NCBI GenBank assembly: GCA_035765775.1
Contig: DASTWV010000055.1
Span: 124,001 to 188,000 of the forward strand
DNA: 64,000 nt
Origin: Actinomycetota bacterium
Lineage (GTDB): Bacteria; Actinomycetota; CADDZG01; JAHWKV01; JAOPZY01
Direction of reading: 5' to 3'
Within the stretch, counting starts at the first letter, position 1. Each line of letters opens with the position of its first letter. Under the pieces are notes generated by a model. It was not told the DNA's origin. It saw only the letters and a list, made by a program, of their open reading frames with translations, and did no database searches. The position numbers were made by a program, and so were the translations under genes. Below, piece after piece: positions 1 to 64,000 of the stretch.

Positions 1-31
1 GTCGGCTCGTCTCATCTGACACACTTACCGA

Positions 32-1036
32 ATGGCTCGCGTGAAGGTCGTGTTCCCGCCGCCAGAAGAGGACGAACGAGCTCGTCGCTTCCAGGTGCAC
101 ATGTTCTACCTCTCAAACCTAAGTGGCTTCCTCCGTCACAATTATGGCGCCTCCGACCACGAACTCTTGGACGGCCTCCTGAGGACGCAAAGAACACTGG
201 CGGGGTTCTGTCGCATCCAACGGCGGCGGTCCACAACAGATCCTGTAGAAGTCAAGAGATGCCTTGCGATTTCCTGGGCGAGCGAACTGCAGATCGCCTT
301 GAATGCGAATGCAGACCGAGCGTTGCTACGTTACTCCAATGTATGGACGCCTGTTCACGCGTATTATGCCACTTACTTTTCAATGCACGCGTGGTTTGCA
401 GCCATGGGTGGAGTCGTTGACCTCGACGACCACACGAGCACTCTGAGGTACATAGCAACTCAAATAACCAACCGCAAGATATTTCCAGCGCCGTGGGCTG
501 GCACCTGCTCTGGCTCGCCTCACTTGAAGGAGACTCAGTTCGAGCGCTTTCCCGGCGATTTCGACGCACGCCGGCCCTGTGAATTGTTATCCCGTCCGGA
601 CCCCGACACCTTCTGGCTCCGATTCGGGAAGATGCTGGAAACGACCCGGAAGCTCCGACTAGACAGGCAACACAGGGAATGGTTGAAGGTCAATGACCGC
701 AAGCTAATCCGTGCCGACGAAAAGCGACGTCTCGCTTTGAAACTTCCCAACACCACCCTCTTCGACTATCTTTGGCGCCTTCGTGTGCGTTCTAACTATC
801 AGGACGTCAGTTCCTTCGTAACCTCATCCGTAGGCGACGATTGGCAGCATGAGTTCTATCACTCACTTAGTATAATTACCTGGACTACGTTGGCCACGAT
901 AGAAGCGCTTATTATTGCCTATGCTGGTCCCGACGTACTCAATGAGGCCTATGCGGAATTCATTCGCCACGACGCTCCGTCACTCGAGAATCTGACCCGA
1001 GCTTTGCAGATACGTCGCGAGCATCTCCTCGCCTGA
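32..1036 (+). CDS. Orphan hypothetical protein, possible HEPN-like fold
   Basis: I do not recognise the family of this 334-residue protein. It has no signal peptide and no convincing membrane segment; it looks largely helical, with a basic middle part and a hydrophobic helix near residues 280-300. A stretch around residues 255-265 reads LRVRSNYQD, which resembles the R-x-x-x-NY-x-D type motif seen in some HEPN-domain proteins, but this is only a weak likeness. The DNA is visibly AT-richer than the rest of the window and uses codons such as TTA, ATA and AAT freely, unlike all neighbours. It lies on the 3' side of the tRNA-Ile gene, so transfer on an integrative element is likely. The ATG start has little visible upstream sequence, so a longer form beginning before the window cannot be excluded. 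Confidence 0.7.
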   Translation: MARVKVVFPPPEEDERARRFQVHMFYLSNLSGFLRHNYGASDHELLDGLLRTQRTLAGFCRIQRRRSTTDPVEVKRCLAISWASELQIALNANADRALLRYSNVWTPVHAYYATYFSMHAWFAAMGGVVDLDDHTSTLRYIATQITNRKIFPAPWAGTCSGSPHLKETQFERFPGDFDARRPCELLSRPDPDTFWLRFGKMLETTRKLRLDRQHREWLKVNDRKLIRADEKRRLALKLPNTTLFDYLWRLRVRSNYQDVSSFVTSSVGDDWQHEFYHSLSIITWTTLATIEALIIAYAGPDVLNEAYAEFIRHDAPSLENLTRALQIRREHLLA

Positions 1037-1429
1037 TGTCGTTGCCCGCTCTCAAGGGAGCCGCCGGTGGCCACTTGCGTAACCCACGCGGTCGCGGACA
1101 ACTCTCGCCGCGCAGGATCCTTTCAGACCGGCCGGAGATGGCGCGCCCACCGACGGACCGGACGACCTGGGCAGACGTGATCGAGGACCCGGGTAACGCC
1201 GCCACCAACGTAGCCGCCGGGCCGACCGAACCAATGGCGTAAGCCGACCCTAACTTGACGTCAGCTCGTCGCGGTCTAAGTCTAAGAACCGCACGAGCCC
1301 GCCAGCAAGCGGGGCACCCGAGGGGATTCCGCCGGAGGCCTCAAAGGAAACATTTGTTCGAGCTCGGCTGCACGCCGATCCGAAGGGATTTCATAACAAG
1401 GCACGTTCACAAACATGAACATGCCCTCG
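1037..1429. other. Gene-poor stretch next to tRNA-Ile
   Basis: No open frame here has a believable start, ribosome binding site and protein-like composition; the frames present are short and arginine/proline-rich. One plus-strand frame runs straight through the tRNA gene and is not a gene. No tRNA-Ala gene is found, although this is where it commonly sits in actinobacteria. I see no copy of the tRNA 3' end that would mark an attachment site. Confidence 0.6.
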
Positions 1430-1503
1430 TGGGGCTACCAGGAATCGAACCTGGGACCTCATCCTTATCAGGGATGCGCTCTAACCGACTGAGCTACAGC
1501 CCC
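1430..1503 (-). tRNA. ileT: tRNA-Ile(GAT)
   Basis: Read on the minus strand this is a 74-nucleotide cloverleaf without encoded CCA. The acceptor stem begins GGGGCTG and closes with TAGCCCC plus discriminator A. The D arm carries AGTCGGTTA, the anticodon stem CATCC/GGATG encloses the loop CTGATAA giving anticodon GAT, and the T arm is CCAGG/CCTGG around TTCGATT. Position just downstream of gyrA and the DUF3566 gene matches ileT of other actinobacteria, where alaT normally follows; no alaT is visible here. Confidence 0.96.
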
Positions 1504-1574
1504 CGCGCCCGGGCAGGGACCCTGACCTGCGGGAAGTCTCGATTCTAGCCGACCCCGCCGCCCGCCTCCCGGCC

Positions 1575-1964
1575 TCACTCCCGGACGGTGACCTTGATGC
1601 CTCCCGAGGCCTCCGACACCAGGTTGAAGACGAAGGCCGCCAGGAGGGTCACCGCCGTCCACACCACCCCCCCGAACACCACCAGGGCCAGGAGCACCTC
1701 GAACACGGTGCCCGTCCGTACCCGGAAGTGGGGGTACCCGGCGTGGCGGATGTAGGTCTCCACCGACTTCACCGCCCCGACGGAGGATCCGAGGAAGTAC
1801 AGCACCCCGCCGGCGAGCAGGATGACCAGTGCGGTTGTGACGGAAAAAAGTATGGAGAAGCGCAGCACGCTGCGCAGCTCGATGCGCTGCACCGTGCGAC
1901 GGACGGTTCCGGGCACCTCGTCGTCCGAGGACGGAACGGCGTCCCGGCCGGTCTGGACGGCCAC
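1575..1964 (-). CDS. DUF3566 membrane protein
   Basis: A 129-residue protein of the actinobacterial DUF3566 family. The first 30 residues are polar; the sequence RRTVQRIELRSVLRFSILFS leads into a first membrane helix (about residues 36-58), and a second helix lies at about residues 88-110, ending in the conserved tail with NLVSEASGGIKVTVRE. Members of this family are almost always encoded immediately after gyrA and before ileT in actinobacteria; here an RtcB/archease cluster has come between it and gyrA. Function is unknown; the context suggests only conserved linkage. It lies 36 bases downstream of rtcB on the same strand and may be cotranscribed. Confidence 0.88.
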   Translation of the reverse strand: MAVQTGRDAVPSSDDEVPGTVRRTVQRIELRSVLRFSILFSVTTALVILLAGGVLYFLGSSVGAVKSVETYIRHAGYPHFRVRTGTVFEVLLALVVFGGVVWTAVTLLAAFVFNLVSEASGGIKVTVRE

Positions 1965-2000
1965 GGGCCCGAGTCTACGCCCGCTCCGCCCGCAGCGGCC

Positions 2001-3434
2001 TCAGCCCTTCACCACCCCGACCGGCCGGAGGCGGGCGACCAGCTTCGACAGCCCGACCCGCTGGCACACCCGGACGACCTCGCCGGCATCTTTGTAGGCG
2101 TAGGGGGCCTCCTCGGCGAGCAACTTCATCTGCTGCGCCCGCACCAGGATCCCCTGCCGCGCCAGGTCCTTCGCCAGCTCCTGGCCGCTCTGGCGCTTCG
2201 TCGCCTCCTTACGGCTCATCAGCCGGCCGGCACCGTGGCAGGTGGAGGCGAAGGCCACCTCGCTGGACCCGCTGCCCGCCAGGACATAGGAGGCACTGCC
2301 CATTGAGCCGGGGATCAGGACGGGCTGGCCGATGCCCCGGTAGCGCTCGGGCAGCTCGGGGTGCCCGGGCCCGAAGGCCCTCGTGGCACCCTTGCGGTGA
2401 ACACAGACGGTGCGCGTGACCCCGCCGACCGCGTGGCGCTCCAGCTTGGCCAGGTTGTGCGACACGTCGTACACCAGGCGCATGCCGTTGCCGCCCGGGC
2501 CGCCGCCGAGCACCGCGGCGAAGGCCGAGCGCACCCCGTCGGCCAGGACCTGGCGGTTGGCTCGGGCGTAGTTGGCCGCCGCCGCCATCGCCCCCAGGTA
2601 GCGTTCGCCCGCCGGGCTGCGCACCGGGGCGCAGGCGAGCTGGCGGTCCGGCAGGTCGTAGCCCAGGCTCTTGGCCAGGCGGTCGAAGGTGGCGACCTCG
2701 TCGGTGCATGTCTGGTGGCCGATGCCCCGGCTGCCGGTGTGGATCATCACGCACACCTGGTCGGCGGCCAGGCCCATGACGCCGGCGGCCTCCTCGTCGA
2801 ACACCTCGTCCACCACCTGGATCTCGAGGAAGTGGTTGCCGGCCCCGAGGCTGCCGAGCTGGGGGGCGCCCCGGGCCTTGGCCTTGGCCGAGACGGCGTC
2901 GGGGTCGGCGCCCTCCAGGCGGCCGGCGTCCTCGGTGGCCTCCAGGTCGTCCTCGGTGCCGAAGTCCCGTTCCACCACCCACCGGGCGCCGCCCACCAGC
3001 AGCCCGTCCACCTCGCCGGGGCTCAGCTTGCGCAGGCCCTGGCCGCCGACCCCCCTCGGGACGGCATTCGCCACCGCATCGACCAGTGCGGGGAGCCGCC
3101 CTTGGATGTCGGGCCAGACGAGGTCCGAGCGCAGCAGCCGGACGCCGCAGCCGATGTCGAACCCGACCCCGCCGGGCGACACCACCCCGCCGGCGTCGAC
3201 GTCGGTGGCCGCCACCCCACCGATCGGGAAGCCGTAGCCCCAGTGGATATCGGGCATGGCGATCGAGGCACCGACGATGCCGGGCAGGTGGGCGACGTTG
3301 GCGACCTGGTCGATCGCCCGGTCCTCCCTCGCCTTCACCATCAGTTCCCGGGAGGCGAACACCAGCCCGTCGACCAGCATCCCGCCCGTGCGCGGGATGC
3401 GCCAGCGGTCCCTACCCTCCTCGACCAGTTCCAT
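2001..3434 (-). CDS. rtcB: RNA-splicing ligase RtcB
   Basis: RtcB joins RNA 2',3'-cyclic phosphate or 3'-phosphate ends to 5'-hydroxyl ends in a GTP- and Mn2+-dependent reaction through a guanylylated histidine. This 477-residue protein, near the usual family length, shows the family motifs in order: DVDAGGVVSPGGVGFDIGCG with the metal-binding Cys96, then GAGNHFLEIQ, HTGSRGIGHQ, YDVSHN, HRKGATRA and CHGAGRLMSR. The ATG at 3434 was chosen because the residues before it in the open frame are arginine/alanine-rich noise overlapping archease. The upstream gene is archease, its activator, 20 bases away on the same strand, so the pair forms an RNA repair/ligation unit. Substrates in this organism are not evident. 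Confidence 0.96.
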   Translation of the reverse strand: MELVEEGRDRWRIPRTGGMLVDGLVFASRELMVKAREDRAIDQVANVAHLPGIVGASIAMPDIHWGYGFPIGGVAATDVDAGGVVSPGGVGFDIGCGVRLLRSDLVWPDIQGRLPALVDAVANAVPRGVGGQGLRKLSPGEVDGLLVGGARWVVERDFGTEDDLEATEDAGRLEGADPDAVSAKAKARGAPQLGSLGAGNHFLEIQVVDEVFDEEAAGVMGLAADQVCVMIHTGSRGIGHQTCTDEVATFDRLAKSLGYDLPDRQLACAPVRSPAGERYLGAMAAAANYARANRQVLADGVRSAFAAVLGGGPGGNGMRLVYDVSHNLAKLERHAVGGVTRTVCVHRKGATRAFGPGHPELPERYRGIGQPVLIPGSMGSASYVLAGSGSSEVAFASTCHGAGRLMSRKEATKRQSGQELAKDLARQGILVRAQQMKLLAEEAPYAYKDAGEVVRVCQRVGLSKLVARLRPVGVVKG

Positions 3435-3454
3435 CGGCACCGCCCTCCGACCGG

Positions 3455-3892
3455 TCAGACGTCCAGGTAGACCGTCGCCTCGTAGCCCCCGGCGACGGGG
3501 GTCACGGCGAGCCCGTGCAGCGTGACGGCCTTCAGCTGCGGGCCGCCCTGCACGAACCAGTCCCCGAGCAGGGCTCCCTGCGCGGAGCCCGAGACCGCGA
3601 TCATGGCGCCATCTCCGGGCGGTCCCCCGACCCGCTCGACCACGATCGGGCCCGGCACGAAGCGCTCGGCGTCGTGCAACCAGAGCAGCTCGGAGAGCCA
3701 GCCGCACAGGGCAGCCTCCAGATCGTCGCCGCCCGCAGCCACCGCCCGGGTCTCATCGAGTGGCACGCTCTCCGGGTCGTACTCCAGGCTGAACATCGCC
3801 CGGCTGGCGGTCTCGAAGAGCTCAGGCAGCGTCGCGGCCCGGGCCCGGAAGCCGACATCGGCCGTGTGGGGGAGGATCTCGAATTCGCCCAT
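3455..3892 (-). CDS. Archease, RtcB activator
   Basis: Archease-family proteins speed up guanylylation and turnover of RtcB. The start of the domain, FEILPHTADVGFRARA, is typical, followed by LPELFETASRAMFSLEYDP and a C-terminal strand ending in an acidic YLDV. The Asp of HTAD and the acidic C-terminus belong to the metal site known in the family. The ATG at 3892 (145 residues) is preferred because the family normally begins right before this motif and because a hairpin spans 3910-3928; a GTG at 3910 would add six residues. Neither start has a clear Shine-Dalgarno. It lies 20 bases upstream of rtcB and is very probably in the same operon. Confidence 0.9.
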   Translation of the reverse strand: MGEFEILPHTADVGFRARAATLPELFETASRAMFSLEYDPESVPLDETRAVAAGGDDLEAALCGWLSELLWLHDAERFVPGPIVVERVGGPPGDGAMIAVSGSAQGALLGDWFVQGGPQLKAVTLHGLAVTPVAGGYEATVYLDV

Positions 3893-3909
3893 GTTGAGGG
3901 AGTCTGCCA

Positions 3910-3928
3910 CGCGGGTGGGCGACCCGCG
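3910..3928 (-). terminator. Hairpin between secreted-protein gene and archease
   Basis: CGCGGGT and ACCCGCG form a perfect 7-bp stem around a 5-base loop. It follows the minus-strand gene ending at 3971 and precedes archease. There is no T-run, as is common in this GC-rich genome, so terminator function is inferred from position only. Confidence 0.4.
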
Positions 3929-3970
3929 GGTCGAGCGCGATGAGCTGGTCGGCTGCCGGTCAGCCCCCGG

Positions 3971-4690
3971 TCAGCCCAGGGCGGCGGCGAACGGGGCGAG
4001 CCTGGGCAGCACCGTCGAGAGCTGGGCCGAGCACGGGTTGCCGACATAGGCCCGCACGTAGGCCGGCATCTTCTTCGTCATGGCGGCGATCAGGGTCGAC
4101 GCCGACGGGTCGGCGCACAGGGTGTTCACCGTCGGCTGGGCCTGGTTGGCGCACAGATTCTCGCCGAGCAGCGGCTGCAAGCCGGAGTCGATGGTGGCCT
4201 TCCCGGCGGCGTACTGCGGATCGGTGCCGGCTGTGGAGGAAACCTCGCCCAGGAGCCAGTTGATCTCGGGGTCAGTCAGCTGCTGGTTGGCCGGGCAGCC
4301 GGTGGCTGAGGACGAGGTGGTCGCTTCATTGGGGACCACGGACGCGGGCCCGGTCGTCGCCGGGGAGGTACCGGGGACAGTGGGCGAGGGATGGGGTGTC
4401 GCCGGGCGGGACGTGACGAGCGCCGACACCTTGGGGCTGGCGGCGGGACTCGGCACAGTGGCCGCGGGGCTCGACGACGAGCTGCCGGTCACCGAGGCCG
4501 GGGCCGCGGGCTGGGCGTCTGAGGCATCTCCGATGAGGGCCGGAGCGGGCGTGCTCGATTTGGCAGCCGCGCCACCGCCGGCTCCGCCATGGCCGGCCAG
4601 GGCAACGCCCACACCGGCGGCGAGGCAGAGCACTGCAGCGCCGGAGGCGAGGGCCAGGCGCTGCGGATGGGAGAGCAGCTTCGTCACCAT
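3971..4690 (-). CDS. Secreted Ala/Ser/Pro-rich protein of unknown function
   Basis: A 239-residue protein starting MVTKLLSHPQRLALASGAAVLCLAAGVG, a clear signal peptide or N-terminal anchor with cleavage plausible after the AGVGVALAG region. Residues 35 to about 130 are a low-complexity Ala/Ser/Pro/Thr linker. A compact C-terminal part of about 110 residues contains four cysteines, in the contexts GCPANQQ, NLCANQ, TLCADP and NPCSAQ, suggesting two disulfides in an exported helical domain. I do not recognise the family. The start at 4690 was preferred over upstream in-frame options because it begins the signal peptide directly. It is transcribed away from the oxidoreductase gene at 4862, sharing the 4691-4861 spacer. 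Confidence 0.65.
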   Translation of the reverse strand: MVTKLLSHPQRLALASGAAVLCLAAGVGVALAGHGGAGGGAAAKSSTPAPALIGDASDAQPAAPASVTGSSSSSPAATVPSPAASPKVSALVTSRPATPHPSPTVPGTSPATTGPASVVPNEATTSSSATGCPANQQLTDPEINWLLGEVSSTAGTDPQYAAGKATIDSGLQPLLGENLCANQAQPTVNTLCADPSASTLIAAMTKKMPAYVRAYVGNPCSAQLSTVLPRLAPFAAALG

Positions 4691-4861
4691 GCTGGGGTAA
4701 CCGGTCGCCGGGAGGCGGTGGGTACGCCCTTTGGGGGGAGAGCACCCCAACTTGACCCGAGAGGACTAGGCCGGATGGCCCGAACGGGCTAACGTCGGTC
4801 GGGAATACCGCCGGTTCGAGGGCGGTTGGCACCGCTGCAGCCACTCGTTAGGAGGTCAATT

Positions 4862-5518
4862 ATGAAGATCGGCATCATCGGGGCGGGCCACATCGGTGCC
4901 ACCCTCACCCGCCGGTTCGCTGCGGTGGGCCACGACGTCGCGGTCGCCAACTCACGCGGCCCCGAGACCCTCGCCGATCTGGCCGCCGAAACCGGGGCCC
5001 GGGCGGTACCGGTCACCGAAGCAGCGGCCGGAGCCGAGGTGGTGGTGGTCACCATCCCCGAGAAGGCGATCCCCGCCCTCCCGGATGGAGTCCTTGACGG
5101 CGCCGCACCCGGGGCGGTCATCGTCGACACCGGCAACTACTACCCGCAGCGGGACGGGCGCATCGACGCCATCGAGGCGGGCACGACCGAGAGCCGGTGG
5201 GTCGCCGAGCAGCTGGGCCGGCCCGTGGTGAAGGCCTTCAACACCATCCAGTCCCAGCACCTCCTGGAGCACGGCAAGCCCACCGGGACGCCCGGGCGGA
5301 TCGCCCTCCCGGTGGCGGGCGACGACCCGGCGGCGAAGGCGGTGGTGATCGCCCTGATGGACGAGATCGGGTTTGACGGCATCGATGCCGGGCCGCTGGA
5401 CGAGTCGTGGCGCCAGCAGCCGGGGACGCCGGTCTACGGTGCCGACCTGGACGCCGAGGGCGCCCGCCGGGCGCTGGCGGAGGCGAGCCCGGAACGGCCG
5501 GCGAACATGCGGGCGTAG
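4862..5518 (+). CDS. NADP/F420-type reductase-like oxidoreductase (DUF2520/F420_oxidored fold)
   Basis: A 218-residue protein with an N-terminal Rossmann fold opening MKIGIIGAGHIGATLTRRF (GxGxxG motif). Further family features are VAVANSRGPETL around the NADP phosphate, VVVTIPEKAIPAL, and the segment VVKAFNTIQSQHLL, all typical of the NADPH-dependent F420 reductase-like family (COG2085). Members reduce F420 or act as small NADP-dependent reductases; which applies here cannot be read from sequence. The start is well supported by the Shine-Dalgarno TAGGAGGT at 4849-4856. It is a single-gene unit, divergent from the secreted protein gene and convergent with the decayed esterase, from which a hairpin at 5562-5579 separates it. 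Confidence 0.85.
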   Translation: MKIGIIGAGHIGATLTRRFAAVGHDVAVANSRGPETLADLAAETGARAVPVTEAAAGAEVVVVTIPEKAIPALPDGVLDGAAPGAVIVDTGNYYPQRDGRIDAIEAGTTESRWVAEQLGRPVVKAFNTIQSQHLLEHGKPTGTPGRIALPVAGDDPAAKAVVIALMDEIGFDGIDAGPLDESWRQQPGTPVYGADLDAEGARRALAEASPERPANMRA

Positions 5519-5559
5519 GTCGGCGGGCTGCCGGGCGAAGGCGGAGGCGAGCCCGGCCT

Positions 5560-6453
5560 CTACCAGCCCCGCGGCTGGTCCCGCCTCGAGGTGGGGGACA
5601 AATGTCCCGCACGCCGGGATAAAAGTCCCCCAGTCAGGTATGCCGCCAGGAACGCCAGGCTGTCCGGCTCCTGTGACAGCTCGAACCCGTTCGTGTGGCA
5701 GCCTTTCGTGCTCACCACGGTCGCCCCGGCAGGCAGGGCATGGGCGAGGACCTCAACGTCCGGGTGGAACGGATCGTCCATGCCCGAAGCGATGCGCACC
5801 GCCGTCCCGGACAGGGCGGGCGCATGGCCGGATGATGTCGTTCGCGGCAAAGTCGGCCTCCGAGGGGAAGGCGCCGGCGTTGGCGCTCCGGGCCTCGGCG
5901 TACGTAGTCCACACCGCCGGGCTGATCGCGGCCACTGCCGACAGCAGCCCGGGGTGCCGTTCGGCCAGGAGCAGGGCGCCGTAGCCGCCCATCGAGATCC
6001 CGATCGCCCCGATGCGCTGGGGCGGCATGCCCAAGCCCAGCCCCTGGCACATGGGGATGAGCTCGTTCACCAGCATGGCCATCGGGGCCAGCGGCGAACC
6101 CCCGACCGATAGTGCCAAGGCCTCGCCCAGGGAGAGGTCGGATAGGGCATTGGTGTGGTTGCCCCCGTACCCGTGCAGGGCGAGGACCAGCGGCAGCTGG
6201 CTGCCCGGGCCGTGCCCGGGCGGGTAGGCGGCACTGCGCTGGCGGGCGACAGAGTCGAAGGTGCCGGACGTCGTCGGACCCGCAGGCGCCGATGTGAGGG
6301 ACGGGGCGGCAACATCACACCCACCGGTGACCCGCTCCAGGGTGGTTTTTCCAGGCAGGAGTCCGTGCAGGACCAACTCGGCCCCCCGGCTCCGGCAACG
6401 ACCACCGCACCGACGCCACCGAGTCCCCAGGCGAGGACCCGGCGCCGGGTCAG
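5560..6453 (-). pseudogene. Decayed alpha/beta-hydrolase (esterase) gene with two frameshifts
   Basis: Three minus-strand frames together spell one alpha/beta-hydrolase. A twin-arginine-like leader TRRRVLAWGLGGVGAVVVAG (about 6450-6390) lies in a different frame from ELVLHGLLPGKTTLERVTGGC and the catalytic part LVLALHGYGGNH plus the nucleophile elbow GISMGGYGALLLAE; the frame changes again near 5830 before SGMDDPFHPDVEVL and the His-containing KGCHTNGFELS. The first break sits at a run of six C (6382-6387). The expected start is CTG rather than ATG/GTG, and the family block I associate with a DGG..YWH segment appears missing between ALSVGG and AMLVNELIP. Both real decay and base-calling errors are possible; the missing block and start favour decay. 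Confidence 0.7.
5562..5579. terminator. Bidirectional hairpin between convergent genes
   Basis: ACCAGCC and GGCTGGT form a perfect 7-bp stem with a 4-base loop, placed 43 bases after the oxidoreductase stop and at the 3' end of the convergent esterase remnant. No T-run is present. Confidence 0.45.
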
Positions 6454-6497
6454 GCTTTATTGCTCTCCGCCAAGGCTCCGCTCGTCTTCTGCGTGCC

Positions 6498-9047
6498 CTA
6501 CTCCTCGGTGACCGGGGCCAGGCCCACCAGCGACACCCCGGGATCGAGGCGCATGATCCGCACGCCGGTGGTGTCCCGGCCCTGCCGGGAGATGGCCCGG
6601 GCCTCGATGCGGATCACCTGGCCGTCGCTGGCGATGAGGAACACCTCGTTGCCTGGGCGCACCACCCAGGCGCCGGCGATGTGGCCCCGGCGGGTGGGCA
6701 GCTTGGCGGCGATCAGGCCCTTGCCGCCCCGGCCTTGCGGGCGGAAGCGCTCGAGGGCCGTCCGCTTGCCGTAGCCGGCATCGGTCACGAGCAGCAGCTC
6801 GGCGTTGGGGTCGACGACGTCGAAGTCGACCACGACATCGTCAGGTTCCAGCCGCATGGCGATGACCCCGCCGGCGGTGCGGCCCATCGGGCGCACCTCG
6901 GACTCGACGAAGCGGATGGCCATGCCCCGGCGGGAGACCATGATGAGCTCGTCGTCGCCCGAGGTCGCCTTCACCATGATCAGCTCGTCGTCGTCCCGCA
7001 GGGTGAGGGCGATGATCCCGTCCTTGCGGGAGGTGTTGTAGGCGGTGAACTCCGTCTTTTTGATGATCCCCTTCTTGGTGGCGGCGCACAGGAACTTGTG
7101 GGCCTCGAAGTCCCGGGTGTCGATGACCGCGGCCACCGCCTCGTCGGGGGCGAAGGGCAGGATGTTGCGGATCGACACGCCCCGGGCGGTGCGCTCCTTC
7201 TCGGGGATCTCGTGGGCCTTGATCCGGTACACCTTGCCCTTGTTGGAGAACACCAGGACGAAGGCGTGGTTGGTGGTGGTGAGCACCGTGGAGACGATGT
7301 CGCCCTCCTTGGGCTTCGCGCCGATGACTCCCTTCCCACCCCGGCCCTGCAGCTTGTAGATGGCCGACTTCGTGCGCTTGATATAGCCGGAGCGGGTGAT
7401 GGTGACCACCACGTCCTCGTCCGGGATCAGGTCCTCGATGTCGATCTCACCGTCGTCGGCGATGATCGCCGTCCGCCGTGGGTTGGCGAATTTCTCCCGG
7501 ATCCCGAGCATCTCGTCCTTGATCACCCGGCGCAGGCGGGCAGGCGAGTCGAGGATCGACCGCAGCTCGGCGATCTGGCCGGCGAGCGACTCGGCCTCCT
7601 CCCGCAGGTTCTGGCGCTCGAGGCCGGCCAGGCGGCGCAGGGCCATGTCGAGGATCTCGGAGGCCTGGGTCTCGGACAGGAAGAAGCCGGCCCCGGGAGT
7701 GCGGCCCTCGGGCGGGGTGCCGTGGCGGTCGGCGCCCGCCCGGGCCAGCAGCTCCTCGGTCTCGGCGCTCACGATCCACTCCCGGTCCATGAGCTGGGCA
7801 CGGGCGGCCGAAGCCGACTCCGCCTCCCGGATGAGTGTGATGATGGCGTCGAGCTGGTCCAGGGCGACCAGCAGGCCGATGCGCTTGTGCAGGTCCGCCT
7901 CGGCCTTGCGCAGGCGGTACCGGGTGCGCCGGGTGACAACCTCAACTTGATGGTTGAGGTATGCCTTGAGGATGTCGCGCACGGGCAGGGTGCGGGGCAC
8001 GCCGTCCACCAGGGCCAGCATGTTCATCCCGAACGAGTCCTGGAGCTGGGTGAACTTGTAGAGGTTGTTGAGCACGACCTGGGGGATGGCGTCGCGCTTC
8101 AGGTCGATCACGATCCGGATGCCCTTGCGGTTGGACTCGTTGCGCCCGTTGCTGATGCCGACGATGCGCTTGGACTCGACCAGGTCGTAGATCTTCTCGA
8201 GGAGGCGGTCGCCCGACACCATGTACGGCAGCTGGGTGATGACGATGCGCTGGCCCCGCTTCGAGTCTTCGATCTCGGCCTTGCCCCGGACCCGGATGCT
8301 GCCCCGGCCGGTCAGGTAGGCGTCCCGGATCCCCTGGCGGCCCAGGATGGCGCCGCCGCCCGGGAAGTCCGGCCCCTGGATGATCTCCATGAGGTCCTCC
8401 CCGCTGAGGTCGGGGTTGTCGAGCAGGGCCAGGGTGGCGTCGATGATCTCGCCGAGGTTGTGGGGCGGGATGTTGGTGGCCATGCCGACGGCGATGCCTG
8501 TGGAACCGTTCACCAGCAGGTTCGGGAACCGGGCGGGCAGGATGGTGGGCTCCTCTTCCCGCCCGTCGTAGTTGGCGACCATGTCGACGGTGTCCTCGCC
8601 GATGTCCCGGAGGAGCTCCATGGCCAGCGGCGCCAGGCGGCACTCGGTGTAGCGCTCGGCCGCCGGCGGGTCTCCGTCCACCGACCCGAAGTTGCCCTTG
8701 CCGTCCACCAGCGGGTGGCGCATGGCGAAGTCCTGCGCCATACGGGCGAGGGCGTCGTAGATGGCCTGGTTGCCGTGCGGGTGGTACTTGCCCATGACCT
8801 CACCGGTGACCCGGGCGCACTTCATGTGCTGCACGCCCGGGCGGGCGCCGAGGCCGTCCATGCCCCACAGGATGCGGCGGTGCACCGGCTTCAGGCCGTC
8901 CCGCACGTCGGGCAGCGCCCGGCCGACGATCACGCTCATGGCGTAGTCGAGGTACGACCGCTGCACCTCAGCCTCGATGTCGACCGTGACGATCTCGCCG
9001 TCGGTCAGGGGGGGCTGGGTGGGAGTCTCGTCGCCGTCGTCAGGCAC
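6498..9047 (-). CDS. gyrA: DNA gyrase subunit A
   Basis: GyrA is the DNA-cleaving subunit of gyrase, which introduces negative supercoils with GyrB. This 849-residue protein has the winged-helix/tower region with catalytic Tyr133 in ERYTE, a coiled-coil part around residues 350-500, and a C-terminal beta-pinwheel containing two GyrA-box-like segments QGRGGKG. The quinolone-pocket sequence reads [10 protein letters not shown] (residues 89-98), so the usual Asp-Ser pair preceding Ala-x-Tyr-Asp is Asn93-Gln94. It lies 47 bases downstream of gyrB in the same direction and no topoisomerase IV genes are visible, so it may be the only type II pair. The start sits after a Gly/Asp-rich N-terminus typical of actinobacterial GyrA. 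Confidence 0.98.
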
Positions 9048-9094
9048 GGGTCGTCACCCCCTCACTCGCATCGGCCGTCACGCCGCGCAGCCAC

Positions 9095-11191
<2,097 letters not shown>

Positions 11192-11731
11192 CTAGTGCCC
11201 TCTGCCGGAATGTGACCGGGCTGCCAGGAGCGCGCGTTTGGTGGCCGCAGCCAGCCGGTCGTCCGGGATCCCGGAGACCAGCTGATCGGCGTCGATCCCG
11301 GCCCCGGAAGGCCGCGCGGTGCGAATAGGTGCGGTCGCCGAGGACTGCCCCGCCCCCCGGGCTGCAGCCCTCCCCGCCGGGCGCCCACCGGGCACGCCGA
11401 TGGGCGGTTTGAGGGCCACCTTGACCTCCTTGACCGGCTCGCCGGGGACCGCGGCGTTGACCCGGCGGATGATCTCGGGGGCAAGGTACTGCAGCTCCTT
11501 GCCCCAGGCGGGGTTCTCCACCCATACCTTCAGCACTCCGTGGGTGAGGCTGGCCGGCGAGCACCGCTGGGCGACCCGGTCCCCGACCATCTGGCGCCAG
11601 TCGCCGAACACCGCCCCCACGGCGGCGGGGTTGTCCAGCCCCCAGCGGCGGGCGCTCGGCCCGAGGAGGGAGCGGAGGGGCGTGGGGTCGTCAGGCATCA
11701 AAGTCGTCAGGCATCGGGTGCCATCTTTCAT
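11192..11731 (-). CDS. DUF721 (DciA-like) protein
   Basis: The middle of this 179-residue protein carries the DUF721 pattern GDWRQMVGDRVAQRCSPASL followed by VLKVWVENPAWGKELQYLAPEII. DciA, a DUF721 member, helps load the replicative helicase in bacteria lacking DnaC/DnaI, and the actinobacterial homologue between recF and gyrB is thought to do likewise. The basic Ala/Gly/Pro-rich segment after residue 110 looks disordered and could bind DNA. The ATG at 11731 overlaps the recF stop as ATGA, indicating translational coupling; an ATG at 11698 is an alternative. The last 40 residues form a helical tail. Confidence 0.85.
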   Translation of the reverse strand: MKDGTRCLTTLMPDDPTPLRSLLGPSARRWGLDNPAAVGAVFGDWRQMVGDRVAQRCSPASLTHGVLKVWVENPAWGKELQYLAPEIIRRVNAAVPGEPVKEVKVALKPPIGVPGGRPAGRAAARGAGQSSATAPIRTARPSGAGIDADQLVSGIPDDRLAAATKRALLAARSHSGRGH

Positions 11732-12858
11732 GCCACCCGGACCACGCCGGCGTCCACCAGGAACATCCGCTCGACCGCGCGGCCGGAGCCCACCGGCCAC
11801 CCCGCCCCGCTGGTGGCGGTGGCGATGGTCTGGCCGGACCCGGCCACCATGGCCACCAGGTGTTCCCGCCGGGCGTCGTCCAGCTCCGAGAAGATGTCGT
11901 CCAGGATGAGGATGGGATCCTCGCCCCGCTCGCCGGCCACCAGGTCCCGCTCGGCCATGCGCAGGGCCAGGGCCAGACTGCGCTGCTCGCCCTGCGAGGC
12001 ATACGTCCGGGCGTCGGCGCCGTTCAGCCGCACCTCGACGTCGTCCCGGTGCGGACCCACCGTGCTCACCCCCCGCTCCAGGTCCCGGCCCCGGGCCGCA
12101 GCCAGCGCGGCCACGAGGCCCTCGGTGACCGCCGCCGTCCGGCCCTCGCCCGCCGGGGGCAGGTCCTCGGGCGTCACCCAGGTGGGCCGGTACTGCAGGT
12201 CGACCTCGGCCCCGGGCCCGGCCAGCGAGCCGTAGCGGCGCTGGACCTCGGGCAGCAGCCGCTCCAGCACGGCCAGCCGGTTGCGGATCACCACCGCCCC
12301 CGTGCGGGCGAACGACTCGTCCCAGACATCGAGCGTGGCCAGCGCCCGCCGGCTGTTGACCGCCGCCTTCAGCAGACCCGTCCGCTGGCGCAGCACCCGC
12401 TCGAACTCCTGGCGCTCGGCGCCGGCCAGCACCCGCAGGCGGGCGGCACCCTGGTCCAGCAGCCGGCGGCGTTCGTCGGGCGGTCCCTTCACGATCACGA
12501 GGTCGTCGGGTGAGAACGCCACGGCCACCATGGGCATGCCGCCGTGACGCTCCACCGGGACCCGGTTCACCAGCAGCCGGGTGCCTCCCGCCCGTTTCAC
12601 CTCGGCATCGACCCGGACGTCCCGCCCGCTGTCCCGGCCGGCGCCGGACACGATGGCCCGCTCGGCGCCGAGGCGCACCATCGCCTCACCGGTGGCCCCC
12701 CGGTGCGACCCGGTCCCGCACAGCACGGCGATCGCCTCGACCAGGTTCGTCTTGCCCTGGCCGTTCTCGCCCAGGACGAGATTCAGCCCAGGCGCAAACT
12801 CCACCGCGGCGGTGGCGTAGTTGCGGAAGTCGGTCAGGACGAGGCTGCGCATCTCCAC
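11728..12858 (-). CDS. recF: DNA replication/repair protein RecF
   Basis: RecF is an SMC-like ATPase that, with RecO and RecR, loads RecA at single-strand gaps. The 376-residue protein opens with the RecF signature LTDFRNYATAAVEFAPGLN, has Walker A GENGQGKT at residues 30-37, an ABC signature-like TYASQGEQRSLALALRMAE and Walker B ILILDDIFSELDDARR. Length fits the family. It starts 11 bases after the dnaN stop and overlaps the next gene by four bases, so dnaN-recF-DUF721 look cotranscribed. Confidence 0.97.
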   Translation of the reverse strand: MEMRSLVLTDFRNYATAAVEFAPGLNLVLGENGQGKTNLVEAIAVLCGTGSHRGATGEAMVRLGAERAIVSGAGRDSGRDVRVDAEVKRAGGTRLLVNRVPVERHGGMPMVAVAFSPDDLVIVKGPPDERRRLLDQGAARLRVLAGAERQEFERVLRQRTGLLKAAVNSRRALATLDVWDESFARTGAVVIRNRLAVLERLLPEVQRRYGSLAGPGAEVDLQYRPTWVTPEDLPPAGEGRTAAVTEGLVAALAAARGRDLERGVSTVGPHRDDVEVRLNGADARTYASQGEQRSLALALRMAERDLVAGERGEDPILILDDIFSELDDARREHLVAMVAGSGQTIATATSGAGWPVGSGRAVERMFLVDAGVVRVA

Positions 12859-12869
12859 ACATCCAGCTT

Positions 12870-13976
12870 CTACCGGGACAGGCGCACGGGCATGGCAATG
12901 TAGGTGAACTCGGGGTGATCTTCCCCCCGGAGCACGCCCGGCTTGGTGGGCGACATCACCTCGAGGACCGCCTGCTCGCCCTCGAGGGCATCGAGGCCGT
13001 CGCCCAGGAACCGGGGGTTGAAGGCGACCACCATCGGCTCGCCGTCGTAGCTGGCACCCTCGAGGTCGTCCACCGCCTCGCCGATGCCGGCCTCCACCGC
13101 GGTCAGGCGCACCTGGTCCGCCAGGTGGATCTTCACCGGGGTGTTCTGGCCCGCGACGATGCTCACCCGCTGCACCGCCTGGGCGAACTCCTCCCGGTTC
13201 ACGGTCAGCCGGTTGGGGTACCCATCGGGCACCAGGGAGCGGTACTTGGGGAACTCGCCCTCGATCAGCCGGCTCACCAACGACGTCCGCCCCACCACAC
13301 AGCCCACCTGCGACTCACCGATCCGGATGGTCATCTCGCCGCCGGTCCCGGGGGCGGTCAGGTGCCGGCCCAGCTCCACCAGTGTCCGGCCCGGGATGAT
13401 CAGGTCCCCCTCGGGCGGTCCCTCCTTCAAGGTGACCTCCCGGAGGGCCAGGCGGTAGCTGTCCGTGGCGACCAGCCGGACGGTGCCCTCCGAGAACGAC
13501 CACAGCACCCCGGTGAGCACCGGGCGGACCTCGTCGGTGCTGGCCGCCCGCACCACCTGGCGCAGCGCCCGCCCGAGATCCGAGGCCTCGGCGGTGGCCA
13601 CGGCATGGCCCTGGACCTCGGCGAACTCCGGGAAGTCCTCGGCGGCCAGGGTGCTCAACGAGAACTCCGCCTTGCCGCCCCGGATCACCGCCTCACTGCC
13701 TCGGGTCTCGACCACCACCTTGCCCGGGGGCAGGCTGCGCAGGACCTCACCGAAGAGCTTGCCGGGCAGCACCAGGACGCCCTCCTCGGCCACCGAGAAC
13801 TCGCCGGTGACGGCGACGAAGATCTCGAGATCCGTCCCGGCCAGCTCAACCCTCCCGGCGGTGGCCGAGATCCGGACCCCTCCCAGGACCGGGTGGGTGG
13901 CCCGGCCGGACACCACTCGCAGGACCGCCTGACTGTGCTCTACCAATTCGTCGCGTTCGGCTTCCAGATGCATCAC
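12870..13976 (-). CDS. dnaN: DNA polymerase III sliding clamp (beta subunit)
   Basis: The beta clamp encircles DNA and tethers polymerase III and other partners. The 368-residue protein spans three repeated clamp domains of about 120 residues, with recognisable family blocks VLGGVRISA, ATDSYRLALREV, IPGRTLVELGRHL, EGEFPKYRSLVP and the invariant C-terminal MPVRLSR that lines the partner-binding pocket. The ORF begins with two Met codons, so the start may be 13976 or 13973. It is separated from dnaA by a 283-base gap that contains weak DnaA-box-like sites. Confidence 0.97.
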   Translation of the reverse strand: MMHLEAERDELVEHSQAVLRVVSGRATHPVLGGVRISATAGRVELAGTDLEIFVAVTGEFSVAEEGVLVLPGKLFGEVLRSLPPGKVVVETRGSEAVIRGGKAEFSLSTLAAEDFPEFAEVQGHAVATAEASDLGRALRQVVRAASTDEVRPVLTGVLWSFSEGTVRLVATDSYRLALREVTLKEGPPEGDLIIPGRTLVELGRHLTAPGTGGEMTIRIGESQVGCVVGRTSLVSRLIEGEFPKYRSLVPDGYPNRLTVNREEFAQAVQRVSIVAGQNTPVKIHLADQVRLTAVEAGIGEAVDDLEGASYDGEPMVVAFNPRFLGDGLDALEGEQAVLEVMSPTKPGVLRGEDHPEFTYIAMPVRLSR

Positions 13977-14259
13977 ACCCTCCTTCGGCGGATCCGGCTC
14001 TCAGGGCCTCGGGCAAGACAGTACTCAGCAGGTACGACAAAAAATGCGGGTTTACACGCAGGCAGAGGTTTTCGCGAGGAAGAAGATTGATAGTCAGCGA
14101 TAGCAGTAGGGGCTGTGGATCCTGCGGACAACCTGCATTCCGGCTGGTCGCAGGCCAGATCGGGCTGTGGGCCCGGTGGGGACACGACGGGGTTCCTCCG
14201 GGACGGCCCGGCAGAGGGAACGGGAAGAAGGGCGGTCCACAGGGTTGTCAGCGGGTTGT
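13977..14259. other. dnaA-dnaN intergenic region with weak DnaA boxes
   Basis: This gap holds imperfect DnaA boxes: TGTGGATCC at 14114-14122 and TGCGGACAA at 14123-14131 (both minus orientation), and TTGTTCACA at 14256-14264 just inside the dnaA stop. The stretch 14036-14100 contains an A-run and is AT-richer than its surroundings, which is what a DNA unwinding element would look like. In Streptomyces and Mycobacterium oriC lies in the dnaA-dnaN gap, so this region is a candidate, but the stronger box cluster is upstream of dnaA. The dnaN promoter must also lie here; no clear hexamers are seen. Confidence 0.5.
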
Positions 14260-15663
14260 TCACAGGGCCTTGGCCCGGGTGCGGATCCGGGTGGTGAGCT
14301 CCTGGATCTGGTTGTAAGTGGAGCGCTGCTCGTTCATGAGCCCGCGGATCTTCGTGGTGGCGTGCATCACGGTGGAGTGGTCCCGGCCACCGAAGCGCTG
14401 CCCGATGCGGGGCAGCGAGAGGTCGGTCAGCTCGCGGCACAGGTACATGGCCATCTGGCGGGCATTGGCCACCGGGCGGTTCCGGTTCGGGGACACGAGC
14501 TCCTCGACACTGAGATTGAAGTAGCGGGCGGTCTCGGCAAGGATCAGGTCGGAGGTGATGCTCGCCGGGCCACTCTCCGGGTAGAGGTCCTTCAGGACCG
14601 TCTCGGCCAGAGCAAGAGACACCGGTCGATGGTCCAGGCTGGCAAAAGCGAGGACCCGGATGAGGGCGCCTTCGAGTTCCCGGATGTTGGACTCGACCCG
14701 GGAGGCGATGAAGGCGAGGACGTCGTCGGGCAGGCTGGCGCCGTCCAGGGCCGCCTTCTTGCGCAAGATCGCGATGCGGGTCTCGAGATCGGGCGGCTGG
14801 ACATCGGTGATGAGGCCCCACTCGAACCGGGACCGTACCCGCTCCTCGAGGCCGAGCTGCTTCGGGGGGCGATCGGAGGTGAGGACCAACTGGCGCTGGG
14901 CGTCGTGCAGCGTGTTGAAGGTGTGGAAGAACTCCTCGATGGTGGCTTCTTTGTTCTCGAGGAACTGGATGTCGTCCACCAGAAGGACGTCGTTCTCCCG
15001 GTAGCGGCGCTTGAAGCCGGCGATCCGGCCGTGATCACCGACGGCATCGATGAAGTCGTTGGTGAAGCGCTCGCTGGAGATGTAGCAGACCACTGCGTTG
15101 GGCTGGATCTGCTGGATGTAGTGGCCGATGGCGTGGAGCAGGTGGGTCTTGCCGAGACCGACGCCGCCGTAGATGAACAGCGGGTTGTAGGCGTGGGCGG
15201 GGGTCTCGGAGACTGCCAGGGCGGCGGCGTGGGCGAAGCGATTGGAGGCGCCGATGACGTAGCTGTCGAAGGTGTAGCGCGGGTTGAGGGGGCTGGAGTC
15301 CCCCCGGCGGGCAGGACCAGCATGGCCGTTGCCCACCGAGAGCCCGTGCGACGGCGCCACAGGAGTCGGGTCGAGCAGGAGCTCGACGTCGAGGATCTCA
15401 CCCGCGGCTCCGGCCACCGCCTGGGTGATGAGCGGGACGTAGCGCGGGTCGATCGACTCCTTCACGAACCGGCTGGGTACGAAGAGGACGAAGCTCTCAG
15501 GGGTCTGGTCGCCGGGGCGCAGGGGCATGAAGCAGGTCTGGAAGACCGGGGTGGACACCTGCCCGCGGATATGGAGGAGAGCGGCATCCCAGATCGTCGC
15601 CGGTGACGGCGCGACCTGGCCTTCCCGGGCACCGGTCTCTGAGGCGGCCGGCCCGGTATTCAC
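14260..15663 (-). CDS. dnaA: Chromosomal replication initiator DnaA
   Basis: DnaA binds DnaA boxes at oriC, melts the origin in its ATP form and recruits helicase. The 467-residue protein has domain I (about residues 20-95, [22 protein letters not shown]), a short polar linker, an AAA+ domain with Walker A GGVGLGKT (166-173) and Walker B LLVDDIQF (Asp230, Asp231), and the domain IV DNA-binding helix-turn-helix with the signature [15 protein letters not shown]. The start is taken as GTG at 15663; the frame stays open upstream to 16101 but those residues are not DnaA-like and cover the DnaA boxes. It is transcribed away from rpmH. Confidence 0.97.
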
Positions 15664-15698
15664 CGGATCACCTGCATGAGGCGCGAAGACTGAGGAGG

Positions 15699-15826
15699 TT
15701 GTCCACACCGCTGTGGCCCTCGAAGGCCTCGGGGGGCCTCGCGGACGCCGGTGAAAGGGGGGTGTTTTGGGTGCCGGCACGCTGGATGGAGGGGTTTTCC
15801 ACAGCCTCATCCACAAATGTGGACAA
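15699..15826. promoter_or_regulatory. DnaA-box cluster, candidate oriC or dnaA autoregulatory site
   Basis: Four boxes are visible: TTGTCCACA at 15699-15707 (plus), TTTTCCACA at 15795-15803 (plus), TCATCCACA at 15807-15815 (plus) and TGTGGACAA at 15818-15826 (minus orientation of TTGTCCACA). The first and last match the actinobacterial consensus perfectly; the last three sit within 32 bases. The first box is only 36 bases upstream of the dnaA start, so DnaA probably represses its own gene here. Whether replication also begins here or in the dnaA-dnaN gap needs experimental or skew evidence. Confidence 0.8.
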
Positions 15827-16193
15827 ACCCATGTACGCCATGTCTGTTGACCCCTCCCGGCTACGGTTGCTAGAAAGCTCAGGCGACTACTTTTGGGCGC
15901 GCCCCACTGGCATGCGAGCCACCGGGGAAGTGGTGACGCTAACCGGCTAGAAGCCGCGAAATGTCGCCTGGAACCCATTATAAGCGCGGCCCGCTGTGAC
16001 CCACAAGACAGGGAAACCGGCGCGGGGTGCGGGCGCTCGGTGCAACCTCCCGAACCATCCGGACCAGGGCCCTGACCAGGCCATACCCGGGCCATGACCA
16101 ACTCCCGACCGGGGCCGGACGCTGCCGGGCGTTCGGGAAGGGCGAAACCGGATACAGTTGGGATACCGGCTTCTCGAGCCGGGAGGCGCCGAC

Positions 16194-16199
16194 TATACT
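16194..16199 (+). promoter_or_regulatory. Probable rpmH-rnpA promoter -10 element
   Basis: TATACT stands 45 bases upstream of the rnpA GTG and 52 upstream of rpmH. The sequence 17 bases further upstream (TTCTCG) is a weak -35 and overlaps a small hairpin CCGGCT/AGCCGG. Ribosomal protein operons usually have strong promoters, consistent with a good -10 here. Confidence 0.5.
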
Positions 16200-16243
16200 C
16201 GGCGGGCCTTGGGCCGCGTGCGGCGGCCAGGAGACTACCTGAG

Positions 16244-16726
16244 GTGAGCGATGAAGCGGACGTTCCAACCGAACACCAGGCGGCGCAAGAAGACCCACGG
16301 GTTCCGGATCCGGATGCGCACCCGCGCCGGCCGGGCCGTGATCAGCCGGCGGCGCCAAAAGGGCCGCGCTCGCCTCTCCGCCTAGACCGACCAACGCTGC
16401 GCTCCCCCGCTGAGTTCCGCCGGGTACTCCGCAGCGGTCGGGGCCGGGGAGCTGGCGGGCTGGTGGTGCACGTATGCGAGCGGGACGGAGGTGGGCAACC
16501 ACGACTGGGACTGGTGGTGCCCCGGACGGTGGGTGGCGCGGTGGAACGCAACCGAATGAAACGCCGTATCCGGTCGATTTGGCGGGAGCTGTCGCCGAAC
16601 CTGGGACCGGTGGACTGCGTGGTGGTCGTGCGCCCCGAGGCCGCCACCCTGAGCTTCGCGGGCCTGTCCGAGCGCGTGGCATCCGGCGTGGCGCAGGCCG
16701 CCCGGGAAACTCCGAGGGCGCGATGA
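16244..16726 (+). CDS. rnpA: RNase P protein component, extended form overlapping rpmH
   Basis: RnpA assists the RNase P RNA in removing 5' leaders from tRNA precursors. The conserved core begins [15 protein letters not shown] only about 15 bases after the rpmH stop and continues through [28 protein letters not shown], which holds the RNR-type motif of the family. Between the rpmH stop and this core there is no ATG, GTG or TTG in frame, while the frame is open leftward through all of rpmH. The first sensible start is GTG at 16244, with AGGAG at 16229-16233, giving 160 residues. Thus rpmH lies wholly inside rnpA in another frame, the start codons being four bases apart. Its stop overlaps the yidD start (ATGA). 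A non-canonical CTG at 16397 is the alternative. Confidence 0.8.
16251..16385 (+). CDS. rpmH: 50S ribosomal protein L34
   Basis: L34 is a small basic protein of the large ribosomal subunit. The 44-residue translation [20 protein letters not shown] continues with the conserved [24 protein letters not shown], full length for the family. GAGGTG at 16241-16246 serves as Shine-Dalgarno and at the same time contains the GTG start of rnpA. It was found by direct reading because it is short. The whole gene is contained within the longer rnpA frame, so the two proteins are likely to be translationally linked. Confidence 0.97.
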
Positions 16727-17055
16727 GCCACTCCCCGATGACCCGGCACCCGATGACCCGGCGCCGCCCGGGGCAGTGGGCCGCCCTGCCCCTGATCGGG
16801 CTGATCGCGGCGTACCGGGCGGTGATCTCCCCGTTGCTGGGGGCACGGTGCCGCTTCTACCCGTCGTGCTCCGCCTACGCCCAGGAGGCGCTGCGGGTGC
16901 ACGGGCTGCGGCGGGGCGGCTGGCTGGCGGTGCGCCGCTTGAGCCGGTGCCACCCGTGGAATCCCGGTGGGTTCGACTACGTGCCGCCGCTCCAGGCAGA
17001 TGAGAATTCCATTGGTCTGTCGGAGACCGAGAATCTAGTGGTGAGGGCGGGATAG
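16723..17055 (+). CDS. yidD: Membrane protein insertion efficiency factor YidD
   Basis: YidD is a small membrane-associated protein that aids YidC-dependent insertion. The 110-residue translation has the family core [38 protein letters not shown] with its three conserved cysteines (the third in [15 protein letters not shown]), preceded by a short His/Met-rich head and followed by a variable tail. The ATG overlaps the rnpA stop as ATGA and yidC begins five bases after its stop, matching the conserved rpmH-rnpA-yidD-yidC order. Confidence 0.95.
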
Positions 17056-17060
17056 CGCCA

Positions 17061-18410
17061 ATGATCTCCCTATGGAACGACCTCCTAAAACTTCTGGGAA
17101 GCTCCCTGTCTTCGTTCTACAACCTTGTTCCGAACTACGGCGTTGCCATCATCCTGCTCACGATCGCGGTCCGGCTGGTTCTCCTGCCGCTCACCATCAA
17201 GCAGACCCGCTCGATGCAGGAGATGCAGAGGCTGCAGCCCGAGTTGAAGCGCCTGCAGGCGAAGTACAAGGGCGGGGACAAGGCGAAGCTCAACGAAGAG
17301 ATGATGAAGCTGTACAAGGAGCACCAGGTGAACCCGTTGGGCGGGTGCCTCCCCCTCCTCCTGCAGCTCCCGATCTTCTGGGCCCTCTACCGGGTGCTCG
17401 ACGGATGTGGCAAGACCGTCGCCCACTCCAAGGCCTGTATGACCGGGTTCGTGGGCGTGAAGTACCTGCCGGTCGGGAGCGCCCTCCGGGCGGTGATCCG
17501 GGAGGTTACCCCCGGGCACCTCGGCCACGCCGGGTTCCTGGGGATGAACCTGGGCGTGTCGCCGGTGGCCTTCGTGAAGAGCGACGGCTTGGTTCATGCT
17601 ATCCCCTACATCATCCTCGTCTTCCTCATGGTGGCCACCACGTGGTACCAGCAGAAGCAGATCATGGCGGTGTCCCCCGGCCAGAGCGGCAATCAGCAGA
17701 TGCAGATGATGGGCAAGATCATGCCGGTGGTCCTCGGTGTGTTCTCGCTGGAATTGGCGGCCGGCGTGTCGATCTACTGGGTGGCCAGCAATGCGTGGAC
17801 GATCGTCCAGCAGTACTTCGTTCTGGGGAAGCAAGCCGGTGCCGGCGGGTCCCCTGCAGTGGCCGCCGCCGATAAGGCCATGGGAGGTGGTAGTTCGGCT
17901 GGCTCGGGAGTTTCCAGCAAGCCGAAGGCGGCCATCGGCAAGGGCACCGGGAGTGGCGAGGGTAGGAAGGGCGATGTGAAGACCGCTCCGGAGCGCACGG
18001 GCACCAAGGCCGGCACCGGGAACGGGCGAGCGGGCGGGGGCCAACAGAATGGCGCCACCAAGGGGAAGCGGCCCGCGGCGCCCACGAAGAGCGCCGCCGA
18101 GGCCAAGACCGGAGCCGGAAGCCCGGCGAAGCCTGCCGGAGCGAACGGCAAGGCAAATGGGAAGGCGAATGGGAAGGCGCCCGAGGCGAAGCCCGTGGAG
18201 GCCAAAGCAGATTCGAGTGCCAAGCCCGGCCCGGACAACGGGAAGCCCCCCGCGACGCCGGTGCCCGCCCGGGGCGACGGGAATGGGGCAGAGCCGGCCC
18301 CTGCGGAGCCCAGTCCTGACGCCGGCGGCACGCCGGCCGGCACCGCAGGATCGGCCCGGCCCCGGCCCCAGCGGGCGGCCTCGAGCGCCCGGAAGCGAAA
18401 CCGACGATGA
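17061..18410 (+). CDS. yidC: Membrane protein insertase YidC
   Basis: YidC inserts proteins into the cytoplasmic membrane alone or with SecYEG. The 449-residue protein has the conserved insertase domain in residues 1-270, including VPNYGVAIILLTIAVRL with the hydrophilic-groove Arg, the cytoplasmic hairpin MQEMQRLQPELKRLQAKYKG, and the helices LGGCLPLLLQLPIFWALYRVL and SIYWVASNAWTIVQQYFVL. It lacks the large periplasmic domain, as in other Gram-positives. From about residue 275 the sequence becomes an Ala/Gly/Lys/Pro low-complexity tail of some 170 residues with short repeats of GKANGKANGKA; such basic tails can contact ribosomes. It overlaps jag by four bases. Confidence 0.96.
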   Translation: MISLWNDLLKLLGSSLSSFYNLVPNYGVAIILLTIAVRLVLLPLTIKQTRSMQEMQRLQPELKRLQAKYKGGDKAKLNEEMMKLYKEHQVNPLGGCLPLLLQLPIFWALYRVLDGCGKTVAHSKACMTGFVGVKYLPVGSALRAVIREVTPGHLGHAGFLGMNLGVSPVAFVKSDGLVHAIPYIILVFLMVATTWYQQKQIMAVSPGQSGNQQMQMMGKIMPVVLGVFSLELAAGVSIYWVASNAWTIVQQYFVLGKQAGAGGSPAVAAADKAMGGGSSAGSGVSSKPKAAIGKGTGSGEGRKGDVKTAPERTGTKAGTGNGRAGGGQQNGATKGKRPAAPTKSAAEAKTGAGSPAKPAGANGKANGKANGKAPEAKPVEAKADSSAKPGPDNGKPPATPVPARGDGNGAEPAPAEPSPDAGGTPAGTAGSARPRPQRAASSARKRNRR

Positions 18411-19000
18411 GTGATATCCCGGAGGTGGAGGACATGGCAGGTGTGCCCGCGGAGCATCCCGAAGAGGCGAGCGCCCGGAACGGCAGCACACCCCCGCCGG
18501 CCGGGCCGGAGGAGCAGGAAGGCGGGGAAGAGACCGAGGAGGACCGCCTGGTGATCGCCTCCGAGGATGCCCTCGACTTCGTCGATGGCCTGCTGGACGC
18601 CATGGATGTGGATGGCGACGCCAGCGCGGAGGTTCGGGACGGGCGGGTCTACGTGAGCGTCGAAGGCGCGGACTCCGCCCTGCTCATCGGTCATCATGGC
18701 CAAACGCTGGAAGCCATCCAGGAACTCATGCGCAGCGCCATCCAGCGCCAGGTGCGCTCCCGGGTGCTCATCACCCTGGACGTCCAGGGCTACCGGGAGC
18801 GGCGCCGAGAGTCGTTGCAGGAGCGGGCACGCGAGTTGGCGGCACGGGTGCTCGATGAGGGCGAGATGGAGTTCGAGCCCATGAACGCCTTCGAGCGCAA
18901 GGTGATCCACGACGCCATCGGCGAGATCGAAGGGGTCACCAGCTTCAGCGAGGGCGAGGAGCCCTACCGCCGGGTGGTCATCGCCCCGGCTGAAGACTAG
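18407..19000 (+). CDS. jag: Jag/KhpB-type KH-R3H RNA-binding protein
   Basis: Jag-family proteins bind RNA and, in Gram-positives, affect cell elongation and division; partnership with KhpA is known in some species. This 197-residue protein has an acidic disordered head (residues 1-45), a type II KH domain with the GxxG-type loop LIGHHGQTLEAIQELM (around residues 100-115), and a C-terminal R3H domain ending FERKVIHDAIGEIEGV with RRVVIAP. The ATG overlaps the yidC stop as ATGA. In most actinobacteria rsmG (gidB) follows jag; here it is absent and parA comes next. Confidence 0.93.
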   Translation: MSDIPEVEDMAGVPAEHPEEASARNGSTPPPAGPEEQEGGEETEEDRLVIASEDALDFVDGLLDAMDVDGDASAEVRDGRVYVSVEGADSALLIGHHGQTLEAIQELMRSAIQRQVRSRVLITLDVQGYRERRRESLQERARELAARVLDEGEMEFEPMNAFERKVIHDAIGEIEGVTSFSEGEEPYRRVVIAPAED

Positions 19001-19032
19001 GCGTCGCACGACCTCGATCTGAGGCTTTGCCT

Positions 19033-19048
19033 GGTTTCACGTGAAACC
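19033..19048. promoter_or_regulatory. parS site 1
   Basis: GGTTTCACGTGAAACC is a perfect palindrome matching the bacterial parS consensus TGTTTCACGTGAAACA at all inner positions; flanking bases extend the palindrome to 20 bp (19031-19050). It lies 33 bases after jag and 143 before parA. ParB binds such sites, spreads by CTP hydrolysis and marks the origin for segregation. Confidence 0.92.
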
Positions 19049-19064
19049 AGGAGGCGGACCACCT

Positions 19065-19080
19065 CGTTCCACGTGAAACA
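19065..19080. promoter_or_regulatory. parS site 2 (imperfect)
   Basis: CGTTCCACGTGAAACA matches the consensus at 14 of 16 positions, with the CACGTG core intact. It lies 17 bases after parS site 1, upstream of parA, so the two could nucleate ParB together and may also influence parA transcription. Confidence 0.85.
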
Positions 19081-19190
19081 GGGCCTTCTGATCGCCCCTG
19101 GAGTGCGCGAAATCCGTGCCACCGCCCGCCGTGCGCATATCATGGGCCTGCCCGCACGAGCCGCCCGCCGCCCGCACGAGAAGGACGATC

Positions 19191-20150
19191 GTGGTGCTGG
19201 ACTCCCTGGAAGACGCCCTGACTGCCCCCGCTGGTCCCGCCGCCCCGGGCGCCCGCGTCCTGGCGATCGCCAACCAGAAGGGCGGGGTGGGCAAGAGTAC
19301 GACCGCGGTCAACCTGGGCGCCTGGCTCGCACTTGAGGGCCACCGCGTCCTGATCGTCGACCTCGACCCGCAGGCCAATGCCTCCACCGGGGTGGGTGTC
19401 GATCCCCGGCGGGCCTCGACCACCGTCTACGACGTCCTCGTCGAGGAGCGCCAGCTGGAAGACGGGATCGAGCCGACGGCGGTCAAGGGCCTGTTCTGCC
19501 TCCCGTCGACCATCGACCTGGCCGGAGCGGAGATCGAGATGGTGCCCATGCTGTCCCGGGAGATGCGCCTCAAGCGGGCACTGGCCCCGGTGGTGGGAGA
19601 GTTCGACTTCGTGCTCATCGACTGCCCGCCCTCCCTCGGGCTGCTGACGGTCAACGCCCTGGTGGCTGCCACCGAGGTGCTGGTGCCCATCCAGTGCGAG
19701 TACTACGCCCTGGAGGGCGTCGGCCAGCTGCTCAAGAACGTCCAGCTGATCCGTTCCAGCCTGAACGCCACCCTGCGGCTGACCGGCATCGTGCTCACGA
19801 TGTTCGACGCCCGCACCAAGCTGGCGGAGGAGGTGGAGGCGCAGGTCCGGGGCCATTTCTCCGGACGGGTGTTCCAGTCGGTCATCCCCCGCAGCATCCG
19901 GCTGGCAGAAGCTCCGTCGTTTGGCGTTCCCGCCGCCCTGCACGACCCCCGTTCCCGGGGGGCAGTCGCCTACCACAACCTGGCCCTCGAGGTCCTTGGG
20001 CGCCCGCTCCCCTCGGCGGAGACCCGCGCCGAGACCCGGGCCCAGACCCAGGGGGAGACCCAGGGGGAGACCCCCGTCCCGGTGGCCAGCGCCGCTCCCG
20101 CATCCCACTCCCCGCCGGCTGACGGCGCGCACGAAGGAGGAGAGCCGTGA
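19191..20150 (+). CDS. parA: Chromosome partitioning ATPase ParA (Soj)
   Basis: ParA is a Walker-type ATPase that binds DNA as an ATP dimer and pulls ParB-parS complexes. The 319-residue protein has the deviant Walker A motif KGGVGKSTT (residues 30-38, signature Lys30 and catalytic Lys35), VLIVDLDPQANAS, FDFVLIDCPPSLGLLT and VIPRSIRLAEAPSFG. The GTG at 19191 is preferred because GAGAAGGA sits just upstream; an earlier ATG at 19116 in the same frame has no ribosome site. The last 50 residues are a Thr/Glu/Gln low-complexity tail with tandem AETR/TQGE units, longer than usual. It overlaps parB by four bases. Confidence 0.95.
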   Translation: MVLDSLEDALTAPAGPAAPGARVLAIANQKGGVGKSTTAVNLGAWLALEGHRVLIVDLDPQANASTGVGVDPRRASTTVYDVLVEERQLEDGIEPTAVKGLFCLPSTIDLAGAEIEMVPMLSREMRLKRALAPVVGEFDFVLIDCPPSLGLLTVNALVAATEVLVPIQCEYYALEGVGQLLKNVQLIRSSLNATLRLTGIVLTMFDARTKLAEEVEAQVRGHFSGRVFQSVIPRSIRLAEAPSFGVPAALHDPRSRGAVAYHNLALEVLGRPLPSAETRAETRAQTQGETQGETPVPVASAAPASHSPPADGAHEGGEP

Positions 20151-21145
20151 CGATCCGTACCGGGCTCGGCAGAGGCCTCGGCGCCCTGATCCCGAGCGGC
20201 GCCAACGCCCTGGAGGAACTCCCGACCACATCGATCGTCCCCAACCCGGGCCAACCCCGCCGGAGCTTCGAGGACGAGGCCATCAGCGACCTGGCCGCCT
20301 CCATCCGCCAGGTGGGCATCCTGCAGCCGGTGGTGGTCCGCCCGCTGCCCGACGGCACGTACCAACTCGTGGTCGGTGAGCGCCGCTGGCGTGCGGCTCG
20401 CCGGGCGGGCCTCACCACGGTGCCTGCACTGGTCATCGAAACCGACGAGCGGGGCGCGCTGGAGCGGGCGCTGGTGGAAAACGTCCACCGCCAGGACCTG
20501 AACCCCCTCGAGGAAGCGGCCGCCTACCAGCAGCTCGTGGACGAGGCCGGGCTGACCCACGAGGCCCTGGCCGAGCGCCTCGGGCTTTCCCGGCCGGCGG
20601 TGAGCAACGCGCTCCGCCTCCTGGAGTTGCCGGCGGGAATCCAGCGCCTGGTGCTGGATCATCGCATCTCGGCGGGGCACGGCCGGGCATTGCTGTCCCT
20701 CAACGGCCATCCCCTGCAGGAACGGGTGGCGCAGCGGGTGGTGGCCGAGGGGCTCTCCGTCCGCCAGACCGAGGAGCTGGTGCGGGAGTACCGGGTGGAC
20801 GTGCCCAAGGCCCCGCCTGCGCCCCGGCGGCCCCGGGCGGCGCTGGAGGACCTGGGGGAGGCGCTCTCAGAGGCCCTTGCCACCCGGGTCCGGGTCACGA
20901 TGGGCAAGCGCAAGGGCTGGGTGGTGATCGAGTGCGGCTCCCGGGACGACCTCGACCGGGTCTGCGAGGGCCTGCTCCGCCAGGGCGGCGGTGAGGACGA
21001 GGCCGCCGTGGCCGGCCCCGGCTCTGACGGCGGGGCAACGGAGCGCACATTCGGGGGCCCAGAGGACGCGTTTCACGTGGAACCGGACAGCAGGATGGTG
21101 CCGGAACGCTCCTACGAGGACCTTCCGGACGACCCCTTCAGCTAG
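20147..21145 (+). CDS. parB: Chromosome partitioning protein ParB (Spo0J)
   Basis: ParB binds parS and acts as a CTP-dependent sliding clamp. The 332-residue protein begins with the ParA-stimulating segment RTGLGRGLGALIP, followed by the CTP-binding domain with GERRWRAARRAGL and ENVHRQDLNPLEEAAAYQ, and the helix-turn-helix LAERLGLSRPAVSNALRLLELP. The C-terminal dimerisation domain (about residues 235-280) precedes an acidic tail. GTG start overlaps parA as GTGA. The third parS-like sequence lies inside its 3' end. Confidence 0.96.
   Translation: MTIRTGLGRGLGALIPSGANALEELPTTSIVPNPGQPRRSFEDEAISDLAASIRQVGILQPVVVRPLPDGTYQLVVGERRWRAARRAGLTTVPALVIETDERGALERALVENVHRQDLNPLEEAAAYQQLVDEAGLTHEALAERLGLSRPAVSNALRLLELPAGIQRLVLDHRISAGHGRALLSLNGHPLQERVAQRVVAEGLSVRQTEELVREYRVDVPKAPPAPRRPRAALEDLGEALSEALATRVRVTMGKRKGWVVIECGSRDDLDRVCEGLLRQGGGEDEAAVAGPGSDGGATERTFGGPEDAFHVEPDSRMVPERSYEDLPDDPFS
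21069..21084. promoter_or_regulatory. parS-like site 3 inside parB
   Basis: CGTTTCACGTGGAACC matches the parS consensus at 13 of 16 positions with the CACGTG core intact. It falls in the codons for the acidic tail of ParB, about 2 kb from sites 1 and 2. Intragenic parS sites are common in other bacteria. Confidence 0.7.
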
Positions 21146-21255
21146 CCCGTCCCTGGCCGTCCCCGCCGGCCGATAGTTGGAGGAGTAGTACATCCCCGGG
21201 CTGTACCACGCCGCCAACAAAGAACTGGCCCCCCACCCGCAGGGAATGGCCGTAC

Positions 21256-21305
21256 CAGGGGCACGCCCACCCCTGCGGCAGGAGTGGCGCCCCCGCGAGG
21301 GGCTC
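21256..21305. terminator. Hairpins between convergent parB and amidase genes
   Basis: CAGGGG/CCCCTG (21256-21275) is followed by a second small stem GCCCC/GGGGC around a 5-base loop near 21288-21303. Both lie between convergent genes without a T-run; they probably serve as terminators. The remaining 21146-21255 holds no recognisable gene. Confidence 0.4.
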
Positions 21306-21328
21306 GAGAGGAAGTAGCGCTCCAGGGG

Positions 21329-22402
21329 CTAGGCAGAGTCCGCCTGGGTGAAGTAGGCGCGCACTGCTGCCGCCACCGCCTCGACGATGCGAGCGGCTGC
21401 CCGGGAATCGGCCAGCAGCTTCACATCGTCGGGGTTGGTGATGAAGCCGGGCTCGATGACCACGGCCGGCATCCGGGTCTCACGGAGCACTGCATACGCC
21501 TTGCCGTGCGACCGGCAGTCGATGAGGCCCTCGGCCGCCAGGCGGACCTGCAGAAGGCCGGCCAGATGCTCGCCCGGTTCGGAGGCGACCCCGCCGTGCT
21601 CGAAATAGTACGTCGCCGCCCCGGACGCCTCGGGATTGGTGTGCGCGTTCAGGTGCAGGGAGAGGAACAGATCCGCTCGGGCCTCGTTGGCCAGCCGGGC
21701 TCGGTCGGACTCCGCCGGCCCGTCGTGGGGGCCCCGCGTGAGCATGACCTCGGCGCCATCGGCCTCCAGGAGCCCGGCGAGCGCAGTGCCCAAGTGGAAG
21801 GTGATCTCACTTTCCGCCTCGCCCGAGGGTCCCCGCTCGCCCGAGTCATCGCCCCCATGGCCGGCGTCCACCGCGATCCGCTTGCCCACGAGGCCGGGAG
21901 GGCCGGACTGGCGTGCCTCGCGCTCCCGGATGCGGGGCCCCAGTCCCATGCGGGTCACCAGGCGGAGGCGGCGCAGGGCCTGCAGCGTCTCGATCCCAAC
22001 GATCCCATCATCTTCGATGCCCAGGTTGCGCTGGAAGTCCCGCAGGGCGGCGGCGGTCTCCACCCCGAAGATGCCGTCGTGCTTGCCGGCATCGAAGCCG
22101 AGCGCGTTGAGGCGCATCTGCAGGTCCCGGACGTCGTCACCCCGCAGGTAGGGCTCCTCCTGGCGCAGGATCCGGCCGCCCAGCGCCCACGAGCTCTCCA
22201 CCATCGCGCGCCACGTGGCATCACCCACGATCCCATCGACGTCGAGCCCACGCGACTGCTGGAATGCCCGGACGGCCTGCTCGGTGGTGGGGCCGAAGAG
22301 CCCACCGCGCTCGGCGGGGGCGATGACCAGGCCCAGGTGCTCGAGGCGCGCCTGGAGGTCCTGCACCGCCCCTGAGTGCTCCCCCCGGCGGATTAGACGC
22401 AT
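21329..22402 (-). CDS. N-acetylmuramoyl-L-alanine amidase with two peptidoglycan-binding domains (CwlM-type)
   Basis: The 357-residue protein has two PG_binding_1 repeats (about residues 10-70 and 85-145) and an Amidase_3 domain (about 175-350). The zinc ligands and catalytic residue of this hydrolase family are visible: His182 in VDAGHGG, a Glu at 197/199 in ESEITF, His250 in SLHLNAH and Glu317 in VVIEPGF. Gene position between parB and trxB matches mycobacterial cwlM, whose product regulates MurA rather than acting mainly as a hydrolase. There is no signal peptide, also as in CwlM. So this could be a cytoplasmic regulator that keeps catalytic residues. Convergent with parB. Confidence 0.9.
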   Translation of the reverse strand: MRLIRRGEHSGAVQDLQARLEHLGLVIAPAERGGLFGPTTEQAVRAFQQSRGLDVDGIVGDATWRAMVESSWALGGRILRQEEPYLRGDDVRDLQMRLNALGFDAGKHDGIFGVETAAALRDFQRNLGIEDDGIVGIETLQALRRLRLVTRMGLGPRIREREARQSGPPGLVGKRIAVDAGHGGDDSGERGPSGEAESEITFHLGTALAGLLEADGAEVMLTRGPHDGPAESDRARLANEARADLFLSLHLNAHTNPEASGAATYYFEHGGVASEPGEHLAGLLQVRLAAEGLIDCRSHGKAYAVLRETRMPAVVIEPGFITNPDDVKLLADSRAAARIVEAVAAAVRAYFTQADSA

Positions 22403-22448
22403 TCCGCCCAGCCTACTGCCGGAGGCTCGGTCCGGGCCTCAGTCGCTC

Positions 22449-23426
22449 TTAGTGGCCCTGCTCCTCGAGCCAGCGCTCGGCGTCGATGGCCGCCTGGCAA
22501 CCGGTGCCAGCAGCGGTGATTGCCTGGCGGTAGGTGTGGTCGACGACATCGCCGGCGGCGAAGACGCCCTCGACGCTGGTCCGGGTGGCGTACGGGCAGC
22601 CCGGCGCCCAGTCCGTGGTGAGGGCGGGGCCGGCCACCAGGTAGCCGGCGGCATCGAGCTCGAGCTTGCCCTTGAACAGGGTCGTGTTGGGAGTGTGGCC
22701 GATGGCCACGAAGATCCCGCCCGCCGCTATTTCGGATACCTCACCGGTGACCAGGTTCTTGAGACGGGCGCCCGTGACCCGATGCTCGCCGAGCACCTCC
22801 TCGATCGCCGAGTTCCAGACGATCGAGATCTTCTCGCTGGTCAGTGCCCGGTCCTGCATGATCTTCGAGCCCCGGAGCGCGTCCCGGCGGTGGATGAGGG
22901 TGACGTGGGTGGCGAACCGCTGCAGGAAGAGGGCCTCCTCCAGCGCGGAATCCCCGCCGCCGACCACCAGCAGGTCCTGGCCTTTGAAGAACGCCCCGTC
23001 GCACGTGGCGCAGGTGGACACGCCCCGGCCCATCATGCGCTGCTCGGAATCCAGGCCGAGCATCCGCGCCTTGGCGCCGGTGGCGACGATAACCGAGTCC
23101 GCCGTGTAGGTGGTCTTGCGAACTGCGATGCGGTAGGGGCGATCGCTGAAGTCAACCTCGGTCACGTCATCAGTGACGAACGTCGTCCCGAAGCGCTCCG
23201 CCTGCTTGCGGAACAGTGACATGAGGCTGGGGCCCATCACGCCGTCGGGGAACCCGGGGAAGTTCTCCACCTCGCTGGTGATCATCAGCTGCCCACCGGC
23301 ATCGAAGCCCTCGATCATGAGCGGGGCGAGGTTGGCCCGGGCGGTGTACAGCGCCGCCGTCAGGCCGGACGGCCCTGACCCGATGATGACGACCTTGTGG
23401 TGCAGCTCCTCGGTGTCTTCGCTCAC
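22449..23426 (-). CDS. trxB: Thioredoxin reductase
   Basis: TrxB transfers electrons from NADPH through FAD to thioredoxin. The 325-residue protein has the FAD motif GSGPSGLTAALYTARA, the redox-active CATC (Cys139, Cys142) inside GVSTCATCDGAFF, the NADPH motif VGGGDSALEEALFL with HRRDALRGS, and the closing FAD motif GVFAAGDVVDHTYRQAITAAGTG. In mycobacteria trxC lies between trxB and cwlM; no thioredoxin gene is present in this gap of 46 bases, so the partner is elsewhere. Confidence 0.96.
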   Translation of the reverse strand: MSEDTEELHHKVVIIGSGPSGLTAALYTARANLAPLMIEGFDAGGQLMITSEVENFPGFPDGVMGPSLMSLFRKQAERFGTTFVTDDVTEVDFSDRPYRIAVRKTTYTADSVIVATGAKARMLGLDSEQRMMGRGVSTCATCDGAFFKGQDLLVVGGGDSALEEALFLQRFATHVTLIHRRDALRGSKIMQDRALTSEKISIVWNSAIEEVLGEHRVTGARLKNLVTGEVSEIAAGGIFVAIGHTPNTTLFKGKLELDAAGYLVAGPALTTDWAPGCPYATRTSVEGVFAAGDVVDHTYRQAITAAGTGCQAAIDAERWLEEQGH

Positions 23427-23523
23427 GGTGCCTCCAACTCCCTCGCGTCCGCCGGCATTCCCGCTCTCCGGCGGGCAGCATAGGGCCGGGGCGCAGATAG
23501 TGGGCAGTAGCCTGGAAGGCCAG

Positions 23524-24006
23524 ATGGCCGGTCAGGCGTGCGTCAACCACCCGAAGCGGATGACCCGGGTGTCCTGCTCGTCGTGCGGGAACCCGATCTG
23601 TACCGCCTGCATGCGGGAGACGCCGGTGGGCATGAAGTGCCCGGCCTGCGCCCGGCCGAAGCTGCACGCCGGCGCCCTCGGGCGACCCCGGCACTACGCC
23701 GCAGCCACCGGCGCCGGCCTGGCGGTGGCCGTGCTCATCGGGGCTCTAGCGACGCTCGCCCATCTAGGAGTCTTCGGCATCGTGTTGCCGATCATCGCCG
23801 GGGTGGTCGTGGGCCGGGCCGTGGCGTGGGGCGCCGCCGGGCATCGCCATGGGCGGTTCGTGGCGATCGCGGTGGCGACCACTGTGGTGGGGCTTGTGGC
23901 TGGGTCGGTGCTGGCTGGGGCGAGCTTCAAGGGCGCCGCCGGCCCCGCGGCGCTGCTCGGGCTCCTCCTGGCGGCCTTGGCGGCGGGGTTCGCCGCCGGC
24001 CAGTAG
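23524..24006 (+). CDS. B-box-like zinc-finger membrane protein
   Basis: The 160-residue protein starts with a compact Cys/His finger: Cys6, His9, Cys18, Cys21, Cys26, Cys29, Cys39 and Cys42, in the pattern found at the N-terminus of many actinobacterial rhomboid proteases. The remainder has four hydrophobic helices (about residues 50-160) rich in Ala/Gly/Val, with no rhomboid Ser/His catalytic motif, so it is not a protease. The zinc finger may recruit a partner to the membrane. The ATG at 23524 starts immediately before the finger, and the upstream residues in the same frame belong to trxB antisense. It is divergent from trxB, and its role is unknown. Confidence 0.75.
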   Translation: MAGQACVNHPKRMTRVSCSSCGNPICTACMRETPVGMKCPACARPKLHAGALGRPRHYAAATGAGLAVAVLIGALATLAHLGVFGIVLPIIAGVVVGRAVAWGAAGHRHGRFVAIAVATTVVGLVAGSVLAGASFKGAAGPAALLGLLLAALAAGFAAGQ

Positions 24007-24063
24007 TCCCCAGTTTTTGGGGGCGGCCTTCAGGTAGCAGCCACCCGCTGGCATGATGGGCCC

Positions 24064-26106
24064 ATGACCGACCACGCCGCCGTCGAGGGCCGCCGCCCGA
24101 ACCGCCTCATCGACGAGATGAGCCCCTACCTCCTGCAGCACGCCCACAACCCGGTGGACTGGTACCCCTGGGGCCCGGAGGCGCTGGAGCGGGCCCGGAC
24201 CCTCGACCGCCCCATCCTGCTCTCGATCGGGTACGCCGCCTGCCACTGGTGCCACGTGATGGAGCGGGAGTCCTTCGAGGACCAGATCACCGCGACCTAC
24301 ATGAACGGCCACTTCGTGTGCATCAAGGTTGACCGGGAGGAGCGGCCCGACCTCGACTCGATCTACATGGACGCCGTCCAGCTGCTGACCGGGCAGGGCG
24401 GCTGGCCGATGACGATGTTCCTCACCCCCGAGGCGGTCCCGTTCCACGGTGGCACCTACTTCCCGCCCGACGACCGGGGCGGGATGCCGTCCTTCATGCG
24501 GGTCCTCCGCGCGGTGTCGGAGACCTGGGAGGCCCGCCGGGACGAGATCCGCCACCAGAGCGGCCAGGTGCTGGAGCGCCTCCAGATGCTGGCCGGGCTG
24601 GCGACGGCCCCGCAGGAGGGAGCCACGGGGGGCGGGGAGCCCCTTGGCGCTGCCGTGCTGGAAAAGAGCGTGAGCGAACTCGGATCCCGCTTCGACCGGG
24701 CCCACGGAGGCTTCGGGCGGGCGCCCAAATTCCCCCAGCCGCCCATCCTTGACCTGCTCCTACGGGCCTCGGCCGGAGGTTCCGGGTCCGGGCCAGAGCC
24801 CGGCTCTGCCCGGGAGATCGTCGAGTTCACCCTGCAGAAGATGGCCCACCAGGGGATCTACGACCAGGTGGGCGGTGGCTTCCACCGCTACGCCGTGGAC
24901 CGCCAGTGGCTGGTGCCGCACTTCGAGAAGATGCTGTACGACAACGCCCAGCTCGCCCGGCTGTACACCCACGCCTGGCAGGCCTGGAAGGTGCCCCTCT
25001 ACCGGCGCATCGCCCAGGAGACGCTGGGTTACCTGCTGCGGGACCTCCGGGACCCCGCCGGCGGGTTCGCCTCCAGCGAGGACGCCGATTCCGAGGGCCA
25101 CGAGGGCAAGTTCTACGTGTGGGACTTCGCCGAGGTCGAGGCGGTGGCACCCTCCGCCCTCGAGTACTTCGGGGTGAGCAGGGGGGGCAACTTCGAGGGC
25201 AGGAACATCCTCACCGCCGCCTCGGACGAGCCTCCGCCCGGGACGGTTGCCGCCCTCCTGGAGGCCCGGTCACGCCGGGTCCGCCCCGCCCGGGACGGCA
25301 AGGTGCTGACCTCGTGGAACGGCCTGGCCATCGGCGCCTTCGCCGACGCCGGGGCTGCCTTCGGCCGCCCGGACCTCATCCAGGCCGCCCGGGAGTCCGC
25401 CGGCTTCCTGCTGGAGACCGCCCGGGACGGGCAGGGCCGCCTGGTGCACGCCTACAAGGACGGCCGGGCGAGCGTTCTCGGGATGATGGAGGACTTCGCC
25501 TACCTGGCCGACGGCCTCTTCGCCCTGTGGGAGGCCACCTTCGAGCCCCGCTGGTTCGAGGCTTCTCTCGCCCTCGCCCGGGAGATGCTCGACCGCTTCT
25601 GGGATCCCGCCGGCGGGGCCTTCTTCTCGACCGCCTCCGACCACGAGTCCCTGCTGGTGCGCCAGAAGGAGCTCATCGAGTCCGTGACCCCCAGCCCGAA
25701 CGGGGTGGCGGCGCTGCTGCTGCAGAAGCTGGCACTGGTCGTCGGCGACGCGTCGCTGCAGGAGCGGGCGATGACGCTGCTCGAGGTCGCCCGGGGGCTG
25801 ATGGAGGCCTCCCCGATCTCGGTGCCCTCGCTGACCAGTGCGCTCAGCTTCCACCTGGCCAAGGGCAAGGAGGTCGTGGTGGTGGCGGAGGGATCGTTGG
25901 CGACGGCCGGCCCGCTCCTGGCCGTCATCCGGGACCACTACCTGCCGAACGCCGTGCTGGTGGGATCCCCGCCCGGGATCCCCACCCCCCTGCTCGAGGG
26001 CAAGGCCGCCCGGGGCGGGGCGCCCACCGCCTACGTGTGCGAGGGCTACGCCTGCCGGGCGCCGACCACCGACCCTGCGGTGCTGGCGAAGCAGCTGGAG
26101 GCCTAG
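24064..26106 (+). CDS. DUF255 thioredoxin-like domain protein (YyaL/SSP411 family)
   Basis: A 680-residue, full-length member of the family related to human SPATA20. The N-terminal 170 residues form a thioredoxin-like DUF255 domain starting [24 protein letters not shown], with the conserved CHWCH motif (Cys60 and Cys63) and [11 protein letters not shown]. The rest is an alpha/alpha-toroid resembling N-acylglucosamine epimerases, with [30 protein letters not shown] and [16 protein letters not shown]. Biochemical role is not established for the family. It is a single-gene unit downstream of the zinc-finger membrane protein, with an ATG 57 bases after it. Confidence 0.93.
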
Positions 26107-26231
26107 CTGCCGTACCCGTGGGCCTACGGACCGGAGTCAGCCCCTTCCGGGCAGGACGAGGCGGGGACCCACCCGACGTCGAGGCGGCGCCATCGCCCGC
26201 CAGCCATGCCGAGCTGGCCAGCGATCCGATA

Positions 26232-26276
26232 TTTGTGCATGGCCGAACAGGATTATCATGTCCAGCCATGCACAAA
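26232..26276. repeat. 12-bp perfect inverted repeat
   Basis: TTTGTGCATGGC at 26232-26243 and GCCATGCACAAA at 26265-26276 are perfect inverted copies separated by 21 bases. With this spacing it could be a long hairpin, a two-site operator on adjacent helical turns, or a remnant of a small mobile element. No flanking direct repeats are obvious. Confidence 0.75.
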
Positions 26277-26499
26277 AGGGGGTCTACCGCTCGCTTCGCG
26301 CACACGGCGCGCGTGGCGGTCCCCTTCACTCCTAACGGCCGTCGTGGCGGTGGCGGCGTTCTTAGGCATGTGGTTGATCGCCGATCTCTACTGGCTATGC
26401 CGTTGGGTCATCCGGTCCTTCCGCCGGCCGAGTCCTCGCACCGCATTGAGGGCGTGCCCTTGCCTGTCGCCTTCGCCTTGGTTGCCTTGGGCGCCTTAG
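26239..26499 (+). CDS. Questionable small membrane protein
   Basis: A frame of 86 residues beginning MAEQDYHVQPCTKGG, overlapping the inverted repeat, contains one convincing hydrophobic stretch, LLTAVVAVAAFLGMWLIADL, followed by basic residues as in a membrane anchor. The C-terminal third is Pro/Trp/Leu-rich and unlike a folded domain, no ribosome binding site is visible, and the frame ends two bases from the convergent DUF892 stop. A decayed or non-coding frame is equally possible. Confidence 0.25.
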   Translation: MAEQDYHVQPCTKGGLPLASRTRRAWRSPSLLTAVVAVAAFLGMWLIADLYWLCRWVIRSFRRPSPRTALRACPCLSPSPWLPWAP

Positions 26500-26500
26500 C

Positions 26501-26998
26501 TCAGAACGACAGCGCCTGGTAGATCTCCACGAAGAGCCGGTCCATGTTCTGCACCATGTCGCGCTCCTCGGTCTGGCTGTCGTACAGCAAGATGGCGCAC
26601 GAGTTGGTGTTGGAGGCGTTGGCCAGGCCGTTCAGCTGCTTGTAGGCGGTGGAGTGGTGCGACGCAATCCGGGCCACCATGTTGCACGCGCACGCGTCGT
26701 AGGTGGCGGGCGTCGGGGTCTCGGCCCCGACGTAGTTGGCGAACTCGGCGATGATGCCGTCGGTGGCCTCGCTGGTGTCCCGCCGGGGCGGCAGCTTGAT
26801 CAGGCGGAAGATGTCCTCCAGGCGCTTGACCTGGCCCTGGGTGATGGTGTGGTACTTGCCCAGCAGCTCCTGGACCTTGGCGGAGTTCAGTTCCGGCACG
26901 ATCTTGCCCAGGGCCTCGGCGAACTTCTGCTCGCTGTCGTTGATCACCGCGAGCTCGTGCTCGAAGAGTTCCCGTGCCGCAGGTTGGTCTGATGCCAT
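26501..26998 (-). CDS. DUF892 ferritin-like protein (YciF-type)
   Basis: The 165-residue, all-helical protein resembles the YciE/YciF DUF892 family: ARELFEHELAVINDSEQKFAEALGKIVPEL, then HTITQGQVKRLEDIFRLIKLPPR and a later helix bundle with ASHHSTAYKQLNGLA. These proteins adopt a ferritin-like four-helix bundle and are linked to stress responses; metal binding varies. Glu and His residues are spread in the ferritin-like helices, but I cannot assign a di-iron site with certainty. The region normally containing a Cys-x-A-M motif reads differently here, with DACACN. It is divergent from ppa, the 61-base gap probably holding both promoters. Confidence 0.7.
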   Translation of the reverse strand: MASDQPAARELFEHELAVINDSEQKFAEALGKIVPELNSAKVQELLGKYHTITQGQVKRLEDIFRLIKLPPRRDTSEATDGIIAEFANYVGAETPTPATYDACACNMVARIASHHSTAYKQLNGLANASNTNSCAILLYDSQTEERDMVQNMDRLFVEIYQALSF

Positions 26999-27059
26999 CG
27001 CATAGCTCCTCTCTGTCCGCGCTGCCCGCTACGCTCCGGTGACCAATGAAAGGAGCGCC

Positions 27060-27578
27060 ATGCCCGACCAATACGTCGTTGTCATCGAGATACCCGCCGG
27101 GAGCCGCAACAAATACGAGTACGACCATGACACCGGTGCGATCTTCCTCGACCGCCGACTGTTCACGGCGACCAGGTATCCCACAGATTATGGCTTCTTC
27201 CCGGGTACGCTCGCCGCCGACGGCGACCCCCTGGACGCACTCGTGCTCACCGCCGATCCCACATTTCCCGGATGCCACATCCGGGTGCGGCCGGTCGGGG
27301 TGTTCTGGATGGAGGACGAGAAGGGGCCGGACGCCAAGGTGCTGAATGTGCCGATCGGCGACCCGGTGCTGTCCCGCATCAACTCGATCACCGACCTCGA
27401 GGCTGAGCAGCGCAACGAGATCGAGCACTTCTTCACCATCTACAAGGACCTGGAGCCCGGCAAGCGGGTCTCCACCCGGGGCTGGAGCGGCCCCGAGGAG
27501 GCGCAACAGCAGATCGCCATCGCCGCCGACCGCTACACGGCCAGCGAGGGTTCCCCCAAGGCTACGAAGCCCTCTTGA
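27060..27578 (+). CDS. ppa: Inorganic pyrophosphatase
   Basis: Family I soluble pyrophosphatase hydrolyses PPi to drive biosynthesis. The 172-residue protein begins VVVIEIPAGSRNKYEYDHDTG and contains the signature PTDYGFFPGTLAADGDPLDALVL, including the three Asp that bind Mg2+ (DGDPLDA), and KVLNVPIGDP. The ATG at 27060 follows AAAGGAGCGCC, a good Shine-Dalgarno; an in-frame GTG 21 bases earlier is less likely. The last 25 residues are extended relative to short family members. Its 3' end overlaps the convergent membrane protein gene by 17 bases. Confidence 0.97.
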   Translation: MPDQYVVVIEIPAGSRNKYEYDHDTGAIFLDRRLFTATRYPTDYGFFPGTLAADGDPLDALVLTADPTFPGCHIRVRPVGVFWMEDEKGPDAKVLNVPIGDPVLSRINSITDLEAEQRNEIEHFFTIYKDLEPGKRVSTRGWSGPEEAQQQIAIAADRYTASEGSPKATKPS

Positions 27579-27930
27579 TCCGGGCGCCGAGGCCCTCCCC
27601 GAGGCCGATGAGCCCCAGGCCGACGATCAGGTGCACGATCTTGACGGCCACCGACGGGCCGCCGTTCATGCCGGTCTGGGCAAAGCCGAGGATCGGCGCA
27701 GCCAGGCCCCAGATGACGGCCACGGCGATGAAGGTGGTATTGACCTTCGCCTTCGCGGCCAGAAAGGCCAGGGCGAACACCGCCAGCACCAGGAGGATGG
27801 CCAGCGACTCGTGGGCGTGCTCCAGGCTCTGGTGGGTTTCGCCGTGGCGCCAGAGGAAGATGCCGAGCACCAGCACGGCGAGTCCCAGCACGCGCACGGC
27901 CATCTGCAGGATGAGGGGGAGACGCTTCAT
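27562..27930 (-). CDS. Small four-helix membrane protein
   Basis: The 122-residue protein has four predicted membrane helices (about residues 7-28, 40-60, 64-85 and 95-113) with a short His-rich extracytoplasmic or cytoplasmic loop RHGETHQSLEHAHE between the first two. I do not recognise the family. It is convergent with ppa, overlapping its 3' end by 17 bases, and divergent from the MgtE-N/CBS operon, so its promoter lies close to that operon's leader. The His/Glu loop could bind metal, which would fit the neighbouring metal-transport genes, but this is conjecture. Confidence 0.6.
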   Translation of the reverse strand: MKRLPLILQMAVRVLGLAVLVLGIFLWRHGETHQSLEHAHESLAILLVLAVFALAFLAAKAKVNTTFIAVAVIWGLAAPILGFAQTGMNGGPSVAVKIVHLIVGLGLIGLGEGLGARIKRAS

Positions 27931-28025
27931 GGCGCTGGCAGCATAATCCTCCAGGCGCGGGGCTCTGGCGCCGAACTAACATTGACGCGGCAGGCAGTGA
28001 AGCACGGTGGAAGGAGGGTGGCCAC

Positions 28026-28103
28026 ATGACCGGCGACATACCGCATAGTCCGTCGCGCCACCCGTCTCCCGCGCTGCACCTGTTACCCCCGCACGGCCGC
28101 TAG
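28026..28103 (+). CDS. Proline-rich leader peptide (uORF) of metal-transport operon
   Basis: ATG at 28026 follows the near-perfect Shine-Dalgarno AAGGAGG (28011-28017) by 8 bases, far better than most genes here. The 25-residue peptide starts MTGDIPHSPSRHPSP and ends HLLPPHGR, with six prolines and four histidines. Codon 20 is TTA, very rare in this GC-rich sequence, and is followed directly by CCC CCG. The TAG stop (28101-28103) touches the first base of stem A of the leader. Proline-rich leader peptides sense Mg2+ or proline supply upstream of enterobacterial mgtA (mgtL), so a similar role is inferred; homology is not claimed. Too short for normal gene calling. Confidence 0.6.
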   Translation: MTGDIPHSPSRHPSPALHLLPPHGR

Positions 28104-28202
28104 CCCCGCTGCCACACCGGCCCCCCCACACCGGGAGGGCCATCTCCTGGCGGCGGGGCGGACCACACCGCCGCTGCTTCCGCCCCGTAGCCGACTCCGA
28201 CT

Positions 28203-28222
28203 CTCGGCTGCGCCGAGCTTTT
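28203..28222 (+). terminator. Terminator-like hairpin upstream of MgtE-N/CBS gene
   Basis: CTCGGC-TGC-GCCGAG is a 6-bp perfect stem with a 3-base loop followed immediately by CTTTT, the only U-tract of this kind near a start codon in the window. It ends 14 bases before the ATG and three before the AGGAGGTGA ribosome binding site, so it can act as an attenuator or sequester translation. Confidence 0.6.
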
Positions 28223-28236
28223 CCAGGAGGTGAGCC

Positions 28237-29586
28237 ATGTCCCGCATACCGCCGCTCCCCGGCCGGCGCGTCCTGCAGAACTACCGCGTGGGACGCAGCC
28301 AGCGCCTGCTCACCCTGAAGAACGTGCGCGAGTCCCTGGTGTCGGTGGCCGGCATCGTGGGGCGCCCGGTGCGCAACCAGGCGGGCGAGGAGATCGGTCG
28401 TGTGCGCGACGTCGTCGTGAAATGGGCCGGCGACGACGAGTACCCTCCGGTCACGGGGTTGGTCGTGGGGATCGGCCGGCGGGAAGCGTGGGTACCCATC
28501 GAGCAGGTCAGCCGGCTGGCGGCCGACGGCGTCGAGTTGTCCTCCGCCCGCCTGGACCTGCGTGACTTCGGGCGGCGCGAGGGCGAGGTGACCATGATCC
28601 GCGACGTCATCGACCACCAGCTGGTGGACATCGACGGCGTCAAGGTGGTCCGTGCCGCCGACCTCTACCTGGCCCCCGTCCAGGGGGTCTACCGGCTGGT
28701 GGGCGTCGATGTCAGCGCCCAGACGCTGCTCCGCCGCCTGGGCCCCGCCCGGTGGCGGACCACCGCCACCCCCGACCGGGTCATCGACTGGGCGGCGATC
28801 CAGCCCTTCGGCACGCCGACCGGCCCCACCGGTGAGGTCCGGCTGCGCACGCCGCACCAGGGCCTGCGCCGGCTGCGTCCGGGCGAGCTGGCCGACCTCC
28901 TGGAGGAGCTGAGCCACCGGGAGCGCCGGGAGCTGCTCTCGGTGCTGGAGCCGGAAGCCGCCGCCGACGCCCTCGAGGAGATGGAGCCCCGGGAGCTGAA
29001 CGCCCTGCTGCAGGAGTCGCCCCCCGAGGAGGCCGCCGAGCTGGTGGCCCGGATGGAGCCGGACGAGGCGGTGGAGGCGCTGCGCGACCTGGAGCAGGAG
29101 GACCGGGACGAGCTGCTGGAGCTGATGCCGGCGGAGGCGGCAGACCACCTCACCCGGCTCTTGGACTACGACGACGACACCGCCGCCGGGCTCATGACCA
29201 CCAACCTCGTGCTGGTGGGCCCCGACGAGCGGGTCGAGGAGGTCCGGGACCGCCTGCGCACCATGGAGGGCCACCAGGTGGACATCGACGCCGTGATCGT
29301 GGTGGACGCCGACGGCGGCGTCGTGGACGACGTCACGCTCTTCGAGCTGTTCGTTGCCGAGCCCGGCACCCGGATGGCGGAGCTGGCGGGCCCGCCGCCC
29401 GCGGTCACCATCCTGGCGGACGCACCGGCCGAGGAGGTGGCCGAGCGCCTGATCGACAACCGGGGCTCGTCCCTGGTGGTGGTGGACGACGAAGGCCGCC
29501 CGCTGGGACGGATCCTGGCCGACGATGTCGTCGACGCGCTGGTGCCCGGCCGGGGCCGCCGGCTCTTCCCGGCCCACCCGGAGTAG
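28237..29586 (+). CDS. Soluble PRC-barrel/MgtE-N/CBS protein, probable regulator of adjacent Nramp transporter
   Basis: The 449-residue protein has two PRC-barrel-like segments (about residues 33-110 and 115-170, starting VSVAGIVGRPVRNQAGEEIGRV), an MgtE N-terminal superhelical domain (about 205-305, with LADLLEELSHRERRELLSVLEPE and repeated EE-x-AAE helices) and a CBS pair (about 320-440, LMTTNLVLVGPDERVEEVRDRL and GSSLVVVDDEGRPLGRI). The membrane domain of MgtE is absent. In MgtE the N and CBS domains sense cytosolic Mg2+ and gate the channel; here they probably sense metal for the Nramp protein encoded nine bases downstream. AGGAGGTGA precedes the ATG. The acidic helices offer many Mg2+-binding carboxylates. 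Confidence 0.88.
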   Translation: MSRIPPLPGRRVLQNYRVGRSQRLLTLKNVRESLVSVAGIVGRPVRNQAGEEIGRVRDVVVKWAGDDEYPPVTGLVVGIGRREAWVPIEQVSRLAADGVELSSARLDLRDFGRREGEVTMIRDVIDHQLVDIDGVKVVRAADLYLAPVQGVYRLVGVDVSAQTLLRRLGPARWRTTATPDRVIDWAAIQPFGTPTGPTGEVRLRTPHQGLRRLRPGELADLLEELSHRERRELLSVLEPEAAADALEEMEPRELNALLQESPPEEAAELVARMEPDEAVEALRDLEQEDRDELLELMPAEAADHLTRLLDYDDDTAAGLMTTNLVLVGPDERVEEVRDRLRTMEGHQVDIDAVIVVDADGGVVDDVTLFELFVAEPGTRMAELAGPPPAVTILADAPAEEVAERLIDNRGSSLVVVDDEGRPLGRILADDVVDALVPGRGRRLFPAHPE

Positions 29587-29595
29587 CGCCCGCCG

Positions 29596-30903
29596 GTGGA
29601 GGCTGCCCCCGACGCGGTGGAGGAGACGCCGGCCGAGCATGCCCGCCGGGCGACGCTCGCGCCCCGCCGGCCGTCACCCCTGCGCCGCGCCCGGCGCTAC
29701 CTCCTGGTGCTCGGGCCCGGGCTGATCGCCGCCAGTGCGGGCAACGACGCCGGCGGCATCGTGACCTACGCCTCGGCGGGGGCCCAGTTCGTCTACCGCA
29801 CCCTGTTCCTCATGGTGCTGATCACCGTCTCCCTGGTGATCGTCCAGGAGATGGCGGCCCGGCTGGGGGCCTTCACCGGCCAGGGGCTGATGTCGCTGAT
29901 CCGGGAGGAGTTCTCGCTGCGGGTGGCCACCTTCGCCGTGGTGTGCCTGGTGATCGCCAATGTCGGCCTGGTGGTCGCCGAGTTCGCCGGCATCGCCGCT
30001 GCCTTCGTGCTCTTCGGGGTCTCCCGCTACGTGTCGGTGCCCATCGCCGCCGTGGTGATCTGGGGGGCCGTGGTCTTCGGCACCTACCGGTACGTCGAGC
30101 GGGTGTTCCTGCTGCTGTCGCTGGTGTTCTTTGCCTACCCGGTGGCGGCGATCCTGGCCCATCCCCACTGGCACATGGTGGCGGCGCAGACGGTACTGCC
30201 CCACTTCTCGGAGAGCAAGGCGTTCCTGCTGCTGGCCGTCGCCCTGGTGGGGACCACCATCACTCCCTACATGCAGCTGTACCAGGCCGCGGCGGTGGCG
30301 GACAAAGGGATCGGCCCCGAGGAGTACCCGCTGGAACGGGTCGACGCGGTGAGCGGTTCGATCTTCTCCAACCTCATCGCCATGGCCATCATCGTGGCCA
30401 CCGGGGCGGCGATCGGCGGGAGCGGCGTGCTGGTATCGGCCAAGGCGGCGGCCAGCGCGCTGCGGCCGGTGGCCGGCGGGGGCGCGGTGGCCCTGTTCGC
30501 CATCGGCCTGCTGGGCGCCTCGGCCCTGGCGGCCGCGGTGGTGCCGCTGTCCACCGCCTACGCCCTGGCCGAGGCGGTGGGGGCGGAGCGGTCGGTGTCG
30601 CGCCGGTTCTCCGAGGCCAAGGTCTTCCTAGGGCTCTTCACCGCCCAGATCGCCATCGGGGCGTTGCTGGCGCTCAGTCCCGGGAACCTGTTCAGCCTGC
30701 TGATCGGCACCCAGGTGCTCAACGGGCTCATTACGCCGATCATCCTGGTGTTCATCCTGATCCTCGCCAACCGGCGGAGCCTTCTGGGCGCGGCGGCCAA
30801 CGGCCGCGTCCTCAAGCTGGTGGCCGGCATCTGCATCGCTGCGGTGGGCACCCTGTCGCTCGTGGTCTTCGGCCAGACGGTCTTCGGCTGGCTCCACCTC
30901 TGA
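29596..30903 (+). CDS. Divergent Nramp-family divalent metal transporter
   Basis: The 435-residue protein has a hydrophilic N-terminus of about 35 residues and eleven likely membrane helices. The helix-1 metal motif, DPGN in classical MntH/Nramp proteins, reads NDAGG with Asp51, and the helix-6 MPH motif is replaced by ITPYMQLYQ. Such changes mark distant Nramp relatives, some of which carry Mg2+ instead of, or besides, Mn2+. Tight linkage with a soluble MgtE-N/CBS protein supports Mg2+ or Mn2+ as substrate under metal feedback, but selectivity cannot be read with certainty. The GTG start at 29596 is nine bases after the upstream stop, so the two genes are surely cotranscribed. Confidence 0.88.
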   Translation: MEAAPDAVEETPAEHARRATLAPRRPSPLRRARRYLLVLGPGLIAASAGNDAGGIVTYASAGAQFVYRTLFLMVLITVSLVIVQEMAARLGAFTGQGLMSLIREEFSLRVATFAVVCLVIANVGLVVAEFAGIAAAFVLFGVSRYVSVPIAAVVIWGAVVFGTYRYVERVFLLLSLVFFAYPVAAILAHPHWHMVAAQTVLPHFSESKAFLLLAVALVGTTITPYMQLYQAAAVADKGIGPEEYPLERVDAVSGSIFSNLIAMAIIVATGAAIGGSGVLVSAKAAASALRPVAGGGAVALFAIGLLGASALAAAVVPLSTAYALAEAVGAERSVSRRFSEAKVFLGLFTAQIAIGALLALSPGNLFSLLIGTQVLNGLITPIILVFILILANRRSLLGAAANGRVLKLVAGICIAAVGTLSLVVFGQTVFGWLHL

Positions 30904-30965
30904 GCCCACCTCTGAGCCCGCCCGCAGTCGCCGTCCGGCGGGCGAGGGCCACCGCCAATCTCCTG

Positions 30966-31970
30966 GTGAACCGGGCACCGGCGGTGGACGCCGTGCCCCA
31001 GGCCCTCGTCGGTGTCCAGGCGCAGGACATGGCCGCCGCCGAGCTTGCCTTCCGGGCACGCACCGCCGGGTGCACGGTGCAGGACGTGCGGGCGGCGGTG
31101 ACGGGCGGGGCGTTCGTGGTCACCTGGACGCTGCGGGGCACCCGGCACCTGCACGCGGCCGAGGACGTCCGGTGGCTGGTGGGCCTGCTGGGTCCGGTGT
31201 TCGGGCGCCCGGGCGCCCGGGACCGGCAGCTGGGCATCGCCGGCGAGGCCGGGGAGCGGGCGGTGGCGGCGCTGGGCCGGGCGCTCGAGGCAGGACCGCT
31301 GAGCCGGGACGAGGTGCGGGAGGTTCTGGCCCGCCTTCCCCTCGTGGCCCCCCTTGGTGTCGATGTCACCGGCCAGGCCCCCATCCACATCGTGCAGCGA
31401 GCGGCCCGGGCGGGGGTGCTGTGCATCCTCCCGGCGCCGGGGCGCCCAGCCGCCGAGGACCTCTACGTGCTGCTGGACGACTGGGTCCCGCCGGCCCCGG
31501 CCGTGGCGCCCGAGGCGGCGGCGGCCCGCCTGGCCGCCCGCTTCCGGACGGGCTACTGGCCCGCCACCGCAGCCGACTTCCGGGCCTGGTCGGGCCTGCC
31601 GGCGGCCCTGGCACGGGCCGGATGGGCGGCGGCCGGGGGCGACACCGGGCCGGCGGCCCCCGCACGCGAGCCGGTGCCTGTGCGGCTGGCGGGCGCCTTC
31701 GATCCGCTGTTGCTGGGCTACGCCGACCGGTCGGCGCTGCTGGCCCCCGGCGGCGCCCCCCGGATCAACGCCGGGGGCGGGATGGTGCGTCCGGTGGTGT
31801 ACGCCGACGGCCTGGCGGTGGCCACGTGGGGTTGGAGCAGCCCGAAGCGGCGCAGCATTGCCATCGCCCCCTTCGGGGAGCCGCCGACTGCGGAGGAGCT
31901 GGCAGCCGAAATCGAGGATGTCGAGCGGTTCTTGGCGGCAACTGACCCCGGTCAGAGGATGGGGAAGTAG
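30966..31970 (+). CDS. Winged-helix DNA-binding domain protein (HTH_42/YcaQ-like)
   Basis: The frame encodes the HTH_42 (DUF1006) family: ALVGVQAQDMAAAELAFRAR, TWTLRGTRHLHAAEDVRWL, then RFRTGYWPATAADFRAWSGLP and the C-terminal FDPLLLGYADRSAL with MVRPVVYADGLAVATW. Some relatives (AlkZ/YcaQ) are DNA glycosylases acting on crosslinks or bulky lesions; the QxQ-type motif here is VQAQ, so glycosylase activity is possible but unproven. Homology appears to begin before residue 1, at RRARATANLL (about 30930), yet no ATG, GTG or TTG exists between the Nramp stop and the GTG at 30966. A non-canonical CTG start at 30900-30912 is possible. It overlaps the convergent glnA2 3' end by 19 bases. Confidence 0.8.
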   Translation: MNRAPAVDAVPQALVGVQAQDMAAAELAFRARTAGCTVQDVRAAVTGGAFVVTWTLRGTRHLHAAEDVRWLVGLLGPVFGRPGARDRQLGIAGEAGERAVAALGRALEAGPLSRDEVREVLARLPLVAPLGVDVTGQAPIHIVQRAARAGVLCILPAPGRPAAEDLYVLLDDWVPPAPAVAPEAAAARLAARFRTGYWPATAADFRAWSGLPAALARAGWAAAGGDTGPAAPAREPVPVRLAGAFDPLLLGYADRSALLAPGGAPRINAGGGMVRPVVYADGLAVATWGWSSPKRRSIAIAPFGEPPTAEELAAEIEDVERFLAATDPGQRMGK

Positions 31971-33283
31971 CGGGCCAGCTCCCACTCGCTGACCTGGCTC
32001 ACGTAGTCGCCCCACTCCTGTTTCTTGTTGCGGATGAACCACTCGAAGACGTGCTCGCCCAGCGTGGTGGCCACCAGCTCGGAGCGCTCCGCCTCGGCCA
32101 GCGCCTCGCCCAGGGAGCCGGGCAGTGACACGACGCCCTCGGCCGCCAGCTCCTCGGGGGTCATCTGGTACAGGTTGACCGGGAGTTCGTCGGCCAGCTT
32201 GTAGCCCTCCTCCACCCCCCGCAGCCCGGCGGCCAGCACCACGGCGAAGGCCAGGTAGGGATTGCACACCGGGTCGGGCGCCCGGTACTCGATCCGGGTG
32301 GAGTCCGGCCGGCCCCGCCGGACGTGGGGCACGTTGACCACCACCGACCGGTTGTTGCGCGCCCAGGCGACGTAGACCGGCGCCTCGTATCCCGCCACCA
32401 GGCGCTTGTAGGAGTTCACCCACTGGTTGGTCACCGCGGTGATCTCCCGGGCGTGGGTGAGCAGCCCGGCGATGAATCCCTTCGCCACCGCCGAGAGCCC
32501 GTCGGGCGAGCCGGCGTCGTGGAAGGCGTTGGCGTCGCCCTCGAAGAGCGAGAAGTGGGTGTGCATGCCGGAGCCCTGCACCGACCCCAGGGGCTTGGGC
32601 ATGAAGGTGGCGTGCGCCCCGGCGTCCTGCGCCAGCTCCTTCACCACGTGGCGCACGGTCATCACGGTGTCGGCCATCGCCAGGGCGTCGGCGTAGCGCA
32701 GGTCGATCTCGTGCTGGCCGGGGGCGTCCTCGTGGCGGGCGTACTCCACCGGGATGCCCATGTCCTCCAGGGTCAGCACGCTGTCCTTGCGCAGGTTCGC
32801 CGCCCGGTCGGTCACGGTGAGCTCGAAGTACGAGCCCCGGTCCAGCGGCTGGGCGCCCGGGTCGGGCGAGTCGAAGTAGAAGTACTCGATCTCGGGGGCG
32901 GCGTAGCAGGTGAAGCCCCGGGCGCGGGCCCGCTCCAGCGTGCGGCGCAGCACCGCCCGCGGGCTGCCCTCGAAGGGGCTGCCGTCCAGGTTGTAGATGT
33001 CGCAGGCGATCCGGGCCAGCGGCGCGCCCCGCTCGGCGTGCCAGGCCAGGAGCTGCAGGGTCCGGGCGTCGGGCCGGGCCAGGACGTCGCTCTCCTGCAC
33101 CCGGCTGAAGCCGTCGATGGCCGAGCCGTCGAAGGTGATCCCCTCGCCGAGGGCGCCCTCCAGCTCGGCGGGCGTGACGTCGAAGCTGCGCGGGATGCCG
33201 AGGACGTCGGTGAACCACAGCTGCACGATGCGGATCCCGCGCTCGTCCACCACCCGCAGGGCATACTCCTCCGGCCGTTCCAT
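31952..33283 (-). CDS. glnA2: Glutamine synthetase, type I (GlnA2-like)
   Basis: The 443-residue protein is a short type I glutamine synthetase lacking the insertion of the beta subgroup. Family motifs are FTDVLGIPRSFDV, FDGSAIDGFSRVQESD, the metal-binding EIEYFYF, APGQHEIDLRYADAL, SGMHTHFSLF and NRSVVVNVPH with the ATP/Glu-binding region. The adenylylation loop of GSI-beta enzymes (NLYDLPPEE) is here NLYQMTPEE, with Tyr372 present but different surroundings. It sits 36 bases downstream of glnE, the glnE-glnA2 order conserved in actinobacteria. It could make glutamine or act on another amine, since several actinobacterial GlnA paralogues do. Confidence 0.92.
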   Translation of the reverse strand: MERPEEYALRVVDERGIRIVQLWFTDVLGIPRSFDVTPAELEGALGEGITFDGSAIDGFSRVQESDVLARPDARTLQLLAWHAERGAPLARIACDIYNLDGSPFEGSPRAVLRRTLERARARGFTCYAAPEIEYFYFDSPDPGAQPLDRGSYFELTVTDRAANLRKDSVLTLEDMGIPVEYARHEDAPGQHEIDLRYADALAMADTVMTVRHVVKELAQDAGAHATFMPKPLGSVQGSGMHTHFSLFEGDANAFHDAGSPDGLSAVAKGFIAGLLTHAREITAVTNQWVNSYKRLVAGYEAPVYVAWARNNRSVVVNVPHVRRGRPDSTRIEYRAPDPVCNPYLAFAVVLAAGLRGVEEGYKLADELPVNLYQMTPEELAAEGVVSLPGSLGEALAEAERSELVATTLGEHVFEWFIRNKKQEWGDYVSQVSEWELARYFPIL

Positions 33284-33319
33284 GCGCCGCAGTCTCCTAC
33301 AGAGCGCCTCGGGATGCGG

Positions 33320-36004
33320 TCAGGGGGTGCGCCCGTAGAACAGCCGCTCCACCACGCCCCGGGCGCGGCGGGTGACCCGGCGGTACCGGTCCCGCAGCTC
33401 GGGCCCGGTGGTGCCCAGGCTCGCGGCCAGGCGGGCCAGCTGCTCCGGTTGGGTGGGCAGCGAGTCCCTCCCGGGCGGAGCGGATCCCGTGGTGGGCGAC
33501 AGCATGAGGAACCACCGGTTCCGGGTCCGCTCGCAGAAGCGGTAGGACTCCGACAGCGCCCGGGCATCGGGCTCCGAGAGGGCGCCGGCCCCCTCGAGGG
33601 CGGAGAGCGCCGCCATCGTCCCGGTGGCCCGGACCCCGTGGGTCATCTGGAGGAGCTGGACCGTCCATTCGACGTCGGACAGCGACCCCTTGCCCAGCTT
33701 CAGGTGGAACTGGGGGTCCTCCCGGGGCGGGATGCGCTCCCGCTCGATCCGGGCTTTCATCCGCCGGATCTCCCGCACCTCGTCATCGGTGGGCGGGCGC
33801 CAGACCCAGCCCCGTACCAGCTCCATGAACGCCGCCCCCAGGGCCGGGTCGCCGGCCACCGGCCGGGCCCGGACGAGCGCCTGGCGCTCCCAGGTCACCG
33901 CCCGGCGCTCGTAGTACGGGCGGTACTCCTCGATGCTGCGCACCAGCCGGCCCTGGCGGCCTTCGGGGCGCAGGTCGAGGTCGACGTCGTAGATCCCGGC
34001 GTCGGGCGTCGCCCCCTTGACCAGGCGGCTGAGGTACTCGGCGGCGTGGTGGGCGGCCGCCGGGTCCTCGCCGCCCGAGACCAGGAGGACGTCGAGGTCG
34101 CTGGCGTAGGAGAGCTCGCCGCCGCCGAAGCGACCCATGGCGATGACCGCCAGCGGCACGGGAGGGTCCACCGTGCTGATCGCCGCCTCCAGTACCGCCT
34201 CGGCCAGGTGGGTCAGGCCCCGGCCGACGTCCTCCACCCCGGTCTGCTCCACCACGTCGCCGGCGGCGATGCGCAGTTCCTCGGCCCGCTTCAGGCGCAG
34301 CAGCCCAGCCCGCCGGGAGTCGGGCGCCGACCGCCAGCGCAGGGCTGAGAACGCCGCCTCCACCAGCGCCTCCCGCCCCCGGGGCACCAGGGCGGCGTCG
34401 GAGCCGAGATCGGCCAACAGCTCGGGCTGGCGTTCGAAGCCCCGGTGGAAGCGCCGGCCGGTGCCCAGGACCAGGCACAGGCGGCGGGCGGTCTCCGGCG
34501 ACTCCCGGAAGGCGGCCACCAGGCCGGGCAGGGGCCGGGCCCGCCCGACCAGGGACTCCAGCCCTCGCAGGCCGAGGTCGGGATCGGGGGACTTCGACAG
34601 CCAGTCCAGGACGAGGGGCAGCATCTGCTCCATCAGCCGCGACTCCCGGGTGAGCCCCCGGGTGAGGGCGGCCACCGCCCGGCCCGTGCGCGCCGGGTCG
34701 GTGAAGCCGAAGGCGGCGAGGCGGGCGTCCACCGCCTCCTCGGGCATGGCTCCGCCGGTGCCGGCGAACGCCTCGAGCAGGGGGCGGAAGTAGAGGTGCT
34801 CGTGCACCGTGCGCACCGCCGCCTGGTGGAGGCGGAGGTCGCCGTCGAACCGGGCGAGCGCGGTCCGGGCGGCGTCGTCGCGGTAGCCCAGGACGCGGGC
34901 CAGCCGGCCCCGCTGACCGGCGTCCTTGGGGACCGCGTGGACCTGCTGGTTGTCCTCCAGCTGCAGGCGGTGCTCGACCACCCGGAGGAAGGTGTAGCCC
35001 CGGGCGAGGGTCTCGGCATCCCCCGGGTCGACATAGCCCGCCGAGGCCAGCTCGCCGAGGGCCTCGAGGGTGTTGGGCGACCGCAGGGCGGCGTCTCTGC
35101 CCCCATGTACCAGCTGCAGGAGCTGGACGGCGAACTCGGCGTCCCGGATGCCGCCCCGGCCCCGCTTGACCTCCCGGTCCGCCAGACCCCGGGCGGCCAC
35201 CGCCTTCTCCGACCGGGCTTTCATCGCCCGCACCGAGCGCAGCTGCTCCGCCCCGAAGGGCCGGCCCCACAGGCGCCTGCCGGCGGCCTCGGCGAAGGCC
35301 GCGCCCAGCGACGCGTCGCCTGCGACTGGCCTGGCCTTGAGCAGGGCCTGGAACTCCCAGGGCTTGGCCCAGCGGTCCCAGTAGGCCGCGAAGGAATCGA
35401 GCGGCAGGATAAGCCGCCCGGAACGGCCCTCGGGGCGCAGGTTGGTGTCCACCCGGAAGCACTGCCGGGCGATGGCAAGCACCGCCAGCGGGTCGCCCTC
35501 GCCCACGAACATCACGTCCACATCGCTGGCGTAGTTGAGTTCCCGGCCCCCCAGCTTGCCCATGCCGATCACCGCCAGCCCGGGATGATCACCACCTGCC
35601 TCCCCGGCCAGCACGCACGCCTCGGCGAAGACGTCCTGGGCCAGATCGGCCAGCCCGGCGCCCACCGTGGGGAGGGGGTCGAGGCCGAGGAGGTCCCGGG
35701 CGGCGATGCGCAGGAACTCCCGGCGCTGCCAGGCGACCAGCCCCTCCGTGCCCGGGCCGCGTGCCGGGCGGCGGTCGAGCCGGGCCAAGACGTCCAGGGC
35801 GTCGGGCTCCGTGGCCAGCAGCTCCGCCAGGGACCGGCTGGCCACCACCACCGCCACGGTTGCCCGGGCGAGGTCAGGGTCCCCGGCGAGGCGGGCGCGC
35901 GCCTCCGGCTGGTGCTCGGCGATGCGCTCCAGGGCGAGGGCCACCGCCGCAGGGGCCGCCGAGCGGGCCACGACGTCACCGAGGAGATCCGGGAGGGTGT
36001 TCAT
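33320..36004 (-). CDS. glnE: Glutamine synthetase adenylyltransferase/deadenylylase GlnE
   Basis: GlnE attaches and removes AMP on glutamine synthetase in response to nitrogen status. The 894-residue protein has two related nucleotidyltransferase halves: GMGKLGGRELNYASDVDVMF near residue 150 and AMGRFGGGELSYASDLDVLL near residue 625, each with the metal-binding Asp-x-Asp, plus helical linkers. The ATG at 36004 starts MNTLPDLLGDVV; the longer open frame upstream overlaps the divergent DUF885 gene and is not GlnE-like. An ATG at 36022 is another option but would overlap the DUF885 start. It precedes glnA2 in one operon. Confidence 0.95.
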   Translation of the reverse strand: MNTLPDLLGDVVARSAAPAAVALALERIAEHQPEARARLAGDPDLARATVAVVVASRSLAELLATEPDALDVLARLDRRPARGPGTEGLVAWQRREFLRIAARDLLGLDPLPTVGAGLADLAQDVFAEACVLAGEAGGDHPGLAVIGMGKLGGRELNYASDVDVMFVGEGDPLAVLAIARQCFRVDTNLRPEGRSGRLILPLDSFAAYWDRWAKPWEFQALLKARPVAGDASLGAAFAEAAGRRLWGRPFGAEQLRSVRAMKARSEKAVAARGLADREVKRGRGGIRDAEFAVQLLQLVHGGRDAALRSPNTLEALGELASAGYVDPGDAETLARGYTFLRVVEHRLQLEDNQQVHAVPKDAGQRGRLARVLGYRDDAARTALARFDGDLRLHQAAVRTVHEHLYFRPLLEAFAGTGGAMPEEAVDARLAAFGFTDPARTGRAVAALTRGLTRESRLMEQMLPLVLDWLSKSPDPDLGLRGLESLVGRARPLPGLVAAFRESPETARRLCLVLGTGRRFHRGFERQPELLADLGSDAALVPRGREALVEAAFSALRWRSAPDSRRAGLLRLKRAEELRIAAGDVVEQTGVEDVGRGLTHLAEAVLEAAISTVDPPVPLAVIAMGRFGGGELSYASDLDVLLVSGGEDPAAAHHAAEYLSRLVKGATPDAGIYDVDLDLRPEGRQGRLVRSIEEYRPYYERRAVTWERQALVRARPVAGDPALGAAFMELVRGWVWRPPTDDEVREIRRMKARIERERIPPREDPQFHLKLGKGSLSDVEWTVQLLQMTHGVRATGTMAALSALEGAGALSEPDARALSESYRFCERTRNRWFLMLSPTTGSAPPGRDSLPTQPEQLARLAASLGTTGPELRDRYRRVTRRARGVVERLFYGRTP

Positions 36005-36020
36005 CGGGTTCGCGTCTAGC

Positions 36021-37691
36021 ATGACGGGCCATGTCGCAGAACGGGTCTCGACGGCCCGGCAGCTGGCCGACCGCTTCTGGGAGCAGCTCCTGGAGCTGGA
36101 CCCCATCCTGGGCACCCAGGTGGGCGACGAGCGCTTCGACGACCGGCTCCCCGATCCCAGCGCCGCCGGCGTCGCCCGGCGGGCGTCGGTGTACCGGGGC
36201 GTCCTGGACGAGATGGGCGGCATCGACCGGGCGGCGCTCGGGGTCGAGGACCGCACCGCCCTCGATGTCGCCGAGGCCATCGCCCGGTCGGGCCTGGACG
36301 CCATCACCTACCGGCTGGACCGTTTCCGTGCCGTCTCCCACCTCTTCGGCCCCGCCCAACTCCTCGCCGAGCTGGGATCGCTGCAGCGGGCGGACACGGC
36401 GGAGCGGGCCGAGCGCTACCTCGCCCGGCTCGCCGCGGTCCCGACGTACCTGGCTGCGGTCAGCGAGGTGGCCCGGGAGGGCGCCGCCAGTGGCTCGACC
36501 GCCCCGGCCTTGGTGGTGGACCGGGCGATCGGCCAGGTGGAGCGCCTGCTGGCGGGCGACCCGGCGACGTCGCCCGGGATGTCGCCCTTCCCCGCCGGAA
36601 TGGCCGAGACGGAGGCCGGCCGCCAGGCGGCAGCCGCGCTGATGGAGGAGGCCATCTGGCCCGCCTACGCGGGCTACCTCGCCGCTCTGCGGGCCTACCG
36701 GCCGGCGGCGCGGGAGACCATCGGGGCCGGGGACCTGCCCGACGGCCCAGCCCTGTACGCCAGCCAGATCCTCGCCCACACCACCCTGCCGCTCACCGCC
36801 GAGGAGGTCCACGCCACCGGCCTGGCCGAGCTGGCCGCCATCCAGGAGGAGGAGCGCGAGATCGCCGGTCGACTGGGGCACCCGGACGCAGCTTCGGCGC
36901 TGGCGGCGCACACCGCCGCCGGGGGCAACGTCGCTGGCACCCGGGCGGAGCTGCTCGCCCGGGCGGAGCGCCAGGTGGCCCAGGCCTGGGATGCCGCCTC
37001 CGGTTGGTTCGGCCGCCTGCCGGCCTCGCCGTGCCAGGTGAGCCCGGTGGAGGCCTTCCGGGAGGAGGACATGCCCCCCGCCTTCTACATCCCGGCCACC
37101 GGCGACGGGTCCCGGCCGGGGATCTACTACATCAACCTGGGCCACCTGGACGCCGTCCCGCTGCACATGTTGGCGACGATCTCGTACCACGAGGCCAATC
37201 CGGGCCACCACTTCCAGATCTCCATCGAGCAGGAGTTCACCGAACGGGGGCCCCTCCGGCGCTTCGGCGGCATCCAGGCCGGGACCGCCTTCGCCGAGGG
37301 CTGGGGGTTGTACTGCGAGCGGCTGGCCGGCGAGATGGGCCTGTACGAGTCGGACTACGAGCGCCTCGGCATGCTGGGGGCCCAGGCGTGGCGGGCGGTG
37401 CGGCTGATCGTCGACTCCGGGATCCACGCCCTGGGCTGGGACCGGCAGCGGGCGGTGGACCTGTGCACCTCCGTCGGCCTCGCCCGCCCGGTGGCCGAGG
37501 TGGAAGTGGACCGCTACATCTCCTGGCCCGGCCAGGCGCTGTCGTACAAGATCGGCCAGATCGAGATCCAGTCCCTACGGGCCGAGGCCGCCCGCCGGCC
37601 GGGGTTCAGCGTGCGGGCCTTTCACGACCGCCTGCTGGAACTCGGCACCCTGCCCCTGGCGGCCCTGCGCCGGGAGATGTCGAGCGTGTAG
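36021..37691 (+). CDS. DUF885 metallopeptidase-like protein
   Basis: The 556-residue, soluble helical protein carries the DUF885 signature SYHEANPGHHFQISIEQ, a HExxPGHH zinc motif, followed by TAFAEGWGLYCERLAGEMG (the EGW third-ligand region) and VEVDRYISWPGQALSYKIGQ near the C-terminus. Family members resemble M32/M3-type carboxypeptidases and oligopeptidases but few are characterised. There is no signal peptide, so it acts in the cytoplasm. The ATG at 36021 is 16 bases from the divergent glnE start, leaving little room for two promoters, so one or both start inside the other's coding region. Confidence 0.9.
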   Translation: MTGHVAERVSTARQLADRFWEQLLELDPILGTQVGDERFDDRLPDPSAAGVARRASVYRGVLDEMGGIDRAALGVEDRTALDVAEAIARSGLDAITYRLDRFRAVSHLFGPAQLLAELGSLQRADTAERAERYLARLAAVPTYLAAVSEVAREGAASGSTAPALVVDRAIGQVERLLAGDPATSPGMSPFPAGMAETEAGRQAAAALMEEAIWPAYAGYLAALRAYRPAARETIGAGDLPDGPALYASQILAHTTLPLTAEEVHATGLAELAAIQEEEREIAGRLGHPDAASALAAHTAAGGNVAGTRAELLARAERQVAQAWDAASGWFGRLPASPCQVSPVEAFREEDMPPAFYIPATGDGSRPGIYYINLGHLDAVPLHMLATISYHEANPGHHFQISIEQEFTERGPLRRFGGIQAGTAFAEGWGLYCERLAGEMGLYESDYERLGMLGAQAWRAVRLIVDSGIHALGWDRQRAVDLCTSVGLARPVAEVEVDRYISWPGQALSYKIGQIEIQSLRAEAARRPGFSVRAFHDRLLELGTLPLAALRREMSSV

Positions 37692-37747
37692 GGTTCCTCG
37701 GCAGCATCGGTTTTGGGAGCGGCGGCAGCGGGGCCAGCGGGGGCAGC

Positions 37748-38998
37748 GTGGGCGAAAGCAGCAGTGCCTGGGAGAGCGCGCTCGAGTATTTCGACGCCGC
37801 CGCCGACCTCATGGACCTGGAGGAGGGCATCCACGCCATACTCCGGGCCCCCAAACGCTCCTTGATAGTGTCGGTCCCGGTCCGGATGGACGGCGGCGAC
37901 GTGCAGGTCTTCACCGGCTACCGGGTCCACCACGATGTCACCCGGGGGCCGGCCAAGGGTGGGATCCGCTACCACCCCACGGTGTCCCTGGACGACGTCA
38001 AGGCGCTGGCCATGGCGATGACGTGGAAGTGCGCCGTGGTCAACCTCCCGTACGGCGGCGCCAAGGGTGGCATCACGGTGGACACCACCACGATGTCGAT
38101 GGGCGAGATCGAACGGATGACCCGGCGCTACGCCTCCGAGATCCTGCCGCTGATCGGCCCGAACAAGGACATCCCGGCGCCCGACCTCAACACCGACGAG
38201 CAGATCCTGGCCTGGATGATGGACACCTACTCGGTGAACGTCGGCCACTCCGTCCCCGAGGTGGTCACCGGCAAGCCGGTGTCGATCGGCGGCTCCGAGG
38301 GCCGGGCCGAGGCCACCGGCCGGGGCGTCATGTACCAGGTCCTCTCGGCGCTCAAGACGCTGGGGACGGGGGTCGAGGGCGTCCGGGTGGCCGTGCAGGG
38401 TTTCGGGAAGGTGGGGGGCAGCGTCGCCCGGCTGCTGCACCGGCAGGGCTGCCAGGTGGTGGCGATCTCCGACGTCTCCGGCGGGGTCGTCAACCGGCAC
38501 GGGCTGGATCCCGACGCCATCGAGCGCCACCGGCGGGAGACCGGGGAGCTTGCCGGCTGCCCCGGGACCGATCCGGTCAGCAACGCCGACCTGCTGGAGC
38601 TGGACGTGGACGTGCTGGTGCCAGCCGCGGTGGAGGGCGTGCTCACCGAGCGGAACGCCGACCGGGTCCGCGCCCGCCTGGTGGTGGAGGCGGCGAACGG
38701 CCCCACCACGCCCGCGGCGGACCGCATCCTCAACGAGCGGGGCGTGCTGATCGTCCCCGACGTCCTGGCCAACGCCGGCGGGGTGGTGGTGTCCTACTTC
38801 GAGTGGGTGCAGGACCTGCAGGCCTACTTCTGGTCCGAGGAGGAGGTCAACGCCCGCCTGCGCCAGATCATGGAGCGGGCGTTCCTCGACGTCTTCGCCA
38901 CAGCCCAGGCGAAGAAGTGGACCACCCGGGAGGCCGCCATGGTGGTGGGCGTGTCCCGGGTGGCTGAAGCCTGGCGGGTGCGGGGCCTGTACCCGTAG
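37748..38998 (+). CDS. gdhA: Glutamate dehydrogenase
   Basis: The 416-residue protein interconverts glutamate and 2-oxoglutarate plus ammonia. It has the substrate domain with VFTGYRVHHDVTRGPAKGGIRYHP, the catalytic-lysine region NLPYGGAKGGI, IGPNKDIPAPDLNTD, and the Rossmann domain VAVQGFGKVGGSVARLL, ending with the typical RGLYP. Length and layout fit the small hexameric class; cofactor preference is not certain. GTG at 37748 gives the shortest sensible N-terminus (the preceding residues are Gly/Ser-rich in frame). Placed after glnE-glnA2 and DUF885, it adds to a nitrogen-assimilation cluster. Confidence 0.95.
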   Translation: MGESSSAWESALEYFDAAADLMDLEEGIHAILRAPKRSLIVSVPVRMDGGDVQVFTGYRVHHDVTRGPAKGGIRYHPTVSLDDVKALAMAMTWKCAVVNLPYGGAKGGITVDTTTMSMGEIERMTRRYASEILPLIGPNKDIPAPDLNTDEQILAWMMDTYSVNVGHSVPEVVTGKPVSIGGSEGRAEATGRGVMYQVLSALKTLGTGVEGVRVAVQGFGKVGGSVARLLHRQGCQVVAISDVSGGVVNRHGLDPDAIERHRRETGELAGCPGTDPVSNADLLELDVDVLVPAAVEGVLTERNADRVRARLVVEAANGPTTPAADRILNERGVLIVPDVLANAGGVVVSYFEWVQDLQAYFWSEEEVNARLRQIMERAFLDVFATAQAKKWTTREAAMVVGVSRVAEAWRVRGLYP

Positions 38999-39101
38999 GA
39001 GCTCCGGTGGTTGCAATGGGCGGCCCGGATGCCTAAGCTGGCTGGAAACCACACCCGTGTAGTTCGAGTTCGGCTGGGTGACTGCTGGTGAGGGGGCCGC
39101 C

Positions 39102-39386
39102 GTGAGCGAAGAGCAGGACACCCCCGGCTTCGGGGACCGTGAGAAAGAGATCCTCGAGTTCGAGCGCTTCTGGTGGAAGTACGCCGGCGCCAAAGAGCGG
39201 GCCATAAAGGACAACCTCGGGATGTCCGCCACCCGGTATTACCAGTTGCTGAACCTGATCATCGACATGCCCGACGCCGTGGCCTACGACCCGATCCTCG
39301 TCAAGCGCCTCCAGCGCCTGCGGGCGTTCCGCCAGCGGGAGCGGGTGGCCCGCCGCCTGGGGATCCAGCTGTCGGGCCAGTCGTAG
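39102..39386 (+). CDS. DUF3263 protein
   Basis: The 94-residue protein matches the actinobacterial DUF3263 family: REKEILEFERFWWKYAGAKERAIKDNLGMSATRYYQLLNLII, which looks like a sigma-factor-type or antitoxin-type helix-turn-helix, followed by AVAYDPILVKRLQRLRAFRQRER. It probably binds DNA, but targets are unknown. The GTG at 39102 has a purine-rich GTGAGGGGG just upstream; an earlier GTG at 39078 would add eight residues. It is a stand-alone gene between gdhA and the toxin-antitoxin pair. Confidence 0.85.
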   Translation: MSEEQDTPGFGDREKEILEFERFWWKYAGAKERAIKDNLGMSATRYYQLLNLIIDMPDAVAYDPILVKRLQRLRAFRQRERVARRLGIQLSGQS

Positions 39387-39448
39387 CGTCGCCCGCCGGC
39401 GCGGGATGCTCCCCATGGCGCGGATGGCCTGAGGCTGCATTGCACTTT

Positions 39449-39456
39449 GCTACACT
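39449..39456 (+). promoter_or_regulatory. Extended -10 promoter for the toxin-antitoxin pair
   Basis: TTTGCTACACT places TG one base before the hexamer TACACT (39451-39456), an extended -10. Transcription would begin about 39463, exactly at the antitoxin ATG, giving a leaderless message, a common form in actinobacteria. No -35 match is visible. Confidence 0.4.
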
Positions 39457-39462
39457 CAGCGC

Positions 39463-39711
39463 ATGGCGCAACTTGTTACCCGCATAAGCGACAAGCTGGC
39501 GGGCGAGGTGGACGCCCTCGTGGCCGCGGGCGAGGTGCGAAGTCGCTCGGAGGCTGTCCGCCTGGGCCTCGAGCATCTGGTCGACCACTTTCGACGCGCA
39601 CGCATTGGTGCAGCCCTTGTCGAGGGCTACCGCAGAATGCCGCAGACCGAAGAGGAGTTGGCCTGGACCGACCAGGCGACGGTCGCCATGATCAATGAAG
39701 AGTCGTGGTAG
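39463..39711 (+). CDS. Ribbon-helix-helix antitoxin (MazE/ParD-type)
   Basis: The 82-residue protein starts with a RHH fold, AQLVTRISDKLAGEVDALVAAGEVRSRSEAVRLGLEHLV, in which the first strand would dock in DNA and RSRSEAVRLGL forms the second helix. The acidic C-terminus (MPQTEEELAWTDQATVAMINEESW) would block the toxin. It overlaps the MazF-like toxin gene by seven bases, a classic coupled type II module, and likely represses its own promoter. The promoter appears leaderless. Confidence 0.88.
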   Translation: MAQLVTRISDKLAGEVDALVAAGEVRSRSEAVRLGLEHLVDHFRRARIGAALVEGYRRMPQTEEELAWTDQATVAMINEESW

Positions 39712-40028
39712 CGGGTACGCCCACACCCCGGCAGGGCGACATCTGGTGGGCCGAGGCGGAGGACAAGCGCCGGCCCGTGCTGATCATCACGCGATCGGAG
39801 GCGATCCCGGTCTTGGCCGCGATCGTTGTGGCGCCTATCACCACCACCATCCGGGGCATCCCTACGGAGATCGCGGTCGGGTCAGCCGAAGGGCTGCCCG
39901 CCGATTCTGCGGCTTCCTTCGACAACCTTCAGCCCATCCGACGGGGCTTTTTGACCGTGCGGATGGGGGAACTCGGCATCCGGCGCACCGAGATCTGCTC
40001 CGCCCTCGAGGCTTTGGCCGACTGCTAG
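39705..40028 (+). CDS. MazF/PemK-family mRNA interferase toxin
   Basis: MazF toxins cut single-stranded RNA at short motifs. The 107-residue protein has the family pattern RQGDIWWAEAEDKRRPVLIITR, AIVVAPITTTIRGIPTEIAVG, and SAASFDNLQPIRRGFLTVRMGEL, with the conserved Arg/Thr residues of the active cleft in RRPVLI and APITTT. The GTG start overlaps the antitoxin stop region by seven bases. Cutting sequence and trigger cannot be deduced. Nothing suggests decay. Confidence 0.9.
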   Translation: MVAGTPTPRQGDIWWAEAEDKRRPVLIITRSEAIPVLAAIVVAPITTTIRGIPTEIAVGSAEGLPADSAASFDNLQPIRRGFLTVRMGELGIRRTEICSALEALADC

Positions 40029-40106
40029 CGGCACCGGGGCGCCCGGCGCGTGGGCGCCGGGTAGCATGGGGGGGCCGTTCCTTCCCCGTGAGCCGGGAGG
40101 CTCCGC

Positions 40107-41354
40107 ATGGCCCATGTGCTCAACCTGACCTGCCGGGAGTGCGGGCGGACCTACCCCGTCGGCCCCGTGCATGTGTGCGACTTCTGCTTCGGCCCCCTGG
40201 AGCCGGCCTACGACTACGCCGCCATAGCCGCCACGGTGAGCCGGGAGAGCATCGCCGCCGGGCCGCAGACCATCTGGCGCTACGCCGGTCTCCTTCCCAT
40301 AGAGGACGGGGTCGAACGGGTGGACCTCGGCACCGGCTGCACCCCCCTCGTCCGGGCCGACCACCTGGCCAGGCAGCTGGGCATCGCCGAGCTCTACCTG
40401 AAGAACGACATGGCCAACCCCACCCACTCCTTCAAGGACCGGGTGGTGACCGTGGCGCTGACCGCCGCCCGGGCGATGGGCTTCACGACGGTGGCGTGCG
40501 CCTCCACCGGCAACCTCGCCAACTCGGTGGCCGCCCACGCCGCCCGGATGGGGCTCAAGGCCTTCGTGTTCATCCCCGCCGACCTCGAAGCCGCCAAGAT
40601 CGTGACCACCGCGGTGTACGGGGCGACCGTCGTGGCGGTCAAGGGCAACTACGACCAGGTCAACCGGTTGTGCTCCGAGGTCGCCCAGACCCAGCACTGG
40701 GCCTTCGTCAATGTCAACCTGCGCCCGTTCTACTCGGAGGGGTCCAAGACGCTGGCCTTCGAGGTGACCGAGCAGCTGGGCTGGGAGGCGCCCGAGCACG
40801 TCGTCGTGCCGGCGGCGTCCGGGTCGCTGCTGACCAAGGTGCACCGGGGACTGTCTGAGTTGCACAAGGTGGGGCTCCTGGAGCAGGCACCCGCCACCAG
40901 CATCCACCTGGCGCAGGCGCTGGGCTGCAGCCCCATCGTGGGGGCGGTGCAGTCCGGGACGGACCACATCCGGCCGGTGAAGCCGAACACCATTGCCAAG
41001 TCGCTCGCCATCGGGAACCCGGCCGACGGCTACTACGCTTCCAAGATCGTGCGCCGCACCGAGGGCCGGGCCGAGTCGGTGACCGACGAGGAGATCATCG
41101 CCGCCATCCGCCTGCTGGCTTCCACCGAGGGGCTGTTCACCGAGACCGCCGGCGGGGTGACCATCGGCGCCCTGGCCAAGATGGCCGCGGCCGGCGCGTT
41201 TGCCGATGGGGGCCGGGTGGTGGCCCTCATCACCGGGATGGGACTCAAGACCGCCGAGGCGCTGCAGGACCGGGTGGGGCCGACCGTGGAGATCCAGCCC
41301 GAGCTGGAGGCCTTCGAGGAGGCTCTCGGATTCCTGGAAGACCCGGCGCGGTAG
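40107..41354 (+). CDS. thrC: Threonine synthase (PLP-dependent)
   Basis: The 415-residue protein is a fold-type II PLP enzyme with an N-terminal zinc ribbon (Cys9, Cys12, Cys24, Cys27), GTGCTPLVRADHLA, and the PLP lysine Lys110 in NPTHSFKDR, plus the PLP-phosphate loop ASTGNLANS and the conserved AASGSLLTKVHRGL and ETAGGVT. It normally converts O-phosphohomoserine to threonine. The gene is followed by a ThiS/MoaD-like sulfur carrier ten bases away, which is not needed for threonine and hints at a sulfur-transfer reaction similar to CysO/CysM cysteine or homocysteine synthesis. The zinc ribbon and length favour threonine synthase; the alternative is a phosphoserine or phosphohomoserine sulfhydrylase. 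Confidence 0.88.
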   Translation: MAHVLNLTCRECGRTYPVGPVHVCDFCFGPLEPAYDYAAIAATVSRESIAAGPQTIWRYAGLLPIEDGVERVDLGTGCTPLVRADHLARQLGIAELYLKNDMANPTHSFKDRVVTVALTAARAMGFTTVACASTGNLANSVAAHAARMGLKAFVFIPADLEAAKIVTTAVYGATVVAVKGNYDQVNRLCSEVAQTQHWAFVNVNLRPFYSEGSKTLAFEVTEQLGWEAPEHVVVPAASGSLLTKVHRGLSELHKVGLLEQAPATSIHLAQALGCSPIVGAVQSGTDHIRPVKPNTIAKSLAIGNPADGYYASKIVRRTEGRAESVTDEEIIAAIRLLASTEGLFTETAGGVTIGALAKMAAAGAFADGGRVVALITGMGLKTAEALQDRVGPTVEIQPELEAFEEALGFLEDPAR

Positions 41355-41364
41355 ATTGGCGGCC

Positions 41365-41640
41365 ATGGCCACCCGAGTGAAGATCCCCACCCAGCTGCGC
41401 CAGCTCACCGGCGGCGAGACCGAGCTGGAGGTCACCGCAGGCTCGATCCGGGAGCTGCTGGCCTCGCTCAACTCCAGCCACCCGGAACTGGTGGAGCGGG
41501 TCCTGGGCGAGGACGGCGAGATCCGGCGCTTCGTGAACGTGTACGTCGGCGACGAGGACGTGCGCTTCCTGGACGGCCTGGACACCCCGCTGACCGACAG
41601 CGAAGTGGTGTCGATCCTGCCGGCGGTGGCCGGGGGCTGA
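41365..41640 (+). CDS. ThiS/MoaD-like ubiquitin-fold sulfur carrier
   Basis: The 91-residue protein has a beta-grasp pattern, MATRVKIPTQLRQLTGGETEL, SIRELLASLNSSHPEL, FVNVYVGDEDVRFLDGLDTPL, SEVVSILPAVAGG, and ends in Gly-Gly, the residue that is adenylated and thiocarboxylated in such carriers. It resembles mycobacterial CysO and related MoaD-like proteins. It follows thrC by ten bases and is probably cotranscribed, pointing to a role as sulfur donor to the PLP enzyme. An activating E1-like enzyme and a Mec-type protease are not in this window. Confidence 0.88.
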   Translation: MATRVKIPTQLRQLTGGETELEVTAGSIRELLASLNSSHPELVERVLGEDGEIRRFVNVYVGDEDVRFLDGLDTPLTDSEVVSILPAVAGG

Positions 41641-41723
41641 GCCCCGCAGGTCCCCCGCACGTCCCCCGCACGTCCCCGTAGGTCGCTTCGCCGGAAATTC
41701 TGTCCGGTCTGGGGAGATGCCAG

Positions 41724-41752
41724 TTGCAAAGACCCGGTTAGCACTCTATGTT
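41724..41752 (+). promoter_or_regulatory. groEL promoter
   Basis: TTGCAA at 41724-41729 and TATGTT at 41747-41752 are separated by 17 bases, a vegetative-sigma-type promoter. The -10 lies inside the CIRCE spacer, so HrcA binding would cover it. Confidence 0.75.
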
Positions 41753-41764
41753 AGTGAGTGCTAA
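41738..41764. promoter_or_regulatory. CIRCE operator
   Basis: TTAGCACTC at 41738-41746 and GAGTGCTAA at 41756-41764 are perfect arms with a nine-base spacer, the canonical HrcA binding site. The message would be repressed at normal temperature and released on unfolding stress. It lies 79 bases upstream of groEL. Confidence 0.97.
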
Positions 41765-41842
41765 CACTCTCAGCCTCCAGTTGCGAGTCTGGAGGGTGCA
41801 CCGGCACATCGGCAACGGCAACGCCTACCACAGGAGGGACAC

Positions 41843-43474
<1,632 letters not shown>

Positions 43475-43497
43475 TCCCGTTTCGCGGTTCAGAACTC

Positions 43498-43525
43498 CCC
43501 GGGGGCCGGCTTGCCGGCCCCCGGG
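43498..43525 (+). terminator. Strong hairpin after groEL
   Basis: A 12 to 13-bp perfect stem (CCCGGGGGCCGG paired with CCGGCCCCCGGG) with a very short loop, 24 bases after the groEL stop and before the convergent polyprenyl synthase gene. It lacks a T-run but is by far the most stable intergenic hairpin in the window. Confidence 0.8.
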
Positions 43526-43613
43526 CCGCGCCCGGGGTGCGGTGCGGCGCGGCGGCATCGGCGACGGCGGCCGGTCCGGCCGGTCGGGCCGAGCTCTGGC
43601 GGCCGGCCCTCCC

Positions 43614-44696
43614 TCAGGCGCCCGGGCGCAGGCTCTCGGCCAACTGGCGGAGGATGTCCCACGCCGTGGGGTCCAACAGCTCGGCTTCCACCAGCACATC
43701 CCAGGCGCCGTCCAGCAGGCGGGAGATCTCGGCCCGTACGGCCGCCTCCGCCCCCGAGGCCGACACCGCTGCCCGCACGGCGGCCAGGTCGGCCGCTGAG
43801 GCGTGCGGGTTCCCCCAGCGCCCGGCGATCGCCTCCCGGTCAGCGGCCGACGCCGTCTCCAGCGCCCGGGCGACCAGCACGGTGGGCTTGCCCCGGCGGA
43901 GGTCGGATTCCACGTCCTTGCCGGTGGCCGCCGGGTCGCCGTACAGGCCGATCAGCTCGTCGGCCAGGAAGAATGCCTCCCCGACCGCCACTGCCCAGCG
44001 GTCGAGGGCGGCGGGGATCGATGGGTCACCGCCGGCCAGGGCGGCCCCGAACGCCACCGGCCCGGCCACGCTGTAGCCGGCGGTCTTCAGGCGCTCGATG
44101 CGCACCGCGTCGCTCGCGGGCACCGGGCGGCCCGAGCTCTGCGCCAGGTCCAGGTACTGGCCGGTCACCGCCTGCAGCCGCATCAGGGCCAGCGGCCCGG
44201 ACGCCCGGGCCAGCGCCTCGGGGGAGAACCCGGAGCGGGCCAACATGGCATCGGACAGCACGAGGGCCAGGTCGCCGGCCAGCACGGCGATCGAGACGCC
44301 GTAGGCGTCGGCATCCCGCTCGTGGCCTGCGGCCCGGCGCTCGGAGGCCAGCCGGCGGTGGAGGGCCGGGTGGCCGCGGCGCAGGGTGGCCTGGTCCATG
44401 ACGTCGTCGTGGAGGATGGCGAAGGTGTGCAGCAGCTCCAGGCTGCCGGCAGCCCGCAGGATGGCGCTCTCCGCCCCCCGGCCCCCGCACGCCCGGTAGG
44501 CACACCAGCACAGGACCGGCCGGAGGCGCTTGCCGCCCGCCGCCCCGGCCCCCTCCACCAGGTCCAGGAGGGGGGTCGAACCGGGGGCCATCTGCTCCAT
44601 GGCACCACGCCGCTCGGCGAGGAATCCGGCGGTGGCGGCGTCGAGGGCGGCCCGGAGCTCGGCGAGGGCTGAGGACGGGTCGCGGGGGGTCGTCAT
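43614..44696 (-). CDS. Polyprenyl (farnesyl/geranylgeranyl-type) diphosphate synthase
   Basis: Trans-prenyltransferases lengthen allylic diphosphates with IPP. The 360-residue protein has GGKRLRPVLCWCAYRA, the first Asp-rich motif DDVMDQATLRRGHPALHRR, LKTAGYSVAGPVAFGAAL and a weakened second motif, FLADELIGLYGDP instead of the usual DDxxD, followed by KDVESDLRRGKPTVLV. The changed second motif is seen in several actinobacterial geranylgeranyl synthases but might lower activity. Product chain length is uncertain. It precedes the oxidase operon on the opposite strand; prenyl groups are needed for haem O/A and quinones, which fits. Confidence 0.88.
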   Translation of the reverse strand: MTTPRDPSSALAELRAALDAATAGFLAERRGAMEQMAPGSTPLLDLVEGAGAAGGKRLRPVLCWCAYRACGGRGAESAILRAAGSLELLHTFAILHDDVMDQATLRRGHPALHRRLASERRAAGHERDADAYGVSIAVLAGDLALVLSDAMLARSGFSPEALARASGPLALMRLQAVTGQYLDLAQSSGRPVPASDAVRIERLKTAGYSVAGPVAFGAALAGGDPSIPAALDRWAVAVGEAFFLADELIGLYGDPAATGKDVESDLRRGKPTVLVARALETASAADREAIAGRWGNPHASAADLAAVRAAVSASGAEAAVRAEISRLLDGAWDVLVEAELLDPTAWDILRQLAESLRPGA

Positions 44697-44852
44697 GCGG
44701 CCGGGCAGCGTATCAGCCGCACGTTTCCAGCCCGCAGCGGAGCGGCAGGCAAACGGCCCCTCACGTGCGCAGACATGCGGTTCCGACCCTGCCTCAAGCT
44801 GCCGTTGATCCCACCTTCATCATCGTGTGGGCTTCTGCTAGCATGCCGCACC

Positions 44853-46016
44853 GTGACTCCGCCGCCACGCCGCTCCGCCCGCAACGGGAGTGAGGGAGCC
44901 GCCCATTCCCCCGGCACAAAGAAAGGCCGTTCGCTGCGCGCGCGGCTGGTGCTGCTGGGCGCCGCCGTTCTGTGTCTCTTCCTGACCGCCTGCATGGGCG
45001 GCCCCCAGAGTTCGCTGCAGGCCTCGGGGTCCTACGCCCGCAGCGCCGACCGCCTCTTCGAGGGCGTCTTCATCATCGTCGCCATTGTCTTCGTGCTGGT
45101 CGAGGGGGCCATCGTCGTCTTCCTCATCAAGTACCGGGAGCGTGACCCCAACGACCTCCCCGTCCAGGTCCACGGCCACACCCGGGCCGAGGTGATCTGG
45201 ACGGTCATCCCGGCGGTCATTCTCGCCGGCGTGGCGATCCCGACGGTCAAGATGATCTTCGACTTCGCCCGGGTGCCCCCGAAGGCGGACCGGGTCGATG
45301 TGTGCATCACCGGCCACCAGTGGTGGTGGGAGTACCAGTACGTGAAGGACCCCGGCGACGCCTGCCCGGCCCAGGGCCTGCCCAGCAACGACGTCGCCGT
45401 CACCACCGCCAACGAGTTGGTCCTCCCGACCCACAAGAGCATCTACCTGACGCTGAACTCGATCGACGTCATCCACGCCTTCTGGGTGCCCCAGCTGAAC
45501 GGCAAGCAGGACGTGGTCCCCGGCCACACCAACCACATGACCATCGAGGCCGACAACCCGGGTACCTACTACGGCCAGTGCAGCCAGTACTGCGGCACGT
45601 CGCACGCCAACATGCGCCTGCGGGCGGTGGCCCTGACTCCCGACGCCTACCAGAGCTGGCTCTCCCAGCAGGCCCAGCCGGCGGTCACCCCCACCGCCAC
45701 CGACGCCCAGGCCGGGGCCGACCTGTTCGTCAACGGCCGCAACAACACCGGCGTGTTCGCCTCCAAGGGCCAGCCCGCCTGCTCCAACTGCCACGCCATC
45801 GACGGCACCACTGCCGCCGGGCAGAAGGGGCCGAACCTCACCCACGTCTTCACCCGCCAGGCGTTCGCCGGCGACACCTTCGACATGAACCCCGAGAACC
45901 TGAAGCTGTGGCTGGAGGACCCGCCCAAGATGAAGCCCGGCGTGGACATGCCCAACCTGGGGTTGACCCCCCAGGAGGTCAACGATCTGGTGGCGTACCT
46001 CGAGACCCTGAAGTAG
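44853..46016 (+). CDS. ctaC: Cytochrome c oxidase subunit II with fused cytochrome c (caa3-type CtaC)
   Basis: Subunit II passes electrons from cytochrome c to the catalytic subunit through the CuA centre. The 387-residue lipoprotein has a lipobox LFLTAC (Cys47), two membrane helices (about 65-90 and 105-130), the CuA motif with CSQYCGTSHANM and the aromatic GHQWWWEYQYV, and a C-terminal class I cytochrome c domain (CSNCH, with Met in the following PGVDMPNLG). The fused haem makes it a caa3 enzyme. The start was placed at GTG 44853 because the signal sequence begins there; an ATG at 44775 would add 26 residues. It leads the oxidase operon. Confidence 0.95.
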   Translation: MTPPPRRSARNGSEGAAHSPGTKKGRSLRARLVLLGAAVLCLFLTACMGGPQSSLQASGSYARSADRLFEGVFIIVAIVFVLVEGAIVVFLIKYRERDPNDLPVQVHGHTRAEVIWTVIPAVILAGVAIPTVKMIFDFARVPPKADRVDVCITGHQWWWEYQYVKDPGDACPAQGLPSNDVAVTTANELVLPTHKSIYLTLNSIDVIHAFWVPQLNGKQDVVPGHTNHMTIEADNPGTYYGQCSQYCGTSHANMRLRAVALTPDAYQSWLSQQAQPAVTPTATDAQAGADLFVNGRNNTGVFASKGQPACSNCHAIDGTTAAGQKGPNLTHVFTRQAFAGDTFDMNPENLKLWLEDPPKMKPGVDMPNLGLTPQEVNDLVAYLETLK

Positions 46017-46107
46017 CAGGACGCGCGAGGATGCGGGTAGGAACGGAATCGGCAGACGGAATCGGCAACACGGGAGCGGCGATGAGAGACAGAAAGGGGG
46101 ACGGGAT

Positions 46108-48006
46108 ATGGCAACGGTAGCTGCCGAAGGCGGGCTGCTGCGCAGGCCCCTCGCCAAGTCCGGGTTCTCCAGCTGGATCACGACTGCCGACCACAAGCGG
46201 ATCGGGATCCTGTACGGCTACACGGCCTTCTTCTTCTTCCTGATCGGGGGGTGCGAGGCCCTCCTGATCCGCCTGCAGCTGGCCCGGCCCAACGGCACGG
46301 TCCTGACGGCGAACCAGTACAACACGCTGTTCACCATGCACGGCCTGACCATGATCTTCCTGGTGGTCATGCCGCTGTCGGCGTCGCTGTTCAACTACAT
46401 GATCCCGCTGATGATCGGCGCCCGGGACGTCGCCTTCCCCCGGCTGAACGCCTTCAGCTACTGGGTGTTCCTGTCGGGAGGCATCTTCTTGTACTCCAGC
46501 TTCGTCTTCGGCGGCGCCCCCAACGGCGGGTGGTTCGGCTACGCCCCGCTCACCTCGCTGTATTCGCCCGGCCACGGCCTGACCTTCTACGCCCTCGGCC
46601 TCCAGATGCTGGGTATCGCCTCGATCGCCTCGGCGGCCAACTTCATCACCACCATCCTCAACCTGCGGGCACCGGGCATGACGCTCATGCGGATGCCGGT
46701 GTTCGTCTGGATGACCCTGGTGACGTCGTTCCTGCTGCTGTTCGCCATGCCGGTCATCGCCGTGGCCCTGTTCCAGCTGGCCTTCGACCGGCTGTGGCAC
46801 TCGAACTTCTACAACATCGCCGCCGGGGGTGACCCGCTGCTCTGGCAGCACCTGTTCTGGATCTTCGGCCACCCGGAGGTGTACATCCTCATCTTGCCCG
46901 CCATGGGTGTGGTGTCCGAGATCCTGCCGGTGTTCTCCCGCAAGCCCCTCTTCGGCTATTCGGCGGTGGTGTTCTCCGGCATCTTCATCGGGTTCATGGG
47001 ATGGGGCGTGTGGGCGCACCACATGTTCACCGTCGGGCTGGGGCCCTACGCCAACTCCGCCTTCGCGGTGTCCACCATGTTCATCGCCGTGCCCACGGGC
47101 GTGAAGATCTTCAACTGGACCGCCACCTTATGGCGGGGGTCGATCCGGTTCCGAACACCCTTGTTATTCGCCGTCGGCATGGTGGCGATGTTCGTGATCG
47201 GCGGCCTCTCCGGCGTCACGCACTCGCTGGTGCCTTCGGACTACGAGCAGCACGACACCTACTACATCGTCGCCCACTTCCACTACGTGCTCTTCGGTGG
47301 AGCGATCTTCGGGCTGTTCGCCGGGTTCTACTACTGGTTCCCGAAGGTGACGGGCAAGATGATGAACGAGCGCCTGGGCAAGATCCACTTCTGGTGGATG
47401 CTCATCGCCTTCAACCTGACGTTCTTCCCCATGCACATGCTCGGCCTCCAGGGCCAGCCCCGGCGGACCTACATCTACCCGTCCAACATGGGCTGGGGGA
47501 GCTACAACATGACCGAGACCATCGGGGCCTTCCTTATCGCAGGCTCCATGCTGGTGTTCATCTACAACTGGGTGGTGTCCAAGCGGAAGGGCACCATCGC
47601 CGGGCGGGACCCGTGGGACGCCCGCACCCTGGAGTGGAGCATCCCGTCGCCGCCGCCGGAGCACAACTTCGACGACATCCCCCATGTGCACAACCGGGAT
47701 GACCTCTGGCACCGCAAGTACGCCGAGGGCCCCAGCGGCAAGCCCGTACCCATCCCGGTGGGGGCCGCCGAGGAGCACGACGCGGGCGAGGACCATGCGG
47801 TGGGGCACATCCACATGCCGTCGCCGTCCTACTGGCCGGTGCTGGCCGCCTTCGGGCTGCCGGTGTTCGCCTGGAGCCTGATCTTCCACCTGTACGTCGG
47901 GGACGCACTGGGCCTGCTCATGCTCTTCTCGGGCATGTACGGCTGGGTCTTCGAGCCGCTGGCCGAGCCCAGCGGTGACCACGGGGTTCTGGAGGGTGCG
48001 CACTAA
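46108..48006 (+). CDS. ctaD: Cytochrome c oxidase subunit I, fused to a subunit IV-like tail (CtaD-CtaF)
   Basis: The catalytic haem-copper subunit reduces O2 to water and pumps protons. The 632-residue protein has twelve core helices with the haem a His in TMHGLTMIF, GHPEVYILILP containing the CuB His and an E residue typical of A1-type oxidases, the CuB pair WAHHMFTVG, and HFHYVLFGG binding haem a3. After residue about 545 the sequence continues through a His/Asp-rich linker into two extra helices (YWPVLAAFGLPVFAWSLIF and LGLLMLFSGMYGWVFEPLAEP), resembling actinobacterial CtaF. It is thus a fusion of CtaD and CtaF. It overlaps the next gene by one base (TAATG). Confidence 0.94.
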   Translation: MATVAAEGGLLRRPLAKSGFSSWITTADHKRIGILYGYTAFFFFLIGGCEALLIRLQLARPNGTVLTANQYNTLFTMHGLTMIFLVVMPLSASLFNYMIPLMIGARDVAFPRLNAFSYWVFLSGGIFLYSSFVFGGAPNGGWFGYAPLTSLYSPGHGLTFYALGLQMLGIASIASAANFITTILNLRAPGMTLMRMPVFVWMTLVTSFLLLFAMPVIAVALFQLAFDRLWHSNFYNIAAGGDPLLWQHLFWIFGHPEVYILILPAMGVVSEILPVFSRKPLFGYSAVVFSGIFIGFMGWGVWAHHMFTVGLGPYANSAFAVSTMFIAVPTGVKIFNWTATLWRGSIRFRTPLLFAVGMVAMFVIGGLSGVTHSLVPSDYEQHDTYYIVAHFHYVLFGGAIFGLFAGFYYWFPKVTGKMMNERLGKIHFWWMLIAFNLTFFPMHMLGLQGQPRRTYIYPSNMGWGSYNMTETIGAFLIAGSMLVFIYNWVVSKRKGTIAGRDPWDARTLEWSIPSPPPEHNFDDIPHVHNRDDLWHRKYAEGPSGKPVPIPVGAAEEHDAGEDHAVGHIHMPSPSYWPVLAAFGLPVFAWSLIFHLYVGDALGLLMLFSGMYGWVFEPLAEPSGDHGVLEGAH

Positions 48007-48629
48007 TGGCCATCGAGACGGCCGCCCACGGGGCGGCGCCAGCCGCCGAGGAGCACGAGACCTCCCTCGGTCTCGACAACCGCAAGCTGGCGATCTGGGT
48101 GTTCCTGGGGTCGGAGTGCATGTTCTTCGGCGCCCTGATCTCCACGTTCCTGCTGTTCCACACCCACACCAACGGGGGGCCGACGCCCCACTCGATCTTC
48201 AACATCCCCTACACCTCGGTCTCCACCTTCGTGCTGCTGATGAGCTCCCTGACGATGGTGCTGGCGCTGGCCGCCATCCAGCACGGCGACCACCGCAGCT
48301 TCCGGATCTGGATCGTGTGCACCGCCTTGCTGGGCATGACCTTCATCGGGGGCCAGGTCTACGAGTTCACCGGGTTCTTCAAGGACGGCCTGACCATCAA
48401 GACCAGCGCCTTCGGCTCGGCGTTCTTCATGCTCACCGGCTTCCACGGCGCCCACGTCACCATCGGCATCCTGATGCTGCTCACCCTGTTCACCCTCTCC
48501 AAGCAGGGCAAGCTCCCCACCTCGGAGTCCCTCAAGGTGGAACTGGTCGGGCTCTACTGGCACTTCGTGGACGTGGTGTGGATCGTCATCTTCACTGTCG
48601 TCTACCTCATCCCGGCGTCGAAGAAATGA
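48006..48629 (+). CDS. ctaE: Cytochrome c oxidase subunit III
   Basis: The 207-residue protein has about five membrane helices and the subunit III features LGSECMFFGALISTFLLF near the N-terminus, VYEFTGFFKDGLTI, and TGFHGAHVTIGILMLL and LVGLYWHFVDVVWIVIF at the C-terminus. The ATG overlaps the ctaD stop and its own stop overlaps the next gene as ATGA. It stabilises the CuB/D-channel side of the oxidase. Confidence 0.95.
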   Translation: MAIETAAHGAAPAAEEHETSLGLDNRKLAIWVFLGSECMFFGALISTFLLFHTHTNGGPTPHSIFNIPYTSVSTFVLLMSSLTMVLALAAIQHGDHRSFRIWIVCTALLGMTFIGGQVYEFTGFFKDGLTIKTSAFGSAFFMLTGFHGAHVTIGILMLLTLFTLSKQGKLPTSESLKVELVGLYWHFVDVVWIVIFTVVYLIPASKK

Positions 48630-48955
48630 GCGATATCGTCGCCGCCGTGGAGGCCGACGCCGCAGCCCACCCCGTCGAGCACGTCCACCCGGGCCCCTGG
48701 GAATACCTGAAGATCGCCTTCATTCTGGCGTTGCTGACGGCACTCGAGGTCAGCGTCTACTACCTGTCCAGCCTGAAGTCGATCCTGCCCGGGGTGCTGA
48801 TCGGGTTGGCCATCGTCAAGTTCAGCCTGGTGGCGCTGTACTTCATGCACCTGAAGTTCGACACCCGGCTGTTCCGGCGGTTGCTGACGCTGGGCATCAT
48901 CCTGGCCATCACTGTCTACACGATCGCCATTACGACGCTCTTCAAGTACCTCTGA
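48626..48955 (+). CDS. Cytochrome c oxidase subunit IV, prokaryotic type
   Basis: The 109-residue protein has a His-rich amphipathic start (HPVEHVHPGPWEYLKIAFIL) followed by three membrane helices with ALEVSVYYL, IVKFSLVALYFMHLKFDTRLF, matching the bacterial COX4 family. The ATG overlaps ctaE by four bases. It is a small accessory subunit with no catalytic residues. Together with the CtaF-like tail of ctaD the operon thus has two different subunit IV-like elements. Confidence 0.85.
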   Translation: MSDIVAAVEADAAAHPVEHVHPGPWEYLKIAFILALLTALEVSVYYLSSLKSILPGVLIGLAIVKFSLVALYFMHLKFDTRLFRRLLTLGIILAITVYTIAITTLFKYL

Positions 48956-48963
48956 GGCCCGGC

Positions 48964-49860
48964 GTGCCGCTCCTCGCCGCCACCGCCTACCCGCCCGGAC
49001 TGGGGCCGTGGTCGCTGAACGTCTCGGTCGAGACGCTGGTGGTGGCCGAGATGCTGAGCCTGGGCGTTGCCTACTGGGCGGCCCTGCGCCTCCTCGGCCC
49101 CCGCTACGTCGAGCCGGGCGAGCGGCCGGCCACCCGGGCCCAGGTCGCGTTCTTCGCGGCCGCCCTGGTCAGCCTCGGGGTGTCCGAGGGGTGGCCCCTG
49201 GCGGGGATCGCCAACAACTACCTGTTCAGCGCCCACATGCTCCAGCACCTGATCTTCGTGCTCGTGGTCCCGCCGCTGCTCCTGCTGGGCACACCGCACT
49301 GGCTGGCCCGGGCCCTCCTCAAGCGCTCGGTGGTCTGGCCGGTCATGAAGAAGCTGACCCGTCCCATCCCCGCCACCATCATCTTCAACGTGGTGGTGGT
49401 CGCCTCGCACGCCCCCCAGGTCATCAACCTGACGGTGCACAACCAGGGGGTGCACATCGCCGACCACCTGCTCCTGCTGGGGGCCGGGCTGATCATGTGG
49501 TTCCCGGTGCTGTCGCCGCTGCCCGAGCTGCCCAGGCTCTCGTACCCGGCTCAGATGCTGTACCTCTTCCTGCAGACCATCCTGCCCACCATCCCGGCGT
49601 CCTTCCTGACCTTCGCCTCCAAGCCGCTCTACCACTACTACGCGGGCGTGCCCCGGGCTTTCGGGCTCTCGGCGCTGGCGGATACGCAGATCTCCGGGCT
49701 GCTGATGAAGGTGGGGATGGGCCTGGAGTTGTGGACGATCATCGCAGTGATATTCTTCCGCTGGTCCAGCCAGGAGGAGCGCTCAGCCCGCCCGCCGAAT
49801 GAGCTGGAATGGCAGGCGGTCGAACGCGAACTCAACCGTACGGAGTCCCAGAGCAACTAA
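48964..49860 (+). CDS. CtaG-like (caa3-type) oxidase assembly membrane protein
   Basis: The 298-residue protein has about seven membrane helices and the caa3_CtaG pattern ANNYLFSAHMLQHLIFVLVVPPLLLLGTPHW and MWFPVLSPLPELPRLSYPAQMLYLFLQTILPTIPASFLTF. Members of this family are linked to oxidase copper assembly in Bacillus and actinobacteria. Histidines in HMLQHL and HAPQVINLTVHNQGVHIADH could hold copper. GTG start lies eight bases after the preceding stop, and its stop overlaps the following gene by one base. Confidence 0.88.
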   Translation: MPLLAATAYPPGLGPWSLNVSVETLVVAEMLSLGVAYWAALRLLGPRYVEPGERPATRAQVAFFAAALVSLGVSEGWPLAGIANNYLFSAHMLQHLIFVLVVPPLLLLGTPHWLARALLKRSVVWPVMKKLTRPIPATIIFNVVVVASHAPQVINLTVHNQGVHIADHLLLLGAGLIMWFPVLSPLPELPRLSYPAQMLYLFLQTILPTIPASFLTFASKPLYHYYAGVPRAFGLSALADTQISGLLMKVGMGLELWTIIAVIFFRWSSQEERSARPPNELEWQAVERELNRTESQSN

Positions 49861-50765
49861 TGCCTAGCAACTCGCGCGAGCGCAGCGTCTTCCCCTTCGC
49901 GGTGCCCATCGGGATCGTCGCGGTCGTCGTCGCCCTGGTCTGGGTGTTCTCCCGGATCCTGCTGAACGTGCCCAAGGAAGTGGCGGTGGCGGTGGCGCTC
50001 ATGACCGCCCTCAACATCCTCATCACCTGCGGGATCATCTCGGTGCGCCGGCTATCGGGCTTCGCCGCCGTGTTCCTGGTGATCGTGATCTCGGTGCCCG
50101 TGGTGCTGGGCGGGGCAGCCGCGGCCAAGGCCATCAAGGTGAAGGAGCCGGTGAAGCCGTCACCCCCGCCCGCGGCCGTGCTGGTCTCGGCGGCCAACAC
50201 CGCGTTCGATACCAAGACCATCAACCTGCCCGCCAAGGGGGCTTCGATCAAGTTCTCGAACAAGGACTCGGTCACCCACAACATCCACATCTTCCAAGGC
50301 ACCGACGCTAACGGCCAGAGCGTCTTCGCCGGGAGCGCGGTTTCCGGCGGGTCAACCGCCACGTATGACGTCGGCTCCCTGCCTGCCGGGACCTACTTCT
50401 TCCGGTGCGACTTCCACCCGACGCAGATGACCGGGACCGTCGTGGTGGGCGGCAGCGGGGGCGGTGCTTCTGGGTCCTCGAATGCGCTCAGCATCAGCGC
50501 GGCGAACATCTCGTTCAGCACGGCGTCACTCACCGCCACTGCGGGCAGCGCGTTCACCGTGGCGTTCGACAATAAGGACTCCACCCCACACAACTTCGAC
50601 ATCGTCAGCGGTCCGGCGGGCTACACGAAGCCGGCCAGCCTCCCCACCATCGTCCCCCCGGGCAAGACGCAGACCTATAGCATCCCGGCGCTCCCGGCGG
50701 GCACCTACAAGTACCAGTGCGACCTCCATCCCGCGGCCATGACCGGGACGCTGACTGTCCAATAA
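49860..50765 (+). CDS. Membrane-anchored protein with two tandem cupredoxin domains
   Basis: The 301-residue protein has three N-terminal membrane helices (about residues 11-34, 42-64, 66-88) and two cupredoxin domains of about 90 residues each, separated by a Gly/Ser linker. Both carry full type 1 copper ligands: His140, Cys183, His186 and Met190; and His244, Cys287, His290 and Met294, in the pattern HN...CDxHPxxMTG. Such blue-copper proteins carry electrons; position inside the oxidase operon suggests it feeds or accepts electrons near CtaC. The ATG overlaps the ctaG-like stop. A duplicated functional domain on one anchor is unusual. Confidence 0.88.
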   Translation: MPSNSRERSVFPFAVPIGIVAVVVALVWVFSRILLNVPKEVAVAVALMTALNILITCGIISVRRLSGFAAVFLVIVISVPVVLGGAAAAKAIKVKEPVKPSPPPAAVLVSAANTAFDTKTINLPAKGASIKFSNKDSVTHNIHIFQGTDANGQSVFAGSAVSGGSTATYDVGSLPAGTYFFRCDFHPTQMTGTVVVGGSGGGASGSSNALSISAANISFSTASLTATAGSAFTVAFDNKDSTPHNFDIVSGPAGYTKPASLPTIVPPGKTQTYSIPALPAGTYKYQCDLHPAAMTGTLTVQ

Positions 50766-50792
50766 CGGGTCCAGCCTGTCCACCCGCGGCGC

Positions 50793-50798
50793 TATAGT
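50793..50798 (+). promoter_or_regulatory. Possible -10 for the haem A synthase fusion gene
   Basis: TATAGT stands out in the 127-base gap after the cupredoxin gene. No clear -35 exists. If used, ctaA-ctaB would be transcribed separately from the structural oxidase genes, with a leader of roughly 90 bases. Confidence 0.35.
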
Positions 50799-50892
50799 GG
50801 GAACCCTCCGCAGCACCGGCCCCGACGCCGCCTCTCCTGTTCCAGGACCTTCGCGGCACGCGGGAGCCGCGAGAAGGGAAGCCTCCACCTAA

Positions 50893-52905
<2,013 letters not shown>

Positions 52906-52957
52906 CGCCCGTTCCCCGGAGGGCAGGTGCCCGGCGTGTGACCGGGGTGGGGCCCGT

Positions 52958-53800
52958 ATGATGCCGCGCGTGCCTGCGTTCCCCGCTCTCTTCGATGTGC
53001 TCGGCGCCCTGCCCGGGGCCGTCGTCGCGTTCTCGGGCGGCGTGGACTCCTCCGTGCTCGCCGAGGCCGCCCACCGGGTGCTCGGGGAGCGCTCGTTGGC
53101 GGTGACCGCCGACTCGCCCTCGCTGGCACGCCGGGAGCTGGCCGCCGCCCGCACCCTCGCCGCCGGGCGCGGGTGGCGCCACGAGGTGGTGGCCACCCAT
53201 GAGATGGACGATCCCCAGTACGCCGCCAACCCCACCAACCGCTGCTACTTCTGCAAGACCGCCCTGTTCGACCGGCTCGCCCCGCTGGCGGCCGGGCTCG
53301 GCGTCCCCGTGCTGCTCGGCACGGTCACCGACGACCTCGGCGACTGGCGCCCTGGCCAGGCGGCCGCCACCGAGCGGGGCGGGCGCCACCCCTTCGTCGA
53401 GGCCGGGATGGGCAAGGCGGACGTCCGGGCACTGGCCCGCACGTTCGGGTTGCCCACGGCGGGCAAGCCGGCGTCGGCGTGCCTGGCCAGCCGGCTGGCG
53501 TACGGTGTGGCAGTGACCCCCGCCGCCCTGGCCCGGGTGGAGCAGGCCGAGGACCTGGTGTCGGCCCTGGGCTTCCCGGTGCTGCGGGTGCGGGACCTGG
53601 GGGGCGACGCCGCCAGCGTCGAGGTGGCCCCCGGCGACCTCCCCCGCCTGCAGCCGCTCTCCGGCCGGGTGGTCGCGGAGCTGTGCGGCCTCGGGTTCGC
53701 CTCGGTATCGATCGACGAGCGCGGGTACCGCCGGGGCGCCCTCAACGAGCGGGCCGGCATCGTGCTGCCCCTCGTGGGGCCAGCGGTGGGGGCGCATTGA
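52958..53800 (+). CDS. larE: LarE-type ATP-dependent sacrificial sulfur transferase
   Basis: LarE adds sulfur from its own cysteine to the nickel-pincer cofactor precursor. The 280-residue protein has the PP-loop SGGVDSSVLAEAA (residues 26-38), NPTNRCYFCK (Cys96, Cys99) and the sacrificial cysteine region PASACLASRLAYG (Cys175). Other lar genes (larB, larC, larA) are absent nearby, so the product may act in a different sulfuration pathway. Two adjacent ATGs make the start 52958 or 52961. It is directly followed by a NIL-domain gene, one base overlapping. Confidence 0.88.
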   Translation: MMPRVPAFPALFDVLGALPGAVVAFSGGVDSSVLAEAAHRVLGERSLAVTADSPSLARRELAAARTLAAGRGWRHEVVATHEMDDPQYAANPTNRCYFCKTALFDRLAPLAAGLGVPVLLGTVTDDLGDWRPGQAAATERGGRHPFVEAGMGKADVRALARTFGLPTAGKPASACLASRLAYGVAVTPAALARVEQAEDLVSALGFPVLRVRDLGGDAASVEVAPGDLPRLQPLSGRVVAELCGLGFASVSIDERGYRRGALNERAGIVLPLVGPAVGAH

Positions 53801-54042
53801 TGGCTCGCCGCCGGATCCACATGACCTTCCCCGAGGTGCTGATCACCGAGCCGGTCATCCACACGATGGGCCAGCGCTTCGCCGTGGTCACCAACATCCG
53901 GCGGGCCAACGTCGAGGCCACCGCCGGCTGGGTGGTCCTGGAGATCGAGGGGCCGGAGGACGAGATCGACCGGGCGGTGGCCTACGCCGCCGACCTCGGC
54001 GTCGAGGTCAACGAGTCCAGCGGCGACGTGCTCGATGGCTGA
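53800..54042 (+). CDS. NIL-domain protein
   Basis: The 80-residue protein is a single ferredoxin-like NIL domain, as at the C-terminus of methionine importer MetN: RRIHMTFPEVLITEPVIHTMG, FAVVTNIRRANVEATAGWVVLEIEG. Stand-alone NIL proteins occur beside sulfur-metabolism and NifU-like genes and may bind a sulfur amino acid or act in sulfur transfer. The ATG overlaps the larE stop (TGATG), so the pair is translationally coupled and probably functionally linked. Confidence 0.85.
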   Translation: MARRRIHMTFPEVLITEPVIHTMGQRFAVVTNIRRANVEATAGWVVLEIEGPEDEIDRAVAYAADLGVEVNESSGDVLDG

Positions 54043-54072
54043 GGGGCCTGCGGTGAATCCCATCAGGCCCGC

Positions 54073-54846
54073 ATGAGGATCGACGGGGCGGCAGCCGTCG
54101 TCACCGGCGGGGCTTCCGGCCTCGGCCTCGCCACCGCCCGGGCCCTGGCTGCCCGGGGGGCCCGGGTGGGCCTGGTCGACCTGCCGGCATCCGATGGGGA
54201 GTCGGCGGCGGCGTCACTGGGCGGGCCTGCGGGGTTCTTCCCCGCCGACGTCACCTCGGCGGAGGGCCTTGAGGCCGCCCTGGATGCGGCGGTGGCCGCC
54301 CTGGGCCCGTTGCGCATCGCGGTGGCGTGCGCCGGGGTCGCCCCGGTGGGGCGCATCCTGGCCCGGGACGGGACGCCGCTGGCGCTGGAGGCGTTCAACC
54401 GGACCATCGCGGTCAACCTGTCGGGCAGCTTCAACCTGCTGCGCCTCGCCGCCGCCCGCATGGCCACCCGGGAGCCCGAGCCGCCCGACGGCGAGCGGGG
54501 GGTCGTGATCCTCACCGCATCGGTGGCCGCCTACGAGGGTCAGGTGGGGCAGGCGGCCTACGCCGCTTCGAAGGGGGGCATCGTCGCCCTGACCATCACC
54601 GCCGCCCGGGACCTGGCCGTCGTGGGCGTCCGGGTGGCCACCATCGCCCCGGGGACATTCGACACCCCGATGCTGGCCGGGCTGCCGGCCGAGGCGATGC
54701 AACGCCTGGCGGCCACGATCCCGCATCCCAAGCGGCTCGGCCGGCCCGAGGAATACGCCGCCCTGGCGGTCCACATCGTCGAGAACCCGATGCTGAACGG
54801 CGAGGTGATCCGCCTGGACGGGGCGCTGCGGATGCCGCCCAAGTAG
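54073..54846 (+). CDS. Short-chain dehydrogenase (3-hydroxyacyl-CoA dehydrogenase type II-like)
   Basis: The 257-residue SDR has the NAD motif TGGASGLGLATARALAARGA, Asp in VGLVDLPAS for NAD preference, NNAG-equivalent CAGVAP, the catalytic Ser/Tyr/Lys in LTASVAAYEGQVGQAAYAASKGG, and a C-terminal PHPKRLGRPEEYAAL. It resembles human HSD17B10-type 3-hydroxyacyl-CoA dehydrogenases of fatty-acid or branched-chain breakdown, so this is the likely reaction, though SDR specificity is hard to read. It starts 30 bases after the NIL gene. Confidence 0.88.
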   Translation: MRIDGAAAVVTGGASGLGLATARALAARGARVGLVDLPASDGESAAASLGGPAGFFPADVTSAEGLEAALDAAVAALGPLRIAVACAGVAPVGRILARDGTPLALEAFNRTIAVNLSGSFNLLRLAAARMATREPEPPDGERGVVILTASVAAYEGQVGQAAYAASKGGIVALTITAARDLAVVGVRVATIAPGTFDTPMLAGLPAEAMQRLAATIPHPKRLGRPEEYAALAVHIVENPMLNGEVIRLDGALRMPPK

Positions 54847-54858
54847 CGTGTAGGCAGC

Positions 54859-56193
54859 GTGTCGCGGGCCCTGCTGGTCGATTTGTACGAGCTCACGATG
54901 TCGGCCAGCTACCTGGCCGAGGGCCTGGACCGGCCCGCCACCTACGAGCTGTTCTTCCGCGACCTGCCCCCGGTGCGCAACTACCTGGTGGTCGGGGGCC
55001 TGGAACGGGCGCTGGACGCGCTCGAGGGGCTGCAGTTCGCCGACGACGATCTCGACTACCTGCGGGGACTCGGGTTGTTCAACGAGGCGTTCCTCGCCCG
55101 GCTGGGCGGCCTGCGCTTCACCGGCGATGTCTGGGCGGTGCCCGAGGGCGAGGTGGTCTTCGCCAACGAGCCGGTGGTGCGGGTGACCGCCCCCCTCATC
55201 GAGGGCCAGCTGCTGGAGACGGCCCTGCTCAACTGCTACACCCTGGCCACCGCCGTGGCCTCCAAGGCGTCCCGGGTGGCCACGGCGTGCGCCGGGCGCC
55301 CGTTCGCCGACTTCTCCGCCCGGCGGGACCACGGTCCGGACGCCGCCCTGTACGCCGCCCGGGCGGCCTTCATCGCCGGGGCGTCCTCCACCTCGAACGT
55401 GGAGGCGGGGCAGCGTTTCGGGATCCCGCTGTCCGGGACCATGGCGCACTCCTACGTGCTGGCGTTCCCTTCCGAGCTGGACGCCTTCCGGGCGTTCACG
55501 CGCCAGTTCCCGGACGCCTCGACGCTGCTGGTGGACACCTACGACGTCCTGGAGGGCACGCGGCGGGCTGCCGAGGTGGCCGGCGAGCTGGCGGCATCGG
55601 GCGGCAGCCTGGGCGGGGTGCGGCTGGACTCCGGCGATCTCGGGGCCCTGTCGGTGCAGGTGCGGTCGATCCTCGACGCCGCCGGCTTGCCCGGGGTGAA
55701 GATCGTGGCCTCCGGCGACCTCGACGAGTACCGGATCGCCGCCCTCCTGGCCGCTGGTGCCCCCATCGACGCCTTCGGTGTCGGCACCCAGCTGGGCACC
55801 AGTGGCGACGCCCCGTCGCTGGGGGCGGTCTACAAGCTGGTGGAGGATGTCACCGGGCCCAAGGCGAAGACCTCCACCGGCAAGGCCACCCGGCCGGGAG
55901 TCAAACAGGTGTACCGGTTCGGCGGGGTGGGAGGGATGCTGGAGCGGGATCTCATCGCCCCGGCGGCCGAGTCGGCGCCGGACGGCGGCCGGCCGCTGCT
56001 GGAGCCGGTCATGGCGGGCGGTCGCCGCCGGGCGCCGTCGCCGCCGCTGGCCGCGGTGCGGGAACGATACGGCGCGGCGGTCGCCGCGCTGCCGGCGCGG
56101 GTGCGGTCCCTGGGGCCGGCGGCGCCCTACCCGGTGGAGGTCAGCGGCGCGCTGGGACTAGGGCTGGGGCTAGGGCTGGGAGGTCCGGCCTAG
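54859..56193 (+). CDS. pncB: Nicotinate phosphoribosyltransferase
   Basis: The 444-residue enzyme makes nicotinate mononucleotide in the NAD salvage pathway. Family landmarks are LLVDLYELTMSASYLAEG, YELFFRDLPPVRNYLVVGG, the phosphorylated-histidine region SGTMAHSYVLAF, VDTYDVLEG and GVRLDSGDLGALS, and GVGTQLGTSGDAPSLG. The last residues, a GLGLGLGLGG stretch coded by two to three copies of CTAGGGCTGGGG, are a simple repeat that probably drifted recently. GTG start 12 bases after the SDR stop suggests one transcript with larE-NIL-SDR. Confidence 0.95.
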   Translation: MSRALLVDLYELTMSASYLAEGLDRPATYELFFRDLPPVRNYLVVGGLERALDALEGLQFADDDLDYLRGLGLFNEAFLARLGGLRFTGDVWAVPEGEVVFANEPVVRVTAPLIEGQLLETALLNCYTLATAVASKASRVATACAGRPFADFSARRDHGPDAALYAARAAFIAGASSTSNVEAGQRFGIPLSGTMAHSYVLAFPSELDAFRAFTRQFPDASTLLVDTYDVLEGTRRAAEVAGELAASGGSLGGVRLDSGDLGALSVQVRSILDAAGLPGVKIVASGDLDEYRIAALLAAGAPIDAFGVGTQLGTSGDAPSLGAVYKLVEDVTGPKAKTSTGKATRPGVKQVYRFGGVGGMLERDLIAPAAESAPDGGRPLLEPVMAGGRRRAPSPPLAAVRERYGAAVAALPARVRSLGPAAPYPVEVSGALGLGLGLGLGGPA

Positions 56194-56210
56194 CTCGTTC
56201 AGGGAGGGTC

Positions 56211-56369
56211 CTAGCTCCGGTGGTCGGGCGGGGTCCAGCGGGTGGGGGTATGGGTGCGCCGCCAGCGGCGCTTCTCGGCGAGGAACTCGAGACCTCGCAC
56301 GCCGAAGATCACGAACACGATGAAGCAGCCGACCAGCTCCCCACCGACGATGATCCGGCCCGTGAGCAC
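56211..56369 (-). CDS. Small single-helix membrane protein
   Basis: A 52-residue protein starting GTG at 56369, three bases after the response regulator stop, with GGAAGGG inside the end of that gene as ribosome site. It reads MLTGRIIVGGELVGCFIVF with a single membrane helix (about residues 7-24), then the basic, Arg/Trp-rich tail LAEKRRWRRTHTPTRWTPPD. Below ordinary gene-calling length. Coupling to the response regulator is the main argument for reality; function is unknown. It converges with pncB, leaving 17 bases between them. Confidence 0.5.
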   Translation of the reverse strand: MLTGRIIVGGELVGCFIVFVIFGVRGLEFLAEKRRWRRTHTPTRWTPPDHRS

Positions 56370-56372
56370 GGC

Positions 56373-57032
56373 CTATTGTACGAGGCCCTTCCGCAGCGCC
56401 AGCGCTACCGCATCGGTGCGGTCGGCGGCCCCCATCTTGGTGAAGATGTGAGCGATGTGGGTCTTCACCGTCTGGGCACCGATGCCGAGCTCCTTGGCAA
56501 TCTCCTTGTTGGTCTTACCGAATGCCAGGAGCTGCAGGACGTCGTGCTCCCGCTGCGAAAGAGGCTCGGCGCCCCGCCCCTTCGGCTCGGTCATGCCGGT
56601 AAATCCATCCAGCAGGTGCCGGGTAACGGAGGGGTGGAGGGCGGCCTTCCCTTCTGCCACGGTCATGATGCCCTTGATCAGCTCGTCTGCCGAAGCGGTC
56701 TTCAGCAAGTAGCCGCTGGCACCAGCGAGGACAGCCCTATGCACGTAGGACTCCTCGTCGTGCACCGTGAAGATGAGGGACTTCACCCGGGGGTGGTGGT
56801 CCCGGATCCGGCGGATCGCCTCCAGCCCGTCCAGCTTGGGCATGACCACGTCCACCACCACGACATCAGGGTCCAGCCGGTCCACCAAATCCAGCAGCTC
56901 CTGGCCGTTGCCCGCCTCCGCGACGATGTCAACGTCTACGGATGTGTCCAGGATGAGGTGCAGTCCATGGCGCACCATTGGGTGATCATCAGCCAGGATC
57001 ACGCGGACCCGATGCTTTATGAGAGTTTCCAC
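56373..57032 (-). CDS. NarL/LuxR-family response regulator
   Basis: The 219-residue protein has a receiver domain (about residues 8-125) with Asp15/Asp16, phospho-acceptor Asp61 in VVVVDVVMP, Thr in IFTVHD and Lys in GYLLKTAS, followed by a LuxR-type DNA-binding domain (about 150-215) with LSQREHDVLQLLAFGKTNKEIAKELGIGAQTVKTHIAHIFTKMG. No histidine kinase is adjacent, so its partner is elsewhere. It is followed by a small membrane protein gene and preceded, 32 bases upstream, by an MFS transporter gene on the same strand. GTG at 57032 is the start. Confidence 0.93.
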   Translation of the reverse strand: METLIKHRVRVILADDHPMVRHGLHLILDTSVDVDIVAEAGNGQELLDLVDRLDPDVVVVDVVMPKLDGLEAIRRIRDHHPRVKSLIFTVHDEESYVHRAVLAGASGYLLKTASADELIKGIMTVAEGKAALHPSVTRHLLDGFTGMTEPKGRGAEPLSQREHDVLQLLAFGKTNKEIAKELGIGAQTVKTHIAHIFTKMGAADRTDAVALALRKGLVQ

Positions 57033-57064
57033 AGCCCTAATGTCGGCGGAACAATCCCCGCGCT

Positions 57065-58399
57065 TTACTTGCTGAGTGCTGGGACCGCCTCACTGGTTGC
57101 GCGTATCCGGTTTGTCGGCCCGTTTGTCCCTATTTGCGCCCCGCTCGCGCGCTCCGTGGTGGCCCAGAGACGGTGAGTGGCAGCCGTCCATACCCCGGCG
57201 AAGGCCATGGTAAGGCCGGCGAGGACCTCCACGACCACCGCCGGGCGGACGGCGGAGGCGGCCCAGCCGGCCAGGAGGAGGCTGGTGGACATCGACAGGG
57301 TGATCGTTCCGAGCTCGAGAGCCAGGATGCGGCCCCGGACCCGGTCGGGTACCAGGACCTGGATGCCGTACCCGGTCATCGCCACCTGCGTCCCGCCCCC
57401 CAGGTGGGCCACGGTCACGATCCCGGCCGCCGCCCAGATCCCGGGGGCGGCGGGGAAGGCCAGGTAGGCGGCGCCGAAGAGGGCCATGGCCGCCCCGATG
57501 GCCGGGAAGAGCCGGCGGGTGTCGCCGCCGACGAAGGCCCGGGCCGGGAAGGGGCCGAGCAGGGTGCCCAGCCCCCGGGCGGCGTAGAGGATGCCGATCC
57601 CGGCGTCCGAGGCGTGGAAGGAGTGGGTGGCGAAGAACGGCAGGAGACCGATCATGCCCGTGCCCAGCCCGAACCCCAGCTTCTGGGTGAGCAGGGCGGC
57701 GATGCGTGGGTCCCGGCGGGCGTGGGTGATGCCCTCCCGGACGTCGGCGGTGGCCTTCTGGGGCTGGGGGGCTGGATGCTCGACGGGCCCGTCGAGCCCG
57801 ACCGGGGCGACGGGGCCGAGGGTGGTTCTGACCCGGCAGATGAGCAGGGCGGAGACCACGAACGACCCGCCGTTGATCACGAAGGCGGCATCCCGGCCCA
57901 GCAACCCGGCCACCACCCCGCCGGCCGCCGCCCCGACGGCGGCCATGATCCCCCAGGTGGAGGCCATCAGGATGCTGGCCGGCCCGAGTTCTGCGGGACG
58001 CACGACGTTGGGCAGGCCCGCCCGGGAGGCCGGGTCGAAGAACGCCCCGCACGCCGCCAGCCCCGCCATGGCGGTGAGCCCCAGCCAGAGCATGCCGGCC
58101 GAGCGGACGGCGAGCATGGTGAGGGCCAGGGCCGCCCCGGCGGCGTTGGTGAGGAGCATCAGCCGGCGGCGGTCGAAGCGGTCGGCCACCACCCCGGTGA
58201 GCGGCGCCAGCAGGAACTGGGGCACGAAACCGGCGGCCAGCACCACTCCCCCGGCGGCCGCCGAGTGGGTGAGCGAGACCGCCAGCCCGGTGAGGGCCAC
58301 CAGGTTGAACCAGTCCCCGCCCAGCGAGATCAGCTGCGCGGTCCAGAGCCGGCGGAAGTTGCGGTTGGTGCCCAGCAGGCGGAGGTAGGGCCGGCGCAT
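57065..58399 (-). CDS. MFS transporter, MFS_3/EntS-like exporter
   Basis: The 444-residue protein has twelve membrane helices in two halves. Typical MFS_3 landmarks are NRNFRRLWTAQLISLGGDWFNLVAL and ADRFDRRRLMLLTNAAG after helix 2, and VPDRVRGRILALELGTITLS in the second half. Relatives export siderophores or drugs. The last 45 residues are a soluble Thr/Ser/Arg-rich tail. Substrate is unknown. The start codon ATG at 58399 is preceded by a 125-base gap that contains a nested palindrome (58444-58490). Confidence 0.88.
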   Translation of the reverse strand: MRRPYLRLLGTNRNFRRLWTAQLISLGGDWFNLVALTGLAVSLTHSAAAGGVVLAAGFVPQFLLAPLTGVVADRFDRRRLMLLTNAAGAALALTMLAVRSAGMLWLGLTAMAGLAACGAFFDPASRAGLPNVVRPAELGPASILMASTWGIMAAVGAAAGGVVAGLLGRDAAFVINGGSFVVSALLICRVRTTLGPVAPVGLDGPVEHPAPQPQKATADVREGITHARRDPRIAALLTQKLGFGLGTGMIGLLPFFATHSFHASDAGIGILYAARGLGTLLGPFPARAFVGGDTRRLFPAIGAAMALFGAAYLAFPAAPGIWAAAGIVTVAHLGGGTQVAMTGYGIQVLVPDRVRGRILALELGTITLSMSTSLLLAGWAASAVRPAVVVEVLAGLTMAFAGVWTAATHRLWATTERASGAQIGTNGPTNRIRATSEAVPALSK

Positions 58400-58443
58400 G
58401 GATCCAGCTTGACGGATGGCCGGGTTTATCTCGCCTCCGCACC

Positions 58444-58490
58444 TTTCGTGCGAGCCTCGCCGCCATTTTGGCGGTCAAACTCGCACGAAA
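58444..58490. repeat. Nested palindrome between MFS genes
   Basis: TTTCGTGCGAG (58444-58454) and CTCGCACGAAA (58480-58490) are a perfect 11-bp inverted repeat; inside it CCGCCA/TGGCGG (58460-58474) forms a 6-bp stem with a TTT loop. It lies after the stop of the upstream MFS gene and before the next one. It could be a terminator, a dimer-of-dimers operator, or one copy of a dispersed palindromic element. Confidence 0.8.
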
Positions 58491-58524
58491 CGCTCCCTGC
58501 CCCCCGAAATAGGTCGCGCCAACC

Positions 58525-59769
58525 CTACTCGGCGATCGCCTCCAACTCCTCCCCGGCGGTCTCGGGCAGGGTGCGCAGCAGGATCACCGCCGGGATGAGG
58601 GCCAGGGCCGCCAGCGAGACGCTGTCTCCCACATGGCCGATCAGCCCCCCTTTGGCGGCGAGGGTGCCCACCGCCAGGAGTCCGGCGCTGGCGCCCAAAG
58701 TGCCGGCCACCGAGCGGCTGATCGCCACGGCGCTGGCCCGGACCGGGGTGGCGAACAACTCGGAGGAAAGGGCGTTCAGCACCGGCGCCGCCCCGAGCCC
58801 GAAGAAGACCGCCAGGGCGAGGACCGCCAGCAGCGCCGGGCGGCCGTGCAGCTGGAAAGCGGCGATGCCGAAGGCCGTGCCGGCGGTGAGGTACAGGGTC
58901 CCGGTCCGGCGCCGCCCCCACCGGTCCTGGAGCCGCCCGGCGAGCAGGTAGCCGGGGATCCCGAGGATCACCGCGGCCGCCAGGAACGTGTTCGCGGTGT
59001 TGGCCGGGAAGCCCCGTTGGTGGCGGGCGAAGTAGGTCCAGTAGGCAGAACCGCTGATGGTGGCGAAGTTGAACAGGAACAGCACGCCGCTGATGACCAG
59101 GATGCGGCGGCGGGGCTCGCCGCGGGCGAAGGCGGTCAGGGATGCCCGGGGGGAGAGGTGGGGGCCCTGCTCCTTCGCCTCCCGCCAGCGCCGGCTCTCC
59201 TGCAGCTTGAGGCGCAGCGGGGCCACCACCAGCACCGGGATGGTGCCCAGCAGGTAGAGCCCCCGCCAGCCGAGGGCGGTGTGCGCCAGGGCCTTGTAGG
59301 CGACCGCCACCGCGATCAGCCCGAGGGCGCCCAGCGCGGAGAGCGAGCCGAGGAACCGGCCCCGCAGCTCGGCGGGGAACTCCTCGGCGGCGATGGTGAT
59401 GGCGATGGCCACCTCGGTCACCAGGAACGACCGGGCGACGAACTGGATGGCGGCGAAGATCGCCACGGTGTGGGCGGCCGCGGTCAGCCCGGTGAACAGG
59501 GCGTACAGGAGTGTGGTCACGATGAGGAGCGGGCGGCGGCCGACCCGGTCGGCGGCGGCGATGAGCACCAGTGCCACCAGGGCGCCCAGGTTCACCACCG
59601 CGGCGGCACGCCCGATGGTGGCGGTGGAGGCGTGGAACGACTTGGCCAGGTCGGGGATGACGATGGCGGCGATGCCGGTGTCGTAGCCCTCGAAGAACGT
59701 GGCGGCGCCCAGGAGGACCGCCAGCACCCGGAGGTAGGAGCGATCCCGCGGTGCGGCCTGGGCGCTCAC
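58525..59769 (-). CDS. MFS transporter, sugar/acid-symporter type
   Basis: The 414-residue, twelve-helix protein has FFEGYDTGIAAIVIPDLAKSF (the D-T-G motif of the sugar/AAHS group), ADRVGRRPLLIVTTLLY between helices 2 and 3, ELRGRFLGSLSALG after helix 4, and GRLQDRWGRRRTGTLYL in the second half. It likely imports a small organic acid, aromatic acid or sugar with protons. Substrate cannot be specified. It is divergent from the aminotransferase gene at 59869, and they may be functionally related through a shared promoter region. Confidence 0.88.
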   Translation of the reverse strand: MSAQAAPRDRSYLRVLAVLLGAATFFEGYDTGIAAIVIPDLAKSFHASTATIGRAAAVVNLGALVALVLIAAADRVGRRPLLIVTTLLYALFTGLTAAAHTVAIFAAIQFVARSFLVTEVAIAITIAAEEFPAELRGRFLGSLSALGALGLIAVAVAYKALAHTALGWRGLYLLGTIPVLVVAPLRLKLQESRRWREAKEQGPHLSPRASLTAFARGEPRRRILVISGVLFLFNFATISGSAYWTYFARHQRGFPANTANTFLAAAVILGIPGYLLAGRLQDRWGRRRTGTLYLTAGTAFGIAAFQLHGRPALLAVLALAVFFGLGAAPVLNALSSELFATPVRASAVAISRSVAGTLGASAGLLAVGTLAAKGGLIGHVGDSVSLAALALIPAVILLRTLPETAGEELEAIAE

Positions 59770-59868
59770 ACCGGGATTCTGTCAGAAGGCAGCTGGATCC
59801 CCCAGCCAGCGCGACCATAGGTGCACGGGGCAGCCGGTGGTATTTGCAGGTAGCAAGGAGGTAGCGCC

Positions 59869-61140
59869 ATGGGATCGATTCACATGCTGACCGACGTACC
59901 CGGCCCCCGCTCCCGCGCCCTGGCGGAACAGGGCTCGCGCTCCATCGCCCGCCCCACCGCTCCCTCCGGGGGCGAGGTCTTCATCGCCCGGGGCCGGGGG
60001 CCCTGGGTGGAGGACGTGGACGGCAACCGTTTTCTCGACTTCACCGGCGGGCTCGGGTGCCTGGTGGTAGGCCACGCCCACCCCCGGGTGGTCGCCGCCG
60101 TGCAGCATGCGTCCGGCGACTTCCTCCACACCGACTATTCGGTGATCCCCTACGAGTCCTATGGCGTCCTGGCCGAGGCCATCGATGGGCGCACCGGTGG
60201 GGGACGCAAGGTCGCATTCTTCAACTCGGGGGCCGAGGCAGTGGAGAACGCGGTCAAGATCGCCCGGGGCGTCACCGGCCGGCCCGGGATCCTGTGCTTC
60301 GAGGGAGCCTTTCACGGCCGGACCAACCTCGCCCTGGCCCTCACCCACCGCGAAGTTCCGTACAAGAAGGGCTTCGGCCCGTTCGCCCCCGAGATCCACC
60401 GGGTGCCGTTCCCGGGCTTCAACGGAGCCAGCCTGGCGGACTTCGAGCAGGCGGCGTCAGCAGTCCTCGAGAGCCACGCCATTGCGGCGGCCATCGTGGA
60501 GCCGGAGCTGGGTGAGGGCGGTTATGTGGTCCCCCCGACCGAATTCCTCGCATCCCTGCGCCGCCTGTGCGATGCCCACGGCACGCTCCTCATCACCGAC
60601 GAGGTCCAGTCGGGCTACGGGCGTGCCGGGACCTTCCTGGCCGGCGACCAGTCCGAGGTGCGAGCCGATCTGGTCACGCTGGGCAAGTCGATTGCGTCGG
60701 GCCTGCCCCTGTCGGCCGTAGCCGGTGACGCCGCCGTCATGGACGTCCTCGACCCCAGCACCCTGGGCGGGACCTACGTCGGCAACCCCGTGGCCATCGC
60801 CGCCGGGCTGGCCGTGCTGGAGGCACTGGACGACGAGGACCTGATCGCCCGGGCACGGCACATCGGCACCCGGCTGAAGGAAGGCTGGGCAGTGATCGGC
60901 GCCGACCACTCCGGGCTCATCACCGACATCCGTGGCCTCGGGTCGATGGTGGGTGTCGAGTTCGTCTCCCGGGCGGCGCTGGCGTCCTTGCGGGAGGCCG
61001 CTTTCCGGGCCGGGGTGCTGACGATGACCGCCGGGGCCGAGGGCCGGGTCCTGCGCCACCTCATGCCGCTGGTCATCACGGACAGCGAGCTCGACGAGGC
61101 GTTCGAGGTGTTCGCCAAGGCGGCTGCCGCGGCGTCCTAA
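59869..61140 (+). CDS. Class III aminotransferase (4-aminobutyrate-type)
   Basis: The 423-residue PLP enzyme has the class III signature ITDEVQSGYGRAGTFLAGDQ with Asp244 and Gln247, the PLP lysine Lys273 in TLGKSIASGLPLSAV, the phosphate-binding NSGAEAVENAVKIAR, and EPELGEGGY in place of the EPVQGEGGF typical of GABA transaminases. It probably moves an amino group from GABA or another omega-amino acid to 2-oxoglutarate. AAGGAGGTAGC (59857-59866) is a strong Shine-Dalgarno. The divergent MFS gene could import its substrate. Confidence 0.9.
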   Translation: MGSIHMLTDVPGPRSRALAEQGSRSIARPTAPSGGEVFIARGRGPWVEDVDGNRFLDFTGGLGCLVVGHAHPRVVAAVQHASGDFLHTDYSVIPYESYGVLAEAIDGRTGGGRKVAFFNSGAEAVENAVKIARGVTGRPGILCFEGAFHGRTNLALALTHREVPYKKGFGPFAPEIHRVPFPGFNGASLADFEQAASAVLESHAIAAAIVEPELGEGGYVVPPTEFLASLRRLCDAHGTLLITDEVQSGYGRAGTFLAGDQSEVRADLVTLGKSIASGLPLSAVAGDAAVMDVLDPSTLGGTYVGNPVAIAAGLAVLEALDDEDLIARARHIGTRLKEGWAVIGADHSGLITDIRGLGSMVGVEFVSRAALASLREAAFRAGVLTMTAGAEGRVLRHLMPLVITDSELDEAFEVFAKAAAAAS

Positions 61141-61141
61141 C

Positions 61142-61282
61142 TCAGCGCTCCAGGAGGACCGCCAGCACCGAACCCAGCACGATCACCCCCATGGCGGCGA
61201 CCATGATCCAGGCGACCGTGCGGGACATCTTCTGGTGGCGGCGGCTGAACAGCCCACCGCGGTGCGGCGGCATGGCTGCCAT
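61142..61282 (-). CDS. Tiny single-helix membrane protein
   Basis: A 46-residue frame begins MAAMPPHRGGLFSRRHQKMS and continues with one membrane helix, TVAWIMVAAMGVIVLGSVLA, ending LLER. The basic head and single helix suit a cytoplasm-in/N-in topology. It ends within two bases of the convergent aminotransferase stop, 68 bases upstream of the P450 start codon's opposite end, on the same strand as the P450. No family is recognised. Short length makes it uncertain; a second Met at codon 4 is an alternative start. Confidence 0.5.
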   Translation of the reverse strand: MAAMPPHRGGLFSRRHQKMSRTVAWIMVAAMGVIVLGSVLAVLLER

Positions 61283-61350
61283 TTGATCATGCCGGGTGCA
61301 TCAGGGCTGGTTCAGCGTGCCGGGTCACCGTGCTGGGTCACCGTGCTGGG

Positions 61351-62568
61351 TCAGGCGGCGCGCACCGGCAGCGAGGCGAGCCCCCGCAGGGTGATGTGCG
61401 GCCGCCACTCCAGGGTCTCGGTGGCCGGCTCGATCTCGGGTGCCCGGGACAGCAGGGCGGTGAACGCCTCCATGCCCTCCAGGCGGGCCAGCATCGCCCC
61501 CAGGCAGAAGTGGATGCCGCCACCGAAGGAGAGCGGCTTCACGTCGGGGCGGCCGACGTCGAGGCGGTCGGGGTCGTCGAACACCGCCGGGTCCCGGTTG
61601 CCCGCACCCAGGATCAGGGCGACCGGCTGGCCCTTCGGGATGCGCCACTGCCCGATCTGGGTGTCCGCCTTGGCCACCCGGCCCGTGTTCTGCACGGGAC
61701 TGTCGTAGCGCAGGAGCTCCTCGATGGCCGGGCGGATCATCACGGGGGTGGCCCGCAGGCGGGCCATCTCGGCCGGGGCGCGCATGAGTGCCAGCATCCC
61801 GTTGCCGATGAGGTTCCGGGTCGTCTCGTGTCCCGCCCCGAAGAGCAGCGCCACGGTGGAGATGAGTTCGGACTCGCCCAGGTGGCCGCCTTCGTCCTCG
61901 GCGGCGATGAGTTCGGAGAGGAGGTCGCTGCCCGGCGAGCGGCGGCGCTGGGCGATGACGTCCTTCAGGTACGCGGTCAGGGCCATGACGGCGGCGTCGG
62001 AGCGGATCGCCTGCTCCTCGGTCACGATCGGGTCCAGGGCCTGCGCCACCGCCTCGGCCCACTCCCGGGCCTGCGCCCGGTCCTCGGCCGGGAGGCCCAG
62101 CAGCTCGCTGATGACCGTCACCGGGAGGGGCAGGGCGAGGCCCTCCACCAAGTCGGCCACGCCGCCATCGGCCAGCACCGCCACCAGGTCGCCGACCAGC
62201 CCGTTGACGATGTCCTGGATCCGGGGGCGCAGTACTTCGACGGCCCGGGGGGTGAACGCCTTGCTCACCAGACGGCGGAGGCGGGTGTGGTCGGGCGGGT
62301 CGCGGAAGAGCATCCAGCGGCTGAACTCGTCGATGGTGATGGTGCCCGGGCCCACCATGGTCTTCAGCATCACGGCGGTCTCGTCCATGGCGTGGCCCAT
62401 GCGCGGGTCCCGCAGGGCGGCGGTGATGTCGTCGTAGCGGCTGAGCAGCCAGAAACCGAGCGGGCTTTCGTAGAGCGGGGCGTGCTCGCGCAGGAGGCGG
62501 TACTGGGGGTAGGGGTCGGCGTGGACCGAACGGTCGAGGGGGTTGAAGAAGACCAACTCCGGGTCCAT
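61351..62568 (-). CDS. Cytochrome P450 (CYP)
   Basis: The 405-residue soluble P450 has the haem-binding SFGGGIHFCLGAMLAR (Cys355), the oxygen-activating helix I sequence FGAGHETT, the ExxR motif EELLR and RDPPDHTRLRRLVSKAFTP. It resembles bacterial CYP families of the CYP107/CYP125-like size class but substrate cannot be deduced. No ferredoxin or reductase gene is nearby, so redox partners are elsewhere. It is divergent from the acetyl-CoA synthetase gene with a 127-base gap. Confidence 0.93.
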   Translation of the reverse strand: MDPELVFFNPLDRSVHADPYPQYRLLREHAPLYESPLGFWLLSRYDDITAALRDPRMGHAMDETAVMLKTMVGPGTITIDEFSRWMLFRDPPDHTRLRRLVSKAFTPRAVEVLRPRIQDIVNGLVGDLVAVLADGGVADLVEGLALPLPVTVISELLGLPAEDRAQAREWAEAVAQALDPIVTEEQAIRSDAAVMALTAYLKDVIAQRRRSPGSDLLSELIAAEDEGGHLGESELISTVALLFGAGHETTRNLIGNGMLALMRAPAEMARLRATPVMIRPAIEELLRYDSPVQNTGRVAKADTQIGQWRIPKGQPVALILGAGNRDPAVFDDPDRLDVGRPDVKPLSFGGGIHFCLGAMLARLEGMEAFTALLSRAPEIEPATETLEWRPHITLRGLASLPVRAA

Positions 62569-62695
62569 GCCTCAGGCTATCACATTCCAAAATGGAGTAT
62601 CGCTGGCGGCCCGCTGCGCACCGGCCGGGCGCCGCGCGGGAAGATAGGGTTTTCCGCCGCAGTTCCCCGCATCCATCACCACGAGGAGGAATGCC

Positions 62696-64000
<1,305 letters not shown>

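Follow-up and report, generated by a model that had tools for sequence, protein, structure and literature searches.

A short upstream reading frame (uORF) in front of a magnesium transport operon, found in the 64,000-nucleotide stretch of actinobacterial DNA analysed here (the window), probably acts as a switch, operated by ribosomes, through which magnesium uptake is adjusted. We assign a probability of about 0.55 to the reading that it encodes a cis-acting leader peptide, Mg2+-responsive in the manner of MgtL, which tunes the expression of Mg2+ transport. Judged by comparison of leader sequences, the uORF is a member of a widespread family and not a curiosity of a single genome. If this reading is true, a Mg2+ leader-peptide system would exist outside the enterobacteria and would be common to three unrelated transporter families.

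The uORF, its Shine-Dalgarno sequence (SD) and the two genes behind it are listed in Table 1. Base-by-base reading bore out the description given in an earlier note on this DNA, namely an SD followed by a 25-codon frame rich in Pro (six codons) and His (four), in which codon 20 is TTA and is followed by CCC and CCG. As in MgtL-type systems, the operon of a Mg2+ transporter is preceded by a short uORF in its 5' leader. The Mg2+-sensor-like gene and the metal transporter that the note had placed downstream were also recovered. The Nramp protein scores 322 bits against EleNRMT (7qia) versus 76 bits against the best MntH. When its metal-site residues were compared as described in PMC8806188, the helix 1 AGNDAGG segment was found to be common to EleNRMT, the helix 1 Asn being changed to Gly, and in helix 6 the Met of transition-metal transporters is replaced by Thr, where EleNRMT has Ala. 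By these sequence features the gene is of the NRMT type, a known type of Mg2+ transporter (PMC8806188, PMC4072509). An NRMT gene adjoining an MgtE-N gene is likewise a known Mg2+ arrangement, which is controlled by an M-box riboswitch in Clostridium (PMC4072509).

Table 1. Features of the uORF leader and operon in the window (positions are those of the window).
Feature	Position	Strand	Remarks
uORF SD	28011..28018	+	AAGGAGGG, read base by base
Predicted SD-sequestering hairpin, 5' arm	28012..28023	+	AGGAGGGTGGCC
uORF	28026..28103	+	ATG (28026) to TAG (28101-28103), 25 codons, MTGDIPHSPSRHPSPALHLLPPHGR
Conserved core, codons 3-9	28032..28052	+	GDIPHSP, xPPS/xPHS variant
Near-invariant Ser codon	28047..28049	+	AGT in 71/73 cores
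Predicted hairpin, 3' arm (anti-SD inside the uORF)	28056..28068	+	CGCCACCCGTCTC, codons 11-15
Stem A	28103-28113/28149-28159	+	11 pairs including one G-U; present, not conserved in relatives
Stem B	28154-28162/28179-28187		9 perfect pairs; overlaps stem A
Terminator-like hairpin	28203..28222	+	CTCGGC-TGC-GCCGAG-CTTTT; present, not conserved, below scan threshold
SD of the PRC/MgtE_N/CBS gene	28225..28231	+	AGGAGGT
PRC + MgtE_N + CBS protein	28237..29586	+	449 aa; Pfam; soluble Mg2+-sensor-like partner
NRMT, Nramp-related Mg2+ transporter	29596..30903	+	435 aa; Pfam Nramp; AGNDAGG motif; Thr at helix 6 Met position

Similarity searches with the PRC/MgtE_N/CBS protein were used to retrieve related loci, 50 of which include 150 or more bases of upstream DNA. 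A uORF with a strong SD and Pro-(Pro/His)-Ser inside its first 11 codons was present in 45 of these loci and absent from the other 5, as compared with 6 of 2000 dinucleotide shuffles of the same DNA. The SD is of the GGAGG(TG) form in nearly all relatives, the uORF is 20-22 codons long in 35 of 47, and the median gap between its end and the downstream gene is 81 bases. Comparison of the related leaders confirmed that the 25-codon uORF is real and conserved, with its frame kept. The conserved portion is the N-terminus, xPPS or xPHS (for example, MxxSEPPST, MSPDQPPST, MKPSEPHST and MRRDEPPSS). In the nearest relative (L031), the downstream protein of which is 75% identical to that of the window, the uORF begins MPAGDIPHSP where the window has MTGDIPHSP; the seven residues are kept with only synonymous changes (in the codons for D, P and P). 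Past this core the two uORFs differ everywhere, including at TTA-CCC-CCG (codons 20-22). The earlier proposal that ribosomes pause at this triplet is not supported; it is codons 3 to 9 that are conserved instead.

The cores themselves, 73 of which were selected by the peptide motif alone, show an unusual codon constraint. Their Ser codon is AGT in all except two cases, both of which look spurious, although AGT accounts for 3.9% of the Ser codons of neighbouring main ORFs. In the same set, the third base varies in both core Pro codons with the Pro residues retained, and the core Glu position alternates between GAA and GAG, with Glu retained. The SD, the start codon (ATG, GTG or TTG) and the reading frame are retained across the family, and the spacing from start to core shifts in whole codons (MKPPS versus MxxxEPPS). 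Comparison of these sequences shows the core codons to be under selection. An acidic residue directly precedes the Pro pair in 53 of the 73 cores; the window instead has D-I-P-H, with Ile where most relatives have Glu and Asp one codon earlier, and many short cores (MKPPST) in front of a second, more distant NRMT clade have no acidic residue.

A recurrent RNA pairing was found in these leaders, in which an anti-SD within the uORF, located mostly in codons 11 to 18, base-pairs with the uORF SD and the nucleotides that precede the start codon, so that the start codon and the core lie in the hairpin loop. In 37-38 non-redundant leaders, this pairing exceeded that of dinucleotide shuffles (Stouffer z about -8) and of codon shuffles (-8.6). 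Among 23 diverged lineages, pairing was stronger between an SD arm and the uORF of the same leader than between that arm and the uORFs of others (p=8e-5), and likewise stronger between a uORF body and the spacer that follows it (p=1.8e-4), while pairing of the SD arm with the spacer, used as a control, showed no effect (p=0.29). Co-variation of SD:anti-SD and of body:spacer without SD:spacer is the pattern expected from a three-segment switch. Comparison thus shows a pairing that co-varies between lineages and by which the uORF SD could be sequestered at about codons 11 to 18. The window's own SD:anti-SD hairpin does not go beyond composition (z -0.5), because its uORF is C-rich. Systematic sequestration of the main gene's SD was not enriched across leaders. 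Pairing of the uORF SD with the EPPS codons themselves was considered and set aside, as only the MgtE pair and a number of the CorA leaders (see below) show it strongly, and family-wide it is weaker than pairing with the later uORF.

The near-invariance of AGT at the nucleotide level, together with the co-varying hairpin formed by this region, could also mean that an RNA element around GAACCCCCNAGT, either a binding site or a metal-binding fold, is what has been conserved, the reading frame being incidental. We consider this rather unlikely, since the Pro third bases and the GAA/GAG choice vary with the residues kept, and since the SD, start codon and frame are kept while the distance from start to core changes by whole codons. 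In addition, neither the window operon nor the uORF leaders sampled gave a match to any Rfam family.

A gene-blind pattern scan of 395 genomes from the class of G117 (Acidimicrobiia, as inferred from Microthrix-type members) yielded 26 matches, 23 of them at PRC/NRMT genes; in two of the latter (L099 and L109), the gene directly behind the uORF is NRMT. In the second NRMT clade, which has no PRC gene in front, the same motif is present in about 13 leaders, and most of the leaders showed neither a uORF nor an M-box. The phylum-wide gene-blind pattern gave 16 matches, including 2 at PRC/NRMT genes, 2 before MgtE and 1 before CorA, with the MgtE-preceding uORFs beginning MRSEPPSRRPRG and the CorA-preceding one reading VSGEPPSRRPRS. 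When the order of G069 was scanned, all 7 matches preceded CorA or MgtE (downstream genes assigned by Pfam), and VRSEPPS, its Ser again encoded by AGT, occurs in two more CorA leaders that were retrieved through their proteins alone. NRMT, MgtE and CorA have no common fold, the substrate alone being in common. Comparison shows the uORF to be tied to genes of three unrelated families of Mg2+ transporters.

Several matches were rejected. Phylum-wide matches starting ATGGCAACCGGAACCGTCAAGT look like the starts of cold-shock genes and not uORFs, L215 and L216 are out-of-frame matches within an ABC-transporter gene, and L088, L102, L108, L196, L200, L206 and L207 were taken as chance matches. A pattern search of the window genome revealed no obvious second copy of the leader, other loose-pattern matches occurring there at the control rate. 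Two further sequences may be variants: MRTEPSS(AGT)P, which precedes NRMT in L164, and MSEPSS(AGT)S, which in L020 precedes a gene of the MgtE_N/CBS type. At the edge of the L020 locus, which was fetched for its MgtE_N/CBS match, there is a fluoride riboswitch (RF01734; 30-96, minus strand). Four loci (L038, L063, L064 and L066) are titled Bifidobacterium breve yet have Acidimicrobiia-type operons, and their titles look wrong.

The range of downstream genes bears on the possibility that the uORF product is a small functional protein, such as a transporter subunit or regulator, rather than cis-acting, as D'Halluin et al. offer for the mycobacterial uORF2 (PMC12810186). We find this improbable: conservation is limited to about seven residues near the start, the remainder being free to follow the anti-SD pairing, and the same core serves three kinds of transporter without a common fold.

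In the GC-rich spacer between the uORF and the first gene, the earlier note had described two overlapping stems, A and B, and a terminator-like hairpin. Both stems are present in the window, stem B being missing from the minimum-energy fold; neither is conserved in relatives, in which the conserved pairing is that of the uORF SD with its anti-SD. The CTTTT hairpin exists as well, and the proposed pairing of GCCGA (28190-28194) with part of it agreed with a base-by-base check, in which AGCCGA (28189-28194) proved complementary to TCGGCT (28204-28209). The terminator scan found none, this hairpin missing the threshold, and nothing like it occurs at the corresponding place in L031. No conserved intrinsic terminator was seen across the leaders. 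The fold downstream of the uORF is modestly above chance (z -2.4 for 28104-28245; z -1.75 for the whole leader).

These results leave very little room for classical attenuation, in which stalling at Pro codons would sense the supply of charged tRNA-Pro (or His/Leu). The uORF is Pro-rich, and Salmonella mgtP does sense charged tRNA-Pro (PMC8092293), but only one or two Pro residues are conserved, His often takes the place of the second, and the sole fixed codon is Ser AGT. Neither a conserved run of codons for one amino acid nor a conserved terminator/antiterminator, as in trp/his-type attenuators, was found, and the downstream genes encode Mg2+ transporters, not amino-acid functions. A Pro-starvation attenuator is thus not indicated. 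That the uORF is a nonfunctional chance frame in a C-rich leader, as the modest structure scores in the window alone might suggest, is already refuted by the comparison with shuffled DNA and by the gene-blind scans that recover Mg2+-transporter genes.

In other actinobacteria (G024, G039 and G053), an M-box precedes the MgtE_N/NRMT pair. Four leaders of the second NRMT clade carry an M-box, and none was seen with both an M-box and the uORF. The M-box covariance model (RF00380) gave no match in the window operon, the window genome or the uORF leaders searched. Comparison thus shows the uORF standing in the slot where related operons have a Mg2+ riboswitch, where an RNA sensor would seem to have been exchanged for a ribosome sensor.

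Other frames were seen in M-box leaders. In L132, L138, L151 and L165 (class of G117), a frame CTG AGC GCN GAN ... (LSAD/LSAE) lies between the M-box and NRMT and might represent another kind of uORF with an early acidic residue. L172, with NRMT downstream, and L177 carry MDSEPGS and MESDPGS behind the M-box, with an AGT Ser codon, and these resemble the EPPS core. In L189 and L191, an AAGGAGGTGAGG SD is followed by a GERPS(AGT) and GDPAS(AGT) frame; these are possible members, in another family.

If the uORF is a Mg2+-responsive leader peptide, ribosomes would load on it during transcription of the leader and would slow or drop off within the first eight codons, on reaching the Pro-Pro/His-Ser(AGU) core, more so at low Mg2+. 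A ribosome held at the core could keep the SD arm away from the anti-SD, and the freed anti-SD segment could then pair with the downstream spacer, allowing operon expression. With ample Mg2+, the uORF would be read through, the SD:anti-SD hairpin would re-form and expression would be lowered, probably via Rho or translation and not via a conserved intrinsic terminator. Precedents are MgtL, at which ribosomes leave at EPDP at low Mg2+ (PMC11282234), and MgtQ, another Mg2+ leader ORF (PMC8092293). The acidic-Pro step would be weaker in the window, where Ile replaces Glu and Asp stands one codon earlier. The near-invariant AGT is not accounted for by the MgtL model and poses a sharp, testable question: why is one synonymous codon fixed? 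More tentatively, and at slightly less than even odds, there might be an actinobacteria-wide ribosome Mg2+ sensor in which the first eight codons, ending in the near-fixed AGU, make elongation Mg2+-dependent, and which replaced or complemented the M-box before NRMT, MgtE and CorA, with the mycobacterial uORF2 as one branch.

The comparison with mgtL made in the earlier note has been a good lead, as a conserved leader uORF does precede a Mg2+-type sensor/transporter operon. Enterobacterial MgtL and MgtQ, which act by intrinsic ribosome destabilization, are also short uORFs before Mg2+ transporters, with alternative RNA pairings overlapping the uORF; their acidic and Pro residues in the first codons have counterparts in most of the actinobacterial family, less clearly in the window (D-I-P-H). 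We claim no sequence homology to them; the actinobacterial uORF is distinguished by its xPPS core, near-fixed AGT and internal anti-SD, and it precedes NRMT, MgtE and CorA, whereas MgtL and MgtQ precede MgtA and MgtB. The NrmT operons with an MgtE N-terminal domain gene (Shin et al. 2014, PMC4072509) have the same gene pair as the window, but no leader peptide was found described in the accessible text of that paper. The M-box (ykoK) riboswitch stands at the equivalent place ahead of MgtE_N/NRMT operons of other actinobacteria and of Clostridium (PMC4072509), in contrast to its absence from the window genome and the uORF leaders searched. No description of the actinobacterial leader outside mycobacteria was found in full-text literature searches. 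The Mg2+ leader peptide as a kind is already known; what is new, as far as the literature could be searched, is this uORF family, together with the breadth of its occurrence, the constraint on its codons and the M-box exchange.

Among the closest known systems is also the mycobacterial uORF2 (Rv1805A/Rv1535A family), which lies downstream of M-boxes, is expressed in lacZ fusions and was called mycobacteria-specific (PMC12810186). Its copies in the retrieved loci read GGAGGTGA...MSPGDSPY, the Ser codon of the core being AGT, to be compared with MPAGDIPHSP in L031. Both have the GGAGGTGA SD, a Mg2+ context and a core, located near codons 5-7, that combines Asp, Pro and the AGT Ser codon; the window has the corresponding SD (GGAGGGTG), an early acidic residue, and Pro with an AGT Ser within nine codons. 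Unlike the window uORF and its relatives, which are without an M-box, uORF2 sits behind the riboswitch, and the mycobacterial set showed no SD:anti-SD co-variation. The similarity is short, and uORF2 is probably a relative of the window uORF family, which would give context to a uORF previously thought to be specific to mycobacteria.
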